From NCBI RefSeq assembly GCF_029589435.1, contig NZ_JARRAG010000004.1, forward strand, positions 1 to 64,000: a stretch of DNA of 64,000 nucleotides, in the 5' to 3' direction. Under the pieces are notes generated by a model, which worked only from the letters and a program-made list of their open reading frames with translations, did not search any database and was not told where the DNA came from. Source of the stretch: Paludisphaera mucosa. GTDB taxonomy: Bacteria; Planctomycetota; Planctomycetia; Isosphaerales; Isosphaeraceae. The position numbers and the translations under genes are program-made. Each line of letters opens with the position of its first letter. Position 1 is the first letter of the stretch. Below, piece by piece: positions 1 to 64,000 of the stretch.

Positions 1-3000
1 GGCATCGGCGCCGTCGGAGCGTCGCGGCCGCCGAGGAGGTTGCGGTAGAACCGGGTCATCAGCAGGGCGGTGGCGTCGTCGTCGACCTTCCAGAGGCTCA
101 GGACCAGACTCCGCGCCCCTCTGACCAGGAGCGGCTGGGCGAAGCCGAGCAACCCCTCCCCGCCCGCCGCCTTGCCGAGCCCGCTCTCGCAGGCCGAGAG
201 GACCACGAGGTCGGCGTCGAGTTCCCAGGTCCGCGCGATCTGCTCGGCGGTGATCTCTCCGTCGGACTCGAAGGCCTCGGGATCATCAGGGCGGTCGGGG
301 TCGGGGGCAAGGATCAGGGCGGTGCGGAAGGCCGAGCGGGGATCGGTGCGACCGTGGGCGGCCAGGTGGAGGAATCGGAAAGCCTTCAGCCGGCCGGAGC
401 GGGCCATCGCCTGCACGGTCGACTCGCGGGCCTGGTCGCCCAGGATGGTGGTGGCCTCGGGGAACAGCGCAGCGATCGCGGCGACCTCGCGGCGAGTGCC
501 CGGCAGGCGGACCTGGGGTTCGCCCCGCGTCCGGAGCACCTCGGCGGCCGCCCTCCGAGCCGCCACGGCCTGAGCGGCAGGCCTGTCGTCGAGCTGCACC
601 CCGAGAGGCCCGGCGGAGAGCTCGATGGAGCGCACGTCGCCGTCCCTCCAAACCCGCGCCATCGGCCGCCCCGGGCCGCCATCGGGATCGACCAGCTTGA
701 TATCGGCCGGCGAATTCAGGGGCGTCCCGTTATACTCGAGGATCACGTCGCCGGCGCGGAGGCCGTGGAGGTCCGCATTGGCATCGGGCGTGACCGCCAC
801 CACCGCCAACCCGTGGGCAGGCGACGCCGCGGCCTTCGCGATGTGGGAATTTACCTCGGGGTATGCCGGATCGCCCAGCGCCAGCAGTGTTGCGGGCCGG
901 CCCGGAGGCCGGGCCTTCGCGGCCAGGTGGGCGAGCATCGAGGCGGAGGGGGCGTAGCCGACCGACGGTGCCGATGTCGCGTCGCGGTTCCGGGCCGCGA
1001 AGAGCGACTCGACCGGCACTCCAGCCAGCCCCGGCGACGTGAGGACGATCACACGCAGCACCCCCCGGAGGTGAGGTTCGATTGGGGCCAGTCGCTGACG
1101 CGCCACCGCCTCGGCCAGCGGACGCCAGGCCTCATCGGAGGCTGGCGACGCCAGCGCCTCGCGGAGCCGGCCAGCGAGCCCATCGTCCTCGTCGGTCCAC
1201 GCCCCGCCCTGGCCGCCGCCGGGGATCGGCACCCAGGCAGGTTCGCCCGCTTGTCGCACCACGCAGGCCCAGTGCCGTCGGCCGACGTCGACCCAACCGA
1301 CCAGGGCCGTCGATCCGTTGAGCATGGCACGTACGACCTCGAGCGACGCCGGCCGGCCGGCGAGCGGCCCATACTTCGCCTCGAACCGCGTCTGCATCTC
1401 CAGCGACCGACGTCGGACATCGCTGCCCTCACGGCGAAGCGCCTCCAGCGTCCGCTCGACCTCTTCCGGTGGCAGGGAGCGGGCCAGCAGGCGGCCGATC
1501 CGGTCATCGACGGACTGGGCCCGAGCGAGCAATTCAGCCTCCTCCCGCCGCTCTTCGGGGGTCAACGGTCGGGCGGCGCGGCCCGCTACCTCGTCGAGTA
1601 GGGCCCGGCCCAGCCCGCGCTCCCAGCGGTCCCAGGCTTCGGCCGGCCGGCCGGCAGAGGCCAGCAGCGAACAGAGGAGAGGGGCGGGGGCGTTGAGGTG
1701 GTTCGTCGTAGCGTCCTCAAGTCCGCGGTGGCTTGGACGTCGGGTCCGGCCTGCCTCGGCCGCCTCCAAGGCCCGGATCGCCTCTTCGGGGCGGTCGAGG
1801 TCGGCGAGGATCGCCCCGAGTGTGCGATAACTCGACGCCGCGTAGGGGTGGCTCTCCCCTAGGACCGCGACGCGGATGGCCACGGCCTTACGGATCATCT
1901 CCTCGGCGCCGGCCGAGTCGCCGCGCTCGTGCAGCACCCAGGCGAGGGCGGTGTAGGTCTGGGTGGTGAGGGGATGGCGCTCGCCCAGGGCGGCGAGGCG
2001 GATGGCCAGTGCCTTGCGGTACATCGCCTCGGCGCCGGCCGAGTCGCCGCGCTCGTGCAGCACCCAGGCGAGGTCGGAGTCGCTGAGCGCGATGTCAGGG
2101 TGGCGTTCGCCCAGGGCGGCGAGGCGTATGGCCAGGCCCTTGCGGATGGTCTCCTCGGCGCCGGCCAGGTTTCCGCCTGCCGCGAGCGCGCAGCCGAGTA
2201 TGTTGTAACTGGCGGCGGTGTCGGAGTGGCTCTCTCCCACGGTCGCGAGCCAGATGGCGAGTCCACGGCGGCTCATCGCCTCGGCAACGACCAGATCGCC
2301 ACGGGCCTGCAACACCACGGAAAGGTTGTCGTAGAATATGGCGGTGTCGACGTGGCGCTCGCCGAGGGCCGCGAGCTGGATGGCCAGGGCCTTGCGTATC
2401 ATCGCCTCGGCGCCCGCCAGATCCCCACGCACTCGTAGCAGCCTGCCGAGGATGTTGTAGCTCGTGGCCGTGTCGGGGTGGTTCTCGCCCAGGGCCGCGC
2501 GCCGGACCTCCAGGACCTTCCGGCCGATCGTCTCGGCGCCGGCCAGGTCCCCCCGCTCGTGCAGCAGAGCGGCGAGGTTGCTGTAGGTTATGGAGGTGTC
2601 GGGGTGGCGCTCGCCGAGGGCCGCGAGTCGGATGTCCAGGGCCTTGCGGTGCATCGCCTCGGCGCCGTCCAGGTCCCCGCGGACGCGCAGCACCTCTGCG
2701 AGGTTATTGTAGCTCTCGGCGACGTCGGGATGGCGCTCGCCCAGGGCCGCGAGTCGGATGGACAGGCCCTTGCGGTGCGTCGCGTCGGAACCCTGCGGAT
2801 CGCCACGGGCGAGCAACACGGCGGCGATGTTGTTGTAGCTCGTGGCGGTGTCGGGGTGTCGCTCGCCCAGCCACCGCCTGCAGGCCTCCAGGACGCTGCG
2901 GAAGCCGTCCAGGGCCTCTTCATATCGCGCCTCCTCGTAGGCTGCACCGGCCGCCTCATCGGCGGCCGGGACGTCGGCCATGGCCGCTCGGCCTTCGGGG

Positions 3001-3353
3001 GACAGCCCGATGATCGTCCTGATGGTCTCCACTCGACGCCGATGATGTTCCGCCTGCCAATGGCCGACTCCCAGCATCTCCTCACAGATCGACGCCGCTT
3101 GGCGCTCCGGCTCGACCGCCTCCGCAAATCTGCCGGCCCGCCACAAGGCGTCGACTTTCGCCTCCAACTCCCTCACCCGCTTATCGTCCGCCTCGGTGAG
3201 CGCCTTTGGCAGGCTCGACGCCGCCGGAACCGTAGGGGCAGCGGAGGAGGCCTGGGAGCAGGCCTGGACGGAGTCCACCGGGGTCGAGGTCAACAGGGCC
3301 AACAGGGTCATGCCACGGATGAGGTAGTCGGGAGCTTCTGCGCGTCGCGACAT
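1..3353 (-). CDS. TPR-CHAT caspase-like protein with inserted PDZ domain (3' end beyond window)
   Basis: Partial gene of 1117 visible codons; it starts at 3353 (MSRRAEAP) and runs off the left edge. Residues 1-35 look like a secretion signal or membrane-proximal segment. About nine 42-residue TPR units (LGERHPDTA..YNNLA..RGDLAGAEAM type) fill roughly residues 155-535. A CHAT domain begins near residue 690, and a PDZ-like segment (GLRAGDVILEYNGTPL) lies inside it at about 835-915. The catalytic dyad expected of CHAT peptidases is present: His1000 in HLAAHGR and Cys1055 in LSACESG. CHAT proteins are caspase-related (clan CD) proteases, with TPRs as a target or partner-binding platform. It lies downstream of, and on the same strand as, the ECF sigma and kinase genes, but with a 421-bp gap, so cotranscription is uncertain. 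The substrate is unknown. Confidence 0.85.
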   Translation of the reverse strand, partial: MSRRAEAPDYLIRGMTLLALLTSTPVDSVQACSQASSAAPTVPAASSLPKALTEADDKRVRELEAKVDALWRAGRFAEAVEPERQAASICEEMLGVGHWQAEHHRRRVETIRTIIGLSPEGRAAMADVPAADEAAGAAYEEARYEEALDGFRSVLEACRRWLGERHPDTATSYNNIAAVLLARGDPQGSDATHRKGLSIRLAALGERHPDVAESYNNLAEVLRVRGDLDGAEAMHRKALDIRLAALGERHPDTSITYSNLAALLHERGDLAGAETIGRKVLEVRRAALGENHPDTATSYNILGRLLRVRGDLAGAEAMIRKALAIQLAALGERHVDTAIFYDNLSVVLQARGDLVVAEAMSRRGLAIWLATVGESHSDTAASYNILGCALAAGGNLAGAEETIRKGLAIRLAALGERHPDIALSDSDLAWVLHERGDSAGAEAMYRKALAIRLAALGERHPLTTQTYTALAWVLHERGDSAGAEEMIRKAVAIRVAVLGESHPYAASSYRTLGAILADLDRPEEAIRALEAAEAGRTRRPSHRGLEDATTNHLNAPAPLLCSLLASAGRPAEAWDRWERGLGRALLDEVAGRAARPLTPEERREEAELLARAQSVDDRIGRLLARSLPPEEVERTLEALRREGSDVRRRSLEMQTRFEAKYGPLAGRPASLEVVRAMLNGSTALVGWVDVGRRHWACVVRQAGEPAWVPIPGGGQGGAWTDEDDGLAGRLREALASPASDEAWRPLAEAVARQRLAPIEPHLRGVLRVIVLTSPGLAGVPVESLFAARNRDATSAPSVGYAPSASMLAHLAAKARPPGRPATLLALGDPAYPEVNSHIAKAAASPAHGLAVVAVTPDANADLHGLRAGDVILEYNGTPLNSPADIKLVDPDGGPGRPMARVWRDGDVRSIELSAGPLGVQLDDRPAAQAVAARRAAAEVLRTRGEPQVRLPGTRREVAAIAALFPEATTILGDQARESTVQAMARSGRLKAFRFLHLAAHGRTDPRSAFRTALILAPDPDRPDDPEAFESDGEITAEQIARTWELDADLVVLSACESGLGKAAGGEGLLGFAQPLLVRGARSLVLSLWKVDDDATALLMTRFYRNLLGGRDAPTAPM
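1755..2885 (-). repeat. 126-bp tandem repeats encoding TPR units
   Basis: At least eight copies of a 126-bp unit are in exact phase: the segment reading ctcgccc or a variant recurs near 1977, 2103, 2229, 2355, 2481, 2607, 2733 and 2859. Each encodes one 42-residue TPR of the CHAT protein. Some copies are nearly identical at DNA level, suggesting recent duplication or recombination. Confidence 0.85.
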
Positions 3354-3774
3354 GCGGCCTCCGATCGAAAGTGAGCGAGAGAATCGACCTCATGCCCCCC
3401 TCCGGGGAACGAGCGAACCGCCCGCGCGGTACCACCCGCCGGCGGAGGAGCGATGCGGCATCATGCGGCCTTCCCGGCGGCCTACATCCTAGCTGTGCCA
3501 GCCCGACCCAGCAGTATTCGGGCGCGGAATTCACTCATCAGGCATCCTGACTAAGTTTTGTGCAGGATAACCCCCCTGTATCCTACCGATAATCCGACGG
3601 TCAGCTTTTGAAAATAACCGCCATTATAGGACGCAGCGGCGGGGTGGGCACTTAAAAGCTCGGGGCCTATGTGAGGCGGCGACCCATAGGCTGAAAATTC
3701 TGACGCCCAGCATGGCCGGCTCGGCCGCTTGCCGCTTCGTGCGGAGCTGAGAGCTGATACCAGGCCGCGACGGC
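3354..3774. other. Intergenic gap upstream of the CHAT gene
   Basis: 421 bp between the kinase stop and the CHAT start. It contains a somewhat AT-richer patch around 3550-3630. No convincing gene, terminator or strong promoter was recognised, though a promoter for the CHAT gene would be expected here if it is not read through from the kinase gene. Confidence 0.5.
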
Positions 3775-6700
3775 TCATCGCCGATCGGTGGTTGCATCTT
3801 CGGGGGAAGCGACGACCTCCGAGCTCAGGCCCATCGACTTGAGTCGCCGGCGGATACGCCGCAGGTCCCAATAGTTCACCGTCCTGGACAGGCCTGAGAT
3901 CGCGACGAGCCTCGCGCCGTCGGTCGTGAATCCCAGCCATCGCGTCCGGTCCGAATGAGGCGCCTCGAGCCGCATCACGGTCCGACCCGTCGTGCCGTCG
4001 ATCAGGTGAATGACGCCCGGCGACGACTCCAGGGCAGCGGTCCTGAGGTCCGGAGAGAACGCCACGTCGCTCGGAAAGGAGACGATGTCGCGGCCGATCC
4101 GCCGGACGACCTCGAAGGAGACCGAGTCGATGAGGTTGAACTCGTAGGCGTTGCTCACGACCAGCGTGCGACCGTCCATCGAGTACGCCGCGTGATTCAT
4201 GCGGCCGAGGGGGAATTGCTTGACGCAGGCGCCCGACCGGACGTCCCACACCCTGGCGAACGGGGTATGCCAGCCGCTCGTCGTCGCCCAGCGGCCGTCG
4301 GGGCTCAGGGCCGCCCGGGTCAGCGCCGGATGGGGGCCCAGGACGCGTCGCCGCGACTCGTCGTCCAGGTCGATGACCAGGGCCTCTCCCGAGGCCTCGC
4401 ACGCGACGACGATCTGGTTCGCGTTCTTGGCGACGTTCATGGTGCTCGGGACGAATGGAAGGTCGATCGTCCTGGGCTCTCCGAGCCTCAGACGTTCGCC
4501 GCCCGCCTCGCCCTCGACGATCGGCCATCGGCGAATCCCGCCGGCGCCGCACGTGAGCAGTTCAAGGCCCGAGCGCCCTCGGATGAATCGGGCCGACACC
4601 GTGTCGCCGATCGCGAATGAGGCCTCCACGCGGCCCGAGTCCAGGTCCCAGGCGCGGACGCCGTCGACGGTCCCGACGACGAGGAGCCCGTCCTCGTCGA
4701 TGTCTCCTTCGGCCGGACCCTTCGGGACGTCGCAGATCGGCGTCCGGTAATCCCGCGCGTCGGAGGCTTCGATCAGCCGAGCCTCGCCGTCGATCACGGT
4801 GCACCCGCAGAGGGTCCCGTCGCGGCTGAAGCGGGCCCCGAAGATCGTGCTTGGCCAGAAGAGCAGCGGTCGCCCGGTCCTGACCTCCCAGATCCGCCCC
4901 GTCCCGTCCCAGGAGAGGGTCAGCAGGAGGTGACCCTCGGGGTGGAACACGACGCGTTCGACGTCTTGCGTATGCCCCTCCATGGTGGCGATCGGCCGGC
5001 CGGAGGCGACGTCCCAGACCTGCGCGACGTTCCGGGGCAGTCCGAAACCGATCGCCAGGAGTCGGCCTCCGGGGTCCCAGGCGATCCTGCGGATCGCCCA
5101 GCCGGCGTCGGTTTCGAATGAAGAGATCCGAGATCCGGTCTCGGAATCCCAGACGACGACCAGGCCGGATTCGCCGACGTCGGCCGCCGTCGCGAGCCGT
5201 CGGCCGTCCGGGTGGAATGCGATGAGGCGCGGGGGCCTCGCCGGCGATGGGAGGCGTCGCGCCTCGCTTCCGGACGGCAGGTCGTGGATCCTGATCGAGC
5301 CGTCCGCGGAGACGAAGGCGAAGCGCCCGCCGTCCTCGGAGAAGGCGAGGGTCGCGCCGGCGAGCGGCCCGGGGAAGAGCGGTCGCGCCGCATCGACGCC
5401 CCAGATCCTCAGCCCCTCGCCCGCCGACCCGATGGCGAGGAATCGGCCGTCCGGGCTGAACTGGAAGTCCACCAGCTCCCGTCCCAGGGGGGGGATCTTC
5501 AGGATTTCGGCGTCGTCCTCCATCCGACGGACGCTGGCGCCGCCCGCCTCGTCGAGTCGGGCGTAGCGATCGTACGAGGAGGGGAATTCGATCGTGCGGG
5601 TCCCGTCGGGCCATGGGATGGAGCGTCGACCCGGCCGGAGGTCGGGCAACGCCATGCAGGCGACGGCCTCGTCGCGGAGGGCCTCGAGGGTCTCGGCGGG
5701 CATATCCATCGCCTTGGCGATCCGGGTCGCTTCGGCGATGGCTTCCAGGCCTCCGAGCCGCTGCCCGGGCCTTCGGCCGTAGCGTCCCGCCTGGGCCCGT
5801 GCGAGCTGCGACTGGACGAGTTTCTCCAGCGCGTCGCGCTTGGCGTCGCGCTCGGCCTGCCGGGCCATGCCGGTCCGCTCCAGCTGGTCGTTCAGCCGCC
5901 CGGCCGAGAGGACCGCGCCCACGGCGACGAGCAGCAGCAAGGCGAGGGCGGAGGCGACGGCCGTCGATAGCGCGGGGTTCCGTCGGCAGGATCGCCAGGC
6001 CCGTTCGGGCGGCGTGGCCCGACGGGCCGCGATCGGCCGGTCCCCGAGGAATCGGCCCAGGTCGTCGCGGAGCTCCGAGGCCGACCTGTAGCGGCGACGC
6101 GGGTCCTTGGCGATCGCCTTCAGGATGATCGTCTCGAGGTCGCGGGGGATGGTCGGGATCAGCTTCCTCGGCCGCGGCGGCTCTTCGTCGAGGATACGCC
6201 GGACGAGCCGACCGCGAGGCCCCCCGGGAAAAGCCGGCCGCAGGGTGAGCAATTCGTACAGGGTCAGTCCCAGGCCGTAGACGTCGCTGCCGGGCTCGGT
6301 GCTCCCGTTGAGTCGCTCGGGGGCGAGGTATCGGACCGTCCCGACGAGGTCCCCCGACATGGTCAAGTCGGCGGCGTCCACGAGCTTGGCCAGGCCGAAG
6401 TCCGTCACCCATGCCGTCCCCTGGGCGTCGAGCAGCAAATTGGCGGGCTTGACGTCGCGGTGGAGCACGCCCTGCTGGTGGGCGTAGGCGAGCGCGTCCG
6501 CGACCTGGACCCCGATCCGAGCGACGTCGTGGTAGTAGCACGGCTTCCTTCCGGCCGCGGCGTCGACCTCGGGCCCGTCGCCGGAATCCGGCAGCAAGGC
6601 GTGCGGGGAGGCCTCGCCGGCCCGGAGGGCCTCGAGCAGCGACGCCAGGTTGCGTCCCTGGATGAACTGCATGGCGAAATAGTGGATGCCGTCCGACTCG

Positions 6701-7149
6701 CCGACGCCGAACACCGGGACGATGTTGGTGTGATGGAGCTGCGCGGCGATGCGGGCCTCGCGGCGGAATCGCTCGAGCGCCCGCGCGTCGAGAGTCAGTC
6801 GCATCGGCAGGACCTTCAGCGCGACGTGGCGGCCGAGCGATTCCTGCACCGCCTCGTATACGACGCCCATGCCCCCCTGGCCGATCTCGCGGACGATCCT
6901 GTACTCTCCCAGCCGACCGGGAGGAGGCGGAGGCACCAGGCGAGGGCCGCCGTCGAGATGGCGCTCCAGCAGGATCATCGCCGGGAACAGCTGGTGGATC
7001 CGCTCGGCCTCGTGGGGGAATCGCTCCGCAAATTCAGAGAGGGATGGTTGCTCGCCCCGGCGATGCCGCTCTGCGAACTCCCCCGCGAGCTCGATCAGCG
7101 GATCGGCCTCCGACCCCGCATCTCCGTCGTCGCGAGGAGCCGCGCTCAA
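3775..7149 (-). CDS. Membrane Ser/Thr protein kinase with WD40 beta-propeller
   Basis: 1124 residues, starting at a TTG (7149) that overlaps the TGA stop of the sigma gene (TTGA), so translation is probably coupled. Residues 13-65 match the leader common in planctomycete kinases (LAGEFAERHRRGEQPSLSEF). The Hanks-type kinase domain spans about 83-370 with a glycine loop GQGGMG, catalytic Lys112 (VALKVL), the HRD loop (230-232, HRDVKPAN) and DFG at 250-252, so it should be active. One membrane helix lies at about 395-415. The rest (about 520-1110) is a run of WD40-like blades. Such kinases phosphorylate Ser/Thr on partner proteins; the C-terminal propeller would be a sensor or scaffold on the other side of the membrane. 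Pairing with an ECF sigma factor suggests the kinase controls it, which is inference. Confidence 0.93.
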   Translation of the reverse strand: MSAAPRDDGDAGSEADPLIELAGEFAERHRRGEQPSLSEFAERFPHEAERIHQLFPAMILLERHLDGGPRLVPPPPPGRLGEYRIVREIGQGGMGVVYEAVQESLGRHVALKVLPMRLTLDARALERFRREARIAAQLHHTNIVPVFGVGESDGIHYFAMQFIQGRNLASLLEALRAGEASPHALLPDSGDGPEVDAAAGRKPCYYHDVARIGVQVADALAYAHQQGVLHRDVKPANLLLDAQGTAWVTDFGLAKLVDAADLTMSGDLVGTVRYLAPERLNGSTEPGSDVYGLGLTLYELLTLRPAFPGGPRGRLVRRILDEEPPRPRKLIPTIPRDLETIILKAIAKDPRRRYRSASELRDDLGRFLGDRPIAARRATPPERAWRSCRRNPALSTAVASALALLLLVAVGAVLSAGRLNDQLERTGMARQAERDAKRDALEKLVQSQLARAQAGRYGRRPGQRLGGLEAIAEATRIAKAMDMPAETLEALRDEAVACMALPDLRPGRRSIPWPDGTRTIEFPSSYDRYARLDEAGGASVRRMEDDAEILKIPPLGRELVDFQFSPDGRFLAIGSAGEGLRIWGVDAARPLFPGPLAGATLAFSEDGGRFAFVSADGSIRIHDLPSGSEARRLPSPARPPRLIAFHPDGRRLATAADVGESGLVVVWDSETGSRISSFETDAGWAIRRIAWDPGGRLLAIGFGLPRNVAQVWDVASGRPIATMEGHTQDVERVVFHPEGHLLLTLSWDGTGRIWEVRTGRPLLFWPSTIFGARFSRDGTLCGCTVIDGEARLIEASDARDYRTPICDVPKGPAEGDIDEDGLLVVGTVDGVRAWDLDSGRVEASFAIGDTVSARFIRGRSGLELLTCGAGGIRRWPIVEGEAGGERLRLGEPRTIDLPFVPSTMNVAKNANQIVVACEASGEALVIDLDDESRRRVLGPHPALTRAALSPDGRWATTSGWHTPFARVWDVRSGACVKQFPLGRMNHAAYSMDGRTLVVSNAYEFNLIDSVSFEVVRRIGRDIVSFPSDVAFSPDLRTAALESSPGVIHLIDGTTGRTVMRLEAPHSDRTRWLGFTTDGARLVAISGLSRTVNYWDLRRIRRRLKSMGLSSEVVASPEDATTDRR

Positions 7150-7745
7150 CTCCGGGGCCCCAGCAGGTCCCGCAAGCGGCCCAGGGCGCGTAGGTATCGC
7201 TTGCCGGCCGCAGCGGAAGAGATCCCGAGGATCTCGGCCACCTGGGCGTTGGTCATGTGGCCGAAATGGCGAAGGAGCAGGATTTCGCGTTCGGACGGTT
7301 CGAGGCGATCGAGCGCCCCATGCAAGGCTTCCCCTTCCTCGACCCGCATGGCCGCTTCGCTCGGCGTGCCGAGGCCGGGGACGACCGCAGCTTCGGGCCG
7401 ATGGATGGGCACCTCCCGCCTCGGGTCGCGGGCCGAGGTCCCGAGGTGGAACCGTCGAAGCTCGAGGATCTTGTGAGAGGCGATCCCGAGCAGCCAGTAG
7501 ACCAGCGGGCTCCGCGGCTCGCGGAGATAAGCCTCGAGGCTCCCCGACGCGGCGACGTGGGCCTCCTGAACGACGTCCGAGGGATCGATGCGGCCTCGCA
7601 GCCTGGCGTCGAGCCGATGGGCGATGAGGTGGCGCAGCGGCCCCCGATGCCTCGAGAGCAACTTCCCCAGGCTGGAAGCATCCCCTTCCCTACACAACCC
7701 CAGCAGCCGATTCGTCTCGCTCGAATTCTCGCCGGTCCTGGTCAT
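7146..7745 (-). CDS. ECF-type RNA polymerase sigma factor
   Basis: 199 residues from the ATG at 7745 (MTRTGENSSETN), chosen because GTGAGGA lies about 8 nt upstream and homology begins there; an in-frame extension to 7919 is less likely. Sigma region 2 is visible (RGRIDPSDVVQEAHVAA) and region 4 forms the C terminus (LEPSEREILLLRHFGHMTNAQVAEILGISSAAAGKRYLRAL). It directs RNA polymerase to a dedicated promoter set. No separate anti-sigma gene is present; the translationally coupled kinase gene fits the known planctomycete pattern of ECF factors linked to Ser/Thr kinases. The targets are unknown. Confidence 0.92.
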   Translation of the reverse strand: MTRTGENSSETNRLLGLCREGDASSLGKLLSRHRGPLRHLIAHRLDARLRGRIDPSDVVQEAHVAASGSLEAYLREPRSPLVYWLLGIASHKILELRRFHLGTSARDPRREVPIHRPEAAVVPGLGTPSEAAMRVEEGEALHGALDRLEPSEREILLLRHFGHMTNAQVAEILGISSAAAGKRYLRALGRLRDLLGPRS

Positions 7746-8272
7746 GGAAGTCCTCACAGCGATCGGCCCGGCGGTGCGGCGCCGGGATGCGTGGTTCGCC
7801 TGGTTGCGACGCGAGCGGCCGGTGAGGGAGGGGGCTCGCCAGAGGCCTCGCCAAATTTTCCATCGATTCATGTCTTGGGGTCGGGGCGAACTGCAATTAG
7901 ATACATGTAAACGAACCATCGACCTCGTTCAAGACACAAAGAGGCCCACCCGGAAAAGCACGCCTCGACGTTCGATGGAACCCATCTCGCCAAGGGAACC
8001 ACTGACCTCGATCGCGACGGAACTCCGCCCCGAGATCGAACGGCCGTCGCCGTCGGTCCCGTCCGGCGTCGGCGATGGGTGCGCCCATCATCGCCCGCCG
8101 GAAGTCGATCACGTTCGCCTCCCCTTGCGACACGACAACGCCGGCCGTCGCCCCTCCGACGTCCACGGCGAGATCCAGCACGAAATCCAGGTCGAAGGCG
8201 AAATCGCCCTGGATCGCACGAACCTCTCGATCCTCATTTCCGAAACGTCGTCTCGTCGATTCGAGGTGCCCC
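7746..8272. other. Divergent intergenic region between sigma factor and DUF1559 gene
   Basis: 527 bp separating the minus-strand sigma gene from the plus-strand pilin-like gene. Promoters for both are expected here. An 8-bp palindrome TACATGTA lies at 7902-7909 in an AT-richer stretch. The open frames crossing this region show no protein family signature and were not called. Confidence 0.4.
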
Positions 8273-9280
8273 ATGAAACCGAAGTCCGGCTTCACGTTGA
8301 TCGAGCTGCTGGTCGTAATCGCCATCATCGCGGTCCTGATCGCCCTGCTGCTGCCCGCGGTGCAGTCGGCCCGAGAGGCCGCCCGTCGCGCCCAGTGCGT
8401 GAACAACCTCAAGCAGATCGGGCTGGCCATGCACAATTACCACAGCGCGAACGACTCGTTCCCGCCGCCCAAGATCTACTCCGGGAGCTGCGCCGACCAG
8501 TCCAACGGCGGACAGGGGCTCGTCCTCAACACCACGGCGTTCGTGATGATCCTGGGGAATCTGGAGCAGACCCCGCTCATGAACGCCTACAATTTCAGCC
8601 AGGCCTCGAGCGACTCCGCATGGGGGGGGTACGCCGGCGTCAACGTAAACCTGCTCGGAGATGCGGCCGCGAACTCGACCGTCGTCGGTACGATGGTCGC
8701 CGGCTACACGTGTCCGTCCGACGAAGACCCGGAGGTCGTCACATACGAGCCTTCCAACCCCGCGGCGATCTACTCCCGCATGAACGCGCGGAGGAGCAAC
8801 TACGGCCTGAGTTCCGCCGGGTACACCGACTACGAGTGCGGTCCGCCCAACACTTCCTGGCTGGGGGCCTTCTACGCCGAGAAGGCGTCGTCCATCGCCA
8901 AGCTCCAGGACGGCAGCTCCAATACCATCCTGACCGGCGAGATGCATCAACGGCACGCCCAGGACTGGTTCGGACCATACTGGGGATCCGGCACCCACAC
9001 CTCGACGTTCGCCCGCGTCGCGCGCAGAGGGCAGTGGATGTGGCAGTTTTATTATCCCAATGCACCCTGGGGCGACAACGATTGCCCGGGGAACCGCGCG
9101 GCCTGCAACCCGCGGAACCTGACCTACGCATGGGTCTACGCCAGCCGCCATCCCGGGGGCGTCAACGTGGGGATGGGCGACGGCAGCGTGCGCTTCATCA
9201 AGAACACGATCAACTACGACACCTTCTACTCCCTCACGACCATCCAGGGCGGCGAGATCGTCAGCGCCGACGCATTCTGA
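8273..9280 (+). CDS. DUF1559 family protein with type IV pilin-like N terminus
   Basis: 335 residues from the ATG at 8273, with GAGGTG a few bases upstream; the frame is open further upstream but the prepilin start is unambiguous. The N terminus KPKSG-FTLIELLVVIAIIAVLIALL is a class III prepilin signal, cleaved between Gly and Phe, followed by the family motif PAVQSAREAARRAQC. The C terminus carries the usual HPGGVNVGMGDGSVRFI block. DUF1559 proteins are greatly expanded in Planctomycetes and are probably exported pseudopilin-like surface proteins; their function is not known. It is followed by a small lipoprotein gene, a common pairing in these genomes. Confidence 0.93.
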   Translation: MKPKSGFTLIELLVVIAIIAVLIALLLPAVQSAREAARRAQCVNNLKQIGLAMHNYHSANDSFPPPKIYSGSCADQSNGGQGLVLNTTAFVMILGNLEQTPLMNAYNFSQASSDSAWGGYAGVNVNLLGDAAANSTVVGTMVAGYTCPSDEDPEVVTYEPSNPAAIYSRMNARRSNYGLSSAGYTDYECGPPNTSWLGAFYAEKASSIAKLQDGSSNTILTGEMHQRHAQDWFGPYWGSGTHTSTFARVARRGQWMWQFYYPNAPWGDNDCPGNRAACNPRNLTYAWVYASRHPGGVNVGMGDGSVRFIKNTINYDTFYSLTTIQGGEIVSADAF

Positions 9281-9365
9281 CGGAGCCCGGACCCGGGACG
9301 AACCCGGCCCATGGGCAAGACGGACGCAGGAAACAACCTTGACGATATCCACGGAGCATTCAGAC

Positions 9366-9869
9366 GTGAGATTTTACAAGGCCGTCGTCGTCCTGGGGCT
9401 CGCGATCGTCGCCGGCTGCTCCGGAGGCGGGGGCGAGGAGGACTCCTACTCGCTCGTCCCCGTCGAGGGCAAGTTGACGCTCGACGGGAAGCCGCTGGAA
9501 GGGGCGTCGATCACGTTCAACGCCTCTCAGGGTAACAACCCGCCGACCGACGGGGGCGACGTGACCGGCGCCGACGGGACCTTCTCGGCGAAGTATCGCA
9601 ACCGCTCCGGGCTCGCGCCGGGGACCTACAAGATCACGGTCCATCAGCCGAAGGCGGCCCTCCCGGGAAAGCCGGCGCCCCCCGATCTCGACCCGTTCAT
9701 GATGAGCCTGGCGATCGACGCCGCCAACAAAAAGAAGGGTCCCAGGAAAACGGCCGCGATCGATCAGCCCTGGATCTACAGCGAAATCGACCGCACCCCG
9801 CTCTCCCACCAGGTCTCCGTGGGAGGCGACGTCGACCTCGTGTTCGACCTCAAATCGACTCTGAAGTGA
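9366..9869 (+). CDS. Exported lipoprotein with transthyretin-like/carboxypeptidase-regulatory fold
   Basis: About 167 residues from the GTG at 9366, preceded by GGAG at 9352-9355; a TTG at 9339 in the same frame is the alternative start. The signal sequence is short and ends in a lipobox (VAGC), so it is predicted to be a lipoprotein. The mature part begins VPVEGKLTLDGKPLEGASITF and continues with PGTYKITVHQPK, the beta-sandwich pattern of carboxypeptidase regulatory-like domains. Such small lipoproteins sit beside DUF1559 genes across Planctomycetes. Function unknown. Confidence 0.82.
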   Translation: MRFYKAVVVLGLAIVAGCSGGGGEEDSYSLVPVEGKLTLDGKPLEGASITFNASQGNNPPTDGGDVTGADGTFSAKYRNRSGLAPGTYKITVHQPKAALPGKPAPPDLDPFMMSLAIDAANKKKGPRKTAAIDQPWIYSEIDRTPLSHQVSVGGDVDLVFDLKSTLK

Positions 9870-10065
9870 CGGCCCGCGGGACTCACCCGACGACGTCGAC
9901 GGGTCGGGCGGCCATCCGTCCCCGCCCGCCGACGTCGCGGTGCGTCCTTTCGGCCGCCGGCCTGGGCGCTCGGGTCGGGGGGCGCGAAGGCCGATCGGGC
10001 TTCAGAATCACCACATGCGACGCAGGCCCTTTCGGCCCCCTAATCGACAGGGAAACGATACGCTC

Positions 10066-12939
10066 ATGACTTCCGAACGATCGTCGTTCGCGGACGCTGA
10101 ACGGGCCGCGTCGTCGATGAACGTCCTGTTCGCCCTCGGCGGATCGTCCTTGCAGGCGTCCTTCGTCATCGCCTTTCTGGCCCTCCTCGGCGCGGCCGTC
10201 CACGCGGGCGACGGCGCGGAGCGGGAAGCCTTCTTCGAGGCGAAGGTCCGGCCGATCCTGGCGGACCGCTGCTTCGGCTGCCACTCGGCGAAGGCGGGGA
10301 GGATCAAGGGCAACCTCGCGCTCGACTCGCTCGAAGGGCTTTTCAAAGGGGGAGACCTCGGGCCGGCCGTCCAGCCGGGGCGGCCCGAAGAAAGTCTCCT
10401 CGTCCAGGCGATCGGATATCAGGACGACTCGGTGAAGATGCCGCCGAAGCAGAAGCTGTCGGAGGAGGAGATCGCCGTCCTCCGACGATGGGTGGCCGAG
10501 GGCCCGACCTTCCCGAAGTCGGCCGCGTCGCCGGCCGCCAGGGCCCCGGGGATCGATTTCGCCAGGGCTCGAGGCCACTGGGCGTACCAACCCTTCAGCC
10601 GCCGAGAACCCCCGCCGGTCGAGGATGAAGCGTGGCCCTCGACCCCCGTCGACCCGTTCGTATTGGCGAAGCTGGAGGCCGCCGGCCTCTCCCCGTCGCC
10701 GCCGGCCGACCGCCGCACGCTCCTGCGACGGGCCTATTACGACCTGATCGGCCTGCCGCCGACCGCCGAGGAGATCGCCGCGTTCGAGGCCGACCGATCG
10801 GACGACGCCTTCGCGAAGGTCGTCGACCGGCTGCTGGCCTCGCCCCGCTACGGCGAGCGCTGGGGGCGGCACTGGCTGGACGTCGCCCGCTACGCCGACT
10901 CGAAGGACGGCGTGCTCATGTACGGCGACGACCGGATCCGGCCCTACGCCTACACCTATCGCGACTATGTCGTGCGGTCGTTCAACGAGGACGCGCCTTT
11001 CGATCGGATGATCCGCGAACAGCTCGCGGCCGACGCGGTCGCGCCCAAGGACGAGCCCTGGCGGCTCGCGGCGATGGGCTTCCTGACGCTGGGCCGGGCC
11101 TTCGACAACAACGTCCACGACCAGATCGACGACAAAATCGACGTCGTGAGCCGCGGCCTGCTCGGCCTGACGGTCGCCTGCGCCCGCTGCCACGACCACA
11201 AGTACGACCCGATCCCCACCGCCGATTACTATTCGCTCTACGGCGTCTTCGCCGGTGCCGAGGCCCCGCTCGAGCTTCCCGCGATCGACGACCCCGAGCG
11301 GACGCCCGACCGCAAGGCGTTCGAGGACTCGGCGAACGTCAAGCGCTCCGAGATCCGGAGGTTCCTCGACGATCAGTACGTGATGCTCTCCGAGGAGGCC
11401 GCCAGGCGGTCCGGCGACTATCTGATCCAGGCCGCGACCACGCCCCCCGACCCGCTGGAGACGGCCGTCTTCTTCATGTCCCTCGACCGCGAACAGCTCC
11501 GCCCGCCGCTCGTCGCCCGTTGGCGACGCCTCCTCAAGCGTCGCGCCGACCCGGCCGATCCCGTCTTCGGTCCGCTGTCGCAACTGATGAAGCTCGACGA
11601 CGAGGCGGTCGCCGACCGATCGGCCGCGATCCTCGCGAGTTGGGCCGAACGACCCGCGGGGACCGGGCTCGACGCCCTCAATCCGCTCGTATCCTCGGCC
11701 CTGAAGGCCGGCCTGCTTCGATGCCGGTCCGACGTGGCCCGCGCCTACGCCGACCTCTTCCGCCGGACCTACGAGGAATCCAGGTCGGCGCCTGACGGCC
11801 TGGCCGACGACGCGGCTCGGCGGCAGATCCTCGACGTCATCCGCGGCTCGGAGAGCCCGTCCCACATCACGCGCGGCCAGACGGTGGCGTTCATGTCGCG
11901 CGTCGACATCGACGCTTACGGCCCCAAGATCGTCGAGCTGGATCGGATGACCGTGAAGGCGTCGGACCCCGCGCCGCGGGCGATGGTCCTGGTCGACGCC
12001 GAACAACCCTACGCGCCGAGGGTCTTCGTCCGGGGCAACCCCGCCCAGCCGGGCGACGCGGTGCCTCGGCGGTTCTTGCACATCCTCTCCGGCGACGATG
12101 CAAAGCCCTTCGCCCGCGGCGGCGGCCGGCTCGACCTCGCGGAGGCGATCGCCGACCCGAAGAATCCGCTCACGGGTCGCGTGATCGTCAATCGCGTCTG
12201 GATGCACCACTTCGGCGAGCCCCTCGTCTCCACCCCCAGCGACTTCGGCGAGCGCAGCACACCCCCGACCCACCCCGAACTCCTCGACGACCTCGCCGCG
12301 CGATTCGTCGAGGGGGGCTGGTCCGTCAAGTCCCTCCACCGCCTGATCGTGCTCTCCAGCACCTACCGGCAGTCGAGCGCCGATCGCCCCGAATGCCGGA
12401 AGGTCGACCCCGAGAACAGGCTCATGTGGCGTGCGAACCGCCGTCGGCTCGACTTCGAGGCCATGCGCGACACGCTCCTGGCCGTCTCGGGCCGGCTCGA
12501 CGCCACGATGTACGGCCGGCCGGTCGACGTCGCGAACGACCCCGGGAACGCCCGCCGCTCGGTCTATGGTCTGATAGACCGCCAGAGTTTCCCGGCCGTC
12601 TTCCGCGCTTTCGACCTCGCCAGCCCCGACGTCTCCGCCGAGCGCCGGCCGATGACGACGGTCCCCCAGCAGGCCCTCTTCGGCATGAATGCGCCTCTGG
12701 TCGCCGAACAGGCGAAGGCCCTCGCCGCCCGACCCGAAATCGCCGCCGCGGATCCGCGCGACGCGGTCCGGGCCCTCTATCGGCTGATCCTCGCCCGCGC
12801 CGCAGGCGGCGACGAGGTCGAGTCGGCGGCCCGCTTCCTCCGCAGCCTGGACGACGATCCGGGCGAGCCGGGGCTCGCCCCCCTGGCCCAGCTCGCCCAG
12901 GTGCTCCTGATCTCGAACGAGGCCATGTTCGTCGATTGA
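10066..12939 (+). CDS. DUF1549/DUF1553 planctomycete cytochrome (PSCyt1-PSCyt2-PSD1)
   Basis: 957 residues from the ATG at 10066. The segment at 19-48 is hydrophobic and likely an export signal. A PSCyt1 c-type haem motif C69-F-G-C72-H73 sits in a short cytochrome-like domain (KVRPILADRCFGCH ... MPPKQKLSEEEIAVLRRWV). DUF1549 follows at about 165-390 with a second motif CARCHDHKYDPI, and DUF1553 lies at about 680-930 (NPLTGRVIVNRVWMHHFGEPLV; TVPQQALFGMN). These proteins are almost restricted to Planctomycetes and relatives and occur in pairs with DUF1501 proteins; a role in periplasmic degradation of complex carbon is proposed for the family but the reaction is unknown. The next gene, 38 bp downstream, is its DUF1501 partner. 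Confidence 0.93.
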   Translation: MTSERSSFADAERAASSMNVLFALGGSSLQASFVIAFLALLGAAVHAGDGAEREAFFEAKVRPILADRCFGCHSAKAGRIKGNLALDSLEGLFKGGDLGPAVQPGRPEESLLVQAIGYQDDSVKMPPKQKLSEEEIAVLRRWVAEGPTFPKSAASPAARAPGIDFARARGHWAYQPFSRREPPPVEDEAWPSTPVDPFVLAKLEAAGLSPSPPADRRTLLRRAYYDLIGLPPTAEEIAAFEADRSDDAFAKVVDRLLASPRYGERWGRHWLDVARYADSKDGVLMYGDDRIRPYAYTYRDYVVRSFNEDAPFDRMIREQLAADAVAPKDEPWRLAAMGFLTLGRAFDNNVHDQIDDKIDVVSRGLLGLTVACARCHDHKYDPIPTADYYSLYGVFAGAEAPLELPAIDDPERTPDRKAFEDSANVKRSEIRRFLDDQYVMLSEEAARRSGDYLIQAATTPPDPLETAVFFMSLDREQLRPPLVARWRRLLKRRADPADPVFGPLSQLMKLDDEAVADRSAAILASWAERPAGTGLDALNPLVSSALKAGLLRCRSDVARAYADLFRRTYEESRSAPDGLADDAARRQILDVIRGSESPSHITRGQTVAFMSRVDIDAYGPKIVELDRMTVKASDPAPRAMVLVDAEQPYAPRVFVRGNPAQPGDAVPRRFLHILSGDDAKPFARGGGRLDLAEAIADPKNPLTGRVIVNRVWMHHFGEPLVSTPSDFGERSTPPTHPELLDDLAARFVEGGWSVKSLHRLIVLSSTYRQSSADRPECRKVDPENRLMWRANRRRLDFEAMRDTLLAVSGRLDATMYGRPVDVANDPGNARRSVYGLIDRQSFPAVFRAFDLASPDVSAERRPMTTVPQQALFGMNAPLVAEQAKALAARPEIAAADPRDAVRALYRLILARAAGGDEVESAARFLRSLDDDPGEPGLAPLAQLAQVLLISNEAMFVD

Positions 12940-12977
12940 TTTATCAACGCCCTTTCTACCCCCGCGGGACGTACGCC

Positions 12978-14417
12978 ATGAACGCCGACTACCGGCCCCC
13001 CCTATCGCGACGCCAGGCCATCCAGCGACTCGGGACCGGCTTCGGCATGCTCGGCCTGTCGGCGATGCTGGACGAGGCCGGGCTGATGGGCCTCACCGCG
13101 GCTCGCGCGTCGACGCCCGAGGCCCCTCGTACGCCGCTCGCCCCCAGGCCCCCCCACTTCGCCCCCAGGGCGAAGCGGGTGATCCACATCTACCTGAACG
13201 GCGGCCCGAGCCAAGTCGACACCTTCGACCCGAAGCCGACGCTCACGAGGTACGACGGCAGGCCGCTCCCGCAAGGCAACCTCTCCACCGAGCAGCGGAC
13301 CGGGGCGGCGATGGGCTCGCCCTTCAAGTTCCGCAAGTACGGCGAGAGCGGACTCCCGATCAGCGAGATCTTCGAGCGCACCGCGGCGCACGCCGACGAC
13401 CTCTGCGTCATCCGCTCGATGCAGGCCGACACGCCAAACCACGAGCAGTCGATGCGGCTGATGAACTGCGGGGACGAACGGCTGCCTCGGCCCAGCATGG
13501 GTTCCTGGTTGACGTACGGCCTCGGCTCGGAGAATGAGAACCTGCCGGCGTACGTCTCGATGTGCCCCGGCCTCCCCGTCGCCGACGTCTCGAACTGGCG
13601 GTCGGCCTTCCTGCCGGGCGTTTATCAGGGGACGTACGTCGACAGTCGCAAGGAGAAGGCCGAGGACCTGATCGAGGACATCCGCAACGCCCGCCTTTCC
13701 GCTCGCGAGCAGCGCCGGCAGCTCGATCTCCTGGCCGAAATGAATCGACGTCATCGGGAATCGCGCGCCGAGGATGATGCGCTCGACGCCCGGATCGCCA
13801 GCTTCGAACTGGCCTACCGAATGCAGATGGAAGCGACCGACGCCTTCGACGTCGAGCAGGAACCGCGACACGTCCGCGATATGTACGGCCCCGGCGTCCA
13901 AGCCCGCCAACTCCTTATCGCCCGCCGCTTGATCGAACGCGGCGTACGGTTCGTCCAGCTCTTCCACGGCGACGTCCAACCCTGGGACAACCACGACAAG
14001 CTCCCGGCCGGCCACCGAAAACTCGGCCTCGAATGCGACCAGGGGATCGCGGCCCTGCTGACCGACCTCAAGCGTCGCGGCCTGTTCGAAGACACGCTGG
14101 TCCTCTGCGGCGGCGAATTCGGCCGCACTCCGACGGTGGAGATGGTCAAGGGGAAGGCCGGGACGGGTCGCGACCACAATCACTGGGGCTTCTCGGTCTG
14201 GCTCGCCGGCGGCGGCGTCAAGGGTGGTCATATCCACGGCGCGACCGACGACGTCGGATACAAGGCCGTGGAATCCCCGGTCCACATCCATGACCTCCAC
14301 GCCACGATCCTCCACCTTCTCGGCCTCGACCACACGCGGCTCACCTATCGCCACGCCGGCCGCGACTTCCGCCTGACCGACGTCCACGGGAGCGTCGTCG
14401 AAGGGATCCTGGCTTGA
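12978..14417 (+). CDS. DUF1501 family protein (sulfatase-like fold), Tat-type leader
   Basis: 479 residues from the ATG at 12978. The N terminus PLSRRQAIQRLGTGFGMLGLSAML has a twin-arginine motif, so folded export by Tat is likely. Family landmarks include VIHIYLNGGPSQVDTFDPKP near residue 70, the CGGEFGRTP segment, and GRDHNHWGFSVWLAGGGVKGG near the C terminus, with HDLHATILHLLGLDH at the end. DUF1501 proteins resemble alkaline phosphatase/sulfatase superfamily members but have no assigned reaction. It forms an operon with the DUF1549/DUF1553 gene just upstream. Confidence 0.93.
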   Translation: MNADYRPPLSRRQAIQRLGTGFGMLGLSAMLDEAGLMGLTAARASTPEAPRTPLAPRPPHFAPRAKRVIHIYLNGGPSQVDTFDPKPTLTRYDGRPLPQGNLSTEQRTGAAMGSPFKFRKYGESGLPISEIFERTAAHADDLCVIRSMQADTPNHEQSMRLMNCGDERLPRPSMGSWLTYGLGSENENLPAYVSMCPGLPVADVSNWRSAFLPGVYQGTYVDSRKEKAEDLIEDIRNARLSAREQRRQLDLLAEMNRRHRESRAEDDALDARIASFELAYRMQMEATDAFDVEQEPRHVRDMYGPGVQARQLLIARRLIERGVRFVQLFHGDVQPWDNHDKLPAGHRKLGLECDQGIAALLTDLKRRGLFEDTLVLCGGEFGRTPTVEMVKGKAGTGRDHNHWGFSVWLAGGGVKGGHIHGATDDVGYKAVESPVHIHDLHATILHLLGLDHTRLTYRHAGRDFRLTDVHGSVVEGILA

Positions 14418-14773
14418 CGGGGGTGACACCCGCCGCACCAGGTGCGGTCATCTCACGATGAGGCGACCGCGTCTGTCGTCGCGGCCGAAAGGCGAGACGA
14501 TCAGGCTCTCGACCCGCAGCGCCCCGATCCCGGATCCCGAAGCGGCGCTCGTCGGAAAACCCATACCCCTCCGTTACAGCGACTTGTGGAGGTCCCCTCT
14601 TTCCGCGGAGGCGACCCCGACCGGGGGAGGTTCGACTTCGATCTCGAAGATCCGCTCCTCCCCACACCCCCCCGAGCCGGCCGCCACAGCGACCGTTCCA
14701 CCTGAGGCCGCGCCGGAGCCGGCCTCCGCGACTCCCACCCCGCCCGCCGTCACACGCCGGAGAGGATCGCCCG
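14418..14773. other. Intergenic region downstream of DUF1501 gene
   Basis: 356 bp. Directly after the stop lie two adjacent dyads (14421-14447, listed separately). The remainder is proline-rich-looking open frame on the plus strand without family signature or ribosome site, so no gene is called. The promoter for the ceramidase fusion gene should be in this stretch. Confidence 0.4.
14421..14447 (+). terminator. Tandem short dyads after the DUF1501 gene (possible terminator or operator)
   Basis: GGGTG-a-CACCC at 14421-14431 and CCGCACC-a-GGTGCGG at 14433-14447, the second a 15-bp interrupted palindrome. They start 4 bp after the stop codon. No T-run follows, so Rho-independent termination is uncertain; the very short spacers could equally suit a protein-binding site. 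Confidence 0.35.
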
Positions 14774-17700
14774 ATGCCCAAGACGCTCGAATCACGGAGT
14801 AGGCGGCTGCGGCCGCTCGTCGTCCTCATCGCTCTCGGGATCGCCGCGGGGGCCGACGACGACGGGGCTGCGGCCGAACTTCCGACGACCGACGTGGGCG
14901 CCGCGCGCGCGGACGTCACCCCCGACTACTCGATCCGTTTGAGCGGCTACGGGGCTCGGACGACGGGCTCGGTCGGGGTCGACCAGAAGATCTGGGCCAA
15001 GGCCCTGGCGATCGGCTCGGACGCGGAAGGGCCGAGGGTGCTCGTCTCGGTCGACAACCTGGGCGTCCCGGACGCCGTGGTCGAGGAGGTCGCCGGCAGA
15101 CTGAGGCGTCATGCGGGCATCCCCCGCGAACGCTTCGTGGTCTCGTCGTCGCACACGCATAGCGCCCCTTGCGTCTCCGGCTGCGCCGACAACATCTTCT
15201 CCAGGGCCGTCCCCGACCACGAGCTGGCGACGATCCGCCGCTACACGGGAGAGCTGACCGACCGCATCGAGGAGGTCGCCGTCGCCGCGCTCGCGGCGCG
15301 GGCGCCGGCGCGGCTCGCTTGGTCGGAGGGACGCGCCGGATTCGCGCGCAATCGTCGGACGCGGGGAGGGCCCGTCGACCACGCCCTTCCGGTCTTGAAG
15401 GCGACCGGGAGGGACGGCAAAATCCTGGCGATCCTGCTCAACTACGCGTGCCACTGCACGACGGTCGTTCCGGCCGACAATACGATCCACGGCGACTGGG
15501 CCGGCGTCGCCCAGGAGGAGGTCGAGCGCGAGCTGCCCGGCGCGATGGCGCTGACGGTCATCGGCTGCGGCGCCGATTCCGACCCGTCGCCTCGCGAAAC
15601 GCCCGGGGCTGTGGAGAAGCACGGACGAGAGATCGCCCAGGAGGTCAAACGCATGCTATCCGGGACCTGGATCGACCTGCCCGCGCCGCCCGAGGCCCGG
15701 TTCCGGCGGGTCAAGGTTCCCCTCGACGCGCCGCCCACCCGCGCGCAGCTCGAAGCGACCGTGAAGGCGGGCGGCCACGGGGCCTACAACGCCTCGACCC
15801 AACTGGCCCGGCTCGATCGCGGCGAGCCGCTCCAGGAGGCGCTCGACTACCCCGTCCAGACCTGGAGGTTCGGCGACCGGCTGGTCATGGTCTTCCTCGC
15901 GGGCGAGGTCGTCGTCGACTACGCCCTCCGGCTCAAGACCGAGCTGGACGCGAGCCGCGTCTGGGTCACGGCCTATTCCAACGACGTCCCGTGCTACATC
16001 CCGTCCGAGCGCGTGCTCCGGGAAGGGGGATACGAAGGGGGCGAGGCCATGGCCTACTACGGCCGGCCCGCCCGGCTGAAGGCGGGGGTCGAAGACCTGA
16101 TCGTCTCGACCGCGCTCGGCCTCGTCCCCGAGGAGTTCCGGTCCGGGCGGAAGGTGGACGTCGAGGCCCCGCCGCCGATGTCGCCCCAGGACTCGTTGCG
16201 GTCGATCCGCGTCAAGCCGGGTCTCCGCGTGGAGCTCGTCGCTTGCGAGCCCCTGGTCGTGGCCCCCGTGGCGATCGACTTCGCGGCCGACGGCTCGCTC
16301 TGGGTCTGCGAGATGCGCGACTACCCGAGCGGGATGGACGGCAAGTACAAGCCGGGCGGCGTGATCAAGCGGCTTCGCGACTCCGACGGCGACGACCGCT
16401 ACGACACGGCCGTGAACTTCCTCGAAAACGTCCCGTTCCCCACCGGGGTCATGGCGTGGCGCAATGGCGCCCTGATCTGTTCGGCGCCCGACGTGATCTA
16501 CGCCGAGGACCTCGACGGCGACGGCAAGGCCGACCTGAAGAAGGTCCTCTTCACCGGCTTCGAGACGGGCAACTACCAGGGCCGAGTCAACGGCCTGTCG
16601 TACAACATGGACAACTGGATCTACGGCGCGAACGGGATCATCGGCGGCGTGATCAAGGGGGACGTCTCCGGGCGGATCGTCGACCTCGGCGTCCGCGACT
16701 TCCGACTCCGGCCCGACGACGGCCGGCTGGAGCTGGCCTCAGGGCAGTCGCAGAGCGGCCGCGTCCACGACGACTGGGGCGCCCAGTTCGGCAACAACAA
16801 CGGCAACTGGCTTTTCCAGTTCCCCATGCCCGAGCACGCCGCTCGTCGCAATCCCTGGGTCGCCCCGCCGCCACCGCTCGTCGACGTCCCTCGTTACGAC
16901 GAACGCCACCGGCTCTTCCCGATCAGTCGCACGCTGGAGCGCTTCAACGACCCCCAAACCGCCGATCACGCCACGTCCTCGTGCGGGCCGTGCATCTACC
17001 GCGACACCCTGCTCGGCGCCGAGTACGCGGGTGATGCGTTCGTCTGCGAGCCGGTGCACAACGTCGTCCATCGCGAGGTCCTCGATCCCGACGGCGTCCT
17101 GTTCGCGGGTCGGCGCGCCGACGACGAACAGGCCTCGGAGTTCCTCGCTTCGACCGACAACTGGTTCCGCCCCGTCCAGGCGCGCGCCGGGCCCGACGGC
17201 GCGCTCTACGTCGTCGACATGTACCGGTTCGTCATCGAGCACCCGCGATGGATCAGCCCCGACCGGCTCGCGAAGCTCGACGTGCGGGCCGGCGAGGACA
17301 GGGGCCGCATCTACCGCGTCGTCGTCGGCGCCAGGCGGCCCCGGCGCGTCCCCGACCTCGATCGGCTGGCGACCCCGGCGCTCGCCGAGGCCCTCGACTC
17401 GACCAACGGAACCCTGCGCGACCTCGTCCAGCGCGTCCTAGTCCACCGCGGCGACCGCTCGGCCGTGCCCGCGCTGGAGAAGATAGCCGCCGCGAGCGCG
17501 CGTCCCGAGGCCAGGGCCCAGGCCCTCTGGGCGCTTGACGGCCTGGGAGCCCTGACGCCGACGGCCGTCCGCGCCGCGCTGGCGGATGCGTGTCCGGCCG
17601 TCCGCGGCCAGGCCGTGCGACTCGCCGAACCCTGGCTGGGCAAGGACGAGGAATTGGCCCGGAAGGTCCTGGCGCTGGTGGACGACCCCGACGTCCTCAT

Positions 17701-19399
17701 CCGGTTCCAGCTCGCGATGAGCCTCGGCGAGTGGGACGACCCGCGAGTCGGCGAGGCGCTCGGCCGGCTGGCGGTCGCGACGCCGGCGGACCTCTGGGTC
17801 GCGGCGGCGATCCTCAGTTCGGCCAAGGGGAAGAGCGCCCCGATCCTCGCGGCGCTCGTCTCGCCTGGGGCGGACGCCGGGGCCCGATCCTCGATGATCG
17901 GGCCGCTGATCGCCACCCTGGCGAACTCCGGCCCCCCCGCAGAGCTCGCCGAGGCGACGGCGGCGATCGCCCGCCCTGAGTCCGACGGAACCTACGCGCC
18001 GTGGCGGTTCGCGGCGCTGGCGGAGGTCCTCGACGCCGGCGGGAAGATCCCGGACGATCGCCGGGGCGGCCTCCTCCCCATCCTCGACGCCGCGCGTCGC
18101 ACCGCCGACGATGCGGAGGCGGCCGCCGCGAGCCGGGCGACGGCCGTGCGGCTGATCGGACGCGACGCGGGCCGGCGCGGCGAGGATCGCGCGGCGTTGA
18201 TCGCGCTGCTCGATCCGAGGAACCCGCGCGCGGTCCAGTCGGCGGCGGTCCGCGGACTGGCCGGGCTCGCCGACGCGGAGTCGGCCGAGGGGATCTTGAG
18301 GGAGTGGGATTCGCTCGACCCGACCCTCCGTTCGGAATGCCTCGACCTCCTGCTCAGCCGGCCCGTCCTGGTGGAGGTGGTCCTCTCGACGATCGAGCGA
18401 GGGGGCCTCGCGGCGTCCGAGATCGGCGCGACGCATCGCCAGCGGCTCCTCGAACACGAGGACCCTTCCGTGCGCGACCGTTCTTCACGCGTGCTCGCGA
18501 GGTCCCGGACGCGCCAGGACGTGGTGGACTCCGCCATGCCCGCCCTCGCGCGCCCCGGGGACGCCGCGCGGGGCCGGGAGGTGTTCGCACGCCTCTGCGC
18601 CGCCTGCCACAGGCTGGCGGGGAAGGGGCAGGAGGTCGGGCCGGACTTGGCGGCGCTGACGGACAAGAGCCTCTCGGCGCTGACCGTCGCGATCCTGGAC
18701 CCGAACCGCGACGTCGAGGCCCGATACGTCAACGTCACCGCGGCGCTCCGGGACGGCCGCGTCCTGACCGGCCTGATCTCCTCGGCGAGCGGAGATGCGA
18801 TCACGCTGAAGCGGCAGGACGGGCTCTCCGACGTCGTCCTCCGCTCCAACCTCGAATCGATCCGTTCCTCGGGCCGCTCGCTCATGCCCGAGGGGCTCGA
18901 GAACGACCTGAAGGGGACGGACTTGGCCGATCTCGCGGCCTTTATCGCCGGCCGGCCCAAGAACGTTGAAGGCAACCGACCCGAGATGGTCGCCCAGGAG
19001 GCGGACGGCTCGATCACCCTGACGGCCAAGACCTCCGAGATCCACGGCTCGTCCCTGACCTTCGAGACGCAGTTCGAGAACCTCGGCCTCTGGCACGGCG
19101 ACGACGATTACGCCGCCTGGTCGATCCGGCTGGAGAAGCCGACGTCGTTCACCGTAGCGATGCAGTGGGCCTGCGCCGACGAGTCGGCGGGCGGCCGGTT
19201 CCGGATCGACGTGGGGGGCGAGAAGATCGAGGGATTCGTCGGCGGGACGGGCTCGCGGTCGTGGGCGAACTACCGCTCGATCTTCGTCGGCGAGGTCGAC
19301 CTGCCGGCGGGCTTCCACACGCTCTCCATCCGGCCGGCGCGACCGCTCCACGGGGCCTTTCTAGACTTGAAGTCGATCGTGCTGAGCCCGAGGCCTTGA
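14774..19399 (+). CDS. Ceramidase-like / PVC dehydrogenase / HEAT / cytochrome c fusion protein
   Basis: 1541 residues from the ATG at 14774 with an N-terminal signal (about 1-34). Residues 38-455 resemble neutral/alkaline ceramidase: VVSSSHTHSAP and NYACHCTT match the zinc-site histidine motifs of that family, and VIGCGADSDP matches its GCGGD-like segment. Residues 475-830 are a PVC-type membrane-bound dehydrogenase propeller (PVAIDFAADGSLWVCEMRDYP; RDSDGDDRYD). HEAT-like helical repeats fill about 850-1240. A c-type haem motif C1275-A-A-C1278-H1279 lies in the C-terminal cytochrome domain (VGPDLAALTDKSLSALTVAILDPN). The last 130 residues look like a carbohydrate-binding beta-sandwich. It is predicted periplasmic, hydrolysing an N-acyl or related substrate and passing electrons through the haem; this coupling is inference. 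Confidence 0.88.
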   Translation: MPKTLESRSRRLRPLVVLIALGIAAGADDDGAAAELPTTDVGAARADVTPDYSIRLSGYGARTTGSVGVDQKIWAKALAIGSDAEGPRVLVSVDNLGVPDAVVEEVAGRLRRHAGIPRERFVVSSSHTHSAPCVSGCADNIFSRAVPDHELATIRRYTGELTDRIEEVAVAALAARAPARLAWSEGRAGFARNRRTRGGPVDHALPVLKATGRDGKILAILLNYACHCTTVVPADNTIHGDWAGVAQEEVERELPGAMALTVIGCGADSDPSPRETPGAVEKHGREIAQEVKRMLSGTWIDLPAPPEARFRRVKVPLDAPPTRAQLEATVKAGGHGAYNASTQLARLDRGEPLQEALDYPVQTWRFGDRLVMVFLAGEVVVDYALRLKTELDASRVWVTAYSNDVPCYIPSERVLREGGYEGGEAMAYYGRPARLKAGVEDLIVSTALGLVPEEFRSGRKVDVEAPPPMSPQDSLRSIRVKPGLRVELVACEPLVVAPVAIDFAADGSLWVCEMRDYPSGMDGKYKPGGVIKRLRDSDGDDRYDTAVNFLENVPFPTGVMAWRNGALICSAPDVIYAEDLDGDGKADLKKVLFTGFETGNYQGRVNGLSYNMDNWIYGANGIIGGVIKGDVSGRIVDLGVRDFRLRPDDGRLELASGQSQSGRVHDDWGAQFGNNNGNWLFQFPMPEHAARRNPWVAPPPPLVDVPRYDERHRLFPISRTLERFNDPQTADHATSSCGPCIYRDTLLGAEYAGDAFVCEPVHNVVHREVLDPDGVLFAGRRADDEQASEFLASTDNWFRPVQARAGPDGALYVVDMYRFVIEHPRWISPDRLAKLDVRAGEDRGRIYRVVVGARRPRRVPDLDRLATPALAEALDSTNGTLRDLVQRVLVHRGDRSAVPALEKIAAASARPEARAQALWALDGLGALTPTAVRAALADACPAVRGQAVRLAEPWLGKDEELARKVLALVDDPDVLIRFQLAMSLGEWDDPRVGEALGRLAVATPADLWVAAAILSSAKGKSAPILAALVSPGADAGARSSMIGPLIATLANSGPPAELAEATAAIARPESDGTYAPWRFAALAEVLDAGGKIPDDRRGGLLPILDAARRTADDAEAAAASRATAVRLIGRDAGRRGEDRAALIALLDPRNPRAVQSAAVRGLAGLADAESAEGILREWDSLDPTLRSECLDLLLSRPVLVEVVLSTIERGGLAASEIGATHRQRLLEHEDPSVRDRSSRVLARSRTRQDVVDSAMPALARPGDAARGREVFARLCAACHRLAGKGQEVGPDLAALTDKSLSALTVAILDPNRDVEARYVNVTAALRDGRVLTGLISSASGDAITLKRQDGLSDVVLRSNLESIRSSGRSLMPEGLENDLKGTDLADLAAFIAGRPKNVEGNRPEMVAQEADGSITLTAKTSEIHGSSLTFETQFENLGLWHGDDDYAAWSIRLEKPTSFTVAMQWACADESAGGRFRIDVGGEKIEGFVGGTGSRSWANYRSIFVGEVDLPAGFHTLSIRPARPLHGAFLDLKSIVLSPRP

Positions 19400-19457
19400 G
19401 CCTCGACCCCGGCCGGCCCGATCGGACGATACGCCGAAGCCTTCCCAGTCACCGCCC

Positions 19458-19870
19458 CTAGAAGCCCCGACACCATGAAGCCATAAGGATGTTGAAGTGG
19501 ATCATTGCGCAGTCGATCGAGGGCCGAATTTCATGGATGTCCGCCCGGCGGTCGGTGCGGAATCGGAGGCGGCGGTGATGGGCGAGCCGTGAGAGCGAAC
19601 GCTCGACGACCCAGCGGAACTCGCCCAGGCCGCTGCCGTGGGCCGTCCCGCGTCGGGCGATCCGAGGCCGGATGCCCCTCGCCCGCGGGCGGCCGCGGAA
19701 GGCCTTGGAATCGTAATCGCGGTCCGCGAGCAGTTCTTTCAGCCGCCGTCGCGGCTGGCCGGGACGGTCGCCGACCGGCGGCACGCGGCCGTCGACGACC
19801 ACGTGGTGGTTGCTCCCCTCCCCTTCTTCCGCCGGTCGACCGGGCTCGGGCCGGTCCGCTCGCCGCTGTA
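19458..19870 (-). pseudogene. IS5-family (IS427-like) transposase remnant, frameshifted and internally deleted
   Basis: The C-terminal DDE part is recognisable: DRDYDSKAFRGR, RGIRPRIARRGTAHGSGLG, FRWVVERSLSRL and RRADIHE match IS427-group transposases. Further upstream TGPSPVDRRKKG is in another frame; the switch to SNHHVVVDGR coincides with a tandem duplication of the 5-mer CCCCT at 19815-19824. After VVVDGR the sequence jumps to VPPVGDRPGQPRRR, so roughly 30 codons normally between them appear deleted. The N-terminal part and the inverted repeats are not visible. It marks past IS activity at the edge of the accessory patch and cannot encode a working transposase. Confidence 0.8.
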
Positions 19871-20323
19871 GAGCTTCTCGGAAGTTCAGCGGCAGCGGTT
19901 CTGCCGAAACATAAAGCCGCTTATACGAATGATCCCTCGACTGCCTCGGCGGGGCACCCGAAGGGCGGATACGCCATAAGAATAATCGCCACATTTTAAC
20001 GTCTGCAACCATTATTCACATCATCAGACCCGCTGACGATGTCGGCAGTGGAGAAAATCCGCGACGCTGTGATGGCACTCCCCTAATCTCGGAGGGCGGT
20101 CGAGGCTCAATAGACGGGCGTCACGAGGACAGCCCGCGAGTTCTCCGACCTACCGACGATACAATCCCACGAGCGACGAATACCGCGAACTACTGCGGGC
20201 GTACCTCGAGTTCCAGACGAGACCGATCACCGCCCCGAATTCTCGACGCCCGTTAGAATTACAGGACAGCGAGAATCGACGAGCCGCCTGCCTGGGGCGA
20301 GTCCGTCGGTTGCGGCTATTTCG
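19871..20323. other. Intergenic/relic region between IS remnant and higA
   Basis: About 450 bp, AT-richer than its neighbours in parts. A short plus-strand stretch around 20155-20250 reads YNPTSDEYRELLRAYLEFQ, which looks once-coding but has no clear start or family. No functional gene is supported. Confidence 0.4.
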
Positions 20324-20824
20324 TCATGTCCTCGGCAGGAAGACCGCCGGCGGGACGTTGAAGAAGCGAGCGAGGTCGACGACTTGGGACTTGGTGAGGT
20401 TTCGGGCGCCGCGAAGTACGGCGGAGACGGTGGACTGCGAGATGCCGACCTCGTCCCGGAGGACGGTCTGGCTGACCCCTTTTTGCTCCATCAACAAGCC
20501 GAGGACGTCGGCCTCGGAGGCGTCCGGGATCGGGCGCGTCCTGGCCTCGTAAGCCTCGACGAGGCCCGTGAGGACGGCCAGATACGATTCCGCGCCCTCG
20601 TCCAGGTCCCGACACATCAGAGTCTCGACCGTCGCCAACGCCTCGCCGAGGTGGGCGTCGTCCCGGATGGGTTGCAGCGGGAACTTCTTCACCAGGGCGA
20701 GATATTTCCGAAGGTGAACGAGGGGCGCGAGGGACGCCTTCGCCATCCCGCCGGACGAGGCTGGAAGAACGGCGGCCTCGTGCCCCTTCGGGACCTTGGC
20801 CCGTGATCCTTTCTTGACGGTCAT
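20324..20824 (-). CDS. higA: HigA-type antitoxin with XRE helix-turn-helix
   Basis: 166 residues; the ATG at 20824 overlaps the TGA of the toxin gene (ATGA). The N-terminal part carries the HigA pattern LVKKFPLQPIRDDAHLGEALATVETL and a middle EADVLGLLMEQKGVSQ. The C-terminal third is a Cro/C1-type helix-turn-helix (VLRDEVGISQSTVSAVLRGARNLTKSQVVDLARFFNVPPAVFL). HigA antitoxins bind and neutralise HigB and repress their own promoter. Toxin-first gene order is the usual HigBA arrangement. A basic N-terminal extension (MTVKKGSRAKVPKGHE) is somewhat longer than common HigA proteins. On this replicon the pair probably aids maintenance. Confidence 0.88.
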   Translation of the reverse strand: MTVKKGSRAKVPKGHEAAVLPASSGGMAKASLAPLVHLRKYLALVKKFPLQPIRDDAHLGEALATVETLMCRDLDEGAESYLAVLTGLVEAYEARTRPIPDASEADVLGLLMEQKGVSQTVLRDEVGISQSTVSAVLRGARNLTKSQVVDLARFFNVPPAVFLPRT

Positions 20825-21225
20825 CGTCTTCCACCTTTCTTAAGGGCCTTGCCACCAGGCTTATCTTTCGGCGACGCGGCCGCCCCCGCCTTGGATTTCC
20901 TGGGCGGGCCGGGCTCATGGCACCCGCATTGGTCGGGCCATAGATCCCTGTCGTATTCCTCGTGGTCCATCACCCGCTTGATGAACACGATGGATCGGGC
21001 GAAATCGACCTTGGCGATGATCCGATAGTGATTGCCGCCGACGTCGAAGACGAAGCAATCGCCGACCTTGTCGGCCGCGCGGAACGTCTGCTGGAGTTCC
21101 CCGAAGTCGGCCCAGACCATCGCCTCGGTGAGTTTGTACCAGGCTCTCATGCGGGACTCGGCCTGAGGATCCCCCGGCCGAGATCGCCAGAAGTCTCGCA
21201 GCGGCGCCAAGGTCATTACGTGCAT
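20821..21225 (-). CDS. higB: HigB-type mRNA interferase toxin
   Basis: 134 residues from the ATG at 21225 (MHVMTLAPLRDFW), the typical HigB opening; ATG at 21216 is an alternative. Family core: AWYKLTEAMVWADFGELQQTF, then VFDVGGNHYRIIAKVDFARSIVFIKRVMDHEEYD. HigB toxins have a RelE-like fold and cleave mRNA on the ribosome. The last ~30 residues (PPRKSKAGAAASPKDKPGG) form an unusual lysine-rich tail not needed for the fold. It overlaps higA by 4 bp, so the two are coupled. Confidence 0.87.
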   Translation of the reverse strand: MHVMTLAPLRDFWRSRPGDPQAESRMRAWYKLTEAMVWADFGELQQTFRAADKVGDCFVFDVGGNHYRIIAKVDFARSIVFIKRVMDHEEYDRDLWPDQCGCHEPGPPRKSKAGAAASPKDKPGGKALKKGGRR

Positions 21226-21262
21226 ATCGGTTTCCCGGAAGTCGCGGCGGCCCTGAGCCTAC

Positions 21263-21313
21263 TATCGCAGGATGCGTTGACCGCGTCCAGGGCAAGTATC
21301 GCGTATTGCGATA
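21263..21313 (-). promoter_or_regulatory. Candidate HigA operator upstream of higB
   Basis: Inverted repeat TATCGC (21297-21302)-gtatt-GCGATA (21308-21313) with a third TATCGC half-site at 21263-21268. It lies 38-88 bp upstream of the higB start, where autorepression by the HigA HTH would be expected. Binding is inferred from position and symmetry only. Confidence 0.55.
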
Positions 21314-21511
21314 GAATGGTCCTGTAATCGCCGGGGGTCGAAGGCCTGGAGGCCCGCCCGACGCAGTCCGGCGCGCATGCAAGCCGGGGCCTTGTCGCAA
21401 CGTTGGGAGAGGGCGAAGCCGGGGTGGATCGGCTCAAGTCGAGCCGAACCAGTATAAAGCCCATTATCGGACCCAGCCGGCCGACGAAATTCCGGGAGAT
21501 TCAAGTCCTGC

Positions 21512-22405
21512 TCAGGCCGAGCGTCGCCCCGCGCATGACGACGGCCGAGCCCGTCGATCGCGCGAGGAGCGCGGCCGCTTCGTCTTCGTCTTCGTCTTCG
21601 TCGGGTCGTCAGTCGGTGACGCTCTGCGTCGCCGGGGCACGACGCTCAGGACGCCGAGAGCCCCGACGCCCAGCATCGCCAGCGAGGCCGCCTCGGGGAC
21701 GGCGGCGAGATCGACGCAGTCGACGATCATGTCGCTGTCGAGGGTGACGGCGCCGTTGCGGGCCAGCGCGCTCCCGTTGATGATGCTCGCATCGGTGTTC
21801 AGGGTGATGCTCGTCAGGGCGAGGATGTGGCCGGCGAAATCCGTGCCCGTGCCCAGCGTCGCCGAGCTGCCGACCTTCCAGAAGACGTTGGATCCAGGAG
21901 GCACGCTTCCTGCGTCGACCACCGACACCGACGAGCCGCTGGCCGTCGAGAGGGTGCTGCCCTTCTGGAAGACGAGCTGGACATTCGCTTCGCCCTGGGC
22001 GTCGAGCGTGTGGGTCCCCGTCAGCTGGGCCGACGACGACAAGAAGTAGACGCCCGGCAGGAGCACCAAGCCGCCCAGGTTCATGCTCGACAGGTCCTGC
22101 GTGGGCGCCAGCGCCGCCGCGGCGTTATAGGCCGTCGTCCGATCGAGCTGGTCCTGCGCCGCCACGGCGTCCCCGACGGGCTTCGTGTAGGGAGCCACCA
22201 GGCTCCCCGGCGGGAAGCGGTGACAGCCGCCCCAGGGCTGACGCCCAAGTCGCCGCCGTCGATGACGGAGGGCCCGGTGTCGGTCACCGTCGCGCCCGCC
22301 AGGACGGCGAAGTCCCCCCTCCGTCCCCAGGACGATGTCGGCCTGCGCCCGCGTCGAGACGTCGACGGCGGCCAGCGTCGGCAAGCTCATGGTCGTCGAC
22401 TTCAT
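21512..22405 (-). pseudogene. DUF3494 ice-binding-like PEP-CTERM protein, frameshifted
   Basis: Likely start ATG 22405 (MKSTTMSLPTLAAVDVSTRAQADIVLG). The family text TDTGPSVIDGGDLGVSPGAAVT is in a different frame from both the start and the main body (GSLVAPYTKPVGDAVAAQ ... LGGLVLLPGVYFLSSSAQLTG). Two compensating shifts explain it: one extra base in a run of six C at about 22314-22319 and one missing base near 22222. The body is typical DUF3494 (ice-binding-like beta-helix), followed by a PEP-CTERM-type anchor VPEAASLAMLGVGALGVLSVVPRRRR. After the anchor a basic tail of about 35 residues follows, partly made by a hexanucleotide repeat; a TGA in another frame just after RRRR suggests a third shift. 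It is a genuine pseudogene unless the indels are assembly errors. Confidence 0.75.
21578..21601. repeat. Hexanucleotide microsatellite (CTTCGT)x4
   Basis: Four perfect copies of CTTCGT; on the minus strand this encodes the (Lys-Thr)n part of the abnormal tail of the DUF3494 gene. It is a slippage-prone site beside an already frameshifted gene. Confidence 0.8.
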
Positions 22406-22414
22406 GCAACCCAT

Positions 22415-22830
22415 CGATTTTAAGGTGGTCGATACTTGGATGCGTCGGGATCGCTGCCGCCAGGCGATGCGAGGCCGCCTGAAGGTATGGACGCGCCGCC
22501 TTCTCAGGCGGGGCGTGCATTAATTAATTATGTGCTAATATATAGTCTAGAGAATATTGCGTTTCGCATCATCGTTTCCGGGTCCTCTTGATATTCGAGC
22601 CTCGCCGGCAGGAGGGCGGACGGGCGCGACTTGGGCGCCGCGGGCCCCTCCTTCCGGATCGAATGCGGTCCACGGCTCGACGCGATGGGGAGATCAGCAC
22701 AAGCGAAGTCGAGACATCAAAATCTTGTAGATATAATTTATTTGCGTATCATTATGTAATAAAAATCTGATGATAGATATCACCGGATCTCCGGAAACCC
22801 AGCCCGGCCTTCATCCAAGGAGCTTTCTGC
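22415..22830. other. AT-rich intergenic region with probable divergent promoters
   Basis: About 415 bp with two AT-rich blocks unlike the rest of the window: 22519-22565 (ttaattaattatg, aatatatag) and 22725-22785 (tataatttattt, ataaaaatc). They suit promoters for the minus-strand DUF3494 gene and the plus-strand small gene at 22831 respectively. No gene was recognised. Confidence 0.45.
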
Positions 22831-23133
22831 GTGATCTCTTCCGAGTTGAAGCAGGGCGACGCCGACCGCTTGGAGGAGATCCGGCGCGAGAAATCGGCGA
22901 AGGGCGCCCTCCGGCCCGTAAAGGCGATCGTTGACCGGCCCCCGGCCCCGCCGGCGAGCGAGCCGATTCGGGAAGCCCCCGCCCCCTGCGCCGCGGTCTC
23001 ACCCCTCCACGCCCGCCGCAGGCGGGGCCGGCAGACGGGCCGATTGGACATCCCGGCGTTCGCCGTCGACGACGTCGGCGAGCGGTTGAAGGTGAAGCGG
23101 GACCGGAGATGGAAGGCCAAGGAAGGCGCCTGA
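22831..23133 (+). CDS. Small hypothetical protein, charged
   Basis: 100 residues from the GTG at 22831, supported by a good ribosome site AAGGAG at 22817-22822, eight bases upstream. The N-terminal third is a charged helix (LKQGDADRLEEIRREKSAKG), the middle is proline-rich and likely disordered, and the C terminus is strongly basic (RLKVKRDRRWKAKEGA). No family was recognised. It sits in the degraded accessory patch, so it may itself be a fragment of a longer gene. Confidence 0.42.
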   Translation: MISSELKQGDADRLEEIRREKSAKGALRPVKAIVDRPPAPPASEPIREAPAPCAAVSPLHARRRRGRQTGRLDIPAFAVDDVGERLKVKRDRRWKAKEGA

Positions 23134-23595
23134 GGAGATCCCGCTCTCACGCCGCGCAAGCTGAGGCCAAGACAACGTGACACTTGAGCACGGCCTCGGA
23201 CCTGACCGCCTCCCTGCCGGCGTACCTGAGCCATTGCCTTTCCTTACTCGGTGAGCCTCGCCGCGGCCTCCTTGAGCTTGCCGGCGTCGACGAGGGCCTC
23301 CCCGGTCCTCGCGACCTTGCGCGGCTCGCCCTTCTCGGGCTTCGACTCGTCATCGGCCAGCGTCCCGTGACCTCGGCCTTGAGTACGCAAGGCTCACGGG
23401 TTCCGGCTGGGGATGGACGCAAACCGCCTGATGAACCCTGGGACACCCGGCGTCGCGTGTCTCATATCGGCACTTGATTGACCAGCGTCCCCGAGCCGGC
23501 TAACATGAGCCGCGGCACCTTTGACGAAAAGAGTGAGGAGGAGTGAGGAGGCGACGTCGCATTTCATCTACCTCGGTCCACCGGAGGTCAAACGC
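23134..23595. other. Intergenic region with a short minus-strand coding relic
   Basis: About 460 bp. On the minus strand, 23390-23244 reads a 48-codon frame from a TTG ending DESKPEKGEPRKVART, then GEALVDAGKLKEAAARLTE and a stop; it has protein-like composition but no ribosome site or family. It may be the tail of a lost gene. Immediately before 23596 is the ribosome site of the PEP-CTERM gene. Confidence 0.3.
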
Positions 23596-24372
23596 ATGTC
23601 ACGTCGAATGTTGCGCTTCGTTTTCTTTTGCGGCATCGCCGCTCGTCTCGCGGTCCCGGCCCACGCCGGATTCATGTCGGGGAAGATCATCGTCGACGCA
23701 ACGGGCGTCGCCGGCATGGAAGAGTCGATCAGAGTCAAGTCGACGGTCGTCGCCCCCCCTCGGGGGTCATCAACCGAGCAAGTCAAATTCACACCGGCGG
23801 CCGCGGATGTCGCCAACGCCGCCGCCAAGGCCGCCTTCATCGCCGCCCAGATCAACGCCCAGTCCGTCAATCAGACCGCTGCGGCCGTAGCAGGCGTGGT
23901 GACTGTGACCCCGGTAGCTGGGAGGGAACTCGACAAGATCTCTTTCAACCCCGGCAAATCGGGGGAGGTCCTACGGATAAACCCTGAACAGCTGTCCGCG
24001 GGATTGGGCCTCAATTATGATCTCGAGTTGACCGGCGTGGCGACTCTGGGCTTCGCAGGGACCGCGACACTTTCGATCGGCGGCCCCGGCGGCGGCGATT
24101 TTTCGACTCTGACGAGCGGCCTGACTGCCAGCCAGATCCTTCTCGATCTCGAGACGCAAATCAACACCACGACCTCGCTCGGTGCCATGATCATCGGCAA
24201 TAGCCTCATCCTGACCAATGTCACCACGAGCAACGACATTGCCGCGCTCGTGACCGACTCTGGTTTCTCCTATTCCTACGGCGTCACGGCGGTCCCCGAG
24301 CCCTCGACGCTCGCGATGGGCGCGACGGCCGCGCTGGCGGGCCTGGCGGCCCTGCGACGTCGCCGCGTCTGA
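23596..24372 (+). CDS. PEP-CTERM anchored exported protein
   Basis: 258 residues from the ATG at 23596, with GGAGG at 23583-23587 eight bases upstream. A signal peptide (MLRFVFFCGIAARLAVPAHA) leads into a repetitive beta-rich body with many Thr, Ala and Gly. The C terminus is a classic PEP-CTERM sorting signal: VPEPSTLAMGATAALAGLAALRRRRV (motif VPEP, hydrophobic helix, Arg cluster). Such proteins are processed by exosortase and displayed at the cell surface or in exopolysaccharide; no exosortase gene is in the window. The body matches no family I recognise. Confidence 0.88.
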   Translation: MSRRMLRFVFFCGIAARLAVPAHAGFMSGKIIVDATGVAGMEESIRVKSTVVAPPRGSSTEQVKFTPAAADVANAAAKAAFIAAQINAQSVNQTAAAVAGVVTVTPVAGRELDKISFNPGKSGEVLRINPEQLSAGLGLNYDLELTGVATLGFAGTATLSIGGPGGGDFSTLTSGLTASQILLDLETQINTTTSLGAMIIGNSLILTNVTTSNDIAALVTDSGFSYSYGVTAVPEPSTLAMGATAALAGLAALRRRRV

Positions 24373-24389
24373 CACCCGCAGGCACCACT

Positions 24390-25324
24390 CGATGCGGAAT
24401 CACCACCCCCGAGCCCCACGTGAGCAGGGACGGCGTGACGGGCTCCATCGCCCGCATCCGCTCCATCTGCTCGGTGAGGCCGGGGTTGTAGGCGGAGCCG
24501 AAGACCTGGGCCGCGATGGCGTCGAGTTTCTGGGCAAGCGTCGCGGCGGCCGCTTGCCCCTGATCCTGTTTCCCTCCGCTCGGGCGGGTCGGGGTGATCT
24601 ACCGGCCGCGCCTCGGCAGCTCCTGCCATTGCAGTTGCTCGGCCTGCTGACGGTTCACAAACTGCATCAGCTGGAGAAGCCGAGCCTGCTGCTGGGCGAA
24701 CGCTTGTAAGGCGGCCCCGACGCCGTCGCCGATCTGCTCCAGATCAGCCCTGATCTGGCGGTTCTCGGCGAGAACCCTCTGGAGTTCGGCCTCGCCGGCG
24801 CGTCCCTGGCGGGCCTGGAACTCGACCCGGTTGTCGCGGGCCAAGGCCTCGCCATCGACGGGGAGGAATCCACCGTTGTTGGCGCACGCGAAGTTCCGGT
24901 CTTCGAACGCGGCGGCTTCACGGGCTTGCTGCCTGCGGAAAGGAGCCGGGGCCCTCGCCGCAGTCGCGAAGATCTAGAGGTCGTTCGTGACGCTGTTGAG
25001 ATTCGCCGCGAATCCGCCGCTCGTGCTCGTGACGTCCTGAATGGCGTAGCTGAGGTTGTAGACGCCCTGCCCCCGGTTCGCCGCCGAGGTCCCGCCGCCG
25101 GACGCCCGGTTGCCCCCAGCAACGACTCGTTTCGGGCCACGAGCGAATTGAGAATTCGCGGCGTCGTGAGCGCCGTATCTGATCTGCGACGGCCGCACAA
25201 AGGCTGATCGTTCGGGAGCACGGCCGAGGCGTGTCATGAGCGAGGCTGGAGGCTCGTTTCGACCCTTCGTCCCGGGGCGAGCGCCATCGCAACCGAGCGA
25301 TCGGTTTCGGGGCGGATCTGCCAA
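24390..25324 (-). pseudogene. Decayed gene for a coiled-coil protein, two in-frame stops
   Basis: One minus-strand frame holds three protein-like blocks interrupted by TAG codons at 24974-24976 and 24599-24601. Block 1 ends NLSYAIQDVTSTSGGFAANL. Block 2 includes VDGEALARDNRVEFQARQGR, then AELQRVLAENRQIRADLEQIG and AFAQQQARLLQLMQFVNRQQ, a clear Gln-rich coiled coil. Block 3 reads AQKLDAIAAQVFGSAYNPGL and TEQMERMRAMEPVTPSLLTW. The arrangement recalls VirB5/TrbJ-type conjugation proteins, but this is a guess from composition. The N-terminal start is unclear. It is convergent with the PEP-CTERM gene and may reach into its 3' end. Confidence 0.5.
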
Positions 25325-25480
25325 CCGGCCGTCGCTCCGGTGATTTTGCCGCGTAACTGTCGAAACCGAAAGGCGGGGCGGTCGCCGATTTTCGTCCGCC
25401 GCGAGGCGACATGTTCGATGGTAGCACTCGCATCAAGAGCCCTGGTCATGTATCGTCGAGGACCGATCAAGGAGATCCCC

Positions 25481-28400
25481 ATGATGATCGAGTCATTCGA
25501 CCTGAAAATTCCCGCCGTCGCGGCCCTCGTCCTGGTGGGGTTCCTCCCCATTTCCGCTCGGTCGCAAGAAGCCCCGTCACGGGCCGACGCCGACGCGAGG
25601 TTGGTCGGCTCGGAGGGCGTTCGCGAGCTCGACGAGGCGTCCGGCTATCGCTGGACGACGACCGTCGCGGCCAGCGACTCCGCCGCGCCGGGCCGAAACT
25701 CTGCGGGCTGGACGAGAAAGCATGGCTTCACTCGCGTCGCTCTTTCCGGCGAGCCGTCTCCCCTGGATTTCGTGACCCGGGGCGGCAAGTCGGCCGTCCT
25801 GCTCGACGGCTATTGGCGGGTTCCGAGCCGGCCGAGGTCGGGTGGCCAGGCCGGGGCGCCGGGCGGCGGAGAACTCCGGACGATCGCCGGATTTCGACCG
25901 CCCGTCGTCCAAGCGGAGGAACTGCTCGGCGCCGCTACCGAGGTGCGACATGAGGGCGACCGGGTGAAGGCCGTCCTGCCCCCCGAGTCCGCCGCCGCGC
26001 TCCTCGACCTGGAGGCGCCCACGCGGCGAGGCAGCCGACGCGTCGAAGCGCCGATCAAGGGCCCGCACGGATCCGTCGAGTTCCACATCGTGGACGGCCT
26101 CCTGACCGAGTACGCTTTGACGCTCGGCGGGTCGCGACGCATCGGCGACCGCGAGGTCGCTCTCGACCGGACGATCACCACGAGGATCGTCGACGTCGGC
26201 GTCGCGAAGGTTGACGTCCCGGAAGACGCCCGGGAGATCGTCGAGGCGCTCGTCGCCGGGCAGGAGCCGAAGGTTTTCGCCCCTGAGGACGGGTTCCGCA
26301 GGCTGTTCGACGGCCGCAGCCTCAGCGGATGGGAGGGCCGGCCGGGCTTCTGGTCGGTGGAGGACCACGCGATCGTCGGCCGGACCACGAAGGATCATCC
26401 GACGAAGGGGAACACGTTCCTCTTCGCGAAGTCGGCCGGTGCGAACCTCATCGTCGACGATTTCGAGTTGCGGCTGGCCTTCAAGATCACCGCCGACAAC
26501 GCCACGGGCTTCGCCAACTCGGGGATCCAATATCGCAGCCGCGATCGCGGCGATTTCGTGGCCGCCGGTTACCAGGCCGACATGGAAGCCGGTCCGCGTT
26601 ACTCGGGCATCCTCTATGACGAGGCGGGCGGCGCGGGCGGGCGCGGGATCATGGCCGATCGCGGCGAGAAGGTCACCTGGACCGCCGACGGCCGCAAGGA
26701 CGTCACAGGTCGTCTGGGCACGTCCGAGGAGATCGGGGCCAAGATCAAGAAGGACGACTGGAACGAGTACGTCGTGATCGCACGAGGAAACCATCTCCAG
26801 CATTTCACCAACGGCGTCCCGACCGTGGACGTCTACGACGAGGACGCGGCGAAGCGGCTCGATTCGGGGATCCTCGCTCTCCAGCTCCACGCGGGCGAGC
26901 CGATGACGGTCCGGTTCAAGGACGTGCGCATCAAGTCGCTGCGATCGGCCTCGGAGTCGGCCGCCGGCAACGTGAGGGTCGCCAAGGGGTTCAAGCTCGA
27001 CCAGATCTACTCGGTCCCGAAGGAGTCTCAGGGCTCGTGGGTGGCGCTCTGCGTCGACCAGAAGGGCCGACTGATCGCCGCCGACCAGCGGGGCAAACTC
27101 TACCGCATGACGACCCCACCCCTCGACCGCAGCTCCGAGGTCGAGCCCGAGGCGATCGGCGTCGACCTGGCGGGCGCGCACGGCCTGCTCTATGCCTTCG
27201 ACAGCCTCTACGTGATGGTGAACGAGGCGGGGACGCACGGCCTTTACCGCGTCCGCGACACCGACGGCGACGACCGTTACGACGAGGTCAAGCTCCTCCG
27301 CGAGATCAAGGGGGGCGGCGAGCACGGCATGCACTCGATCCTCCTGTCGCCGGACGGCAAGTCGCTGTTCGTCGTCTGCGGCAATTCGACCGAGCTGACG
27401 AAAGTCGACACGTCGCGCCTGCCCCTCAACTGGGGCGAAGACAACCTGGCGACCCGCGTCCCGACCGGCTTCATGGACGACTCGCTCGCGCCCCAGGGCT
27501 GGATCGCCCGCACCGACCCGGACGGCAAATCATGGGAGCTGGTCGCGGCCGGCCTGAGGAACCCGTTCGACCTCGCCTTCAACCGTGAGGGCGAGCTGTT
27601 CACATACGACGCGGATATGGAGTGGGACATCGGCGAGCCCTGGTACCGGCCCACGCGCATCAACCACGTGATCAGCGGCGCCGAATACGGCTTCCGAAAC
27701 GGGTCGGGCAAGTGGCCCGCCTACTACATCGACAGCTTCGGCGCGGTCGTCGACATCGGCCCGGGATCGCCCACGGGGATCACATTCGGCTACGGGGCGA
27801 AGTTCCCGAAGAAATACGAGGACGCCCTCTTCATCTGCGATTGGAGTTTCGGGAAGCTCCGCGCCGTGCACTTGCGGCCCGACGGCGCCAGTTACGCCGG
27901 CGAGGTCGAGGAGTTCATCAGCGGTCAGCCCCTGCCGGTGACCGACGTGGTGATCAACCCGAAGGACGGCGCGATGTACCTCGCCGTCGGGGGCCGCGGG
28001 GCCCAGTCGGCCCTCTACCGCGTGACCTACGTCGGCGGCGAGGTCCCGCAGCCGATCCCGGTCCAGCCGGGCTCCACGATGCGCGACCTGCGGCGCAAGC
28101 TCGAAGGCTACCACGGCCACGCCGACGCCGCCGCGATCGACGCCGCCTGGCCGTACCTCTCGGATCAGGATCGCGCCATCCGCTACGCCGCCCGCATTGC
28201 CCTGGAATGGCAGGACCCGGCGACCTGGCGGACGAAGGCCCTCAAGGAGTCCGACCCACGCAAGGCGATCGCGGCCCTCGTCGCCCTTTGCCGGGACAGC
28301 GGGAAGGACGAACCGCATCGCAAGGCGGACGATCCCAGACCGGATCCTGCGCTCCAGGGGGAGATCCTAAAAGCCCTGGATTCGATCGACTGGTCAAGCC

Positions 28401-29395
28401 TCGGCCGCATGGATCGCGTCGACCTGCTGCGCGCCTACGCCCTGGCGTTCACGCGCCTGGGCCGGCCCGACGAGGAGGCTGCCCGGCGGTTGGCCGCTCG
28501 GCTCGACGCTTTCTTCCCCTCGAAGGCCGTCGAATCCGATTACCTGCTGGCGGAAATCCTCTCCTATCTCCAGGCCCCGACGGCCGCCCCGAAGATCATG
28601 GCGGCCCTGCGCGACGCCCTGACGCAGGAGGAAAAGGTCCAGTACGCCCTGATTCTCCGCGGGCTCAAGGCCGGCTGGACGCGGCCGCTCCGCGAGGAGT
28701 ATTTCCGCTGGTTCGTCACCGAGGCCGCGACCTTCCGCGGGGGCAACACCTTCGCGAGCTCGCTCCAGACGATCAAGAACCAGGCGATCGAGTCGCTTAG
28801 CGAGGAAGAGCGGACGGCTCTCAAGCCGATCCTGGACGCCCGCCCCTCGACGAAGTCGCCACGCGATCTGCTGGCGGCGCGGAAGACCGTCAAGGAGTGG
28901 ACCCTCGCTGAGTTGGTCCCCATCGTCGAACGCGGCATGGGCGAGAAGCGCGACCTGGACCGCGGCCGGCGGCTCTTCGGCTCGGTGGCATGCGCCTCGT
29001 GTCATCGCTGCGGATCGGACGGCGGCGGGGTCGGCCCGGATCTCACGGCCGTTTCGGGCCGATTCAACGTCCATGACCTGCTCGAATCGATGGTCGAGCC
29101 GAGCAAGGTGATCAGCGACCAGTACGCCGCCGTCGTCATCGCCAAGACCGACGGCCAGGTGGTCACGGGCCGCGTGGGCAACGTCTTCGGCGACACCCTG
29201 AGCGTCGTCGAGGACATGTTCGACCCGGGCCACTTCACCAACGTGAAGCGTGCGGACATCGACGAGATGAAGGCGTCGCCGATCTCGCAGATGCCCGTCG
29301 GCCTGCTTTCGAGCCTCACGGAGGACGAGATCCAGGACCTCGTGGCGTTCCTCCTCGTCCGCAGCGATGCCCGGGGCGCTCCACCTCGGCCGTGA
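25481..29395 (+). CDS. DUF1080 / PVC-type dehydrogenase / cytochrome c fusion protein
   Basis: 1304 residues from the ATG at 25481, with AAGGAG about 7 bases upstream. Signal peptide at about 10-32 (AVAALVLVGFLPISARS). Residues 40-265 are an uncharacterised beta-rich region. A DUF1080 (3-keto-disaccharide hydrolase-like, concanavalin-type) domain covers about 271-485, beginning FRRLFDGRSLSGWEG. A PVC-type dehydrogenase propeller follows at about 500-850 (VRDTDGDDRYDEVKLL; GGGEHGMHSILLSPDGK), then helical repeats, then a cytochrome domain with C1171-A-S-C1174-H1175 and the family C terminus (VVTGRVGNVFGDTLSVVEDM). It is predicted to be a periplasmic sugar-related oxidoreductase. The next gene encodes a stand-alone DUF1080 protein, suggesting a common substrate. 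Confidence 0.9.
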   Translation: MMIESFDLKIPAVAALVLVGFLPISARSQEAPSRADADARLVGSEGVRELDEASGYRWTTTVAASDSAAPGRNSAGWTRKHGFTRVALSGEPSPLDFVTRGGKSAVLLDGYWRVPSRPRSGGQAGAPGGGELRTIAGFRPPVVQAEELLGAATEVRHEGDRVKAVLPPESAAALLDLEAPTRRGSRRVEAPIKGPHGSVEFHIVDGLLTEYALTLGGSRRIGDREVALDRTITTRIVDVGVAKVDVPEDAREIVEALVAGQEPKVFAPEDGFRRLFDGRSLSGWEGRPGFWSVEDHAIVGRTTKDHPTKGNTFLFAKSAGANLIVDDFELRLAFKITADNATGFANSGIQYRSRDRGDFVAAGYQADMEAGPRYSGILYDEAGGAGGRGIMADRGEKVTWTADGRKDVTGRLGTSEEIGAKIKKDDWNEYVVIARGNHLQHFTNGVPTVDVYDEDAAKRLDSGILALQLHAGEPMTVRFKDVRIKSLRSASESAAGNVRVAKGFKLDQIYSVPKESQGSWVALCVDQKGRLIAADQRGKLYRMTTPPLDRSSEVEPEAIGVDLAGAHGLLYAFDSLYVMVNEAGTHGLYRVRDTDGDDRYDEVKLLREIKGGGEHGMHSILLSPDGKSLFVVCGNSTELTKVDTSRLPLNWGEDNLATRVPTGFMDDSLAPQGWIARTDPDGKSWELVAAGLRNPFDLAFNREGELFTYDADMEWDIGEPWYRPTRINHVISGAEYGFRNGSGKWPAYYIDSFGAVVDIGPGSPTGITFGYGAKFPKKYEDALFICDWSFGKLRAVHLRPDGASYAGEVEEFISGQPLPVTDVVINPKDGAMYLAVGGRGAQSALYRVTYVGGEVPQPIPVQPGSTMRDLRRKLEGYHGHADAAAIDAAWPYLSDQDRAIRYAARIALEWQDPATWRTKALKESDPRKAIAALVALCRDSGKDEPHRKADDPRPDPALQGEILKALDSIDWSSLGRMDRVDLLRAYALAFTRLGRPDEEAARRLAARLDAFFPSKAVESDYLLAEILSYLQAPTAAPKIMAALRDALTQEEKVQYALILRGLKAGWTRPLREEYFRWFVTEAATFRGGNTFASSLQTIKNQAIESLSEEERTALKPILDARPSTKSPRDLLAARKTVKEWTLAELVPIVERGMGEKRDLDRGRRLFGSVACASCHRCGSDGGGVGPDLTAVSGRFNVHDLLESMVEPSKVISDQYAAVVIAKTDGQVVTGRVGNVFGDTLSVVEDMFDPGHFTNVKRADIDEMKASPISQMPVGLLSSLTEDEIQDLVAFLLVRSDARGAPPRP

Positions 29396-29516
29396 GTGCC
29401 CCGGCGCATCCGTCGCATGGGAGGGCTATAATCCGCGCTCAGGACCGGGGAATGTCCAACCCGGCCAGGAGCAAACGGCTCTGGCCCTCCTTCACGATCT
29501 CTTCGAGGATATCGCC

Positions 29517-30164
29517 ATGAGATACGCCCTGGCGTCCGTCGCCGCGTTCGTCGCGCTGTCGCTCCCCGCTTCCGCCCAGGACCGGTCGCACCGGCTCTTC
29601 AACGGCCGCGACCTGTCGGGGTGGAAAGCGATCTCCGACAAGGAGAACGCCGACGCGGCCGCCACCTGGAGCGTCGTCGACGGCGTGCTCAAATGCACCG
29701 GCGAGCCGGCCGGGTATCTCAAGACCGACGACGAGTACAGCGACTACGTCCTGTCGCTGGAGTGGCGCTGGCCGAAGGGGAGCAAAGGGGGGAACAACGG
29801 GGTCCTCGTGCATACCTCCACCCCCCGGGCGCTCGGCGTCTGGCCCAAGTCGATCGAGGTGCAGCTCTATGCGGGCAACGCGGGCGACCTATGGGTGATC
29901 GGCACCGACCTCGACGTCCCCGACGAGGCGAGCCGCAAGGAGGATCGTCGGCACAAAAACCTGACCGACGGCTCCGAGAAGCCGATCGGCGAGTGGAATC
30001 GCATGGAGATCACCTGCGAGGGCTCCACGATGCGGGTGAAGGTGAACGGCGATCTGGTCAATGAGGCGACCAACTGCACCGTCTCGCGGGGCGCGATCAG
30101 CCTGCAGTCCGAAGGGACGCCGATCGAGTTCCGCAACATCGTGATCACCCCGTTGAAGCCCTGA
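29517..30164 (+). CDS. DUF1080 domain protein (3-keto-disaccharide hydrolase-like)
   Basis: 215 residues from the ATG at 29517. Signal peptide 1-20 (MRYALASVAAFVALSLPASA) without lipobox, so secreted or periplasmic. The whole mature part is one DUF1080 domain: HRLFNGRDLSGWKAI, then YVLSLEWRWP, GNNGVLVHTS, KSIEVQLYAGNAGDLWVI, EWNRMEITCEGSTMRVKVNG, and the family end ISLQSEGTPIEFRNIVI. The domain has a concanavalin A-like fold and some members hydrolyse 3-keto-glycosides. It lies 121 bp after the DUF1080-cytochrome fusion and is probably in the same transcription unit. Confidence 0.92.
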   Translation: MRYALASVAAFVALSLPASAQDRSHRLFNGRDLSGWKAISDKENADAAATWSVVDGVLKCTGEPAGYLKTDDEYSDYVLSLEWRWPKGSKGGNNGVLVHTSTPRALGVWPKSIEVQLYAGNAGDLWVIGTDLDVPDEASRKEDRRHKNLTDGSEKPIGEWNRMEITCEGSTMRVKVNGDLVNEATNCTVSRGAISLQSEGTPIEFRNIVITPLKP

Positions 30165-30188
30165 AGGCGTTCGCGAGCGATCTCGACC

Positions 30189-30395
30189 TCAGGCCGCACC
30201 GTCCTCGTCGTCCTCTCGGGAAGACGATTCTCCGGTGCGGCCTTTCTTCGGGTCTTGATCCCGCGTCGAGGGAGCATCGCGATGGGGCGGGACCTGGCCG
30301 GCCGCCTCGACGACCATTCCCTCGTCGGCCGGTTCCATCCGCTGACCGCTGGCCCCCGCCATGCCGGTCTGACTGGTCTTCTCCTCGCTCGCCAT
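30189..30395 (-). CDS. Small acidic, probably disordered protein with consensus ribosome site
   Basis: 68 residues from the ATG at 30395 (MASEEKTSQTGMAGASG). Start choice is firm: AAAGGAGGTG lies at 30401-30410 on this strand, an almost perfect anti-Shine-Dalgarno match. The protein is hydrophilic, without signal or membrane helix, rich in Glu, Asp, Ser, Gly and Lys, ending SSSREDDEDGAA, and is predicted to be intrinsically disordered. No family was recognised. It is convergent with the DUF1080 gene and divergent from the hybrid kinase. Such a strong ribosome site implies abundant translation. Confidence 0.7.
   Translation of the reverse strand: MASEEKTSQTGMAGASGQRMEPADEGMVVEAAGQVPPHRDAPSTRDQDPKKGRTGESSSREDDEDGAA
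30191..30243 (+). terminator. Inverted repeat between convergent genes (candidate terminator)
   Basis: AGGCCGCACCG at 30191-30201 pairs perfectly with CGGTGCGGCCT at 30233-30243; the 31-nt interval contains a further imperfect TCGTC...GACGA pairing. It begins 27 bp after the DUF1080 stop and overlaps the 3' end of the small acidic gene. TTTCTTC follows on the plus strand. Confidence 0.5.
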
Positions 30396-30598
30396 CCTGC
30401 ACCTCCTTTGCAATCGAGATCGCCTGAGTTCCCTGCTCGACCATGTGCGATTCGCGTGCCAGGGTGCATCGACGGAGTTTTCTCGAACCGCCTAGACGTT
30501 CGCGGGTTCGTCGGGTGTTCGCCAACCCGGCCGCGATTCCCTAGAATGAGGGTCGGAAGCGGGTCGTGGACGCTCGCGGCGCAGGGGCGAGACGAATC

Positions 30599-33500
30599 AT
30601 GCAGCCGAACCAGGAAGAGAAGCCCTCCCCTCCCCCTCCCGGCGACGAAGAATGGACGCGAGATAGCGAGGAAGTCCGGACGAGCGAGGCTCGCTTCCGC
30701 AACCTGTTCCGCTCGATGGACCAGGCGTCCTGCGTCGTCGAGATCCTGTTCGACGGCTCCGGCAAGGCCGTTGATTTCCGGTTCCTCGAAGCCAACCCGG
30801 CGTTCGAGAGGCATACCGGACTCAAGGACGTGGTGGACCGGACGGTGCGGGAGCTGGCGCCGGGGCTCGAAGATTTTTGGTTCGAGACCTATGGTCGAGT
30901 CGCCGAGAGTGGCGAGCCGGCTCGGTTCGAGAGGATCTCGGAGCGACTGGGAGGCCGCTGGTTCCACGTCGACGCCTTCCGGCTCGGCGGCCCGGATTCC
31001 CGCCAGGTCGCCATCATGTTCAGCGACGTCAGCGACCGCAGGAGGGTCGAGGGAGAATTGCGGCAGAGCGAGGAGCGGCATCGGAGCATCCTCGAGAGCA
31101 TCACCGACGGCTTCTTCGCCGTGGACCGGGATTGGCGGTTCACCTACGTCAACCCGCAGTTCGAGCGCATCCTCGACCAGTCCGCGGGCGACGTCCTGGG
31201 CGAGTCCCTCTGGGTCCTGTACCCGGGCCTCGCCGAGAGCGAATTCGGGGAGATCTATCGCCGGGTCGCGGCCACCCGCGTGGCCGAGTCGGCTACCGCG
31301 CACTACGCGGACTTCGACCGCTGGTTCGAGTTCAACGCCTACCCGGCGGTCGACGGCCTGTCCGTCTACTTCCGGGACGTCACCGACCGCATGCTGGCGG
31401 AGCAGGCGCTGCGAGCCAGCGAGCGACGATTCCGAGAATTGGCCGACGCCGCCCCGGCCATCCTCTGGGTGACCGAACCCGACGGCCGGTGCACGTTCCT
31501 CTCGCGCGGCTGGCACGAGCTCACCGGCCAGGCCGAGGAGGAGGCCCTGGGGATCGGGTGGGTCGACGCCTTGCATCCCGAAGACCAGGTCGCGTCGGGA
31601 CGCGCCTTCCTCGCCGCCAACGAGCGGCGCCAGATGTTCCGGTGTGAGTATCGCGTCCGCCGCCCGGACGGGTCGTACCGCTGGGCCCTCGACGTCGGCC
31701 GCCCGCGGTTCGCGTCGGACGGCTCGTTCCTCGGGTTCGTGGGATCGGTCATCGACGTCCACGAACGGAAGCTGGCCGAGGAGGAGACGCGGCGGCTCGA
31801 CGCCCGGGTCAACCTGGCTCTCGACTCCGCCCGGCTGGGCACCTGGAACATCGATCCCGCCACGGAAGCGTTGGAGACCGACGACCGGTTCCGGGCCATC
31901 TTCGGCGTTGCCGGCGACCATTGTTCATACCAGGACGCCGTCGCCATCGTCCACCCGGACGACCGGGCTCGGGTCCTCGAGGCGATCCTGGCCTCGACGC
32001 GCCCCGACGACCCGCAGCCGTACTCGCTCGAATATCGGGTCGTCCACGCCGACGGCTCGGTCCGGTGGGTCTACGTCGAGGGCCGCTCTAATTTCACGGG
32101 CGAGGGGTCGGGCCGACGGCTCGCGAGCTTCGACGGCACGATCGCCGACGTCACGGAAAAGAAACGCGCCGAGGACGAGCGCCGAGAGCTGACGGCCCGG
32201 ATCGGGCTCCAGGCGCGGATCTTCGACACCGCCCTCTCGAACTCGCCCGACTTCATCTACACCTTCGATCTGGCCGGCCGGTTCACCTACATCAACCGAG
32301 CCCTGCTGGCCCTCTGGGGCAAGACTTCCGACGAGGCCGTCGGCAAGAACTTTTTCGACCTGGATTACCCGATCGACCTTGCCGCGAGACTCCAGCGGCA
32401 GATTCAGCAGGTCGTCGCCACCAGGGCCCACGTGCGGGACGAAACGCCTTATACGAGCGCGGCGGGAGAGCGGCGCTACGACTACATCTTCGTTCCGGTC
32501 CTCGCCCCGGACGGGACGGTGGAAGCCGTCGCGGGCTCGACGCGCGACGTCACCGAGCGGACCCAGGCCGAGGAAGCGACCCGGAAACGGGCGCTCCAGC
32601 TCCAGAAGCTCGCCGAGATCGCCACGCGCGTGAACGCGGCCCACGACGTGAGTTCGGTCGTGGGCGTGGTGACCGAGGAGGCCAGGCTCCTGATCGGGGC
32701 CCGGCAGGCGGCGACGTGCATGGTGCTGGGCACGCACCACCCCTACCCTCTCAACGTCGTCTCGACGGCGACGAATCGGTCCTACGCGGCCGAAGAGCCC
32801 GGCATCCTCGGCGCCGACCTCTACATGGTGGTGAACGCCGAGAATCGGCCCGTCCGGCTGACGCAGGACGAACTGGAGCACGACGCGCGGTGGCGAATCC
32901 TCCAAAAGGTCGCGCTGGTGAAGCCCAGCGGAGGCGGCTGGCTGGCCGCTCCGCTATTGGGCCGGAACGGGAGGAACCTGGGGCTGCTCCAGCTCGCGGA
33001 CAAGCTCGACGGCGAGTTCACCGCCGACGACGAGGCCATGCTCGTGCAGCTCTCGCGACTCGCGGCCATCGCCGTCGAGAACGCCCGGCTCTATCAGGAA
33101 CTCCGCAGCAACGACGCCCGCAAGGACGAGTTCCTGGCGATGCTCGCCCACGAGTTGCGGAACCCGCTCGCGGCCATCGGCAATGCGGTGAAGGTGACCA
33201 CGAAGAGCGGCCTCAAGGAGCACATCGACTGGTCGATGGAAGTCATCACGCGGCAGATGCAGCACCTCTCGCGGCTCATCGACGACCTCATGGACGTGTC
33301 CCGCATCACCCGAGGCAAGATCGAGCTGCGCCGCTCCGTCATGGAGATCACCCCGATCCTGGAGAGCGCGGCCGCCACGGTCCGGACGCTCGTCGACGAG
33401 CGGAAGCACACCCTCGAACTCGACGTCGAGCGGGCCGGACTCTGGGCCGACGTCGACCCGACCCGTATGGAACAGGTGGTGGTGAACCTGCTGAACAACG

Positions 33501-34201
33501 CCGCCAAGTACAGCGACGACGGCGGCCGCATCCGGCTCTCGGCTCGGTCCGAACTGGACGAGGTCGTCGTCGCCGTCACGGACCGAGGCGTGGGCATCCC
33601 GCCGGAGAAGATCCCCGAGATGTTCGAGCTGTTCGCCCAGGGCGACCGTTCCCTGGCCCGCTCCGAGGGGGGGTTGGGCATCGGGCTAACCGTGGTGAAG
33701 AAGCTCGTCGAGATGCACGGCGGCACGGTCACGGCCCACAGCGCGGGGGCCGGCGAGGGGAGCGAATTCGTCATCCGCCTGCCCCGTGCTAGGTGGACGC
33801 CCGAAGCGTCGCGATCCGCCGACGCCGCGAGGGCGGAGACCGGTCGGAAGGTCCGCATCCTCGTGGTCGACGACAACGTGGACACGGCCTGGGGCATGGC
33901 GATGCTGCTGGAACTTTTGGGGCACCAGGTGGCGACGGCCCACAGCGGCCCTGCCGCCATCGAGGCGGCGACGGCGACCCCCCCGGACTTCATCCTCCTC
34001 GACATCGGCCTCCCGGGCATGAGCGGCTACGAGGTCGCCTCGCGGCTGCGGCGGGAGGCGTGCTGCAAGGACGTCGTCATCGTCGCCGTATCCGGCTACG
34101 GCCAGGACGAAGACCGCCGACGTTCGAAAGCCGCCGGCTTCGATCACCACCTGACAAAGCCCCTGGACCACGACGCCCTGCTCGCCTTACTCGCCGATTG
34201 A
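30599..34201 (+). CDS. Hybrid histidine kinase: five PAS, GAF, HisKA, HATPase, REC
   Basis: 1200 residues from the ATG at 30599; a GTG at 30566 is an alternative start. No membrane segment, so cytosolic. Five PAS-like domains in series: near 30-140 (SEARFRNLFRSMDQAS), 155-265 (SEERHRSILESITDGFFAVD), 270-395 (SERRFRELADAAPAILWVTE), 400-525 and 535-660 (FDTALSNSPDFIYTFDLAGR). A GAF domain follows (about 670-840), then HisKA with phospho-acceptor His851 (AHELRNPLAAIG), HATPase_c (NLLNNAAKYSDDGG, DRGVGIPPEKIPEMFE, GGLGIGLTVVKKLVEMHGG), and a C-terminal receiver with Asp1135 (FILLDIGLPGMSG). No adjacent DNA-binding regulator exists, so the output partner is unknown. It lies between the DUF1080 genes and the chemoreceptor region. 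Confidence 0.93.
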   Translation: MQPNQEEKPSPPPPGDEEWTRDSEEVRTSEARFRNLFRSMDQASCVVEILFDGSGKAVDFRFLEANPAFERHTGLKDVVDRTVRELAPGLEDFWFETYGRVAESGEPARFERISERLGGRWFHVDAFRLGGPDSRQVAIMFSDVSDRRRVEGELRQSEERHRSILESITDGFFAVDRDWRFTYVNPQFERILDQSAGDVLGESLWVLYPGLAESEFGEIYRRVAATRVAESATAHYADFDRWFEFNAYPAVDGLSVYFRDVTDRMLAEQALRASERRFRELADAAPAILWVTEPDGRCTFLSRGWHELTGQAEEEALGIGWVDALHPEDQVASGRAFLAANERRQMFRCEYRVRRPDGSYRWALDVGRPRFASDGSFLGFVGSVIDVHERKLAEEETRRLDARVNLALDSARLGTWNIDPATEALETDDRFRAIFGVAGDHCSYQDAVAIVHPDDRARVLEAILASTRPDDPQPYSLEYRVVHADGSVRWVYVEGRSNFTGEGSGRRLASFDGTIADVTEKKRAEDERRELTARIGLQARIFDTALSNSPDFIYTFDLAGRFTYINRALLALWGKTSDEAVGKNFFDLDYPIDLAARLQRQIQQVVATRAHVRDETPYTSAAGERRYDYIFVPVLAPDGTVEAVAGSTRDVTERTQAEEATRKRALQLQKLAEIATRVNAAHDVSSVVGVVTEEARLLIGARQAATCMVLGTHHPYPLNVVSTATNRSYAAEEPGILGADLYMVVNAENRPVRLTQDELEHDARWRILQKVALVKPSGGGWLAAPLLGRNGRNLGLLQLADKLDGEFTADDEAMLVQLSRLAAIAVENARLYQELRSNDARKDEFLAMLAHELRNPLAAIGNAVKVTTKSGLKEHIDWSMEVITRQMQHLSRLIDDLMDVSRITRGKIELRRSVMEITPILESAAATVRTLVDERKHTLELDVERAGLWADVDPTRMEQVVVNLLNNAAKYSDDGGRIRLSARSELDEVVVAVTDRGVGIPPEKIPEMFELFAQGDRSLARSEGGLGIGLTVVKKLVEMHGGTVTAHSAGAGEGSEFVIRLPRARWTPEASRSADAARAETGRKVRILVVDDNVDTAWGMAMLLELLGHQVATAHSGPAAIEAATATPPDFILLDIGLPGMSGYEVASRLRREACCKDVVIVAVSGYGQDEDRRRSKAAGFDHHLTKPLDHDALLALLAD

Positions 34202-34237
34202 CGACCTTCGGGATCGGGAGCGAGTTCGTCGGTCGGG

Positions 34238-34267
34238 GAAGAAGGCGGACTCCCGCCCGCCTTCTTC
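34238..34267. terminator. Bidirectional Rho-independent terminator
   Basis: A perfect 11-bp stem GAAGAAGGCGG (34238-34248) / CCGCCTTCTTC (34257-34267) with an 8-nt loop sits in the 88-bp gap between the convergent hybrid kinase and oxidoreductase genes. The A/T-rich outer stem suits termination in both directions. Confidence 0.75.
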
Positions 34268-34289
34268 GAGGATCGAGGTTTCGTCTCGG

Positions 34290-35411
34290 TCAGGCGACCT
34301 GGTCCATCGTCACGGCCGACTTGGCGTCGACGGAGGCGCGAACGAGCAGGCACGAGAGGACCGCCGCGCGGCCGTGCTCGACGGTGCAGACGGGCTCGCT
34401 GCGGGTGCGCACCGAGTTGACGAAGGCCTTGAGCGCGAGCAGCGTGTTATTCGTCTCGGGGCCGCCCAGGACCTGGTCGGCCTTCTTCAGGTCGGGCCGG
34501 TACGAGAACGTGCCCGTGCCGAAGTCGACCCCCCCCTTGACGCCGATCAGGCGGGTGAACTCCTCGTTGAACTTGGTCGGCGCGACCCAGCTGTGGATGA
34601 TGTTCACGAACACGTTGCCGGGGTATTCGACGACGCCCGCGTAATAGTCGTGGACGTCGCGGTCGGCCTGGCGGTCGCGGAAGAGGTCGTCGCGGCCCAT
34701 CGCCATGGCGCGTACCGGCGGGGCGTTCACGGCCCAGTTGAGGACGTCCCAATTGTGCACGGCCTGCTCGACGATCCAGTCGCCCGAGCGCCTGCGCTGG
34801 CCGAACCAGCCGAGCAGCGGTCCCCACGAGTTCGACCAGAGGATCCGCCCCTCGACGAGGTCGCCGATCTCGCCGCGGTGCACGGCGGCGATCGGCTCGA
34901 TGAAGTGGGGGTCGGCCCGGCGCTGGTGGCCGACCTGGACGATCTGCTTGCTCTCCCGCGCCGCCTTGACCACGGCGTCCAGGTCGGAGCGGCTGAGGCA
35001 CATCGGCTTCTCGCCATACAGGTCCTTGCCGGCGGCGATGGCGTCGAGATAGCAGCGGGCGTGCAGGTCGCACGGGATGGCGCTGACGATGGCGTCGAGG
35101 CCGTCCTTCGCGAGCAGCTCCTTCCAGGTGCCGTCGGTGGTGCCGGCCGGGCGTTTCTGGCCGGCGTTCTCGACGGCCTTGAGTCCCCGTTCCAGGCGCT
35201 CGCCGTCCACGTCGCAGATCGCTCGGACGGAGACGCCCGGGATCTGCAGAAGGTTCTGCAGCAGCACCGAGCCCCGATTGCCCACGCCGATCAGGCCGAC
35301 GCCGATCGTGTCGCCCGCGCCGCGGGCGGCCGCCGCAGCCCCGAGGAGGGGCGCCGACGTGAGGGCTCCGGCGGTCGCGCCGAGGAAGGTTCGTCTCGGG
35401 ATGCTCATCAT
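34290..35411 (-). CDS. Gfo/Idh/MocA family oxidoreductase, Tat-exported
   Basis: 373 residues from the ATG at 35411 (a second ATG follows directly), with GGGAG eight bases upstream. N terminus PRRTFLGATAGALTSAPLLG is a twin-arginine signal. A Rossmann NAD(P)-binding fold begins with IGVGLIGVGNRGSVLLQNL, and the family motif EKPMCLS (Lys of the EKP triad) is present, so catalysis is plausible. The C-terminal half matches the family alpha/beta domain (NWDVLNWAVNAPPVRAMAMG). Such exported enzymes in Planctomycetes act on sugars or inositols; the substrate here is unknown. It is convergent with the hybrid kinase and transcribed alone as far as seen. Confidence 0.92.
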   Translation of the reverse strand: MMSIPRRTFLGATAGALTSAPLLGAAAAARGAGDTIGVGLIGVGNRGSVLLQNLLQIPGVSVRAICDVDGERLERGLKAVENAGQKRPAGTTDGTWKELLAKDGLDAIVSAIPCDLHARCYLDAIAAGKDLYGEKPMCLSRSDLDAVVKAARESKQIVQVGHQRRADPHFIEPIAAVHRGEIGDLVEGRILWSNSWGPLLGWFGQRRRSGDWIVEQAVHNWDVLNWAVNAPPVRAMAMGRDDLFRDRQADRDVHDYYAGVVEYPGNVFVNIIHSWVAPTKFNEEFTRLIGVKGGVDFGTGTFSYRPDLKKADQVLGGPETNNTLLALKAFVNSVRTRSEPVCTVEHGRAAVLSCLLVRASVDAKSAVTMDQVA

Positions 35412-35638
35412 CGCAGGTTCTCCCGCCGAGACGGCCCGCACGCGAGCCTCCCGAAGCGCGGGACGGCCTCGTCGGCGCTCGTCCGACCGCCGTATTCGAC
35501 CCGATCCGCCGGCGCGTCGCAAGATGATACCGGGCCGCGACGGCGCCCTCCCCGCTCCGCAGGGTTCTCGCCGACTTGTCGTCAAACCGGTGGACGACAC
35601 GCGAGAGACCGCCGCGAACCGCGGCCATGCCGTGCCGA

Positions 35639-37264
35639 TCAGAAGCGGGTGAAGTTCCGATCGTGGGCCTGTTCCTGGTCCTCGTCGAGCTGGATGACGA
35701 CGCCCGCGCCGGGGGAGTCGGGCGGGGCGGCGGGCTCGGCGTCGCGATCCTGGGCCGGCGTCTCGCGACGTCGGGGCGGGCCGGGCTGTCGGACGAGGGT
35801 CGACGGTCGAGCCGGCGCACGGCGTTGCTGCGTCGCGTCCTGAGTGGTCGGAGCGGGTCGTCGATCCGCCTCGACCGAGCCGAGCATCTCCTTGAGCGCG
35901 GCGGCCTGGCCCGCCATCGAGGTGGCCGCCGCCGCCAGGTCGACGCTGGCGCCGGCGTTGAGCTGGACGACCTCGTCGAGCTGGCTGACGCCGATGTTGA
36001 TCTCGTGGGTCGAGGTGCGTTGCTGCTGGGACTCGGCGGCGATCTCCTGCACCAGCTCGGCGGTCCGGCGGATCTTGGGGACGACCTGATCGAGCAGCCG
36101 GCCCGCGTCCTCGGCGATCTTCACGCTCGTCACGGCGATGTGGTCGATCTGGAGCGCCGCGAGCTTGCTCTGGTCGGCCAGCTTGTTGACCTCGCTGGCC
36201 ACGACGGCGAATCCCGCCCCATGCTCGCCGGCGCGGGCCGACTCGATGGCCGCGTTGAGGGCGAGCAGGTTCGTCTGCGACGCGATGCCCTCGATGATCC
36301 GGATCTGCTCGGCGATCTGCATGATCGCCTTGACGGTCTCCTTGACGGCCTTGCCGCCGATCTCGGCCATGGCTCGGGCGTCGTCGGCCGACTGGGACGT
36401 CTGGCGGGCGTGGTCGGCGTTCCGCTTCACGGCGGCGTCGACCGACTTCAAGCTGCCCGCGATCTGCTCGATCGTCCCCGCCTGCTCCGTCGCCCCCTGG
36501 GCGAGCTGTTCGGCACGGATCTCGAGCTGCGTGCTCGTCTCCAGCAACGAGCCCGACGCCGACTGGATGTTGGACACGATCCGGATCAGCCGCCGTCCGA
36601 ACGCGAAGTAGAGGAGGCCGATCAACGTCAGTGAGCCCAGCCCGACCGCCAGGGTCAAGCTCTGCAGGTTGTAGATCGCGTCGTAGGCGTCGGCCCTGGG
36701 GACCACGACGAGGCAGGTGTAGGCGCTGGCCTGGTCGCCCTCCTCGCGGAACTCGCCCTGGGTATAGCCCACCACTTCCGCACCCACGTGACCTTCGACC
36801 TCGATCACTCCAGTCGCCCCCCGCTTCGCCGCCTCGGCCGAAGGGGAGCGCAACGGCTCGATGCTCTCGACGTAGAGCGCGTCCACCTCGCGCCCCTCGA
36901 CCAGCCCCAGGCCCTCGCTCAAGCCCGACCGCGCCACGATCACCTTGTGGTCGGGGCCGACCAACGCCATGCGGGCCGTCGGGGGCAGCTCATACTCGCG
37001 CAGGATGCGATCGAACATCCGGCCGATCAGCTCGATCGGCGGCTTGGCTCGATCAAAGGTCACCGGCGTGGCTTCCTTGCCCACGTCCAGGGGCGACCGC
37101 TCGAGCGCGGCCAGCACGAACATCGACGCCCGCCGGATCGCACGCGCCTGGCGAAACTTCATCGTCTCGCTCGCCCGATAGGCCACCCACATCGTGGCCA
37201 GCAGCGGCAATGCACCGAAGATCAGGAAGGCCAGCAACAGCTTGAAACGCAGGGGCAATCTCAC
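35639..37264 (-). CDS. Transmembrane methyl-accepting chemotaxis protein with C-terminal tether peptide
   Basis: About 541 residues from the GTG at 37264, preceded by GAGAGG; the frame stays open to 37429 but the first membrane helix starts only here. TM1 at about 6-29, an extracytoplasmic sensor region at 30-200, TM2 at about 203-222, then a cytoplasmic signalling domain with the conserved hairpin tip [27 protein letters not shown] low-complexity tail of about 70 residues ends in NFTRF at the very C terminus. This fits the pattern of an aromatic residue at positions 2 and 5 of the C-terminal pentapeptide that tethers CheR/CheB in other bacteria (NWETF in enterics). It is encoded just upstream of, and opposite to, the che operon and probably feeds into it. 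Confidence 0.92.
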
Positions 37265-37343
37265 GGAGAACCTCTCGATTCGATCCGACAGCTTCGTCGA
37301 ACACGACCATCGCCGATCTTGATAAATTGGGCGGCCTGCGTCG

Positions 37344-37352
37344 ATTATACCA
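37344..37352 (-). promoter_or_regulatory. Extended -10 promoter for the membrane chemoreceptor gene
   Basis: On the minus strand the sequence TGGTATAAT (complement of 37344-37352) is a perfect extended -10 element, about 80 bp upstream of the GTG at 37264. The -35 region is weak, as is normal for extended -10 promoters. Confidence 0.6.
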
Positions 37353-37446
37353 TGAACTTTTGAGCGAAGAATTGATCCTCGTGACTCCGTCGTCATGCGC
37401 GAAGAACGATCCGACCGGATTCCATCCATCAGCCGCGCCGCCGGGA

Positions 37447-37941
37447 TTACGGGCGGACCTGGAAGCGCCGATAGTGCGACCAGGCGACGTGGGTCTCGGC
37501 TTCGCCGTCGACGCGGCTCACGACGAGCGTGGTCGCGGCGTCGACCTGGTTGGCGACGAAGACGCGGATCTTGACCGATCGACCCTGGGAGTCTTCCAGC
37601 CTCGAGACCGCGCCCGCGTCGCGTCTGGCCGCATCGGCCTTGCCGGGCTCCGGCTCGGTCGTCCCGAGCTTCTCGGCGTAGAAGGCCGCCACCTTATCGA
37701 AGGGATCGGGAGTCACGAGGACCGTCGTGCATTTGATGGACTGGACCTTCGGGTCGCCGCCGTCACTCATCGTCGCACCGTCGACCATCCGGGAGCCAGG
37801 ATACTGCCACTCGGAAAGCACTCCCAGGAGCGTGATATCGCCCGGCGGGGCGGCGTTCAGCGATCTCGCCTGATGAAGCGCCGGGACACCGAGGGCCAGG
37901 AGTGCGAGCGCCGACCCGACCAGTCGCCGATGGTTCTTCAT
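37447..37941 (-). CDS. Exported hypothetical protein
   Basis: 164 residues from the ATG at 37941, with GGAGG about 10 bases upstream. Signal peptide at about 1-31 ([20 protein letters not shown]). The mature part reads [33 protein letters not shown] and then a strand-rich C terminus ([24 protein letters not shown]). [15 protein letters not shown] is a pattern seen in small exported proteins that evaluate paired variables in Planctomycetes, but I do not recognise a named family. It lies upstream of, and on the same strand as, the chemoreceptor gene, which has its own promoter. Confidence 0.8.
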
Positions 37942-38190
37942 CGCAGAAGGCCTCCAGAATTGGTGGACGAGTCGTGGCGAATGAGGACACCGCCCCGTTT
38001 AGACTGACGACGTTCCTTAGCCCGATTTCTTAGCATCGCGGCGCGACGAATTCGAGTCCGCAAGCCACAAGTCTCCCCGCCAATTTCGATTCCTGGTTCT
38101 CCGGGATATCGCGATTGCGCCGATCGCGCAAAGGTGGGGATGAAAGGATGTACGGATTTCGTGGGAAAAACGGGACGGAATCGATTCGAG

Positions 38191-38199
38191 TGATACAAT
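38191..38199 (+). promoter_or_regulatory. Candidate extended -10 promoter for the che operon
   Basis: TGATACAAT at 38191-38199 (TGn plus TACAAT) lies 43 bp upstream of the cheW ATG within the 300-bp divergent gap at 37942-38241. The -35 region is not strong. It is the only plausible promoter seen before the nine-gene operon. Confidence 0.5.
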
Positions 38200-38241
38200 C
38201 CTCGTTAGATCGACCACCTGGAGCGACGCATCGAGGCCGCA

Positions 38242-38748
38242 ATGAGCCAGCAAACCGGACCATCCCCCAAAGTGGCGCGAAGCGATAACCCGGTCTTGCA
38301 GTTCGTCGGGTTCCGCCTCGGCGAAGAGGACTACGCGATCGCGATCACGAAGATCCAGGAGATCATCCTGATGAAGCCGATCACGCGGCTCCCTCAGGCG
38401 CCCCACTTCATCGAAGGGCTGATCAACTTGCGGGGCTCGGTGATCCCGGTCGTCAGCCTGCGCAAGCGGTTCGGCCAGCCGGCCCGCGACTTCGACGAGG
38501 AGACGCGGACGATCGTGGTGAACGTCCAGGACAAGACGGTCGGCTGCATCGTCGACGCGGTCACCCAGGTCATGCGGATCAACCGCGAGCAGATCCAGCC
38601 CTCGCCGCTGGTCTCGGCCGACGACTCGTGCCGGTACGTCTCGGGCCTGGCCCGGCTGGACGATCGACTGCTGATCATGCTCGACGTCGAGCGTCTCTTC
38701 CAGTTCGAGGAGCCGGTCGTCCCTTCGGCCGTCGGACCGACCTCCTAA
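38242..38748 (+). CDS. cheW: Chemotaxis coupling protein CheW
   Basis: 168 residues. A single CheW domain at about 18-155: [21 protein letters not shown], then [44 protein letters not shown], and [20 protein letters not shown]. CheW is the cytoplasmic adaptor linking chemoreceptors to the kinase CheA. It is the first gene of the che operon; 85 bp separate it from the receptor gene. Confidence 0.95.
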
Positions 38749-38833
38749 GCGCAGCCGCGAACGACGGGCGACGTCCGCCCGTCGGGCCCAGCCTCCCCCC
38801 CATGTCTCGCGTATGGCGAGGTTGCAGATCCCC

Positions 38834-41338
38834 ATGAAGCCCGAATCGCCCCATCACGACGCCGACGACCGCGCCCCGACCCCCGCGAATGGCGCCGAGG
38901 CGACCGCCCCCGAACTGAGAGCGAAGCCGGCGCCGCGTCCGACGCCGCCGCGGGCGACGGTTTCGAAGACGCGCCGGGCGATGGCCGCGGCCGCCCCCGC
39001 CGAGGCCGTCCATGCCGAAATCGTCGAGGAGCTGCGGGCCGACGCCCGGGCCCTGACCGCGACGCTCGCGGCCCTGGCGGGGGCCGAGACGATCGACGAG
39101 TCGGTCCGAGCGGTCCTCGACGTGGTCCGCGAGAAATTCGGCTGGACCTACGCGTCGTACTGGAAGCTCGACGCGACGGGACGGACGCTCGTTTATGAGT
39201 TCGACTCGGGGAGGATCTCCGAGGAGTTCGCCCGGCACTCGCGGTCGGCCCGGTTCCGCGAGGGGGAAGGGCTCATCGGCCAGGCCTGGCAGGCGCGCGA
39301 CGTGGTGGTGATCGACGACCCGGCGGCGGCCCGCGACTGCGGCCGTTGCACGCTGGCCGCCCGCTCCGGGATCCGCACGGCGCTCGCCGTCCCCGTCGTG
39401 GTCGAGGGCCGCGTCGTCGCGACGATCGACTTCCTGACCACCCAGACGGCGGCGATCGGGCCCGAGCGTCGCGAGGTGATCCGGGCCATCGGCTGGATCG
39501 CGTCCGACAAGATCGCCAAGCTCGGCAAGCAGATGGAGCTGGTGCGCATCCGCCAGATGGTCGAGAACGCGCCGGTCAACATGATGTACGCCGACGCCGA
39601 GATGAACATCCAGTACATGAATCCGTGCGCCCGCAAGACGCTGGAGAAGCTGGAAGCGTATCTGCCGGTCAAGGTCGACCAGATGATCGGGGCCTCGATC
39701 GACGTTTTCCACAAAGACCCTTCGCACCAGCGTCGGATCCTTTCCGACGGCGCGACGCTTCCTCGGACCCGAACGATCAACGTCGGCCCGGAGCTGTTCG
39801 AGCTGCTGGTGACGCCCATGAAGGACCATGAAGGGCGCTACATGTTCCCGATGGTGACCTGGGAAGTCGTCACCGAGAAGGTGCGGAGCCAGGTGCGCGA
39901 GGCCGAGCTGCAGGCCGACGCCTCGGCGATGGTGCAGCTCCTCACCGCGCTGGGCGGCGCGACCACGGTCTCGGAGGCGGCCGAGGTGGCTCTGCGGACG
40001 GTCCGCGAGGCGTTCGGCTGGTGGTACGGCTCGTTCTGGGAGGTCGACCATTCCGACGGCCGGCTGCGCTGGGTCGCCGATTCCGGGTCGGTCGACGAGG
40101 AGTTCCGACGGGTCAGCACGGCGTCGCGATTCCGCGAGGGCGAGGGGTTCAACGGCCAGGCCTGGCAGACCCGCGACCTCGTCTTCGTGTCCGACCTCGG
40201 CGAGATGCGGGGCTGCTCGCGGGCCCCGGTGGCGAAGCGGAACGGGCTGAAGTCGGGCGTCTGCTTCCCGATTCTGGTCGACGGTCGGGTGATCGGCACC
40301 ATGGACTTCTTCACCAAGGAAGAGGTCCAGCTCTCGACGAATCGGCTGGAGACCCTGCGGGGCGTCGGCCGGCAGGTCTCGATCTCGGTGGAACGGGTCG
40401 ACAGGCAGGCCCAGATCGACCGCAGCAAGCGCGACCTGGAAGAGAAGGTCGGCCGCCTGATGGCGGCGGCCCGCGCCGCCGCCGAGGGCGACTTGACGAC
40501 CACCATCGACGTCCAGGGGGACGACGACCTCGGCAGGCTGGGTCGGGCCCTGGCGCAGATGATCGCCGACCTCAAGGAGGTCATCGGCCAGGTCGTCGAG
40601 TCGGCGAGCCAGTTCGGGGAGGGATCGCGGGTGGTGGCCGAGAGCGCCAATTACCTCAGCGAATCGGCCCAGAACCAGGCGGCGACCGTCGAGGAGATGT
40701 CGGCCTCGGTCCAGCAGCTCTCGCAGGCGATCAACGATATCGACAAGAACGCGGTCGCGGCGGCCGGCCTGGCCGACAAGACGTCGCACCTGGCCAAGCA
40801 GGGCGGCGAGTCGGTCGAGCAGGCGATCGAGGCCATGGTCCTGATCAAGAAGTCGAGCGAGCAGGTCAGCGACATCATCCAGGTCATCAGCGAGATCGCC
40901 AGCCAGACGAACCTTCTCGCCCTCAACGCGGCGATCGAGGCGGCCCGGGCCGGCGAGCACGGCCTGGGGTTCGCCGTCGTGGCCGACGAGGTCCGCAAGC
41001 TCGCCGAGCGCTCCAGCGCCGCGGCCAAGGAGATCACCGCCCTGATCAAGGAGTCGACCCGACGCGTCGCCGACGGCGCCAGCCTGTCCGAGAAGGCCGG
41101 CGAGTCTCTGGCCCGGATCGTCCAGGGGGTCGAGGAGACCGCCGGCAGCATCGCCAAGATCGCCGGCGCCACGCGCGAGCAGTCGGAGGCGTCGAGCGAA
41201 GTCGAGAAGGCCATCCAGAACGTCTCCAGCCTCACCGAGACCAACGCCTCCAGCTCCGAGGAACTCTCTGCGAGCGCCGAAGAGCTGGGCGCGCAGGCGG
41301 CCTCGCTGAAGCAAGTTATCTCGGGGTTCAAGGTCTGA
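38834..41338 (+). CDS. Soluble methyl-accepting chemotaxis protein (GAF-PAS-GAF-HAMP-MCP)
   Basis: 834 residues from the ATG at 38834 (GAGG upstream); an in-frame ATG at 38813 adds seven residues and has no ribosome site. No membrane helix, so it is a cytoplasmic receptor. A GAF domain at about 62-215 and another at about 360-525 are clear duplicates: [20 protein letters not shown] in the first, [20 protein letters not shown] in the second. A PAS-like region ([20 protein letters not shown]) lies between. Both GAFs contain cysteines (DCGRC; GCSRA). A HAMP-like segment (about 540-590) precedes the signalling domain with tip [20 protein letters not shown] near 687. It would signal intracellular redox, gas or metabolite status to CheA; the ligand is unknown. 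Confidence 0.92.
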
Positions 41339-41395
41339 GCCGCCCCCGGAACGCCGTCCCCGCGAACCTTAGGTGCCTCCGATGGGAGTGGGATC

Positions 41396-41791
41396 ATGCG
41401 GATCGCGTTCCGGGCCGTCCAGGGCTCCTTCGAAGACGACGGCGAGACCCTCGTCGCGGGCGTCGCCACGGGGGATGACTGTTTTGACGACGAAGGGTCC
41501 TATATCACCTTTCAGCGTGGTGCGGACTCGGCCCGGAGCCTCGAGGACTGGGAAGAGGACGGCCTCTATTTCGAGTACAAGGACCAGCTCTACGGCGGAT
41601 ACGGCCTGGTCGACGCGTGCCGGCTCGGCCGCGACCGACTGGCCATCGACCTGGCGACGCCGATGTCCGAGCTGGAGAACGTCGTCGGCTTCGACGTGGA
41701 GCTGGCGATCAACGACGAGAGTTACGAGAGTCTTCGCGACGGCCTGCTTCGGATCATCGAAGGGACCCGCGCGCGACTGATGGTCGAATGA
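41396..41791 (+). CDS. Imm10-like immunity protein within the che operon
   Basis: 131 residues. The arrangement YITFQRG, GLYFEYKDQLYGGYGLVDAC, RLGRDRLAIDLATPM, and a C-terminal VELAINDESYESLRDGLLRI resembles the Imm10 family of polymorphic-toxin immunity proteins (aromatic/acidic beta-sheet followed by a DL/GLxRI helix). No signal or membrane helix. It sits 57 bp after the soluble receptor gene and 34 bp before cheR with no toxin gene nearby, so an immunity role is doubtful; it may be a repurposed regulatory or binding protein of the chemosensory system. The family call is by eye. Confidence 0.6.
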   Translation: MRIAFRAVQGSFEDDGETLVAGVATGDDCFDDEGSYITFQRGADSARSLEDWEEDGLYFEYKDQLYGGYGLVDACRLGRDRLAIDLATPMSELENVVGFDVELAINDESYESLRDGLLRIIEGTRARLMVE

Positions 41792-41825
41792 CGACGACGC
41801 CCGACCTTACCGGCATCTCAACCCC

Positions 41826-42653
41826 ATGAATCTGATCGAGTTGACCGACGCCGAGTTCGCCAAGTATCGCGACCTGATCTACCGCGTGTCGGGGATCCGG
41901 ATCGGCGAGAACAAGCGCGTCCTGATCTCGAATCGCGTCCGCCGCCGCCTGCGGGCCACCGGGATCGCCGGCTACTCCGCGTATTTCGACTTCATCCGCT
42001 CGGCGGCCGGCCAGGTCGAGATGCAGCCGTTCCTCGACGCCGTGACCACGAACGAGACCTACTTCTTCCGCGACGCCGCTCACTACCAGTGGCTCGCCGA
42101 CGAGTTCCTCCCCGGGATGGTCCGCGAGGCCGCGGCGCGGCGACGGCCGCGCACGCTGCGGTTCTGGTCGGCCGCCTGCAGCACGGGCGAGGAGCCCTAC
42201 TCGATGGCCCTGAAGGTCGCCGGCCGCAAGGGCGAGTTCGCCGGCTGGCGGGTGGAGATCGTGGGGACCGACCTGAGCGCCTCGGCCCTGACCGCCGCCC
42301 GCGCCGCGGTGTACGACGAGCGGGCCCTGCACCGCGTCGACCCGGCAGACCGCAAGGCTTTCTTCGACGAGGCGCCTGCGGGGCGCTGGACCGTGAAGCC
42401 CGAGGTCCGGGCCATGGCCTCCTTCCGCTCGCACAACCTGCTCTTCCCGACCGGCGGCGAGCCGTTCGACTGCATCTTCCTGAAGAACGTGCTGATCTAC
42501 TTCGACGCGGTCAGCAAGCAGAAGGTCGTCGACGTCATCCTCGCCGCGCTGGCGAAGGGGGGCAGCCTGGTCATCGGGCCGACCGAGGGGATCCATGGCA
42601 TGCTCGGCGGGCTCGAGAAGTTGAAGCCCTGGCTGTACCGGAAGGGGAGCTGA
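41826..42653 (+). CDS. cheR: Chemoreceptor glutamate methyltransferase CheR
   Basis: 275 residues. N-terminal all-alpha CheR_N (about 5-60, FAKYRDLIYRVSGIRIGENK) and a SAM-dependent methyltransferase domain (about 75-270). Motifs: VTTNETYFFRD, FWSAACSTGEEPYSMAL (SAM-binding loop), GTDLSASALTAAR, and FDCIFLKNVLIYFDAVSKQK (NPPY-equivalent catalytic region). It methylates glutamates on the chemoreceptors, opposing CheB. It is followed 10 bp later by cheA. Confidence 0.95.
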   Translation: MNLIELTDAEFAKYRDLIYRVSGIRIGENKRVLISNRVRRRLRATGIAGYSAYFDFIRSAAGQVEMQPFLDAVTTNETYFFRDAAHYQWLADEFLPGMVREAAARRRPRTLRFWSAACSTGEEPYSMALKVAGRKGEFAGWRVEIVGTDLSASALTAARAAVYDERALHRVDPADRKAFFDEAPAGRWTVKPEVRAMASFRSHNLLFPTGGEPFDCIFLKNVLIYFDAVSKQKVVDVILAALAKGGSLVIGPTEGIHGMLGGLEKLKPWLYRKGS

Positions 42654-42663
42654 AGGCCCGGCG

Positions 42664-44973
42664 ATGTCCGATTTCAACCTGAGCGAACTCCTGCCCTTCT
42701 ATCTCGACGAGACCGACGAGAACATCGCGGCCCTCAACGACGCCCTCCTGCGCCTGGAGCAAGACCCGGCCGACGCCAAGGCGCTGGCCGAGGCCTTCCG
42801 GATGTTCCACAGCATCAAGGGCGCGTCGGTCGTCATGGGCTTCGAGTCGGTCAACCGGCTGACCCACGTCCTGGAGAGCCTGTTCGACCAGCTCCGGACC
42901 AAGAAGCGCGAGCTGGACCGGCCGGTGCTCGACCTGACCTTCCGCTGCCTGGACGAGCTTCGCGACTATCACCGCGAGCTGCGCTCCGAAGGCCGTAGCG
43001 ATCGCGACCTCGCCGGCCTCACCCGCGAGGTCGATGCGGCCCTCACGACCCCCTCGACGGCCGTCCCCAGGCCCCCCGCCCCGGCCCCGGAACCCTCGCC
43101 TCAGCCCGTCCCCGCCGTCGCGCCTGCGGCCCCGACCGTCATCGCGCTGGCCGACGACGTGCAGGGGACGGTCCGCCTGGTCGTGGAGTTCGAGCCCGGG
43201 CTGCAACTGGCCGACATGAAGGCCCGCCTCGTCGTCGAGCGGCTCGGTGCGCGGGGAAGGATCACCGTTACGGATCCGCCGCTGGAGAAGCTCGACGAGG
43301 TCGAGTCCCTGGCGCGAATCACCATCTGGATGACGACCTCCGGCGACCTGGAAGGGCTTCGAACCCTGGCCGACGTCGACGGCGTGCTGCGAGTCACGGT
43401 CGACCCCGTCGAGGCCGAGGTCGACATGACGGCGCCCGCGTCCGAGCCGGCCGCCGAGGCCGCGCCGGTCGTCGCGGCGGAGCCCGTCGAAGCCCCGACC
43501 GCTCCTGCAGCCCCGTCTGCTCCGCAACTTGCCGGCAAGCGGGCGAAGGTGGCCGAGACGATACGGGTCGACAGCGACCGGCTCGACAACCTGATGAACC
43601 TGGCCGGAGAGCTGGTGATCAACAAGGCCCGTTTCATCGACGTCGCCAAAGGGCTCGACGAGGTGCTGCGAGGCTCCGACGCCCGCAGTCTGGCCGTGGA
43701 GACCGAAGAACGGCTGGATACGATCATGCGGGGGCTCGACCACGTGGTCGGCGGCGCGGGCGCCCGCGCCGGCGACGGGGCCGTCGATCGCTGGGCGGGG
43801 CACGTCCGCCGGCTCCGCGAAGACTTCCGCGCGATCCGCGGCGAGCTGGACCGCCTCCGCCAGGGTCGCGAGCGGCTCAAGACGCTGGGCGACGCCATCC
43901 ACAGCCTGGGCCGCGTGGCCGACGGCCTTCAGAAGGGCGTCCTCGAAACCCGGATGGTGCCGATCGGCCCCCTCTTCGAGCGGTTCCGGCGCGTGATCCG
44001 CGACCTGAGCCTGGCGTCCGGCAAGGAGGTCGCGCTCAGGATCGCCGGCGAGAAGACCGAGCTCGACAAGCGGATGATCGACGAGCTGAGCGACCCGCTC
44101 ATCCACATGGTCCGCAACTCGGTCGACCACGGACTGGAGCCGCCGGACGTCCGCGAGGCCGGCGGCAAGCCCAGGGCCGGGACCGTGGCGTTGCAGGCCT
44201 CGCACCGGGGCAACAGCGTGGTCATCACCGTGGGCGACGACGGCCGGGGGATCGACTGCGAGCGCATCCGCCGCAAGATCGTCTCCAAGGGGCTCGTCGG
44301 GCGTGACGAGGCCGCCGAGATGACCGACCGCGAGCTGGTGCCTTTCATCTGGCACCCCGGCCTGAGCACCGCCGAAACCGTCACCGAGATCTCCGGGCGC
44401 GGCGTGGGGATGGACATCGTCAAGGATCGGATCGACAACCTCAGCGGCAGCGTCGACGTCCGGACGTCGCTCGGCCAGGGGACCGTCTTCACGATCCGCC
44501 TGCCGCTCACGCTGGCCATCATGTCGAGCCTGCTGGTGCGGATCTACGACGAGGTCTACGCCCTGCCCCTCGACCACATCGACGAGATCGTCGAGATCCG
44601 CGGCGATCGGATCGCTTCGGTGCAGGGCCGGCCGACGATCGAGATCCGGGGCAAGTTCCTGGCCCTCGCGACGCTGGGCGACCTGTTCCACTGGGGGGGC
44701 CGCCCCCATCCCTCGGCCCCCGAGCCCTCGCGGTTCGGCGACCATTCCGAGTCGTACCACGTCGTCATCGTCCAGGACGGCGAGACCACGATCGGCCTGG
44801 TCGTCGACCAGCTCATCGGCATGCAGGAGGTCGTCTTGAAGTCGTTGGAGCGGAACTTCCGGCCCGTGCCCGGCCTCTCGGGCGCCAGCATCCTGGGCGA
44901 CGGCCGCGTCTCCCTGATCCTCGACGTCGACGCCCTGGTCGACGCCGCCGCCCGCCGCCGAGGCCGCGCATGA
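42664..44973 (+). CDS. cheA: Chemotaxis histidine kinase CheA
   Basis: 769 residues, five-domain layout. P1/HPt with the phospho-accepting His49 in FRMFHSIKGASVVMGF; a proline-rich linker; a P2-like alpha/beta segment at about 160-260; P3 dimerisation (DRLDNLMNLAGELVINKAR) at about 300-420; P4 ATPase with N box HMVRNSVDHGLE, G1 GDDGRGID and G2 GRGVGMDIVKDRI; and a C-terminal CheW-like P5 domain (EVYALPLDHIDEIVEIRGD). It has no fused receiver domain, matching the separate cheY gene. Its stop overlaps the cheC start (ATGA). Confidence 0.96.
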   Translation: MSDFNLSELLPFYLDETDENIAALNDALLRLEQDPADAKALAEAFRMFHSIKGASVVMGFESVNRLTHVLESLFDQLRTKKRELDRPVLDLTFRCLDELRDYHRELRSEGRSDRDLAGLTREVDAALTTPSTAVPRPPAPAPEPSPQPVPAVAPAAPTVIALADDVQGTVRLVVEFEPGLQLADMKARLVVERLGARGRITVTDPPLEKLDEVESLARITIWMTTSGDLEGLRTLADVDGVLRVTVDPVEAEVDMTAPASEPAAEAAPVVAAEPVEAPTAPAAPSAPQLAGKRAKVAETIRVDSDRLDNLMNLAGELVINKARFIDVAKGLDEVLRGSDARSLAVETEERLDTIMRGLDHVVGGAGARAGDGAVDRWAGHVRRLREDFRAIRGELDRLRQGRERLKTLGDAIHSLGRVADGLQKGVLETRMVPIGPLFERFRRVIRDLSLASGKEVALRIAGEKTELDKRMIDELSDPLIHMVRNSVDHGLEPPDVREAGGKPRAGTVALQASHRGNSVVITVGDDGRGIDCERIRRKIVSKGLVGRDEAAEMTDRELVPFIWHPGLSTAETVTEISGRGVGMDIVKDRIDNLSGSVDVRTSLGQGTVFTIRLPLTLAIMSSLLVRIYDEVYALPLDHIDEIVEIRGDRIASVQGRPTIEIRGKFLALATLGDLFHWGGRPHPSAPEPSRFGDHSESYHVVIVQDGETTIGLVVDQLIGMQEVVLKSLERNFRPVPGLSGASILGDGRVSLILDVDALVDAAARRRGRA

Positions 44974-45629
44974 CCATCCTGACCGAGGTGCAACGTCGGC
45001 TGCTTCGAACGATCCTCGAACGCGGGGCCGAGGGGGCGTCGCAGGCGCTTTCGCGATGGCTGGGCGAGGAGGTCCGGCTCGTCCTGGGCGAGGTGGAACA
45101 GATCGAGCTGGAAGAGGCGGCGGAAGCACTCGGGCCTCCCGAGAGCCTGGTGGCCGCCTGCCGGATGGGCCTGGTCGGGCCGATCGGCGGGTCGCTCCTC
45201 CTGTGCTTCGAGGACCACGCGGGGCTGGCCCTGGTCGACCTGCTCCTGCACCAGCCCGTCGGGACGACGACGGAATGGGGCGAGGTCGAGCAGTCGGCGG
45301 CGATGGAGACGACCAACATCGTCGGCTGCGCATATCTCAACGCCCTGGCGTCGCATCTGCCGTCGAGCCTGGGCGCCGGCTCTTCGGCGATGTCCACGGC
45401 CGGCGAGCTGGCGCCCACGCCCCCGGTCTTCTTCCACGAGTTCGCCGGCAGCCTGCTGCAGTTCGCCCTGATGGACCAGGCCCAGGAGCTGGACCGGGTC
45501 CTGCTTGTGCGGACGAACTTCGAGCTGGGCGGCGACGGCGCCGGGCTCGACTGGACCCTGCTCTTCGTCCCCGACGCGCCTTCGCTCGCGGCGATGGCCT
45601 CGGCCCTCACCGACGGGAACGCTTCTTGA
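44970..45629 (+). CDS. cheC: CheC-type CheY-P phosphatase
   Basis: 219 residues; ATG at 44970 overlaps the cheA stop. The CheC/CheX signature ExxN is present: SAAMETTNIVGCAYLNALASHL, in the S-x3-E-x2-N arrangement. Only one clear active-site copy is seen; the second site found in many CheC proteins appears degenerate. CheC dephosphorylates CheY-P and binds CheD, which enhances its activity. Its position between cheA and cheD supports this partnership. Confidence 0.85.
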   Translation: MTILTEVQRRLLRTILERGAEGASQALSRWLGEEVRLVLGEVEQIELEEAAEALGPPESLVAACRMGLVGPIGGSLLLCFEDHAGLALVDLLLHQPVGTTTEWGEVEQSAAMETTNIVGCAYLNALASHLPSSLGAGSSAMSTAGELAPTPPVFFHEFAGSLLQFALMDQAQELDRVLLVRTNFELGGDGAGLDWTLLFVPDAPSLAAMASALTDGNAS

Positions 45630-45649
45630 CCTCGCGGAGGCCGGTCGAC

Positions 45650-46162
45650 GTGGCCCAGGAATCGGACGCTTCCAACGTGGTCTCGGTGGCGATCGGCCGG
45701 TGGGCGGTGGCCGCCTCGCCGTCGCGGCTGCGCACCTTGCTGGGCTCGTGCGTGGGGGTGGTCCTCCACGACCGTGCCGCTAAGCTGGGCGGGCTCGCGC
45801 ACGTCGTCCTGCCCGACTCGCGGGGGGCCGTCGAGCACCCGGGCAAGTACGCGGACACGGCCATCCCCGCGCTGATCGCCGAGCTGGAACAGGCGATGCG
45901 GGGCAAGGCGGCCGGCCGGCTGGTCGCCAAGCTGGCCGGCGGCGCCAGCATGTTCCAGGTCGGCGCGACGTCGACGACGGCCCCGGCCGCGAAGAATATC
46001 GGCCGGATGAATCAGGAGGCCGTCGAGGCGATCCTCGCCAGCCTTCGAATCCCGATCCTGGGCCGCGACCTGGGCGGCGACGGCGGTCGCAACCTGATGT
46101 TCGACCCCGCCAGCGGCCGGGTCCAGATCCGCAGCCCCGGCGGCGGCGAGCGCGAGATCTAG
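45650..46162 (+). CDS. cheD: Chemoreceptor glutamine deamidase CheD
   Basis: 170 residues from the GTG at 45650, preceded by GGAGG at 45636-45640; a TTG at 45626 overlapping the cheC TGA is the alternative. CheD core: LRTLLGSCVGVVLHDRAAKLGGLAHVVLP provides the catalytic Cys and His, followed by GGASMFQVG and GRMNQEAVEAILASLRIPILG. CheD converts specific receptor glutamines to glutamates and shuttles between receptors and CheC-CheY-P. Together with CheR, CheB and CheC it gives the operon a Bacillus/Thermotoga-like adaptation set. Confidence 0.92.
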   Translation: MAQESDASNVVSVAIGRWAVAASPSRLRTLLGSCVGVVLHDRAAKLGGLAHVVLPDSRGAVEHPGKYADTAIPALIAELEQAMRGKAAGRLVAKLAGGASMFQVGATSTTAPAAKNIGRMNQEAVEAILASLRIPILGRDLGGDGGRNLMFDPASGRVQIRSPGGGEREI

Positions 46163-46216
46163 GCCGGCGGTGGTAGACTGGAACGCGGGACTGGCCCGAG
46201 GCTTTGGAGGTCGTGG

Positions 46217-46585
46217 ATGAAACGGCTGCTGGTGGTGGATGACGCCCTGTTCATGCGGCGGCTGATCGGCACGGTCGCACGCGAGGCGGGCTGGGAGGTC
46301 GCGGGCGAGGCGGCCGACGGCTCGCAGGCGGTGGCCATGTATCCGGAGCTGCGCCCCGACCTCGTGACGATGGACCTGGTCATGCCCGTGATGGGGGGGC
46401 TCGAGGCCCTCAAGAAGATCCGCGAGCTGGATCCCGAGGCGAAGGTCGTCGTCATCACGGCCGTCGACCAGAAGCAGTCGGTGATGGACGCGATCCGCCT
46501 GGGCGCGATCGACTTCGTCGTGAAGCCGTTCGACCGGGCCCGCGTGACGGCCCTGCTCCGCAAGGCGGCCGTCGCCTCTTCGTGA
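46217..46585 (+). CDS. cheY: Chemotaxis response regulator CheY
   Basis: 122 residues, a single receiver domain. Acid pocket DDA at the N terminus (LLVVDDALFMRRL), phospho-acceptor Asp near residue 53 (DLVTMDLVMPVMGG), Thr in VVITAVD and Lys in FVVKPF are all present. There is no output domain. In other bacteria CheY-P acts on the flagellar switch or type IV pilus machinery; neither is encoded nearby, so the target is unknown. Confidence 0.94.
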   Translation: MKRLLVVDDALFMRRLIGTVAREAGWEVAGEAADGSQAVAMYPELRPDLVTMDLVMPVMGGLEALKKIRELDPEAKVVVITAVDQKQSVMDAIRLGAIDFVVKPFDRARVTALLRKAAVASS

Positions 46586-46622
46586 ACCGCCCGTTTGAAC
46601 GGCGGCAAGGACCGCGCCAGCC

Positions 46623-47714
46623 ATGTCCGATGATCGCCCCGACGACCCGTCCTCACGCCGCATCCGAGCCCTGGTCGTCGACGACTCCGCCCTGATGCGC
46701 CGGCTGCTCACGGACGTCCTCAACGGGTCGGGCCGGATCGAGGTCGTGGGCGTGGCGCGCGACGGCCGCGAGGCGGTCGCGCAGGTGGCGAAGCTCCAGC
46801 CCGACGTCGTCACGCTGGACATCGAGATGCCCGAGGTCTCCGGCCTCGACGCCCTGCCCGCCATCCTGGCCATCCGCGAAGTCCCCATCGTCATGGTCAG
46901 CGCCCTGACGCAGGAGGGGGCCGACGTGACCCTCAAGGCCCTGGAGCTGGGCGCGGTCGACTTCCACCCCAAGCCGACCCGGAACCAGCTGGCCGAGATG
47001 CGCGCCGAGGGCGAGCTGCTCGTCGCCAAGGTCCTCGGCGCCGCCCAGGGACGCGTGTTCCGTCCGCGGAAGTCCGCCCCGGCGTCCCCCCCGCGGTCGA
47101 CCCCGCCGTCCCTGGCGGGCGAGACGCTCGTCGGTTGCGTGGCGATCGGCATCTCCACGGGAGGCCCCCAGGCCCTCGCGCGGGTCATCCCCCTGCTCCG
47201 GCCGCCGACGCCGCCGATCCTGATCGTCCAGCACATGCCGGCCCAGTTCACCGGGGTGTTCGCCGACCGTCTCAACCGGACGTCGACCCTGGAAGTCAAG
47301 GAGGCTGCCGAGGGCGACCTGGCGACTCCCAACCGGGTCCTCGTCGCCCCCGGCGGACGTCATCTCACGCTGTCGGGCCGCCCTCCCCTCGCCCGCGCGG
47401 TGCTGTCCTCGCCCGAGGATCCTCCGGTCAGCGGCCACAGGCCGTCGGTCGACGTCCTCTTCCGCTCGGTCGCCCGCATGTACCACGGCGCGGCCGTCGG
47501 GATCCTGATGACCGGCATGGGTCGGGACGGAGTCGAGGGCTGCCGGGCCATCCTCGACGCGGGCGGCCTGACCCTGGGCCAGGACGAGGCCACGTCCGTC
47601 GTCTACGGCATGAACAAGGCCGCTTTCCTCGAAGGCGTCGTCAAGCATCAGTTCGGCCTCGACGACCTCCCCACGCTCCTCCATAGCCTCTCCTCGCGGG
47701 GCCACGGCGCGTAA
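46623..47714 (+). CDS. cheB: Chemoreceptor methylesterase/deamidase CheB
   Basis: 363 residues. A receiver at about 14-135 (LVVDDSALMRRLL; VVTLDIEMPEVSGLDALP) and a CheB methylesterase domain at about 165-355. The catalytic triad context is present: Ser in AIGISTGGPQAL, His in LIVQHMPAQFTGVFADRL, and Asp in GILMTGMGRDGVEGC. CheB removes methyl groups from receptors when phosphorylated by CheA. It ends the operon; the iteron array begins 42 bp later. Confidence 0.96.
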   Translation: MSDDRPDDPSSRRIRALVVDDSALMRRLLTDVLNGSGRIEVVGVARDGREAVAQVAKLQPDVVTLDIEMPEVSGLDALPAILAIREVPIVMVSALTQEGADVTLKALELGAVDFHPKPTRNQLAEMRAEGELLVAKVLGAAQGRVFRPRKSAPASPPRSTPPSLAGETLVGCVAIGISTGGPQALARVIPLLRPPTPPILIVQHMPAQFTGVFADRLNRTSTLEVKEAAEGDLATPNRVLVAPGGRHLTLSGRPPLARAVLSSPEDPPVSGHRPSVDVLFRSVARMYHGAAVGILMTGMGRDGVEGCRAILDAGGLTLGQDEATSVVYGMNKAAFLEGVVKHQFGLDDLPTLLHSLSSRGHGA

Positions 47715-47755
47715 CGCAGGACCGACCGAGGCCTACCATAGGCGGGCGGATCGAC

Positions 47756-47777
47756 CGATGGCCCGGGGAGGAATTTC
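47756..47777 (+). repeat. Outlying iteron copy
   Basis: CGATGGCCC followed by GGGGAGGAATTTC matches the iteron consensus in sequence, orientation and length. It lies 95 bp before the tandem array, out of its 22-bp phase. Confidence 0.8.
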
Positions 47778-47872
47778 CCCCGCCGCCGCCCCCCCCACGT
47801 GGCACGTCCGATCCAACCAGGCTCCTGGGCGAATCTGGCCACCTGCACTTCCGATCGATAGCCCAATTCGGG

Positions 47873-48004
47873 CGATATCCCGGGGAGGAACCGCCGATTA
47901 CACGGGGAGGAACCACCGATAGCCCGGGGAGGAACCACCGATTACGCGGGGAGGAACCACCGATAGCCCGGGGAGGAACCACCGATTACGCGGGGAGGAA
48001 GTTC
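47873..48004 (+). repeat. Six tandem 22-bp iterons
   Basis: Units start at 47873, 47895, 47917, 47939, 47961 and 47983 without spacers. All share the core CGGGGAGGAA; the five after the first alternate between prefix CGATTACRC and prefix CGATAGCCC. The first unit is CGATATCCC and the last ends in GTTC instead of CCAC. The head-to-tail phase (about two helical turns) is as expected for initiator binding. Confidence 0.9.
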
Positions 48005-48073
48005 TACGTAAACCGTTATGGCGTCGCACTCTTTTTTTTGCTAACAGTATAACCTAGTAACCATGTGAAACCT

Positions 48074-48102
48074 GCAACAACAAGCGGGGGCGGTGTTGTT
48101 GC
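48074..48102. promoter_or_regulatory. Hairpin/operator dyad before rep
   Basis: GCAACAACA (48074-48082) and TGTTGTTGC (48094-48102) form a perfect 9-bp inverted repeat with an 11-nt G-rich centre, ending 18 bp before the rep ATG. It could be a Rep autorepression site or a 5' leader hairpin that sequesters translation signals. Confidence 0.55.
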
Positions 48103-48120
48103 TCTCCTTGGGGGCTGGGG

Positions 48121-49590
48121 ATGGAACGACCTCAGGATGCAGAGGGCTTGCGAGCGACCCCGGAGTCGGTCCCGGACGAGCGGTTGTTCGGCAAGGACGA
48201 GATGAACCTGGCCGAATTTCCGATCACGCTCCTCGCCGATCGCAAGGACGTCAACCTGATCATCCGCGAGGTCCCGGTCCGCGACGAGTCGACGGGCCTG
48301 ATGATCCTCCGCAAGGTGACCGTGACCGGCTCCGACCTGTACGGCCTCCCCTCATCGCAGGACAACCTGATCCTCCTGGGCCTGATCTACCTGACGAAGC
48401 GGGCGAACAACTTCCGGGAGCGGCGGGTCGGGTTCAGCCGCAGCGAGGTGATCAAGGTGCTGGGCTGGGCCGACTCGGGCCAGTCGTACGCCCGGATCGA
48501 GCTGTCGCTCAAGCGCTGGGCGAACGTCTTCGTGCTCTACGAGAACGCCTGGTGGGACAAGCCCAGGCAGACGTATTCCTCGAAGGGCTTCGGGATCATC
48601 GACGACTTCGAGATCAACGACGGCTCGGCGTCCCGCCAGGCGACCCTGCTCAGGTCGAACATCGCCTGGAACGAGATCTTCTTCCAGAGCCTGGAGGCGG
48701 GGTTCGTCCGCACCATCGACCTGAAGCTGTTGCTGCGCCTGCGTCACCCCAGCTCGCAGCAGATGTACCGGTTCCTGGGCAAGCATTTCTACCACTCGCC
48801 TTCGCTCACGCTGGACTTGCGGACCTTCGCTTGCGAGCACGTCGGGCTTGACCGCGGCTACAAGGACAACGGCAAGCTCAAGGAGAAGCTCCAGCCGGCG
48901 ATCGACGAGCTGGAGCAGATCGGCTTCCTGGAGCCGATGGAGAAGGAGCGGCGGTACGCGAAGGTCGGCCCCAAGCAGTGGACCATCACCCTGAGGCGTC
49001 GGGCCGATTTGGAGCTGGTCGAGGAGACCCTCGACGCGGGGTCTCCCCTGGCCGGCCCGGAGCCGACCGAGCAGGAGAAGGGGCTCGTCGCCCGGGGCGT
49101 CACGGCGACGGTCGCCGCCGAGCTGGCGCTCAACCATCCGGCCGACAGCATCCAGGGCAAGATCGAGGTGTTCGACTGGCTGGTCGAGCGCCGGGACAAG
49201 CGAGTCTCGAAGAACCCCGCGGGCTACCTCGCGGAGTCCATCCGCAAGGACTACACGGCGCCCCGCGGCTTCGAGTCCGAGGCCCAGCGGCGCGAGCGGC
49301 TCGCGGCCCTCGACGAGCAGCGCCGCAAGGTCGAGGACGCCCGGCGACGGGTCGCCGAGGAACAGCGGGCGAAGGAGCAGGCGGACCAGGCCCGGATCCA
49401 GGGCCACTGGGCGAAGCTCTCCGAGGCCGAGCGAACTCGCCTGCAGGACGACGCCCTCGCTTCGCCCGGCCTCGCGTTCCTGGTCAAACGCTACCGTGCC
49501 CAGGCCGACCCCGAGCTGGCGGCCCGCACGCTCAAGATGATCCTCGACGGCCACATCCTCGGCTTGCTCGACGACCGGCCGAGGCGATGA
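48121..49590 (+). CDS. Replication initiator protein A (RPA family)
   Basis: 489 residues from the ATG at 48121. The N-terminal two-thirds (about 25-290) is an RPA-family plasmid initiator: MNLAEFPITLLADRKDVNLI, LPSSQDNLILLGLIYLTKRA, FSRSEVIKVLGWADSGQSYA, and SLKRWANVFVLYENAWWDKP, a tandem winged-helix type protein that binds iterons. Residues 395-440 form a charged coiled coil (EEQRAKEQADQARIQ) which may mediate dimerisation. It starts directly downstream of the iteron array. This identifies the replicon as plasmid-like. No partner primase or helicase gene adjoins it, so host factors would be needed. Confidence 0.92.
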   Translation: MERPQDAEGLRATPESVPDERLFGKDEMNLAEFPITLLADRKDVNLIIREVPVRDESTGLMILRKVTVTGSDLYGLPSSQDNLILLGLIYLTKRANNFRERRVGFSRSEVIKVLGWADSGQSYARIELSLKRWANVFVLYENAWWDKPRQTYSSKGFGIIDDFEINDGSASRQATLLRSNIAWNEIFFQSLEAGFVRTIDLKLLLRLRHPSSQQMYRFLGKHFYHSPSLTLDLRTFACEHVGLDRGYKDNGKLKEKLQPAIDELEQIGFLEPMEKERRYAKVGPKQWTITLRRRADLELVEETLDAGSPLAGPEPTEQEKGLVARGVTATVAAELALNHPADSIQGKIEVFDWLVERRDKRVSKNPAGYLAESIRKDYTAPRGFESEAQRRERLAALDEQRRKVEDARRRVAEEQRAKEQADQARIQGHWAKLSEAERTRLQDDALASPGLAFLVKRYRAQADPELAARTLKMILDGHILGLLDDRPRR

Positions 49591-49771
49591 TCCTCCTCCG
49601 CGAGCCATTCACGCCGAGGTCGCGTCGGGCGAATCGCCGCCGGGGCGGCTCGACGGGGGCATGGGATCAAAACATGACCTAGATTTGAGAGGGTTGATCC
49701 AGCGGTCGCCCCGCGATCGGACCACGTCTACTTGCGGTCGACGAAGACCCAGGCCCGGGCCCGGAGGCGCG

Positions 49772-50392
49772 ATGATCCATCTGCTCAGACGATTCGACTG
49801 GTTCGCGACGGCCGGGATCGCATGGGTCGTCGCGGTCTGCGCGGGGTTCATCCTCCTCGCGTCGTACACTTCGACGCCCGGCGCGGTCGGCGACCCGGCG
49901 GGACGATGGCCGGCGAGCAGCCGCGTCGTCCCCGAGCCGGGACGCGCCAATCTGGTGATGGCGGTGCACCCACTCTGCCCCTGCACGCGGGCCTCCATCG
50001 CCGAACTCAGCCGGATCGCGGCCCGTTGCGGGGACGCGGTCTCCGTGCACGTCCTGTTCCTCCGGCCGGACGGGGTCGACCAGGCCTGGGAAGAGTCGGA
50101 CCTCTGGACGGCCGCCGCCGCGATCCCGGGGACGCGGGTCCATGTCGACCGGGGGGGGCTGGACGCCGCCCGCTTCGGCGCGGCCACGTCCGGGCACGTC
50201 GTGCTCTACGACGCGAACGGGACCCTGCTCTACAGCGGCGGCATCACCGGGTCTCGAGGCCACGAGGGGGACAATCGGGGCCGCGAGGCGGTGATCTCGT
50301 TTCTGACCACGGGGCGGGCGCATCAGGACTGCGGGCCGGTCTTCGGCTGTCCCCTGACGGCCCCCCCCGCCGACTCTTCCGGGGACTCCTGA
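49772..50392 (+). CDS. RedB-like membrane-anchored thioredoxin-fold protein
   Basis: 206 residues from the ATG at 49772, with GGAGG five bases upstream. One N-terminal membrane anchor (WFATAGIAWVVAVCAGFILL). The extracytoplasmic part has a thioredoxin-like plan with an unusual CxC motif (VMAVHPLCPCTRASIAELSR), then VHVLFLRPDG, AAIPGTRVHVDRGGLDAARF and ATSGHVVLYDANGTLLYSGGI. A second Cys pair lies at the C terminus (CGPVFGCPL). The pattern matches proteins annotated RedB in Planctomycetes; the name and redox function come from recall of that family. The next gene starts 2 bp later, so the pair is almost certainly cotranslated. Confidence 0.78.
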   Translation: MIHLLRRFDWFATAGIAWVVAVCAGFILLASYTSTPGAVGDPAGRWPASSRVVPEPGRANLVMAVHPLCPCTRASIAELSRIAARCGDAVSVHVLFLRPDGVDQAWEESDLWTAAAAIPGTRVHVDRGGLDAARFGAATSGHVVLYDANGTLLYSGGITGSRGHEGDNRGREAVISFLTTGRAHQDCGPVFGCPLTAPPADSSGDS

Positions 50393-50393
50393 A

Positions 50394-52892
50394 GTGCAGC
50401 CAAGCGCTCCGCCCGCGACCTTGGGCCGAGAGCGGATCGATCAGCTGGCCGAATCCCTCTTCCGGGAGCATCGGATCGCGATCTTCCGCGAGGTCGACCG
50501 CCTGTTCGCGGCCCTCCTGACGTTCCAGTGGTTGGCCGGGATCGTCGTCGCGCTCCTGGTCTCGCCCCGCGCCTGGGCGGGGGCGGAGAGCCAGGTCCAT
50601 CCGCACGTCTGGGCCTCGGCCTTCCTGGGCGGGGCGATCGTGGCCATGCCGGTCGCGTTGACCCGCCTCCGGCCCGGGTGGGCCTCGACGCGCCACGTCG
50701 TCGCGGCGGCCCAGGCGCTGATGGGAGCCCTGCTGATCCACCTGTCCGGCGGCCGGATCGAGACCCACTTCCACATCTTCGGCTCGCTCGCCTTTTTGGC
50801 CTTCTACCGCGACTGGCGGGTGCTCCTGACGTTCTCGGTCGTGGTCGCCCTGGACCATTCCTTCCGCGGCGTGTTCTGGCCGTACTCGATCTACGGGGTC
50901 CTCACGGTGCAGCCCTGGCGATGGGTCGAGCATACCGGCTGGGTGGTCTTCGAGGACGTCTTCCTGATCCGCTCGTGCGTCCAGTGGGTGCGGGAGATGC
51001 ACGCCGTCGCCGAGCGCGAGGCGGAACTCGAAGTCACCCGCGACGGGATCGAGGTCGAGGTCCGGGAACGGACCGCCGAACTCCAGGAGGCCAACCGCAG
51101 CCTGGCCGAGGAGAACGCCGAGAGGGCCCGCGTCGGGGCGGACTTACGCCGGATGGCGTCGATCGTCGAGTCTTCCGACGAGATCATCATCTCGAAGGAC
51201 CTCGACGGCCTGATCACCAGCTGGAACAGGGGCGCCGAGCGCGTGCTGGGGTACACGGCGGACGAGGTGATCGGCCGCCACATCGCGATGCTGATGCCGC
51301 CCGACCTGGTCGACGACGTGCGGACGATCCTCGACCGCACCTGCCGGGACGAGCACCTCGACCACTACCAAACTCGCCGCCGCTGCAAGGACGGCACGGT
51401 CATCGACGTATCGCTGACGGTCTCGCCGATCCGCGACGTCGACGGCGCGATCGTCGGAGCCTCCAACGTCGGCCGCGACATCACCGAACAGAAGCGGGCC
51501 GAGGCGATGCTGGCGCACCAGGCCACGCACGACGGGCTGACCGGGCTCCCCAACCGCACCCTCCTGCTCCAGCACCTGGAGCGGTTCACCTCATCGCTCT
51601 GGGGGCAGGAGACGCGAGGGGCCCTGCTGCTGATCGACCTGGACCGGTTCAAGCAGATCAACGACACCTTCGGCCACGACTTCGGCGACGAGCTCCTCAA
51701 GCGGCTCAACCCCATCCTCGTCGGCGCCGTCCGGGTCGGGGACCTGGTCGCCCGGCTGGGGGGGGACGAGTTCGGCATCCTGCTGGAGGGCGTCGCGGCA
51801 TCGGAGGCCCTGGAAATCGCCGACCGGATCCTGGCCTCCCTGGCGACGCCGATCGTGGTGAAGGGGCAATTGCTCGACATCGGCGCCAGCATCGGGGTCG
51901 CCCTCTATCCGGACCATGGCGGCGACGCCGCATCGCTCATGCAACGGGCGGACGTCGCGATGTACGCGGCGAAGCGGAGGCGCGCCGGCAAGGTCGTCTA
52001 CACGCCGGGGCTGTCCGACTGCACGCCTCAACGCCTCGGCCTCGTCGCCGAGTTTCGCCGGGGGATCGAGGAGGGCCAACTCCGGCTCCACTATCAGCCG
52101 AAAGTCGACCTGGCGACGGGGGGAGCCGCCGGGGTCGAAGCCCTCGTCCGCTGGCAACACCCGCGCGAGGGCCTGATGCCGCCGGGGCGGTTCATCACCA
52201 TGGCCGAGGAGACGGGGTTGATCCGGCCGATGGGCCTTTGGACGCTCGAAGCGGCGATCCGCCAGAGTCGGGCTTGGCACGACGTCGGGCTCGACGCCGA
52301 CGTCGCGGTGAACCTCTCCGTCGACAACCTGCACGACGAAGGGCTCACGGAGACGCTCCGCAAGCTGCTGGAGACCGAGCAGGCGCAGCCCGGCTGGTTG
52401 ACCATCGAGGTCACCGAGACGGCCATGATGAAGCATCCCAAGCAGGCGAAACGAATCCTCGAATCCCTGCACGAGCTGGGCGTCCGGATCTCCATCGACG
52501 ATTTCGGCACCGGCTATTCCTCGCTCGCCTACCTGAAGGAACTGCCGGTGGACGAGGTCAAGGTGGACCGGTCCTTCGTCAAGGACATGTTGGTCGACGA
52601 CCGCGGCGCGTGCATCGTGCGGACGGTGATCGACCTCGGACACAACCTGGGCCTCAAGGTGGTGGCCGAAGGCGTCGAGGACCTGGCGAGCGCCGAGCGG
52701 CTCGCCGCCTGGGGATGCGACTCGGTCCAGGGCTTTGTCCTCAGCCGGCCAATGCCGAGCCCGGAAGCGACCACCTGGCTGGCCGCCCGGGAGACGCCCG
52801 CATCGGCGGCGTGCGGCCGCCGACACCTCCCGTCGCGACGGGAAGAGCCTTGCGTCGTCGCCTCGGGCCGACGTCGTGCCGGGAGCAAATGA
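50394..52892 (+). CDS. Membrane PAS-GGDEF-EAL cyclic-di-GMP enzyme
   Basis: 832 residues from the GTG at 50394. An N-terminal membrane sensor of several helices (about 37-180) is followed by a coiled coil, a PAS domain (about 245-370, SDEIIISKDLDGLITSWNRG), a GGDEF domain (about 375-540) and an EAL domain (about 555-810). The cyclase motif GGDEF is intact (RLGGDEFGILLEG), with the inhibitory I-site RVGD five residues before it. The phosphodiesterase signature EAL is intact (VEALVRWQHPREG), as is DDFGTGYSSLAYLKELPVDE. Both activities are therefore possible, with product inhibition of the cyclase. Translational pairing with the RedB-like protein suggests redox input. Confidence 0.93.
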   Translation: MQPSAPPATLGRERIDQLAESLFREHRIAIFREVDRLFAALLTFQWLAGIVVALLVSPRAWAGAESQVHPHVWASAFLGGAIVAMPVALTRLRPGWASTRHVVAAAQALMGALLIHLSGGRIETHFHIFGSLAFLAFYRDWRVLLTFSVVVALDHSFRGVFWPYSIYGVLTVQPWRWVEHTGWVVFEDVFLIRSCVQWVREMHAVAEREAELEVTRDGIEVEVRERTAELQEANRSLAEENAERARVGADLRRMASIVESSDEIIISKDLDGLITSWNRGAERVLGYTADEVIGRHIAMLMPPDLVDDVRTILDRTCRDEHLDHYQTRRRCKDGTVIDVSLTVSPIRDVDGAIVGASNVGRDITEQKRAEAMLAHQATHDGLTGLPNRTLLLQHLERFTSSLWGQETRGALLLIDLDRFKQINDTFGHDFGDELLKRLNPILVGAVRVGDLVARLGGDEFGILLEGVAASEALEIADRILASLATPIVVKGQLLDIGASIGVALYPDHGGDAASLMQRADVAMYAAKRRRAGKVVYTPGLSDCTPQRLGLVAEFRRGIEEGQLRLHYQPKVDLATGGAAGVEALVRWQHPREGLMPPGRFITMAEETGLIRPMGLWTLEAAIRQSRAWHDVGLDADVAVNLSVDNLHDEGLTETLRKLLETEQAQPGWLTIEVTETAMMKHPKQAKRILESLHELGVRISIDDFGTGYSSLAYLKELPVDEVKVDRSFVKDMLVDDRGACIVRTVIDLGHNLGLKVVAEGVEDLASAERLAAWGCDSVQGFVLSRPMPSPEATTWLAARETPASAACGRRHLPSRREEPCVVASGRRRAGSK

Positions 52893-53221
52893 AGGCGCTC
52901 GGCTCTTCGATGCCTTTCGGACGGTGCCCCCCAGGGAAGCGGAATCGCTCGATCGGATCGGTGATCGCAAGCCCGAGCGATCGACCTTCTCCCACGGAGG
53001 GGCGAAGGACGGTCCGCACGGCTCTCGTGCTGGGATTCGGATGGAGCCGTTCGAAGTCACGGCCCGTCGCCGGAGTCGAATGCGGCGCACCGGAATCCCC
53101 ATTCCTTGTGCTGAAGGTGGTACTCGGCGTCCCTCGCCGGAGGATCAAAAGATTGTTTGATCTTCGAAGATCATCTGATAAACTCCGACGATCGCAGGAA
53201 CCCTCCCCAGGACCCACCTTG
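52893..53221. other. Intergenic region containing GntR-gene promoter
   Basis: 329 bp between the cyclic-di-GMP gene and the GntR gene. Apart from the promoter and palindrome at 53153-53181 nothing is recognised; no terminator hairpin was seen after 52892. Confidence 0.4.
53153..53181 (+). promoter_or_regulatory. Promoter with palindromic operator filling the spacer
   Basis: A -35 element TTGTTT (53153-53158) and -10 TGATAA (53176-53181) are separated by 17 bp, and a perfect 16-bp palindrome TGATCTTCGAAGATCA (53158-53173) occupies the spacer. It ends 48 bp before the GntR ATG. Autorepression of the operon by the GntR protein is the simplest reading. Confidence 0.7.
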
Positions 53222-53896
53222 ATGAACACCGCGCCTCGGATCAAGCTTCGGGACGTCGTGGCCGGTCGGCTCAAGTCGTACATCGTCGACGGCGACCTCA
53301 GGCCGGGGGATCGCCTGCCCACCGAGGCCGACCTGGCGAAGCGGTTCGGGGTCAGCCGGCTGAGCCTCCGCGAGGCGACGAAGTCGCTGGAGTTCCTGGG
53401 CATCCTGGAGGCCCGGCCGGGTCGCGGCCTGAGCGTCGGCCAGGTGGACATGGACCGCGTGACGGAGTACCTCGGCTTCCACCCGGCCCTGCACGACGTC
53501 GCGCCCGAGGTGCTCATCGACACCCGGGTGATCCTGGAGGCCGGGGTGCTGCCCCACGTCGCGCGGCGGATGGAGCGGAACCCCTTGCTCTACGAGTCGC
53601 TCGCCGAGACCAATTCACGACTCGGACGGGTCGAGGATATCGCGGAAGGCGTCGTGCTCGACCGGGCCTTCCACCACCAGTTGATCGCCGCCTCCGGGCT
53701 GTCGCCGTTGATGGCCTTCGGGGACCTGCTCGCGGTGTTCTTCCGGCGCTTCGGCAAGCACCTTGACGTGGCCGCCGCGGTGCGCGGGCATCAGGTCGTC
53801 CTCGACGCCCTGAAGTCGGGCGACCTCGCCGAGGCCGACCGCGAGATCCGGGTCCACATCGAGTTCTATCGCACCCTGCTGGAGACCCCCTCATGA
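53222..53896 (+). CDS. GntR/FadR-type transcriptional regulator (FCD domain)
   Basis: 224 residues from the ATG at 53222. A winged HTH at about 10-75 (LRPGDRLPTEADLAKRFGVS, then LREATKSLEFLGILEARPGR) and an FCD ligand-binding domain at about 90-215, with DTRVILEAGVLPHVARRM, VLDRAFHHQLIAASG and VVLDALKSGDLAEADREIRVH supplying the usual metal/ligand-site histidines and acids. FCD regulators sense small carboxylates or sugar acids. Its stop overlaps the next gene start (ATGA), so regulator and dihaem protein are coupled, and its promoter carries a matching palindrome. Confidence 0.93.
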   Translation: MNTAPRIKLRDVVAGRLKSYIVDGDLRPGDRLPTEADLAKRFGVSRLSLREATKSLEFLGILEARPGRGLSVGQVDMDRVTEYLGFHPALHDVAPEVLIDTRVILEAGVLPHVARRMERNPLLYESLAETNSRLGRVEDIAEGVVLDRAFHHQLIAASGLSPLMAFGDLLAVFFRRFGKHLDVAAAVRGHQVVLDALKSGDLAEADREIRVHIEFYRTLLETPS

Positions 53897-56800
53897 GCCG
53901 ACCCACCACCTTCCGAGGGCTGCGAAGCCTCGGCTTCGTCGTCCTGCTGGCCTTCGCGCCGGCCGCGACGACGTGGGCCGCGCCCCCCGATTCGTTCGAG
54001 TCGCTGGCGAGGGAGTACGGCGGCCAGGTCCGGCCCATGCTCGCGAAGTTCTGCCTCGACTGCCACTCGACGGAGGACAAGGAGGGGGACCTCGACCTGG
54101 AGGCCTTCGCCAGGCTCGACGACGTCCGCCACGCCCCCGCGACCTGGCAGAAGGTCGCCGAGATGCTCGACAACGGCGAGATGCCGCCCAAGGAATCGCC
54201 GAAGCCCGAGCCCGCCGAACGGGCGGCGATCCGCGGCTGGGTCGGCCGCTACCTGCGGGCCGAGGCCTTCGCCGACGCCGGCGACCCCGGGCCCGTCGTG
54301 CTCCGGCGGCTCAACAACGCCCAGTACACCTACACCCTCCGCGACCTCACCGGCTTCGACTTCCAGCCGGCCCGCGAGTTCCCCGCCGACAGCGCCGCGG
54401 GCGAGGGATTCACCAACACGGGCGACGCCCTGGTGATGTCCCCCGCCCTGCTCGGCAAGTACCTCGACGCCGCGAAGAAGGTCGCCGCCCACGCCGTCCT
54501 CCTCCCCGACGGCATGCGGTTCGCCCCCGGCGAGACCCGCCGCGACTGGGCCGAGGAACTGCTGGTCGCGATCCGCTCGCTGTACGCCCGCCACGCCGAC
54601 GGCGAAGGCAAGATCGCGTTCGACAAGTACCTGACCGCCGGCCTGGAAGAGCGCGACGCGATCGCCGCGGGCCGGGAGACGTACGACTCGGTCGCACAGC
54701 GACGCGGCCTCAACGCGCGATATTTGAAGGCCCTCGCGGGCGTGCTCGCCGGCGGCGAGCCCTCGCCGGTGCTCGACCCCCTTCGCGCCCGCTGGAAGGC
54801 CGCGAAGCCGGGCGACGTCCCGGCGCTCCTGGCCGAGATCACGGCCTGGCAGGCGGCGCTGACGAAGTTCCAGACGGTGGGGCACATGAAGTCGTGGGTC
54901 GCGGCGATCGACCCCGTGGTCGCGCGTCAGGACCTCCGCTTCAAGCTGCCGGACGTCGGCGACGCCCGCGAGGTCGTCGTCAACCTGGCGGCGGGCGGCG
55001 TCGAGCGGTCGAGCGTCGTGGTCTGGGAGAACCTGCGGATCGCCAGGGCCGGCCGGCCCGACGTGGCGATCCGCGACCTGCGGGCCATCGCCGAGGGGAT
55101 GGCGGCCCGCCGCGAGCAGGTCGTCGCCTCGGCCGCGAAGTGCCTCGAAGCCGCGGCCGAAGCGCTGGCGGCGCCCGCGACCGCCGATCGTGACGCGCTC
55201 GCGCGGAAGCACGAGGTCGACCCCGAGATCCTCGGCGCGTGGCTCGCCTGCCTGGGGATCGGCCCGAACGCCCCGACCAAGCTCGAGCTGTTCACGGAGC
55301 GCATGCAGGACGTCGGCGGCTTCGACTTCGTCAAGGGCTGGGGTTCGTCCGAGACGCCCCTCGCGGTCGCCAACGCCTCGAAAGAGACCGTGCACATCCC
55401 CGGCGAGCTGAAGGGCCGCGGCGTGGCCGTGCACCCCTCGCCGACCCTCCGCGCCGGGGCGGGCTGGGCCTGTCCGGTCGCCGGCGAATATCGGATCAAC
55501 GCTCAGATCCAGCACGTCCACCCCGCCTGCGGCAACGGCACCACCTGGCGGCTGGAATTGCGCCGGGGCGCTGTGCGGATCGCCCTCGCGGACGGCGTCG
55601 CGGTGGGACCGACGCCGGCGAAGGCCGGTCCGTTCGGGCCCATCGCGTTGAACCCCGGCGACCTGATCGCGCTGGCGGTCAGCCCTCGCGACGGCAACCA
55701 TTCGTGCGACCTGACGGCCGTCGACCTGACCGTGACGGCCGCCGGCGAGGGAGGACGGAAGTGGGACCTGGCGGCGGACGTCTCGGGCGACGCCATGGCG
55801 GCCAACCCGCACGCCGACGGCTTCGGCAACGCCGCCGTCTGGTCGTTCTTCCGCGAGCCCGACGCCGACTCCGGCGGCCTGGCCTTGCCGGCCGGCTCGC
55901 TCCTGGCCCGCTGGCTGGCGACCCCCGAGCCGACCGAGCGTGCGGCGATCGCCGGGCGGCTCCAGAAGCTCCTGGCCTCCGGTCCCGCCGGGGCCGCCGC
56001 CGCCGATGTGGCCCTCTACCGCGGCTTGACGACGCCCGGCGGCCCGATCATCCCTGCGCAGCCGTCGGGCGGCCCCATCCCCGCCGACTCGACCTGGGGC
56101 CTCGACCCCGCGACGTTTGGACCGACCGCCGTCGCGGCCGGGATCGGCGTCGGGGACCTGGCCGTGCGCAGCCCGTCGACCGTGGCGATCCGGATTCCCG
56201 CCGAGCTGGCCGCGGGCGCCGAGCTGATGGGCTCGGCGGTGGCCCGGCCCGTTGAGGGGGGCGACGATTTCGTCCAGCTTCGGATCACGACCGGCGCGCC
56301 GGCGAACGTCCCCGGGCTGCGGCCCGACGCCCCCGTCCTGGTCGTCCCCGGGGGCACGGCCGAGACCCGGCTGAAGGCCGCCTTCGCCGAGTTCCGCGCC
56401 TGGTTCCCGCCCGCCGTCTGCTACGAGAAGATCGTCCCCGTCGACGAGGTCGTGACCCTGACCCTCTTCCACCGCGAGGACGAGCCCCTGCGCCGGCTGC
56501 TGCTCGACGACGCCGAGGCCGCGCGGCTCGATCGCCTCTGGGTCGAGTTGCACTTCGTCACCCAGGACGCCCTGACCCAGGTCGGCGCCTTCAACCAGCT
56601 CATGGAGTATGCGACGCAGGACAGCGACCCGCGGCTGTTTGAGCCCTTCCGCAAGCCGATCCACGAACGCGCCGAGGCCTTCCGCAAGGAGCTGATCGCC
56701 GCCGAGCCCCGCCAGCTCGACGCCCTGATCGCGTTCGCGTCGCAGGCCTATCGCCGGCCGACGACCGACCGCGAGGCGCAGGAACTTCGCGAGCTGTACG

Positions 56801-57972
56801 CCCGCCTTCGGGCCGAGGAACTCCCGCACGACGAGGCCTTCCGCCTGACCCTGGCCCGCATCTTGATGGCCCCGAACTTCCTGTACCGACTGGAAAAGGC
56901 CCCCGTCGGCGTCAAGTCGGCGTCGGCCTCCGACTGGGAGCTGGCCAGCCGCCTGAGCTACTTCCTCACCTCGTCGGCCCCCGACGCCGCGCTTCGCGAG
57001 GCTGCCGCGGCCGGGAAGCTCCGCGACCCCGACGTCCTTGCGGCCCAGGCGAAGCGCCTGATGCAATCGCCCGACGTGCGTCGCCTGGCCGAGGAGTTCG
57101 CCTGCCAGTGGCTGCACATCTACGACTTCGACACCCTGGACGAGAAGAGCGAGCGGCACTTCCCGACGTTCGCCGCCCTCAAGGGGGCGATGTACGAGGA
57201 GGCGATCCTCTTCTTCGCCGACCTCTTCCGCAACGACGCCCCGGTGCTCTCGATCTACGACGCCGATCACACGTTCCTGAACCAGGCGCTCGCCGAGCAT
57301 TACCAGATCCCGGGCGTGACGGGCCCCGAATGGCGGCGCGTCGACGGCGTCCGGAAGCACGGCCGGGGCGGGATCCTGGGGCTAGCCGCGACGCTCGCCC
57401 AGCAGTCGGGGGCCTCGCGGACCAGCCCGATCCTCCGCGGAAACTGGGTGACGGAGGTTCTCCTCGGCGAGCGCACGCCCAAGCCCCCGAAGAACGTGCC
57501 GATCCTTCCCGACGACGAGGCCTCGGGCGGCGGGCTCTCGGTCCGCCAGCTCGTCGAGAAGCACACGAAGGACATCCGCTGCGCCGGGTGCCACGCCAAG
57601 ATGGACCCCTACGGCTTCTCGCTCGAGGCCTACGACGCCATCGGCCGGTTCCGCGACAAGGACGCCGCCGGCCAGCCGATCGACGCCCACGCCAAGCTCC
57701 CCGACGGCTCCGAGGTCGACGGCGGCGATGGGCTTCGCTCCCATTTGCTCACGAAGCGTCGCGAGGCCGTCGAGCGCCAGTTCTGCAAGAAGCTCCTCGG
57801 CTACGCGCTGGGGAGGGGCCTGATGCTGACCGACGAGCCCTTGCTCGACGAGATGCGGCTCAGGCTCGAATCGGAAGGCCACCGGGTCTCGTCGGCCGTC
57901 GACGCGATCGTCCGCAGCCGCCAGTTCCGCGAGGTCCGCGGGGCCTCGCCGGTCCTCGCTGAGGCCCGCTGA
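53893..57972 (+). CDS. DUF1592-type planctomycete dihaem protein (DUF1587/1592/1588/1585)
   Basis: 1359 residues from the ATG at 53893. Signal peptide 1-30 (LGFVVLLAFAPAATTWAA). The first haem motif is C54-L-D-C57-H58 (MLAKFCLDCHST), with a cytochrome-like domain reaching EMPPKESPKPEPAERAAIRGW. DUF1587 follows (LRRLNNAQYTYTLRDLTG), then a long middle part. The second haem motif is C1230-A-G-C1233-H1234 in DIRCAGCHAKMDPYGF (DUF1588), preceded by ASRTSPILRGNWV; DUF1585 ends the protein. It is longer than typical members (about 800 residues) because of a large middle section, including a beta-sandwich at about 490-620 (GVAVHPSPTLRAGAGWACPV). Paired DUF1592/DUF1552 proteins are periplasmic with unknown reaction. 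Confidence 0.92.
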   Translation: MSRPTTFRGLRSLGFVVLLAFAPAATTWAAPPDSFESLAREYGGQVRPMLAKFCLDCHSTEDKEGDLDLEAFARLDDVRHAPATWQKVAEMLDNGEMPPKESPKPEPAERAAIRGWVGRYLRAEAFADAGDPGPVVLRRLNNAQYTYTLRDLTGFDFQPAREFPADSAAGEGFTNTGDALVMSPALLGKYLDAAKKVAAHAVLLPDGMRFAPGETRRDWAEELLVAIRSLYARHADGEGKIAFDKYLTAGLEERDAIAAGRETYDSVAQRRGLNARYLKALAGVLAGGEPSPVLDPLRARWKAAKPGDVPALLAEITAWQAALTKFQTVGHMKSWVAAIDPVVARQDLRFKLPDVGDAREVVVNLAAGGVERSSVVVWENLRIARAGRPDVAIRDLRAIAEGMAARREQVVASAAKCLEAAAEALAAPATADRDALARKHEVDPEILGAWLACLGIGPNAPTKLELFTERMQDVGGFDFVKGWGSSETPLAVANASKETVHIPGELKGRGVAVHPSPTLRAGAGWACPVAGEYRINAQIQHVHPACGNGTTWRLELRRGAVRIALADGVAVGPTPAKAGPFGPIALNPGDLIALAVSPRDGNHSCDLTAVDLTVTAAGEGGRKWDLAADVSGDAMAANPHADGFGNAAVWSFFREPDADSGGLALPAGSLLARWLATPEPTERAAIAGRLQKLLASGPAGAAAADVALYRGLTTPGGPIIPAQPSGGPIPADSTWGLDPATFGPTAVAAGIGVGDLAVRSPSTVAIRIPAELAAGAELMGSAVARPVEGGDDFVQLRITTGAPANVPGLRPDAPVLVVPGGTAETRLKAAFAEFRAWFPPAVCYEKIVPVDEVVTLTLFHREDEPLRRLLLDDAEAARLDRLWVELHFVTQDALTQVGAFNQLMEYATQDSDPRLFEPFRKPIHERAEAFRKELIAAEPRQLDALIAFASQAYRRPTTDREAQELRELYARLRAEELPHDEAFRLTLARILMAPNFLYRLEKAPVGVKSASASDWELASRLSYFLTSSAPDAALREAAAAGKLRDPDVLAAQAKRLMQSPDVRRLAEEFACQWLHIYDFDTLDEKSERHFPTFAALKGAMYEEAILFFADLFRNDAPVLSIYDADHTFLNQALAEHYQIPGVTGPEWRRVDGVRKHGRGGILGLAATLAQQSGASRTSPILRGNWVTEVLLGERTPKPPKNVPILPDDEASGGGLSVRQLVEKHTKDIRCAGCHAKMDPYGFSLEAYDAIGRFRDKDAAGQPIDAHAKLPDGSEVDGGDGLRSHLLTKRREAVERQFCKKLLGYALGRGLMLTDEPLLDEMRLRLESEGHRVSSAVDAIVRSRQFREVRGASPVLAEAR

Positions 57973-58028
57973 CGGGCCTCGCCTTCCCCGTTCGCTCCAC
58001 TCCATCCTTCCGACCATCGAGGTGACCC

Positions 58029-59336
58029 ATGCCGACCCCCGAGCTGTCCCGCCGCACCTTCCTGCGAGGCGTGGGCGTCACGATGTCGCTGCCGTGGCTC
58101 GAGTCGCACAACGTCTGGGGCGTCGAGTCGCCGTCGACCCACCCGGCCAGCGACCCGCCGGTGCGGGTGGGCGTGCTTTTCGCCGGCAACGGCTTCCACG
58201 GCAAGGAATGGTGGGCGAAGGGGAAGGGCCGCGACATGGAGCTGGGCGGCGTGCTCGCGCCGCTGCACGACTTCCGCGAGAAGCTCGTCTTCATCAAGGG
58301 CCTCTACAACGAGGAGGCCCTGAAGGGCAACATCCACAGCTCGCAGACCGGCAACCTGCTGTCGGGCGCGCCGCTGGCCTCGGGGGGCGAGATCCGCTCC
58401 GGCACCAGCTTCGACCAGCTCCTCGCCCAGAAGCACGCCGGGTCCACCAAGGTCCCCAGCCTGGTGCTCGGCTGCGAACAGCCTAACCCGTCGGTCCATA
58501 AAAACTACTCGATGCTTTACAGCTCGCACATCTCGTGGACGTCGCCGACGAGCCCGACGCCGCTGGAGCTGTTCCCCGCCCTGGCGTTCGACCGCCTGTT
58601 CAAGGACGAGGCCGCCAAGGGGGACAAGAGCGTCCTCGACGCCGTGCTCGCCGACGCCCAGGACTTCCGCCGCGACGTCAGCCTGTCCGACCGCCGCAAG
58701 CTCGACGAGTACCTGGAGTCCGTCCGCGAGGTCGAGCAGCGCATCGAGCGCGCCGGCGACCGCGGCGAGCTGCAGGGCTGGAAGCCGACCCTGGCGAAGC
58801 CCAACGTCCCCCGCCCCGCCGACGGCGTCCCCCAGGACATCGGCGAGCACATGAAGCTGATGTGCGACATCCTCGTCCTCGGCTTCCAGACCGACGCCAC
58901 CCGCGTCACCACGCTGAAGCTGAACAACGACCACAGCTCGCTGCGCTTCCCCCAGCTCGGCGTGGATTACATGATCCACCACCTGCTCTCGCACACCGAC
59001 ACGGCCGACTGGCTGAAGGTCAACCAGCTCTTCACCGGCCAGCTCGCCTACATCGCCCGCAAGCTCGACGCGATCCAGGAGGGCGAGCGCACCGCCCTGG
59101 ACAACTCGATGCTGATGATGTGCTCCAGCATGCTCTCGGGCGGGACCCACGACGCCACCCAGCTCCCGGTGATCCTCGTCGGCGGCGGAGGCGGCAAGCT
59201 GCAAGGCGGCCGGGTGCTCGACTACCTCAAGGCTCCCAACCGCAAGATGTGCAGCCTCTACCTGTCGATGCTCGACAAGGCCGGCCTGCACCTCGACGCC
59301 TTCGGCGATTCGAAGGAGGCGCTCACCGACGTCTGA
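58029..59336 (+). CDS. DUF1552 family protein, Tat-exported
   Basis: 435 residues from the ATG at 58029. The N terminus LSRRTFLRGVGVTMSLPWLE is a twin-arginine signal. Family landmarks: RVGVLFAGNGFHGKEWW, LVFIKGLYNEEAL, IHSSQTGNLLSGAP, SLVLGCEQPNPSVHKNYSML, and the C-terminal TALDNSMLMMCSSMLSGGTH with VGGGGGKLQGGRVLDY. DUF1552 proteins are sulfatase/phosphatase-like in outline but without assigned activity, and occur as partners of DUF1592 proteins exactly as here (56 bp downstream of one). Confidence 0.93.
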   Translation: MPTPELSRRTFLRGVGVTMSLPWLESHNVWGVESPSTHPASDPPVRVGVLFAGNGFHGKEWWAKGKGRDMELGGVLAPLHDFREKLVFIKGLYNEEALKGNIHSSQTGNLLSGAPLASGGEIRSGTSFDQLLAQKHAGSTKVPSLVLGCEQPNPSVHKNYSMLYSSHISWTSPTSPTPLELFPALAFDRLFKDEAAKGDKSVLDAVLADAQDFRRDVSLSDRRKLDEYLESVREVEQRIERAGDRGELQGWKPTLAKPNVPRPADGVPQDIGEHMKLMCDILVLGFQTDATRVTTLKLNNDHSSLRFPQLGVDYMIHHLLSHTDTADWLKVNQLFTGQLAYIARKLDAIQEGERTALDNSMLMMCSSMLSGGTHDATQLPVILVGGGGGKLQGGRVLDYLKAPNRKMCSLYLSMLDKAGLHLDAFGDSKEALTDV

Positions 59337-59365
59337 CCTTCTGAAGAGTCCGGACGCAGCGCCGA

Positions 59366-59692
59366 TCAGAAGAGGTCGGCGTGCGTCCCGGTCCGGTGGA
59401 AGACGACCTCGGTCGGCGAGAGTTCGTAGATCAGGATCCAGTCGGGCTCGACGTGGCAGTCTCGACAGCCCTTCCACGGGCCGCTGAGAGCGTGATCGAC
59501 GCGGCTGCGGTCAAGGGGACGCCGCTCGATGATGGCGGCCATGACGGCACGCAGCTTGGCCATGTCCTTGCCGCGGCTCTCCAGCAGGCGCACATCCCGC
59601 TTGAAACGAACGGCAAGGCTCGGCGTCAGGGGCGGTCGCGGGGCCGGCGTCGGCTCGTCTTCGCGACGATCGGCCTTCCGCCTTCGCGCCAT
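59366..59692 (-). CDS. YafQ/RelE-type mRNA interferase toxin
   Basis: 108 residues from the ATG at 59692. An arginine-rich leader (MARRRKADRRED) precedes the RelE fold at about 22-108. YafQ signature residues are present: LSGPWKGCRDCHVEPDWILI (His, Asp, Trp) and RTGTHADLF at the C terminus (Arg, His, Phe), so it should be active. It starts 3 bp after the antitoxin stop, in the usual antitoxin-first order. The leader is longer than in E. coli YafQ. Confidence 0.88.
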   Translation of the reverse strand: MARRRKADRREDEPTPAPRPPLTPSLAVRFKRDVRLLESRGKDMAKLRAVMAAIIERRPLDRSRVDHALSGPWKGCRDCHVEPDWILIYELSPTEVVFHRTGTHADLF

Positions 59693-59695
59693 GGA

Positions 59696-60016
59696 TCAAA
59701 TTCCGAGGTCGGCGAACATCTCTTCCGCGCTTTCATAGCGGGTCACGTTCTTGCCCGCCCGGGCGTCCTCGATGGTCCGCCGCGTCACCTCGTTGAAGTC
59801 GGGCTCGTCGGGGAGCGGACCGGCCTTGTCGGTGCGCGCCCTGGCCCGGAGCTGGGTCAGGCGCACCAACTGGTCCGCGAGCGTCTCGCCCTTCTTCCGC
59901 CGGACGGTCTTGGGGCGCATCGAGGCCAGCGACGCGACTACCTCGTCCGGCAGGCGGTCGAGGATCGAGTCGAGCAGGACGTCGAGCGCCGGGATCTCTT
60001 CGTGGATGGTGGCCAT
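59696..60016 (-). CDS. RelB/DinJ-like antitoxin
   Basis: 106 residues from the ATG at 60016 (MATIHEEIPALDVLLDSILD). The N-terminal part is helical (LPDEVVASLASMRPKTVRRK) and the C terminus ends NVTRYESAEEMFADLGI, a toxin-wrapping tail often seen in antitoxins paired with YafQ/RelE toxins. An N-terminal DNA-binding fold is not clearly recognisable, so the exact antitoxin family is uncertain. It lies directly upstream of the toxin gene and is probably cotranslated with it. Confidence 0.75.
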   Translation of the reverse strand: MATIHEEIPALDVLLDSILDRLPDEVVASLASMRPKTVRRKKGETLADQLVRLTQLRARARTDKAGPLPDEPDFNEVTRRTIEDARAGKNVTRYESAEEMFADLGI

Positions 60017-60069
60017 GCCTGAATCATATCCTGAGCCTGGAGCTTCGGGGAGCCTCATTCCGGCGTCGG

Positions 60070-61653
60070 TCAGAAGAGGAATTGGAGCCGCGCCCAGTAC
60101 AGCTCGCTATTGAGATAGTACCGGCCCGGTTCGAAGACGACCGGGCTGCCGAACTCGGTGTGCTGCCAGTCGAGGTAGACCTTCAGGTACGAGTTGATGT
60201 ACCAGTTGAAGCCCAGGTCGAGGACGCCGGCGTCGTTGGACCAGAGGTTGGGATCGGCCAGTCCGGAGGTGAAGACCTGGCCGCCCAGGTGCAGGGTGGA
60301 GTAGCGGGCCGCCAGCTCGACCGCGCCGAGGCCGAATTCTCCCCGCTTGAGGTTGAACGGCTTGCGGATCTGGATCGGGGCCCGCCGGGTGACGTTCTCG
60401 CCGGTCAGGAAGAAGCCGGCCTGCACATAGTAGGCGTCGACCGGGACGTCGACCCGCGTGGTGGTCGGGCCGGCGCCCGGCAGGTAGTTGACGAACCCGC
60501 GGTCCCACTCGGCGAGCAGCGAAAGCCGCTTGTAGAACCAGGCGGCGTGCAACGAGCCCATCGCGCGCATGCCGTCCTCGCGGACGTTGTTGTTGAAGGA
60601 GAGGAACGCCGGCGAGGCCGTGGAGGCTCCCGACCCCTGCGACGCATTGACCGAGGTCCGAAGCGCGAGCGGGGCCTGGGTCGCCGCCTGGTTGCCGACC
60701 TCGGTCGAGCCGCCGATGTTGAGGTAATTCAAGAAGGGAAGCCGCTCCGAGTGGCGGAACGGGCGGGCGTTGAGGAAGCCCACGAAATTGGGCTCGTCGT
60801 TGAGGTCCTCGAACGAGTTGCGCTGGCCGTTGAAGGCCCCGGCGGCGTAGTCGATCTGATCGTCCCGCAACGTGCCCCAGGCCATGGCGCCGATCTCGCG
60901 GATGTTGCTGAAATTGATGGCGAAGACCGAGCGTTCGGGCGAGATCAGGTCGTAGTTCGGGACGGCGTAGAACTCATAGGTGAACGGGACGCGATAGCGG
61001 CCGATCTTGAGCATGAGCCGGTCTTCGTCGAGCACCTTGAGGTTCACGAGCGCGTCGCGAAGCTCGAATCCCGAGAGGCCCCGCTGGAAGGAGGCCAGGA
61101 ACTCGAGCTTCTTGGTCATGCGGCCGTTGAAGGTCCAGATCTGGCGGGGGATGAAGAAGCCGTTGTGGACCGTGCCCTGCCCCGTATGGTCGAAAAGCCG
61201 GTAGTCGACCTGCGTCTCGTTGTGGAACTGGAGCTGGAACTCGTCGTCGTCGCTGCTCAGCTCGAAACCCTGGCCGAGGTAAGCCTTCAGCGGCAGTCGA
61301 CGCTTCGATCCCCGCGTATTGGTCGTGACGCCCGTCTCGCCGACCCGGAACGTCGGCGCCCCCTGGGTGGGATCGGCCGGTCCGTCATTCGCGGCCGGCG
61401 CCGGATCCGCGGCCGTCCCGGACGCGACCGTCGACGCGCCGCCAGTTCCCTTCGCCTCCGCGATGGAACGCATCTGATCGCGCAGCGTGCGATTCTCCTC
61501 CTCCAGCGCCTTCAGCCGCTTCTCGAACTGCTGGAGGATCTCCCCGGCCGTCGGAGGGGCCTCCTGGCCGCGTACGGTCGCCGCGCCCAGGCACAGGACG
61601 AGCCCCAGGGCGACCCAACGGCCCGATCGGAATTTGATCGCTGGACACGTCAT
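60070..61653 (-). CDS. Phosphate-selective porin O/P family outer membrane protein
   Basis: 527 residues from the ATG at 61653, chosen because AGGA lies seven bases upstream and the signal peptide (RWVALGLVLCLGAATVRG) starts at once; an in-frame start at 61782 is less likely. After the signal comes a short coiled coil (EILQQFEKRLKALEEENRTL), a typical periplasmic trimerisation segment, then a 16-strand porin-like barrel with alternating strands ending YYLNSELYWARLQFLF, the terminal Phe expected for outer-membrane insertion. Family marks include KIGRYRVPFTYEFY and RYSTLHLGGQVF. It would form a channel for anions such as phosphate. Confidence 0.9.
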   Translation of the reverse strand: MTCPAIKFRSGRWVALGLVLCLGAATVRGQEAPPTAGEILQQFEKRLKALEEENRTLRDQMRSIAEAKGTGGASTVASGTAADPAPAANDGPADPTQGAPTFRVGETGVTTNTRGSKRRLPLKAYLGQGFELSSDDDEFQLQFHNETQVDYRLFDHTGQGTVHNGFFIPRQIWTFNGRMTKKLEFLASFQRGLSGFELRDALVNLKVLDEDRLMLKIGRYRVPFTYEFYAVPNYDLISPERSVFAINFSNIREIGAMAWGTLRDDQIDYAAGAFNGQRNSFEDLNDEPNFVGFLNARPFRHSERLPFLNYLNIGGSTEVGNQAATQAPLALRTSVNASQGSGASTASPAFLSFNNNVREDGMRAMGSLHAAWFYKRLSLLAEWDRGFVNYLPGAGPTTTRVDVPVDAYYVQAGFFLTGENVTRRAPIQIRKPFNLKRGEFGLGAVELAARYSTLHLGGQVFTSGLADPNLWSNDAGVLDLGFNWYINSYLKVYLDWQHTEFGSPVVFEPGRYYLNSELYWARLQFLF

Positions 61654-61715
61654 GGACCATCCTGACCGTCGACTCGCATTCCGCTTCGTACGGTCGCCCG
61701 CGCGGGAGATCGGAT

Positions 61716-61925
61716 TCAAAGCCCGAGTTGAAGTAAAACGACCGCGGCGAGCGCGGCCAGAACGAGCCCGACCCCGAAACACGCCGTCGCCAGGGCCTGG
61801 GCCGCGAGGCCGGCCGATCTGTGATGCTTCGGGCAGCTACGGGCGGCGCGTTGCTTGAGGACGATGCCCGCAGCGGTCGCGAAGAACAGGACCGAGAGAA
61901 GGGCGAGCGCCAGGGTCGGGTTCAT
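61716..61925 (-). CDS. Small two-TM membrane protein
   Basis: 69 residues from the ATG at 61925, with GGAAGG six bases upstream. Two hydrophobic helices (LALALLSVLFFATAAGIVL and ACFGVGLVLAALAAVVLLQL) joined by a basic loop RAARSCPKHHRS containing Cys, Lys and His. No family recognised. It lies upstream of the porin gene on the same strand and may be cotranscribed with it. Confidence 0.7.
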   Translation of the reverse strand: MNPTLALALLSVLFFATAAGIVLKQRAARSCPKHHRSAGLAAQALATACFGVGLVLAALAAVVLLQLGL

Positions 61926-62040
61926 CTTCGGCCTTCCTGGCCCTCGGGGCGAATGCTCTCACGGCGACGTGAGCGGGGCGGAGAGACGCCGAGCCGGCCG
62001 TCATGGGCGGCCCGGCGATCGCCGGACGGCGAGTCTTTCG

Positions 62041-62985
62041 TCAGGCCGCCAGCTCGGCCTGGGCGGCGAGTTGTTCGAGGGCCTCGCGGAGCGCGGCGGC
62101 CAGCAGGGCGTCGTCGACCCCCTTGCGGTTCTCGACGGTGATCTTGCAGCCGGCGGCGCGAAGGGTCCGGGTGGTCGGCGCCTTGTCGCCGCGGCGGGCC
62201 CCCCTGCCCTTGCCGACCGTGGAAGGCGTCCGGCGTGCGGCGACGCGGACGGCCTCGACGGCCTCGGCGCGGCTGAGGCCCTCGCTGACGACCCGCTCAG
62301 CGAGGTCGCGCTGGATGGCGGGGTCCTGGATCTTGCCGATCTCGTAGGCGGTCCCCGGCGGCAGCGTCCCCTCCTCGACCCGGCCCTGGACGGGCTCGGG
62401 CAGGTGCAGCAGCGCCAACGCCCGCACGACGGTCGGCTGCGCCACGCCGAGGGCCTTGGCCGTCTGGTTGCCGGACCAGCCGTTGCGATCCATCAGGGCG
62501 CGGAACGCCTTCGCCTGCTCGATGGGCCGCAGGTCTTCGCGCAGGCAATTCTCGATCAATTGCAGCTCCCGCAGCTCGCCCTCGTCGATCGGTCCCTCCG
62601 AGACCACGCACGAGAGCGAGGCCAGGCCGGCGAGACCCGCCGCGCGCCAGCGGCGTTCGCCGCAGACGACGACGTAGCGATCCTGCGCCTCATCCCAGCG
62701 CACACGGATGGGCTGGAGCTGCCCTCGCGTCTTGAGCGATTCGGCGAGCCGGGCGAGGGCGTCGGGCTCGAACTCCTCGCGGGGCTGGTCGGGGTCGGGC
62801 ACGATCTTGTCGACCGGGATCTCGACGGCGTTCTTGCTCTTGGCCACCCCCTGCCAGCGGCTGGGGACGCTGGAGGTCTTGGCTTCCATCCGGGCCTCGA
62901 ACGAGCCCATCTTGGGCCGCCCGGCCCCCATGCTCTCGGCGATGTTGGCGCCGCCGGCCTTCAGCAGTTCGTCCAGCTTTCCCAT
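62041..62985 (-). CDS. parB: Chromosome/plasmid partition protein ParB
   Basis: 314 residues from the ATG at 62985, one base after the parA stop. The ParB/Spo0J nuclease-like domain starts EIPVDKIVPDPDQPREEFEP and includes CGERRWRAAGLAGL (the CTP-binding GERR motif) and ELQLIENCLREDLRPIEQAKA. An HTH follows (WSGNQTAKALGVAQPTVVRA). The C-terminal dimer region is at about 285-314. ParB loads on parS sites and works with ParA to segregate DNA. Candidate binding palindromes lie upstream of parA. Confidence 0.94.
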   Translation of the reverse strand: MGKLDELLKAGGANIAESMGAGRPKMGSFEARMEAKTSSVPSRWQGVAKSKNAVEIPVDKIVPDPDQPREEFEPDALARLAESLKTRGQLQPIRVRWDEAQDRYVVVCGERRWRAAGLAGLASLSCVVSEGPIDEGELRELQLIENCLREDLRPIEQAKAFRALMDRNGWSGNQTAKALGVAQPTVVRALALLHLPEPVQGRVEEGTLPPGTAYEIGKIQDPAIQRDLAERVVSEGLSRAEAVEAVRVAARRTPSTVGKGRGARRGDKAPTTRTLRAAGCKITVENRKGVDDALLAAALREALEQLAAQAELAA

Positions 62986-62986
62986 G

Positions 62987-63802
62987 TCAAGCGGCCTCCC
63001 CGGCGGCGCGCGGCGTCTGGGCCGCTGCCAGTCTCGCGAAAATCTCCTCGCCGAGCGCCTTCATGACCTTGGTCGCCGCCCCCTTGGGCTTGTACTGCGC
63101 GACCGGCTGGCGCTGGACGATGGCTTCCTTGTAGTCGGTCGAGATCGGCACCGTGGTCGTGAACACGGCGTCGCCGTAGTGGGTCCGCAAGAGCTGCTCG
63201 AACCCCTTGTGGACCGAGAGCCGGGGGTTCGACATGGTCACCAGAAAACCCAGCAGGAGCAGGTCGGGGTTGGGCCCGGCGACGACGCGGTCGATGGACT
63301 CCTGGACGTCGGCGATGCCCTGGGCCCCGAAGTCCTCGGGCTGGAGCGGGACGAGGAGGGCGTCGCTCGCGACGAGTGAGGTCCACGACGCCAGGTGAAG
63401 GTTCGGCGGGCAGTCGATCATGACGACGTCGTAGCGGTCGGCGACGTCGGCCAGGAAGTCCCGGAGCGCCGTCTGGAGCGGCCAGTCGACGAGATGGGGG
63501 TCGGGGACGTTGAAGCTGCCGGCGGCCCGGCTGCCGGCGAGGAGGTCGATCCCCGGCACGTTCGTCGCCCGCACGACCTGGTCGGCCATGGCTTCCTGCT
63601 GATAGACGGCGGCGATCGTCTCGCCCGGGTCGAGCGCCCGCGTGGCCTGGGGCCCGAGGAAGCCCTGCGTGAGGCTCGCCTGGGGGTCGTTGTCGACCAG
63701 CAGCACCCTCCTGCCCCCCAGCGCCAGGGCCCCCGCCAGGTGATAGCAGGTCGAGGTCTTGCCGACCCCCCCCTTCTGATTCAACGCCGTGATGATCGCC
63801 AT
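62987..63802 (-). CDS. parA: Partition ATPase ParA
   Basis: 271 residues from the ATG at 63802, with GGAGG about nine bases upstream. Deviant Walker A motif KGGVGKTS (ITALNQKGGVGKTSTCYHLA), Walker A' and switch region (LLVDNDPQASLTQGFLG), and Walker B-like DVVMIDCPPNLHL are intact. Short N terminus without an HTH, so a type Ib-like/Soj-like ParA. It forms an operon with parB. ParA moves ParB-bound DNA; together with the rep gene this marks the replicon as self-segregating. Confidence 0.95.
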   Translation of the reverse strand: MAIITALNQKGGVGKTSTCYHLAGALALGGRRVLLVDNDPQASLTQGFLGPQATRALDPGETIAAVYQQEAMADQVVRATNVPGIDLLAGSRAAGSFNVPDPHLVDWPLQTALRDFLADVADRYDVVMIDCPPNLHLASWTSLVASDALLVPLQPEDFGAQGIADVQESIDRVVAGPNPDLLLLGFLVTMSNPRLSVHKGFEQLLRTHYGDAVFTTTVPISTDYKEAIVQRQPVAQYKPKGAATKVMKALGEEIFARLAAAQTPRAAGEAA

Positions 63803-63847
63803 GCGTCCCCCCCTCCGGAATCCGATTCTCCATGAGGTCATATCGGC

Positions 63848-63939
63848 CGGGGTATACCCCGCGTATAAGCCTTTCCCGCCCCGCCTCCTCGAGGGTCTGA
63901 AGCCCGCAACCACCGGGGCTATGCTCCGCGTATACCCCC
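63848..63939. promoter_or_regulatory. Palindromic repeats upstream of parA (candidate operator or parS)
   Basis: A perfect 14-bp palindrome CGGGGTATACCCCG lies at 63848-63861, followed by GCGTATAAGC. A related sequence, CTCCGCGTATACCCCC, recurs at 63924-63939, 70 bp further. The repeated core CGCGTATA and the GTATAC centre suggest several copies of one binding site. It lies 46-140 bp upstream of the parA start. The canonical Spo0J parS sequence was not seen. Confidence 0.6.
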
Positions 63940-64000
63940 CTGCCTCGCCAGCCTCTTGCCTCGTTTGCAAGTTTGGGTTCGATCCGCGGAAATTTTTTTC

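Follow-up and report, generated by a model that had tools for sequence, protein, structure and literature searches.

An iteron origin and RPA-family initiator on a very probable planctomycete plasmid, with a leader dyad that recurs before related rep genes

From the analysis of a 64,000-nucleotide stretch of planctomycete DNA (the window, positions 1-64000 of the 120,636-bp contig C4), we assign positions 47756-49590 with high confidence to an iteron plasmid of ~120.6 kb, as its replication origin together with the gene for its initiator. The segment carries, in this order, a set of iterons, an AT-rich stretch, a perfect 9-bp dyad and a gene of the RPA family, an arrangement described by a first-pass annotation and recovered here in full. 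The iteron core CGATNNNNCGGGGAGGAA is present on the forward strand as seven exact copies, starting at 47756, 47873, 47895, 47917, 47939, 47961 and 47983. The first is solitary (core at 47756-47773, 117 bp before the array), and the other six form a tandem array with a 22-bp period (47873-48004, the last core ending at 48000). When up to two mismatches are allowed, nine matches are found in the window, as compared with 1.68 +/- 1.22 in 100 shuffles, and the array at 47873 is the only place of the tandem pattern across the same genome. Six direct repeats at 22 bp and one more beside rep agree with the iteron theta plasmids, whose direct repeats measure ~17-22 bp (iteron sizes as given in the review PMC4980987).

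The iterons adjoin an AT-rich stretch at 48001-48074 (forward strand; T-run at 48032-48039), whose GC content of 41% stands against 64.7 to 74.0% in 2-kb sections of the window; the 60-mer at 48024 belongs to the top 0.13% of the window for AT. By its position this stretch is presumed to be the unwinding element. Within it, TATAAC at 48048-48053 (forward strand) is the presumed -10 element of the rep promoter, judged by eye and by its recurrence in relatives; a sigma-70 consensus scan of the rep leader returned no match. Among the 62 leaders compared here (the DNA upstream of 62 Rep genes: five from the same genome, others from further members of the family, two from Gemmataceae and two from Bythopirellula), a relaxed form of the box CGTAAGTCNTTG follows the iterons in 30, a raw count with no shuffle null that includes one misplaced match. 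The pattern has no match in the C4 leader, where only a degenerate copy, CGTAAACCGTTA, is discernible by eye at 48007-48018 (forward strand). The E. coli-type DnaA box has the consensus TT(A/T)TNCACA, and no copy with up to one mismatch lies in 47700-48121; planctomycete boxes may differ, and the dnaA region itself contains one weak match to this consensus.

The rep gene (48121-49590, forward strand) encodes a protein of 489 aa that matches the Pfam profile RPA (PF10134) with E 2.9e-13 and 50.4 bits against a gathering cut-off of 27, which bears out its assignment to the RPA family. A structure model built from 31 sequences (pLDDT 84.3) predicts that residues 20-298 (within 20-300) adopt two winged-helix domains like those of RepE, RctB and pi, with Z 16.3 to RctB, Z 14.8-15.8 (3.1-3.5 A) to RepE54 and Z 14.5 to pi bound to iteron DNA. 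At the level of sequence, a search of the PDB with Rep gave no match up to E 10. For the last 175 residues (315-489; window 49063-49587) the model gives a helical domain at high confidence (pLDDT 95.3), in which a motif with the consensus KNPAGYLVxSIRxDY is conserved; no PDB fold match for this domain has E <= 0.001, and a DnaD-domain chain at E 9.3 was discarded as evidence. Taken together, the repeats, the AT-rich stretch, the dyad, the rep gene and the predicted fold support the reading of the segment as an iteron origin.

Between the presumed promoter and rep lies the dyad, GCAACAACA-N11-TGTTGTTGC, exact at 48074-48102 (forward strand) and common to several iteron types. The exact pattern has no chance match in 100 shuffles, and 2000 first-order simulations give P 0.0075 for a perfect inverted repeat of at least 9 bp at any place in 48001-48121. 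In its short form, CAACAAC-N(3-22)-GTTGTTG, the dyad occurs at three places in the same genome, all of them rep leaders (on contigs C4, C6 and C7), as against none for a backward control pattern. Across 45 genomes of the family it marks 36 distinct places (two overlapping listings in genome G019 taken as one), 22 of which are rep leaders, and the control marks 17, so that the surplus over chance comes close to the count of rep leaders. By position alone, 21 of the 36 directly precede a Rep, in one case (G040:C3) across contig ends. The 22nd is the leader of a Rep on G042:C40 (L126, 972-2775) that was found through the dyad: the protein resembles the group E type (49% identity to the Rep of C5), was missed by PF10134 at E 0.001, was matched by the C4 Rep only in its C-terminal part, and is accompanied by seven iterons of its own in 22-bp steps, one of them of 44. 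Four of the 14 remaining places were opened, over 2.4-3.5 kb each, and gave no Rep match. In the class as a whole at least 119 of 198 genomes match the short pattern, and many genomes also match the control.

Stems of >= 7 bp in which the 5' arm is A/C-rich occur in 41 of the 62 leaders, compared with 2.3% of shuffles, five of the 41 using other arms or places in our judgement; such a stem is absent from 21, including that of C5, and C3 has only 6 bp. Several variants keep the pairing (CAACAACC/GGTTGTTG, CACCAAC/GTTGGTG, CAGCAAC/GTTGCTG and CAACAACT/AGTTGTTG), the loop ranges from 3 to 62 nt across relatives, and the 5' arm lies at -43 to -224 from the rep start between groups, in leaders cut at the start codon. 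Covariation was scored on a selection of 37 leaders from the 62, taken for having a stem that could be recognised, seven of them through anchors typed by hand. The score of 0.142 exceeds the 0.073 +/- 0.011 of shuffles, none of 500 being as high, and also exceeds slides of 1-3 columns; owing to the CAA repeat, slides by 3 still pair 69-74% of the cells. There are 15 cells with a change on either side of the pair at once, versus 5.7. Counted as pairs the signal is not above shuffles (3 changed on both sides versus 2.7, 303 of 500 shuffles), further pair types are not clearly so (9 versus 7.2, 78 of 500), and in group F alone (four rows) all 28 cells are paired, with G-U included, at a level reached by 248 of 500 shuffles. 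In folding calculations the 43-nt stem-loop has z -2.19 (7 of 200 shuffles as stable) and the 84-nt leader is no more stable than shuffles (z -0.20). An intrinsic terminator or attenuator at the dyad was considered and rejected: there are 0 terminator-like sites, and the bases after the stem are pyrimidine-rich with no T-run in C4. No Rfam family matched the window at the gathering score.

What, then, might the dyad do? Stem changes that partly compensate each other and a loop of varying length favour a folded leader over a fixed operator, and we give about an even chance to the reading of the dyad as a stem-loop of the rep leader that acts as RNA. A somewhat unlikely alternative is a DNA operator at which a Rep dimer autorepresses rep, the arrangement of mini-F and pPS10. 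The dyad follows the presumed promoter and closely precedes rep, its perfect arms would suit a dimer, and the predicted Rep fold matches that of RepE, whose dimer has a known structure on its operator (2z9o, Z 8.7). However, autorepressed operators of the RepE/pPS10 type have arms related to the iterons and a fixed spacing, whereas the arms CAACAAC/GTTGTTG do not resemble the iterons and turn up again beside other iterons and other Reps; an arm distance of 3 to 62 nt would not be allowed for a dimer of fixed geometry, and some pairs are retained as G-U. Alternatively, the hairpin might form in single-stranded DNA and, instead of acting on rep expression, serve replication itself, as a site where the melted origin is primed or the helicase is loaded. 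The stem-loop does adjoin the presumed unwinding element where one is present, and its pairing is largely kept, but groups differ in how far it stands from the rep start, as described above, and we regard this reading as unlikely. The folded RNA leader would, in our interpretation, tune Rep expression in the same way on many such plasmids.

The same genome (8.21 Mb, 9 contigs) contains five related Reps, one each on C3, C4, C5, C6 and C7; PF10134 matches four of them and leaves the C5 Rep unmatched. Neither the first 20,000 of the 20,851 bp of C8 nor C9 had a match to 51 Reps. Contig G000:C9 (L040, 15.5 kb), with no match to 51 RPA-type Reps, has ORFs that look by eye like a phage primase and a tape-measure protein. 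A 12-mer recurs at least four times (up to two mismatches) in 57 of 60 leaders, a raw count with no null. The iterons were sorted into groups by eye and then checked with patterns, and the five replicons of this genome are each of a different type (C4 of type A, C3 of type B, C6 of type C, C7 of type D and C5 of type E). On a Rep tree of 51 rows (protein alone, some proteins partial, a quick method with long-branch warnings) all ten iteron groups with at least two rows each form one side of a branch, and the 18 iteron labels need 17 changes where 17 is the least possible. Iteron groups thus follow Rep clades, which argues that Rep and iterons change together. Rep copies of one clade, with upstream repeats, are located in chromosome-sized contigs of two genera (G040:C1 2004998-2006290 and G004:C1 3105983-3107263). 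A second, canonical RPA class (PF10134 E 1e-62 to 1e-97) lies in chromosome-sized contigs in G028:C1, G031:C1 and G004:C1 and on contigs of seven other family genomes.

No two replicons of the same iteron group were found together in the genomes compared. In the 12 genomes with at least two sorted replicons (38 replicons, leaving out chromosomal copies, the canonical RPA class and G042:C40), none of 46 within-genome pairs belongs to one group, where 5.9 are expected, and 0 of 20,000 shuffles reached zero; when group B, which all twelve genomes carry, is removed, the difference is not significant (0 versus 1.5, P 0.20). We tentatively propose that the RPA plasmids of planctomycetes have a modular origin. 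Iterons and Rep, specific to each plasmid, would provide its identity, while a common stem-loop in the rep leader (CAACAAC...GTTGTTG and its compensated variants), acting at the level of RNA and recognised either by the ribosome or by a single host factor, would control up to five co-resident plasmids with no incompatibility. We consider this possible, short of probable.

The iterons themselves come in subtypes, for which the first-pass annotation had suggested two Rep-binding modes or two affinities. In order, the variable letters are GGCCC (the outlier), ATCCC, TACAC, AGCCC, TACGC, AGCCC and TACGC. As the first tandem copy has the spacer ATCCC, alternation of the two named subtypes is confined to the last five copies. 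In favour of two modes, C4 and pPL62-3 alternate in the same phase, with different letters, and the eighth base switches between C and G in C4 (A in one copy), in pPL62-3 and in part of G029:C35. However, the half-sites CGAT and GGGGAGG are constant and do not alternate, the subtype differences being confined to the spacer between them. Moreover, two of the five group A replicons, C4 among the five, lack alternation: G032:C109 has five tandem copies that are all ATCCC, and pISOP01 has 11 copies in the 650 nt examined (7 ATTCC, 3 GTTCC, 1 ATCCT). In a third, G029:C35, a 44-bp unit is repeated exactly, C-type copies follow and the alternation stops. Two binding modes or affinities are therefore unsupported by these comparisons and improbable. 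The simplest reading is that the alternation is a trace of growth and homogenisation by a two-iteron unit of 44 bp, and the spacer letters may carry little selected meaning. Tandem Repeats Finder reports a period of 22 (86% matches) and scores a period of 44 better (96%).

The outlier lies 117 bp from the array in C4 and in pPL62-3 and 118 bp in G029:C35, and in these three replicons all seven iterons stand at nearly equal distances from the start codon. Gaps of similar size separate copies in other groups of the same genome (111 bp in C5, 116 in C6, 113 and 112 in C7), directly before the array in C6 alone. With its distance fixed at 117-118 bp, the outlier probably serves copy control as a place where the DNA loops or origins pair.

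The molecule is very likely a plasmid of a planctomycete bacterium, as had been claimed, and a circular one. A TPR-CHAT gene at 1-2981 (reverse strand) runs on past position 1 into the final bases of C4, so that an ORF of 1061 aa spans both ends, joined at about residue 994. The join falls within the CHAT domain of this ORF (residues 621-1059; 2.7e-54, profile 2-289 of 289), and a single CHAT gene that bridges the two ends is good evidence for a circle. The genome's one dnaA match is on C2 (5.27 Mb), separate from C4, and the closest named Reps among the matches listed, of pPL62-3 (81.6%) and pISOP01 (65.5%), belong to circular plasmids. No switch in GC skew is evident by eye at the origin. 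It is highly improbable that we are dealing with a piece of chromosome or an integrated element rather than a free plasmid: in relatives, related Reps do occur on contigs as large as a chromosome (G040:C1, 8.67 Mb, and G004:C1) and no terminal overlap was found between the ends of C4, but the CHAT gene joins these ends and related Reps stand on records deposited as circular plasmids. Directly upstream of the origin, at 42664-47714, the plasmid carries a chemosensory set comprising a CheA-type kinase, a CheD-domain protein and a CheB-type protein.

The ParAB pair proposed near the origin is borne out by domain matches ~12.5 kb downstream of rep. Both genes are on the reverse strand: parB at 62041-62985 (ParB_N 1.5e-23, HTH_ParB 5.3e-18) and parA at 62987-63970 (AAA_31 1e-34; start codon uncertain). 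A ParA ATPase with a ParB that contains a helix-turn-helix corresponds to a type I ParABS system. A chromosomal-type parS with up to three mismatches gave no match; plasmid parS sites may differ. Based on this anatomy, we envisage that Rep, with its two predicted winged-helix domains, contacts the conserved half-sites CGAT and GGGGAGG of the 22-bp iterons, that 48001-48074 then melts and that the helicase is loaded there. Iterons and Rep together would set which plasmid is copied, ParAB would secure partition, and theta replication at low copy number is to be expected from the kind of plasmid.

What are the consequences for work on planctomycetes? The presumed minimal unit, 47756-49590, offers a direct design for planctomycete vectors, in which the leader element would be one to include or to mutate. 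Iteron groups may predict which replicons can co-occupy a cell, and a rep control element common to otherwise compatible plasmids would bear on how five iteron plasmids coexist in one. If the modular-origin reading is true, the leader element is an unrecognised class of plasmid copy-control RNA.

The statement that planctomycete plasmid origins are poorly described is partly out of date. A 2024 plasmidome survey by Quinonero-Coronel et al. reportedly found that most planctomycete plasmids have an RPA Rep near a putative iteron origin together with type I partition; the combination of RPA and iterons on planctomycete plasmids has reportedly been published already. A literature search for Isosphaeraceae, plasmid and iteron found no match, and one for planctomycetes, plasmid and iteron gave matches that, by their titles and abstracts, concern PromA plasmids and Wolbachia. 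RPA and ParA were noted on Isosphaeraceae plasmids in 2017 (PMC5352709), in a text whose accessible portion contains the word 'iteron' 0 times. According to a 2025 methods paper (PMC11958385), planctomycete model strains are without a replicative plasmid and the elements for replication are only starting to be unveiled.

How does this origin compare with known systems? Like mini-F, R6K and V. cholerae chromosome 2, which share the RepE/pi/RctB fold, C4 combines two winged-helix domains, as predicted here, with tandem iterons and an adjacent AT-rich stretch. Unlike these, its Rep has an extra C-terminal helical domain and no sequence match in the PDB, no E. coli-type DnaA box was found and the dyad is unlike the iterons. 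Annotated RPA Reps are also encountered in Deinococcus, Rubrobacter and Acidobacteria, at 21.6-28.3% identity to the C4 Rep among the matches listed (40 of 55), with upstream repeats seen by eye in five of six leaders. An inverted repeat was found in two of eight outside-family leaders, a set that includes two planctomycete ones; the two are those of D. radiophilus and Rubrobacter (P 0.03, 100 shuffles, uncorrected), with other or reversed arms. The closest likenesses are within group A. The Rep of pISOP01 of Isosphaera pallida is 65.5% identical to that of C4 and is served by the same iteron half-sites, but the plasmid differs in its eleven copies without alternation and in a longer loop. Both pISOP01 and pPL62-3 of Planctomyces sp. 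SH-PL62 depart from C4 in the iteron spacer letters. In pPL62-3, whose Rep is 81.6% identical, the half-sites are again the same, the seven iterons occupy nearly the same positions (2 bp off), and the outlier distance and the dyad are those of C4.
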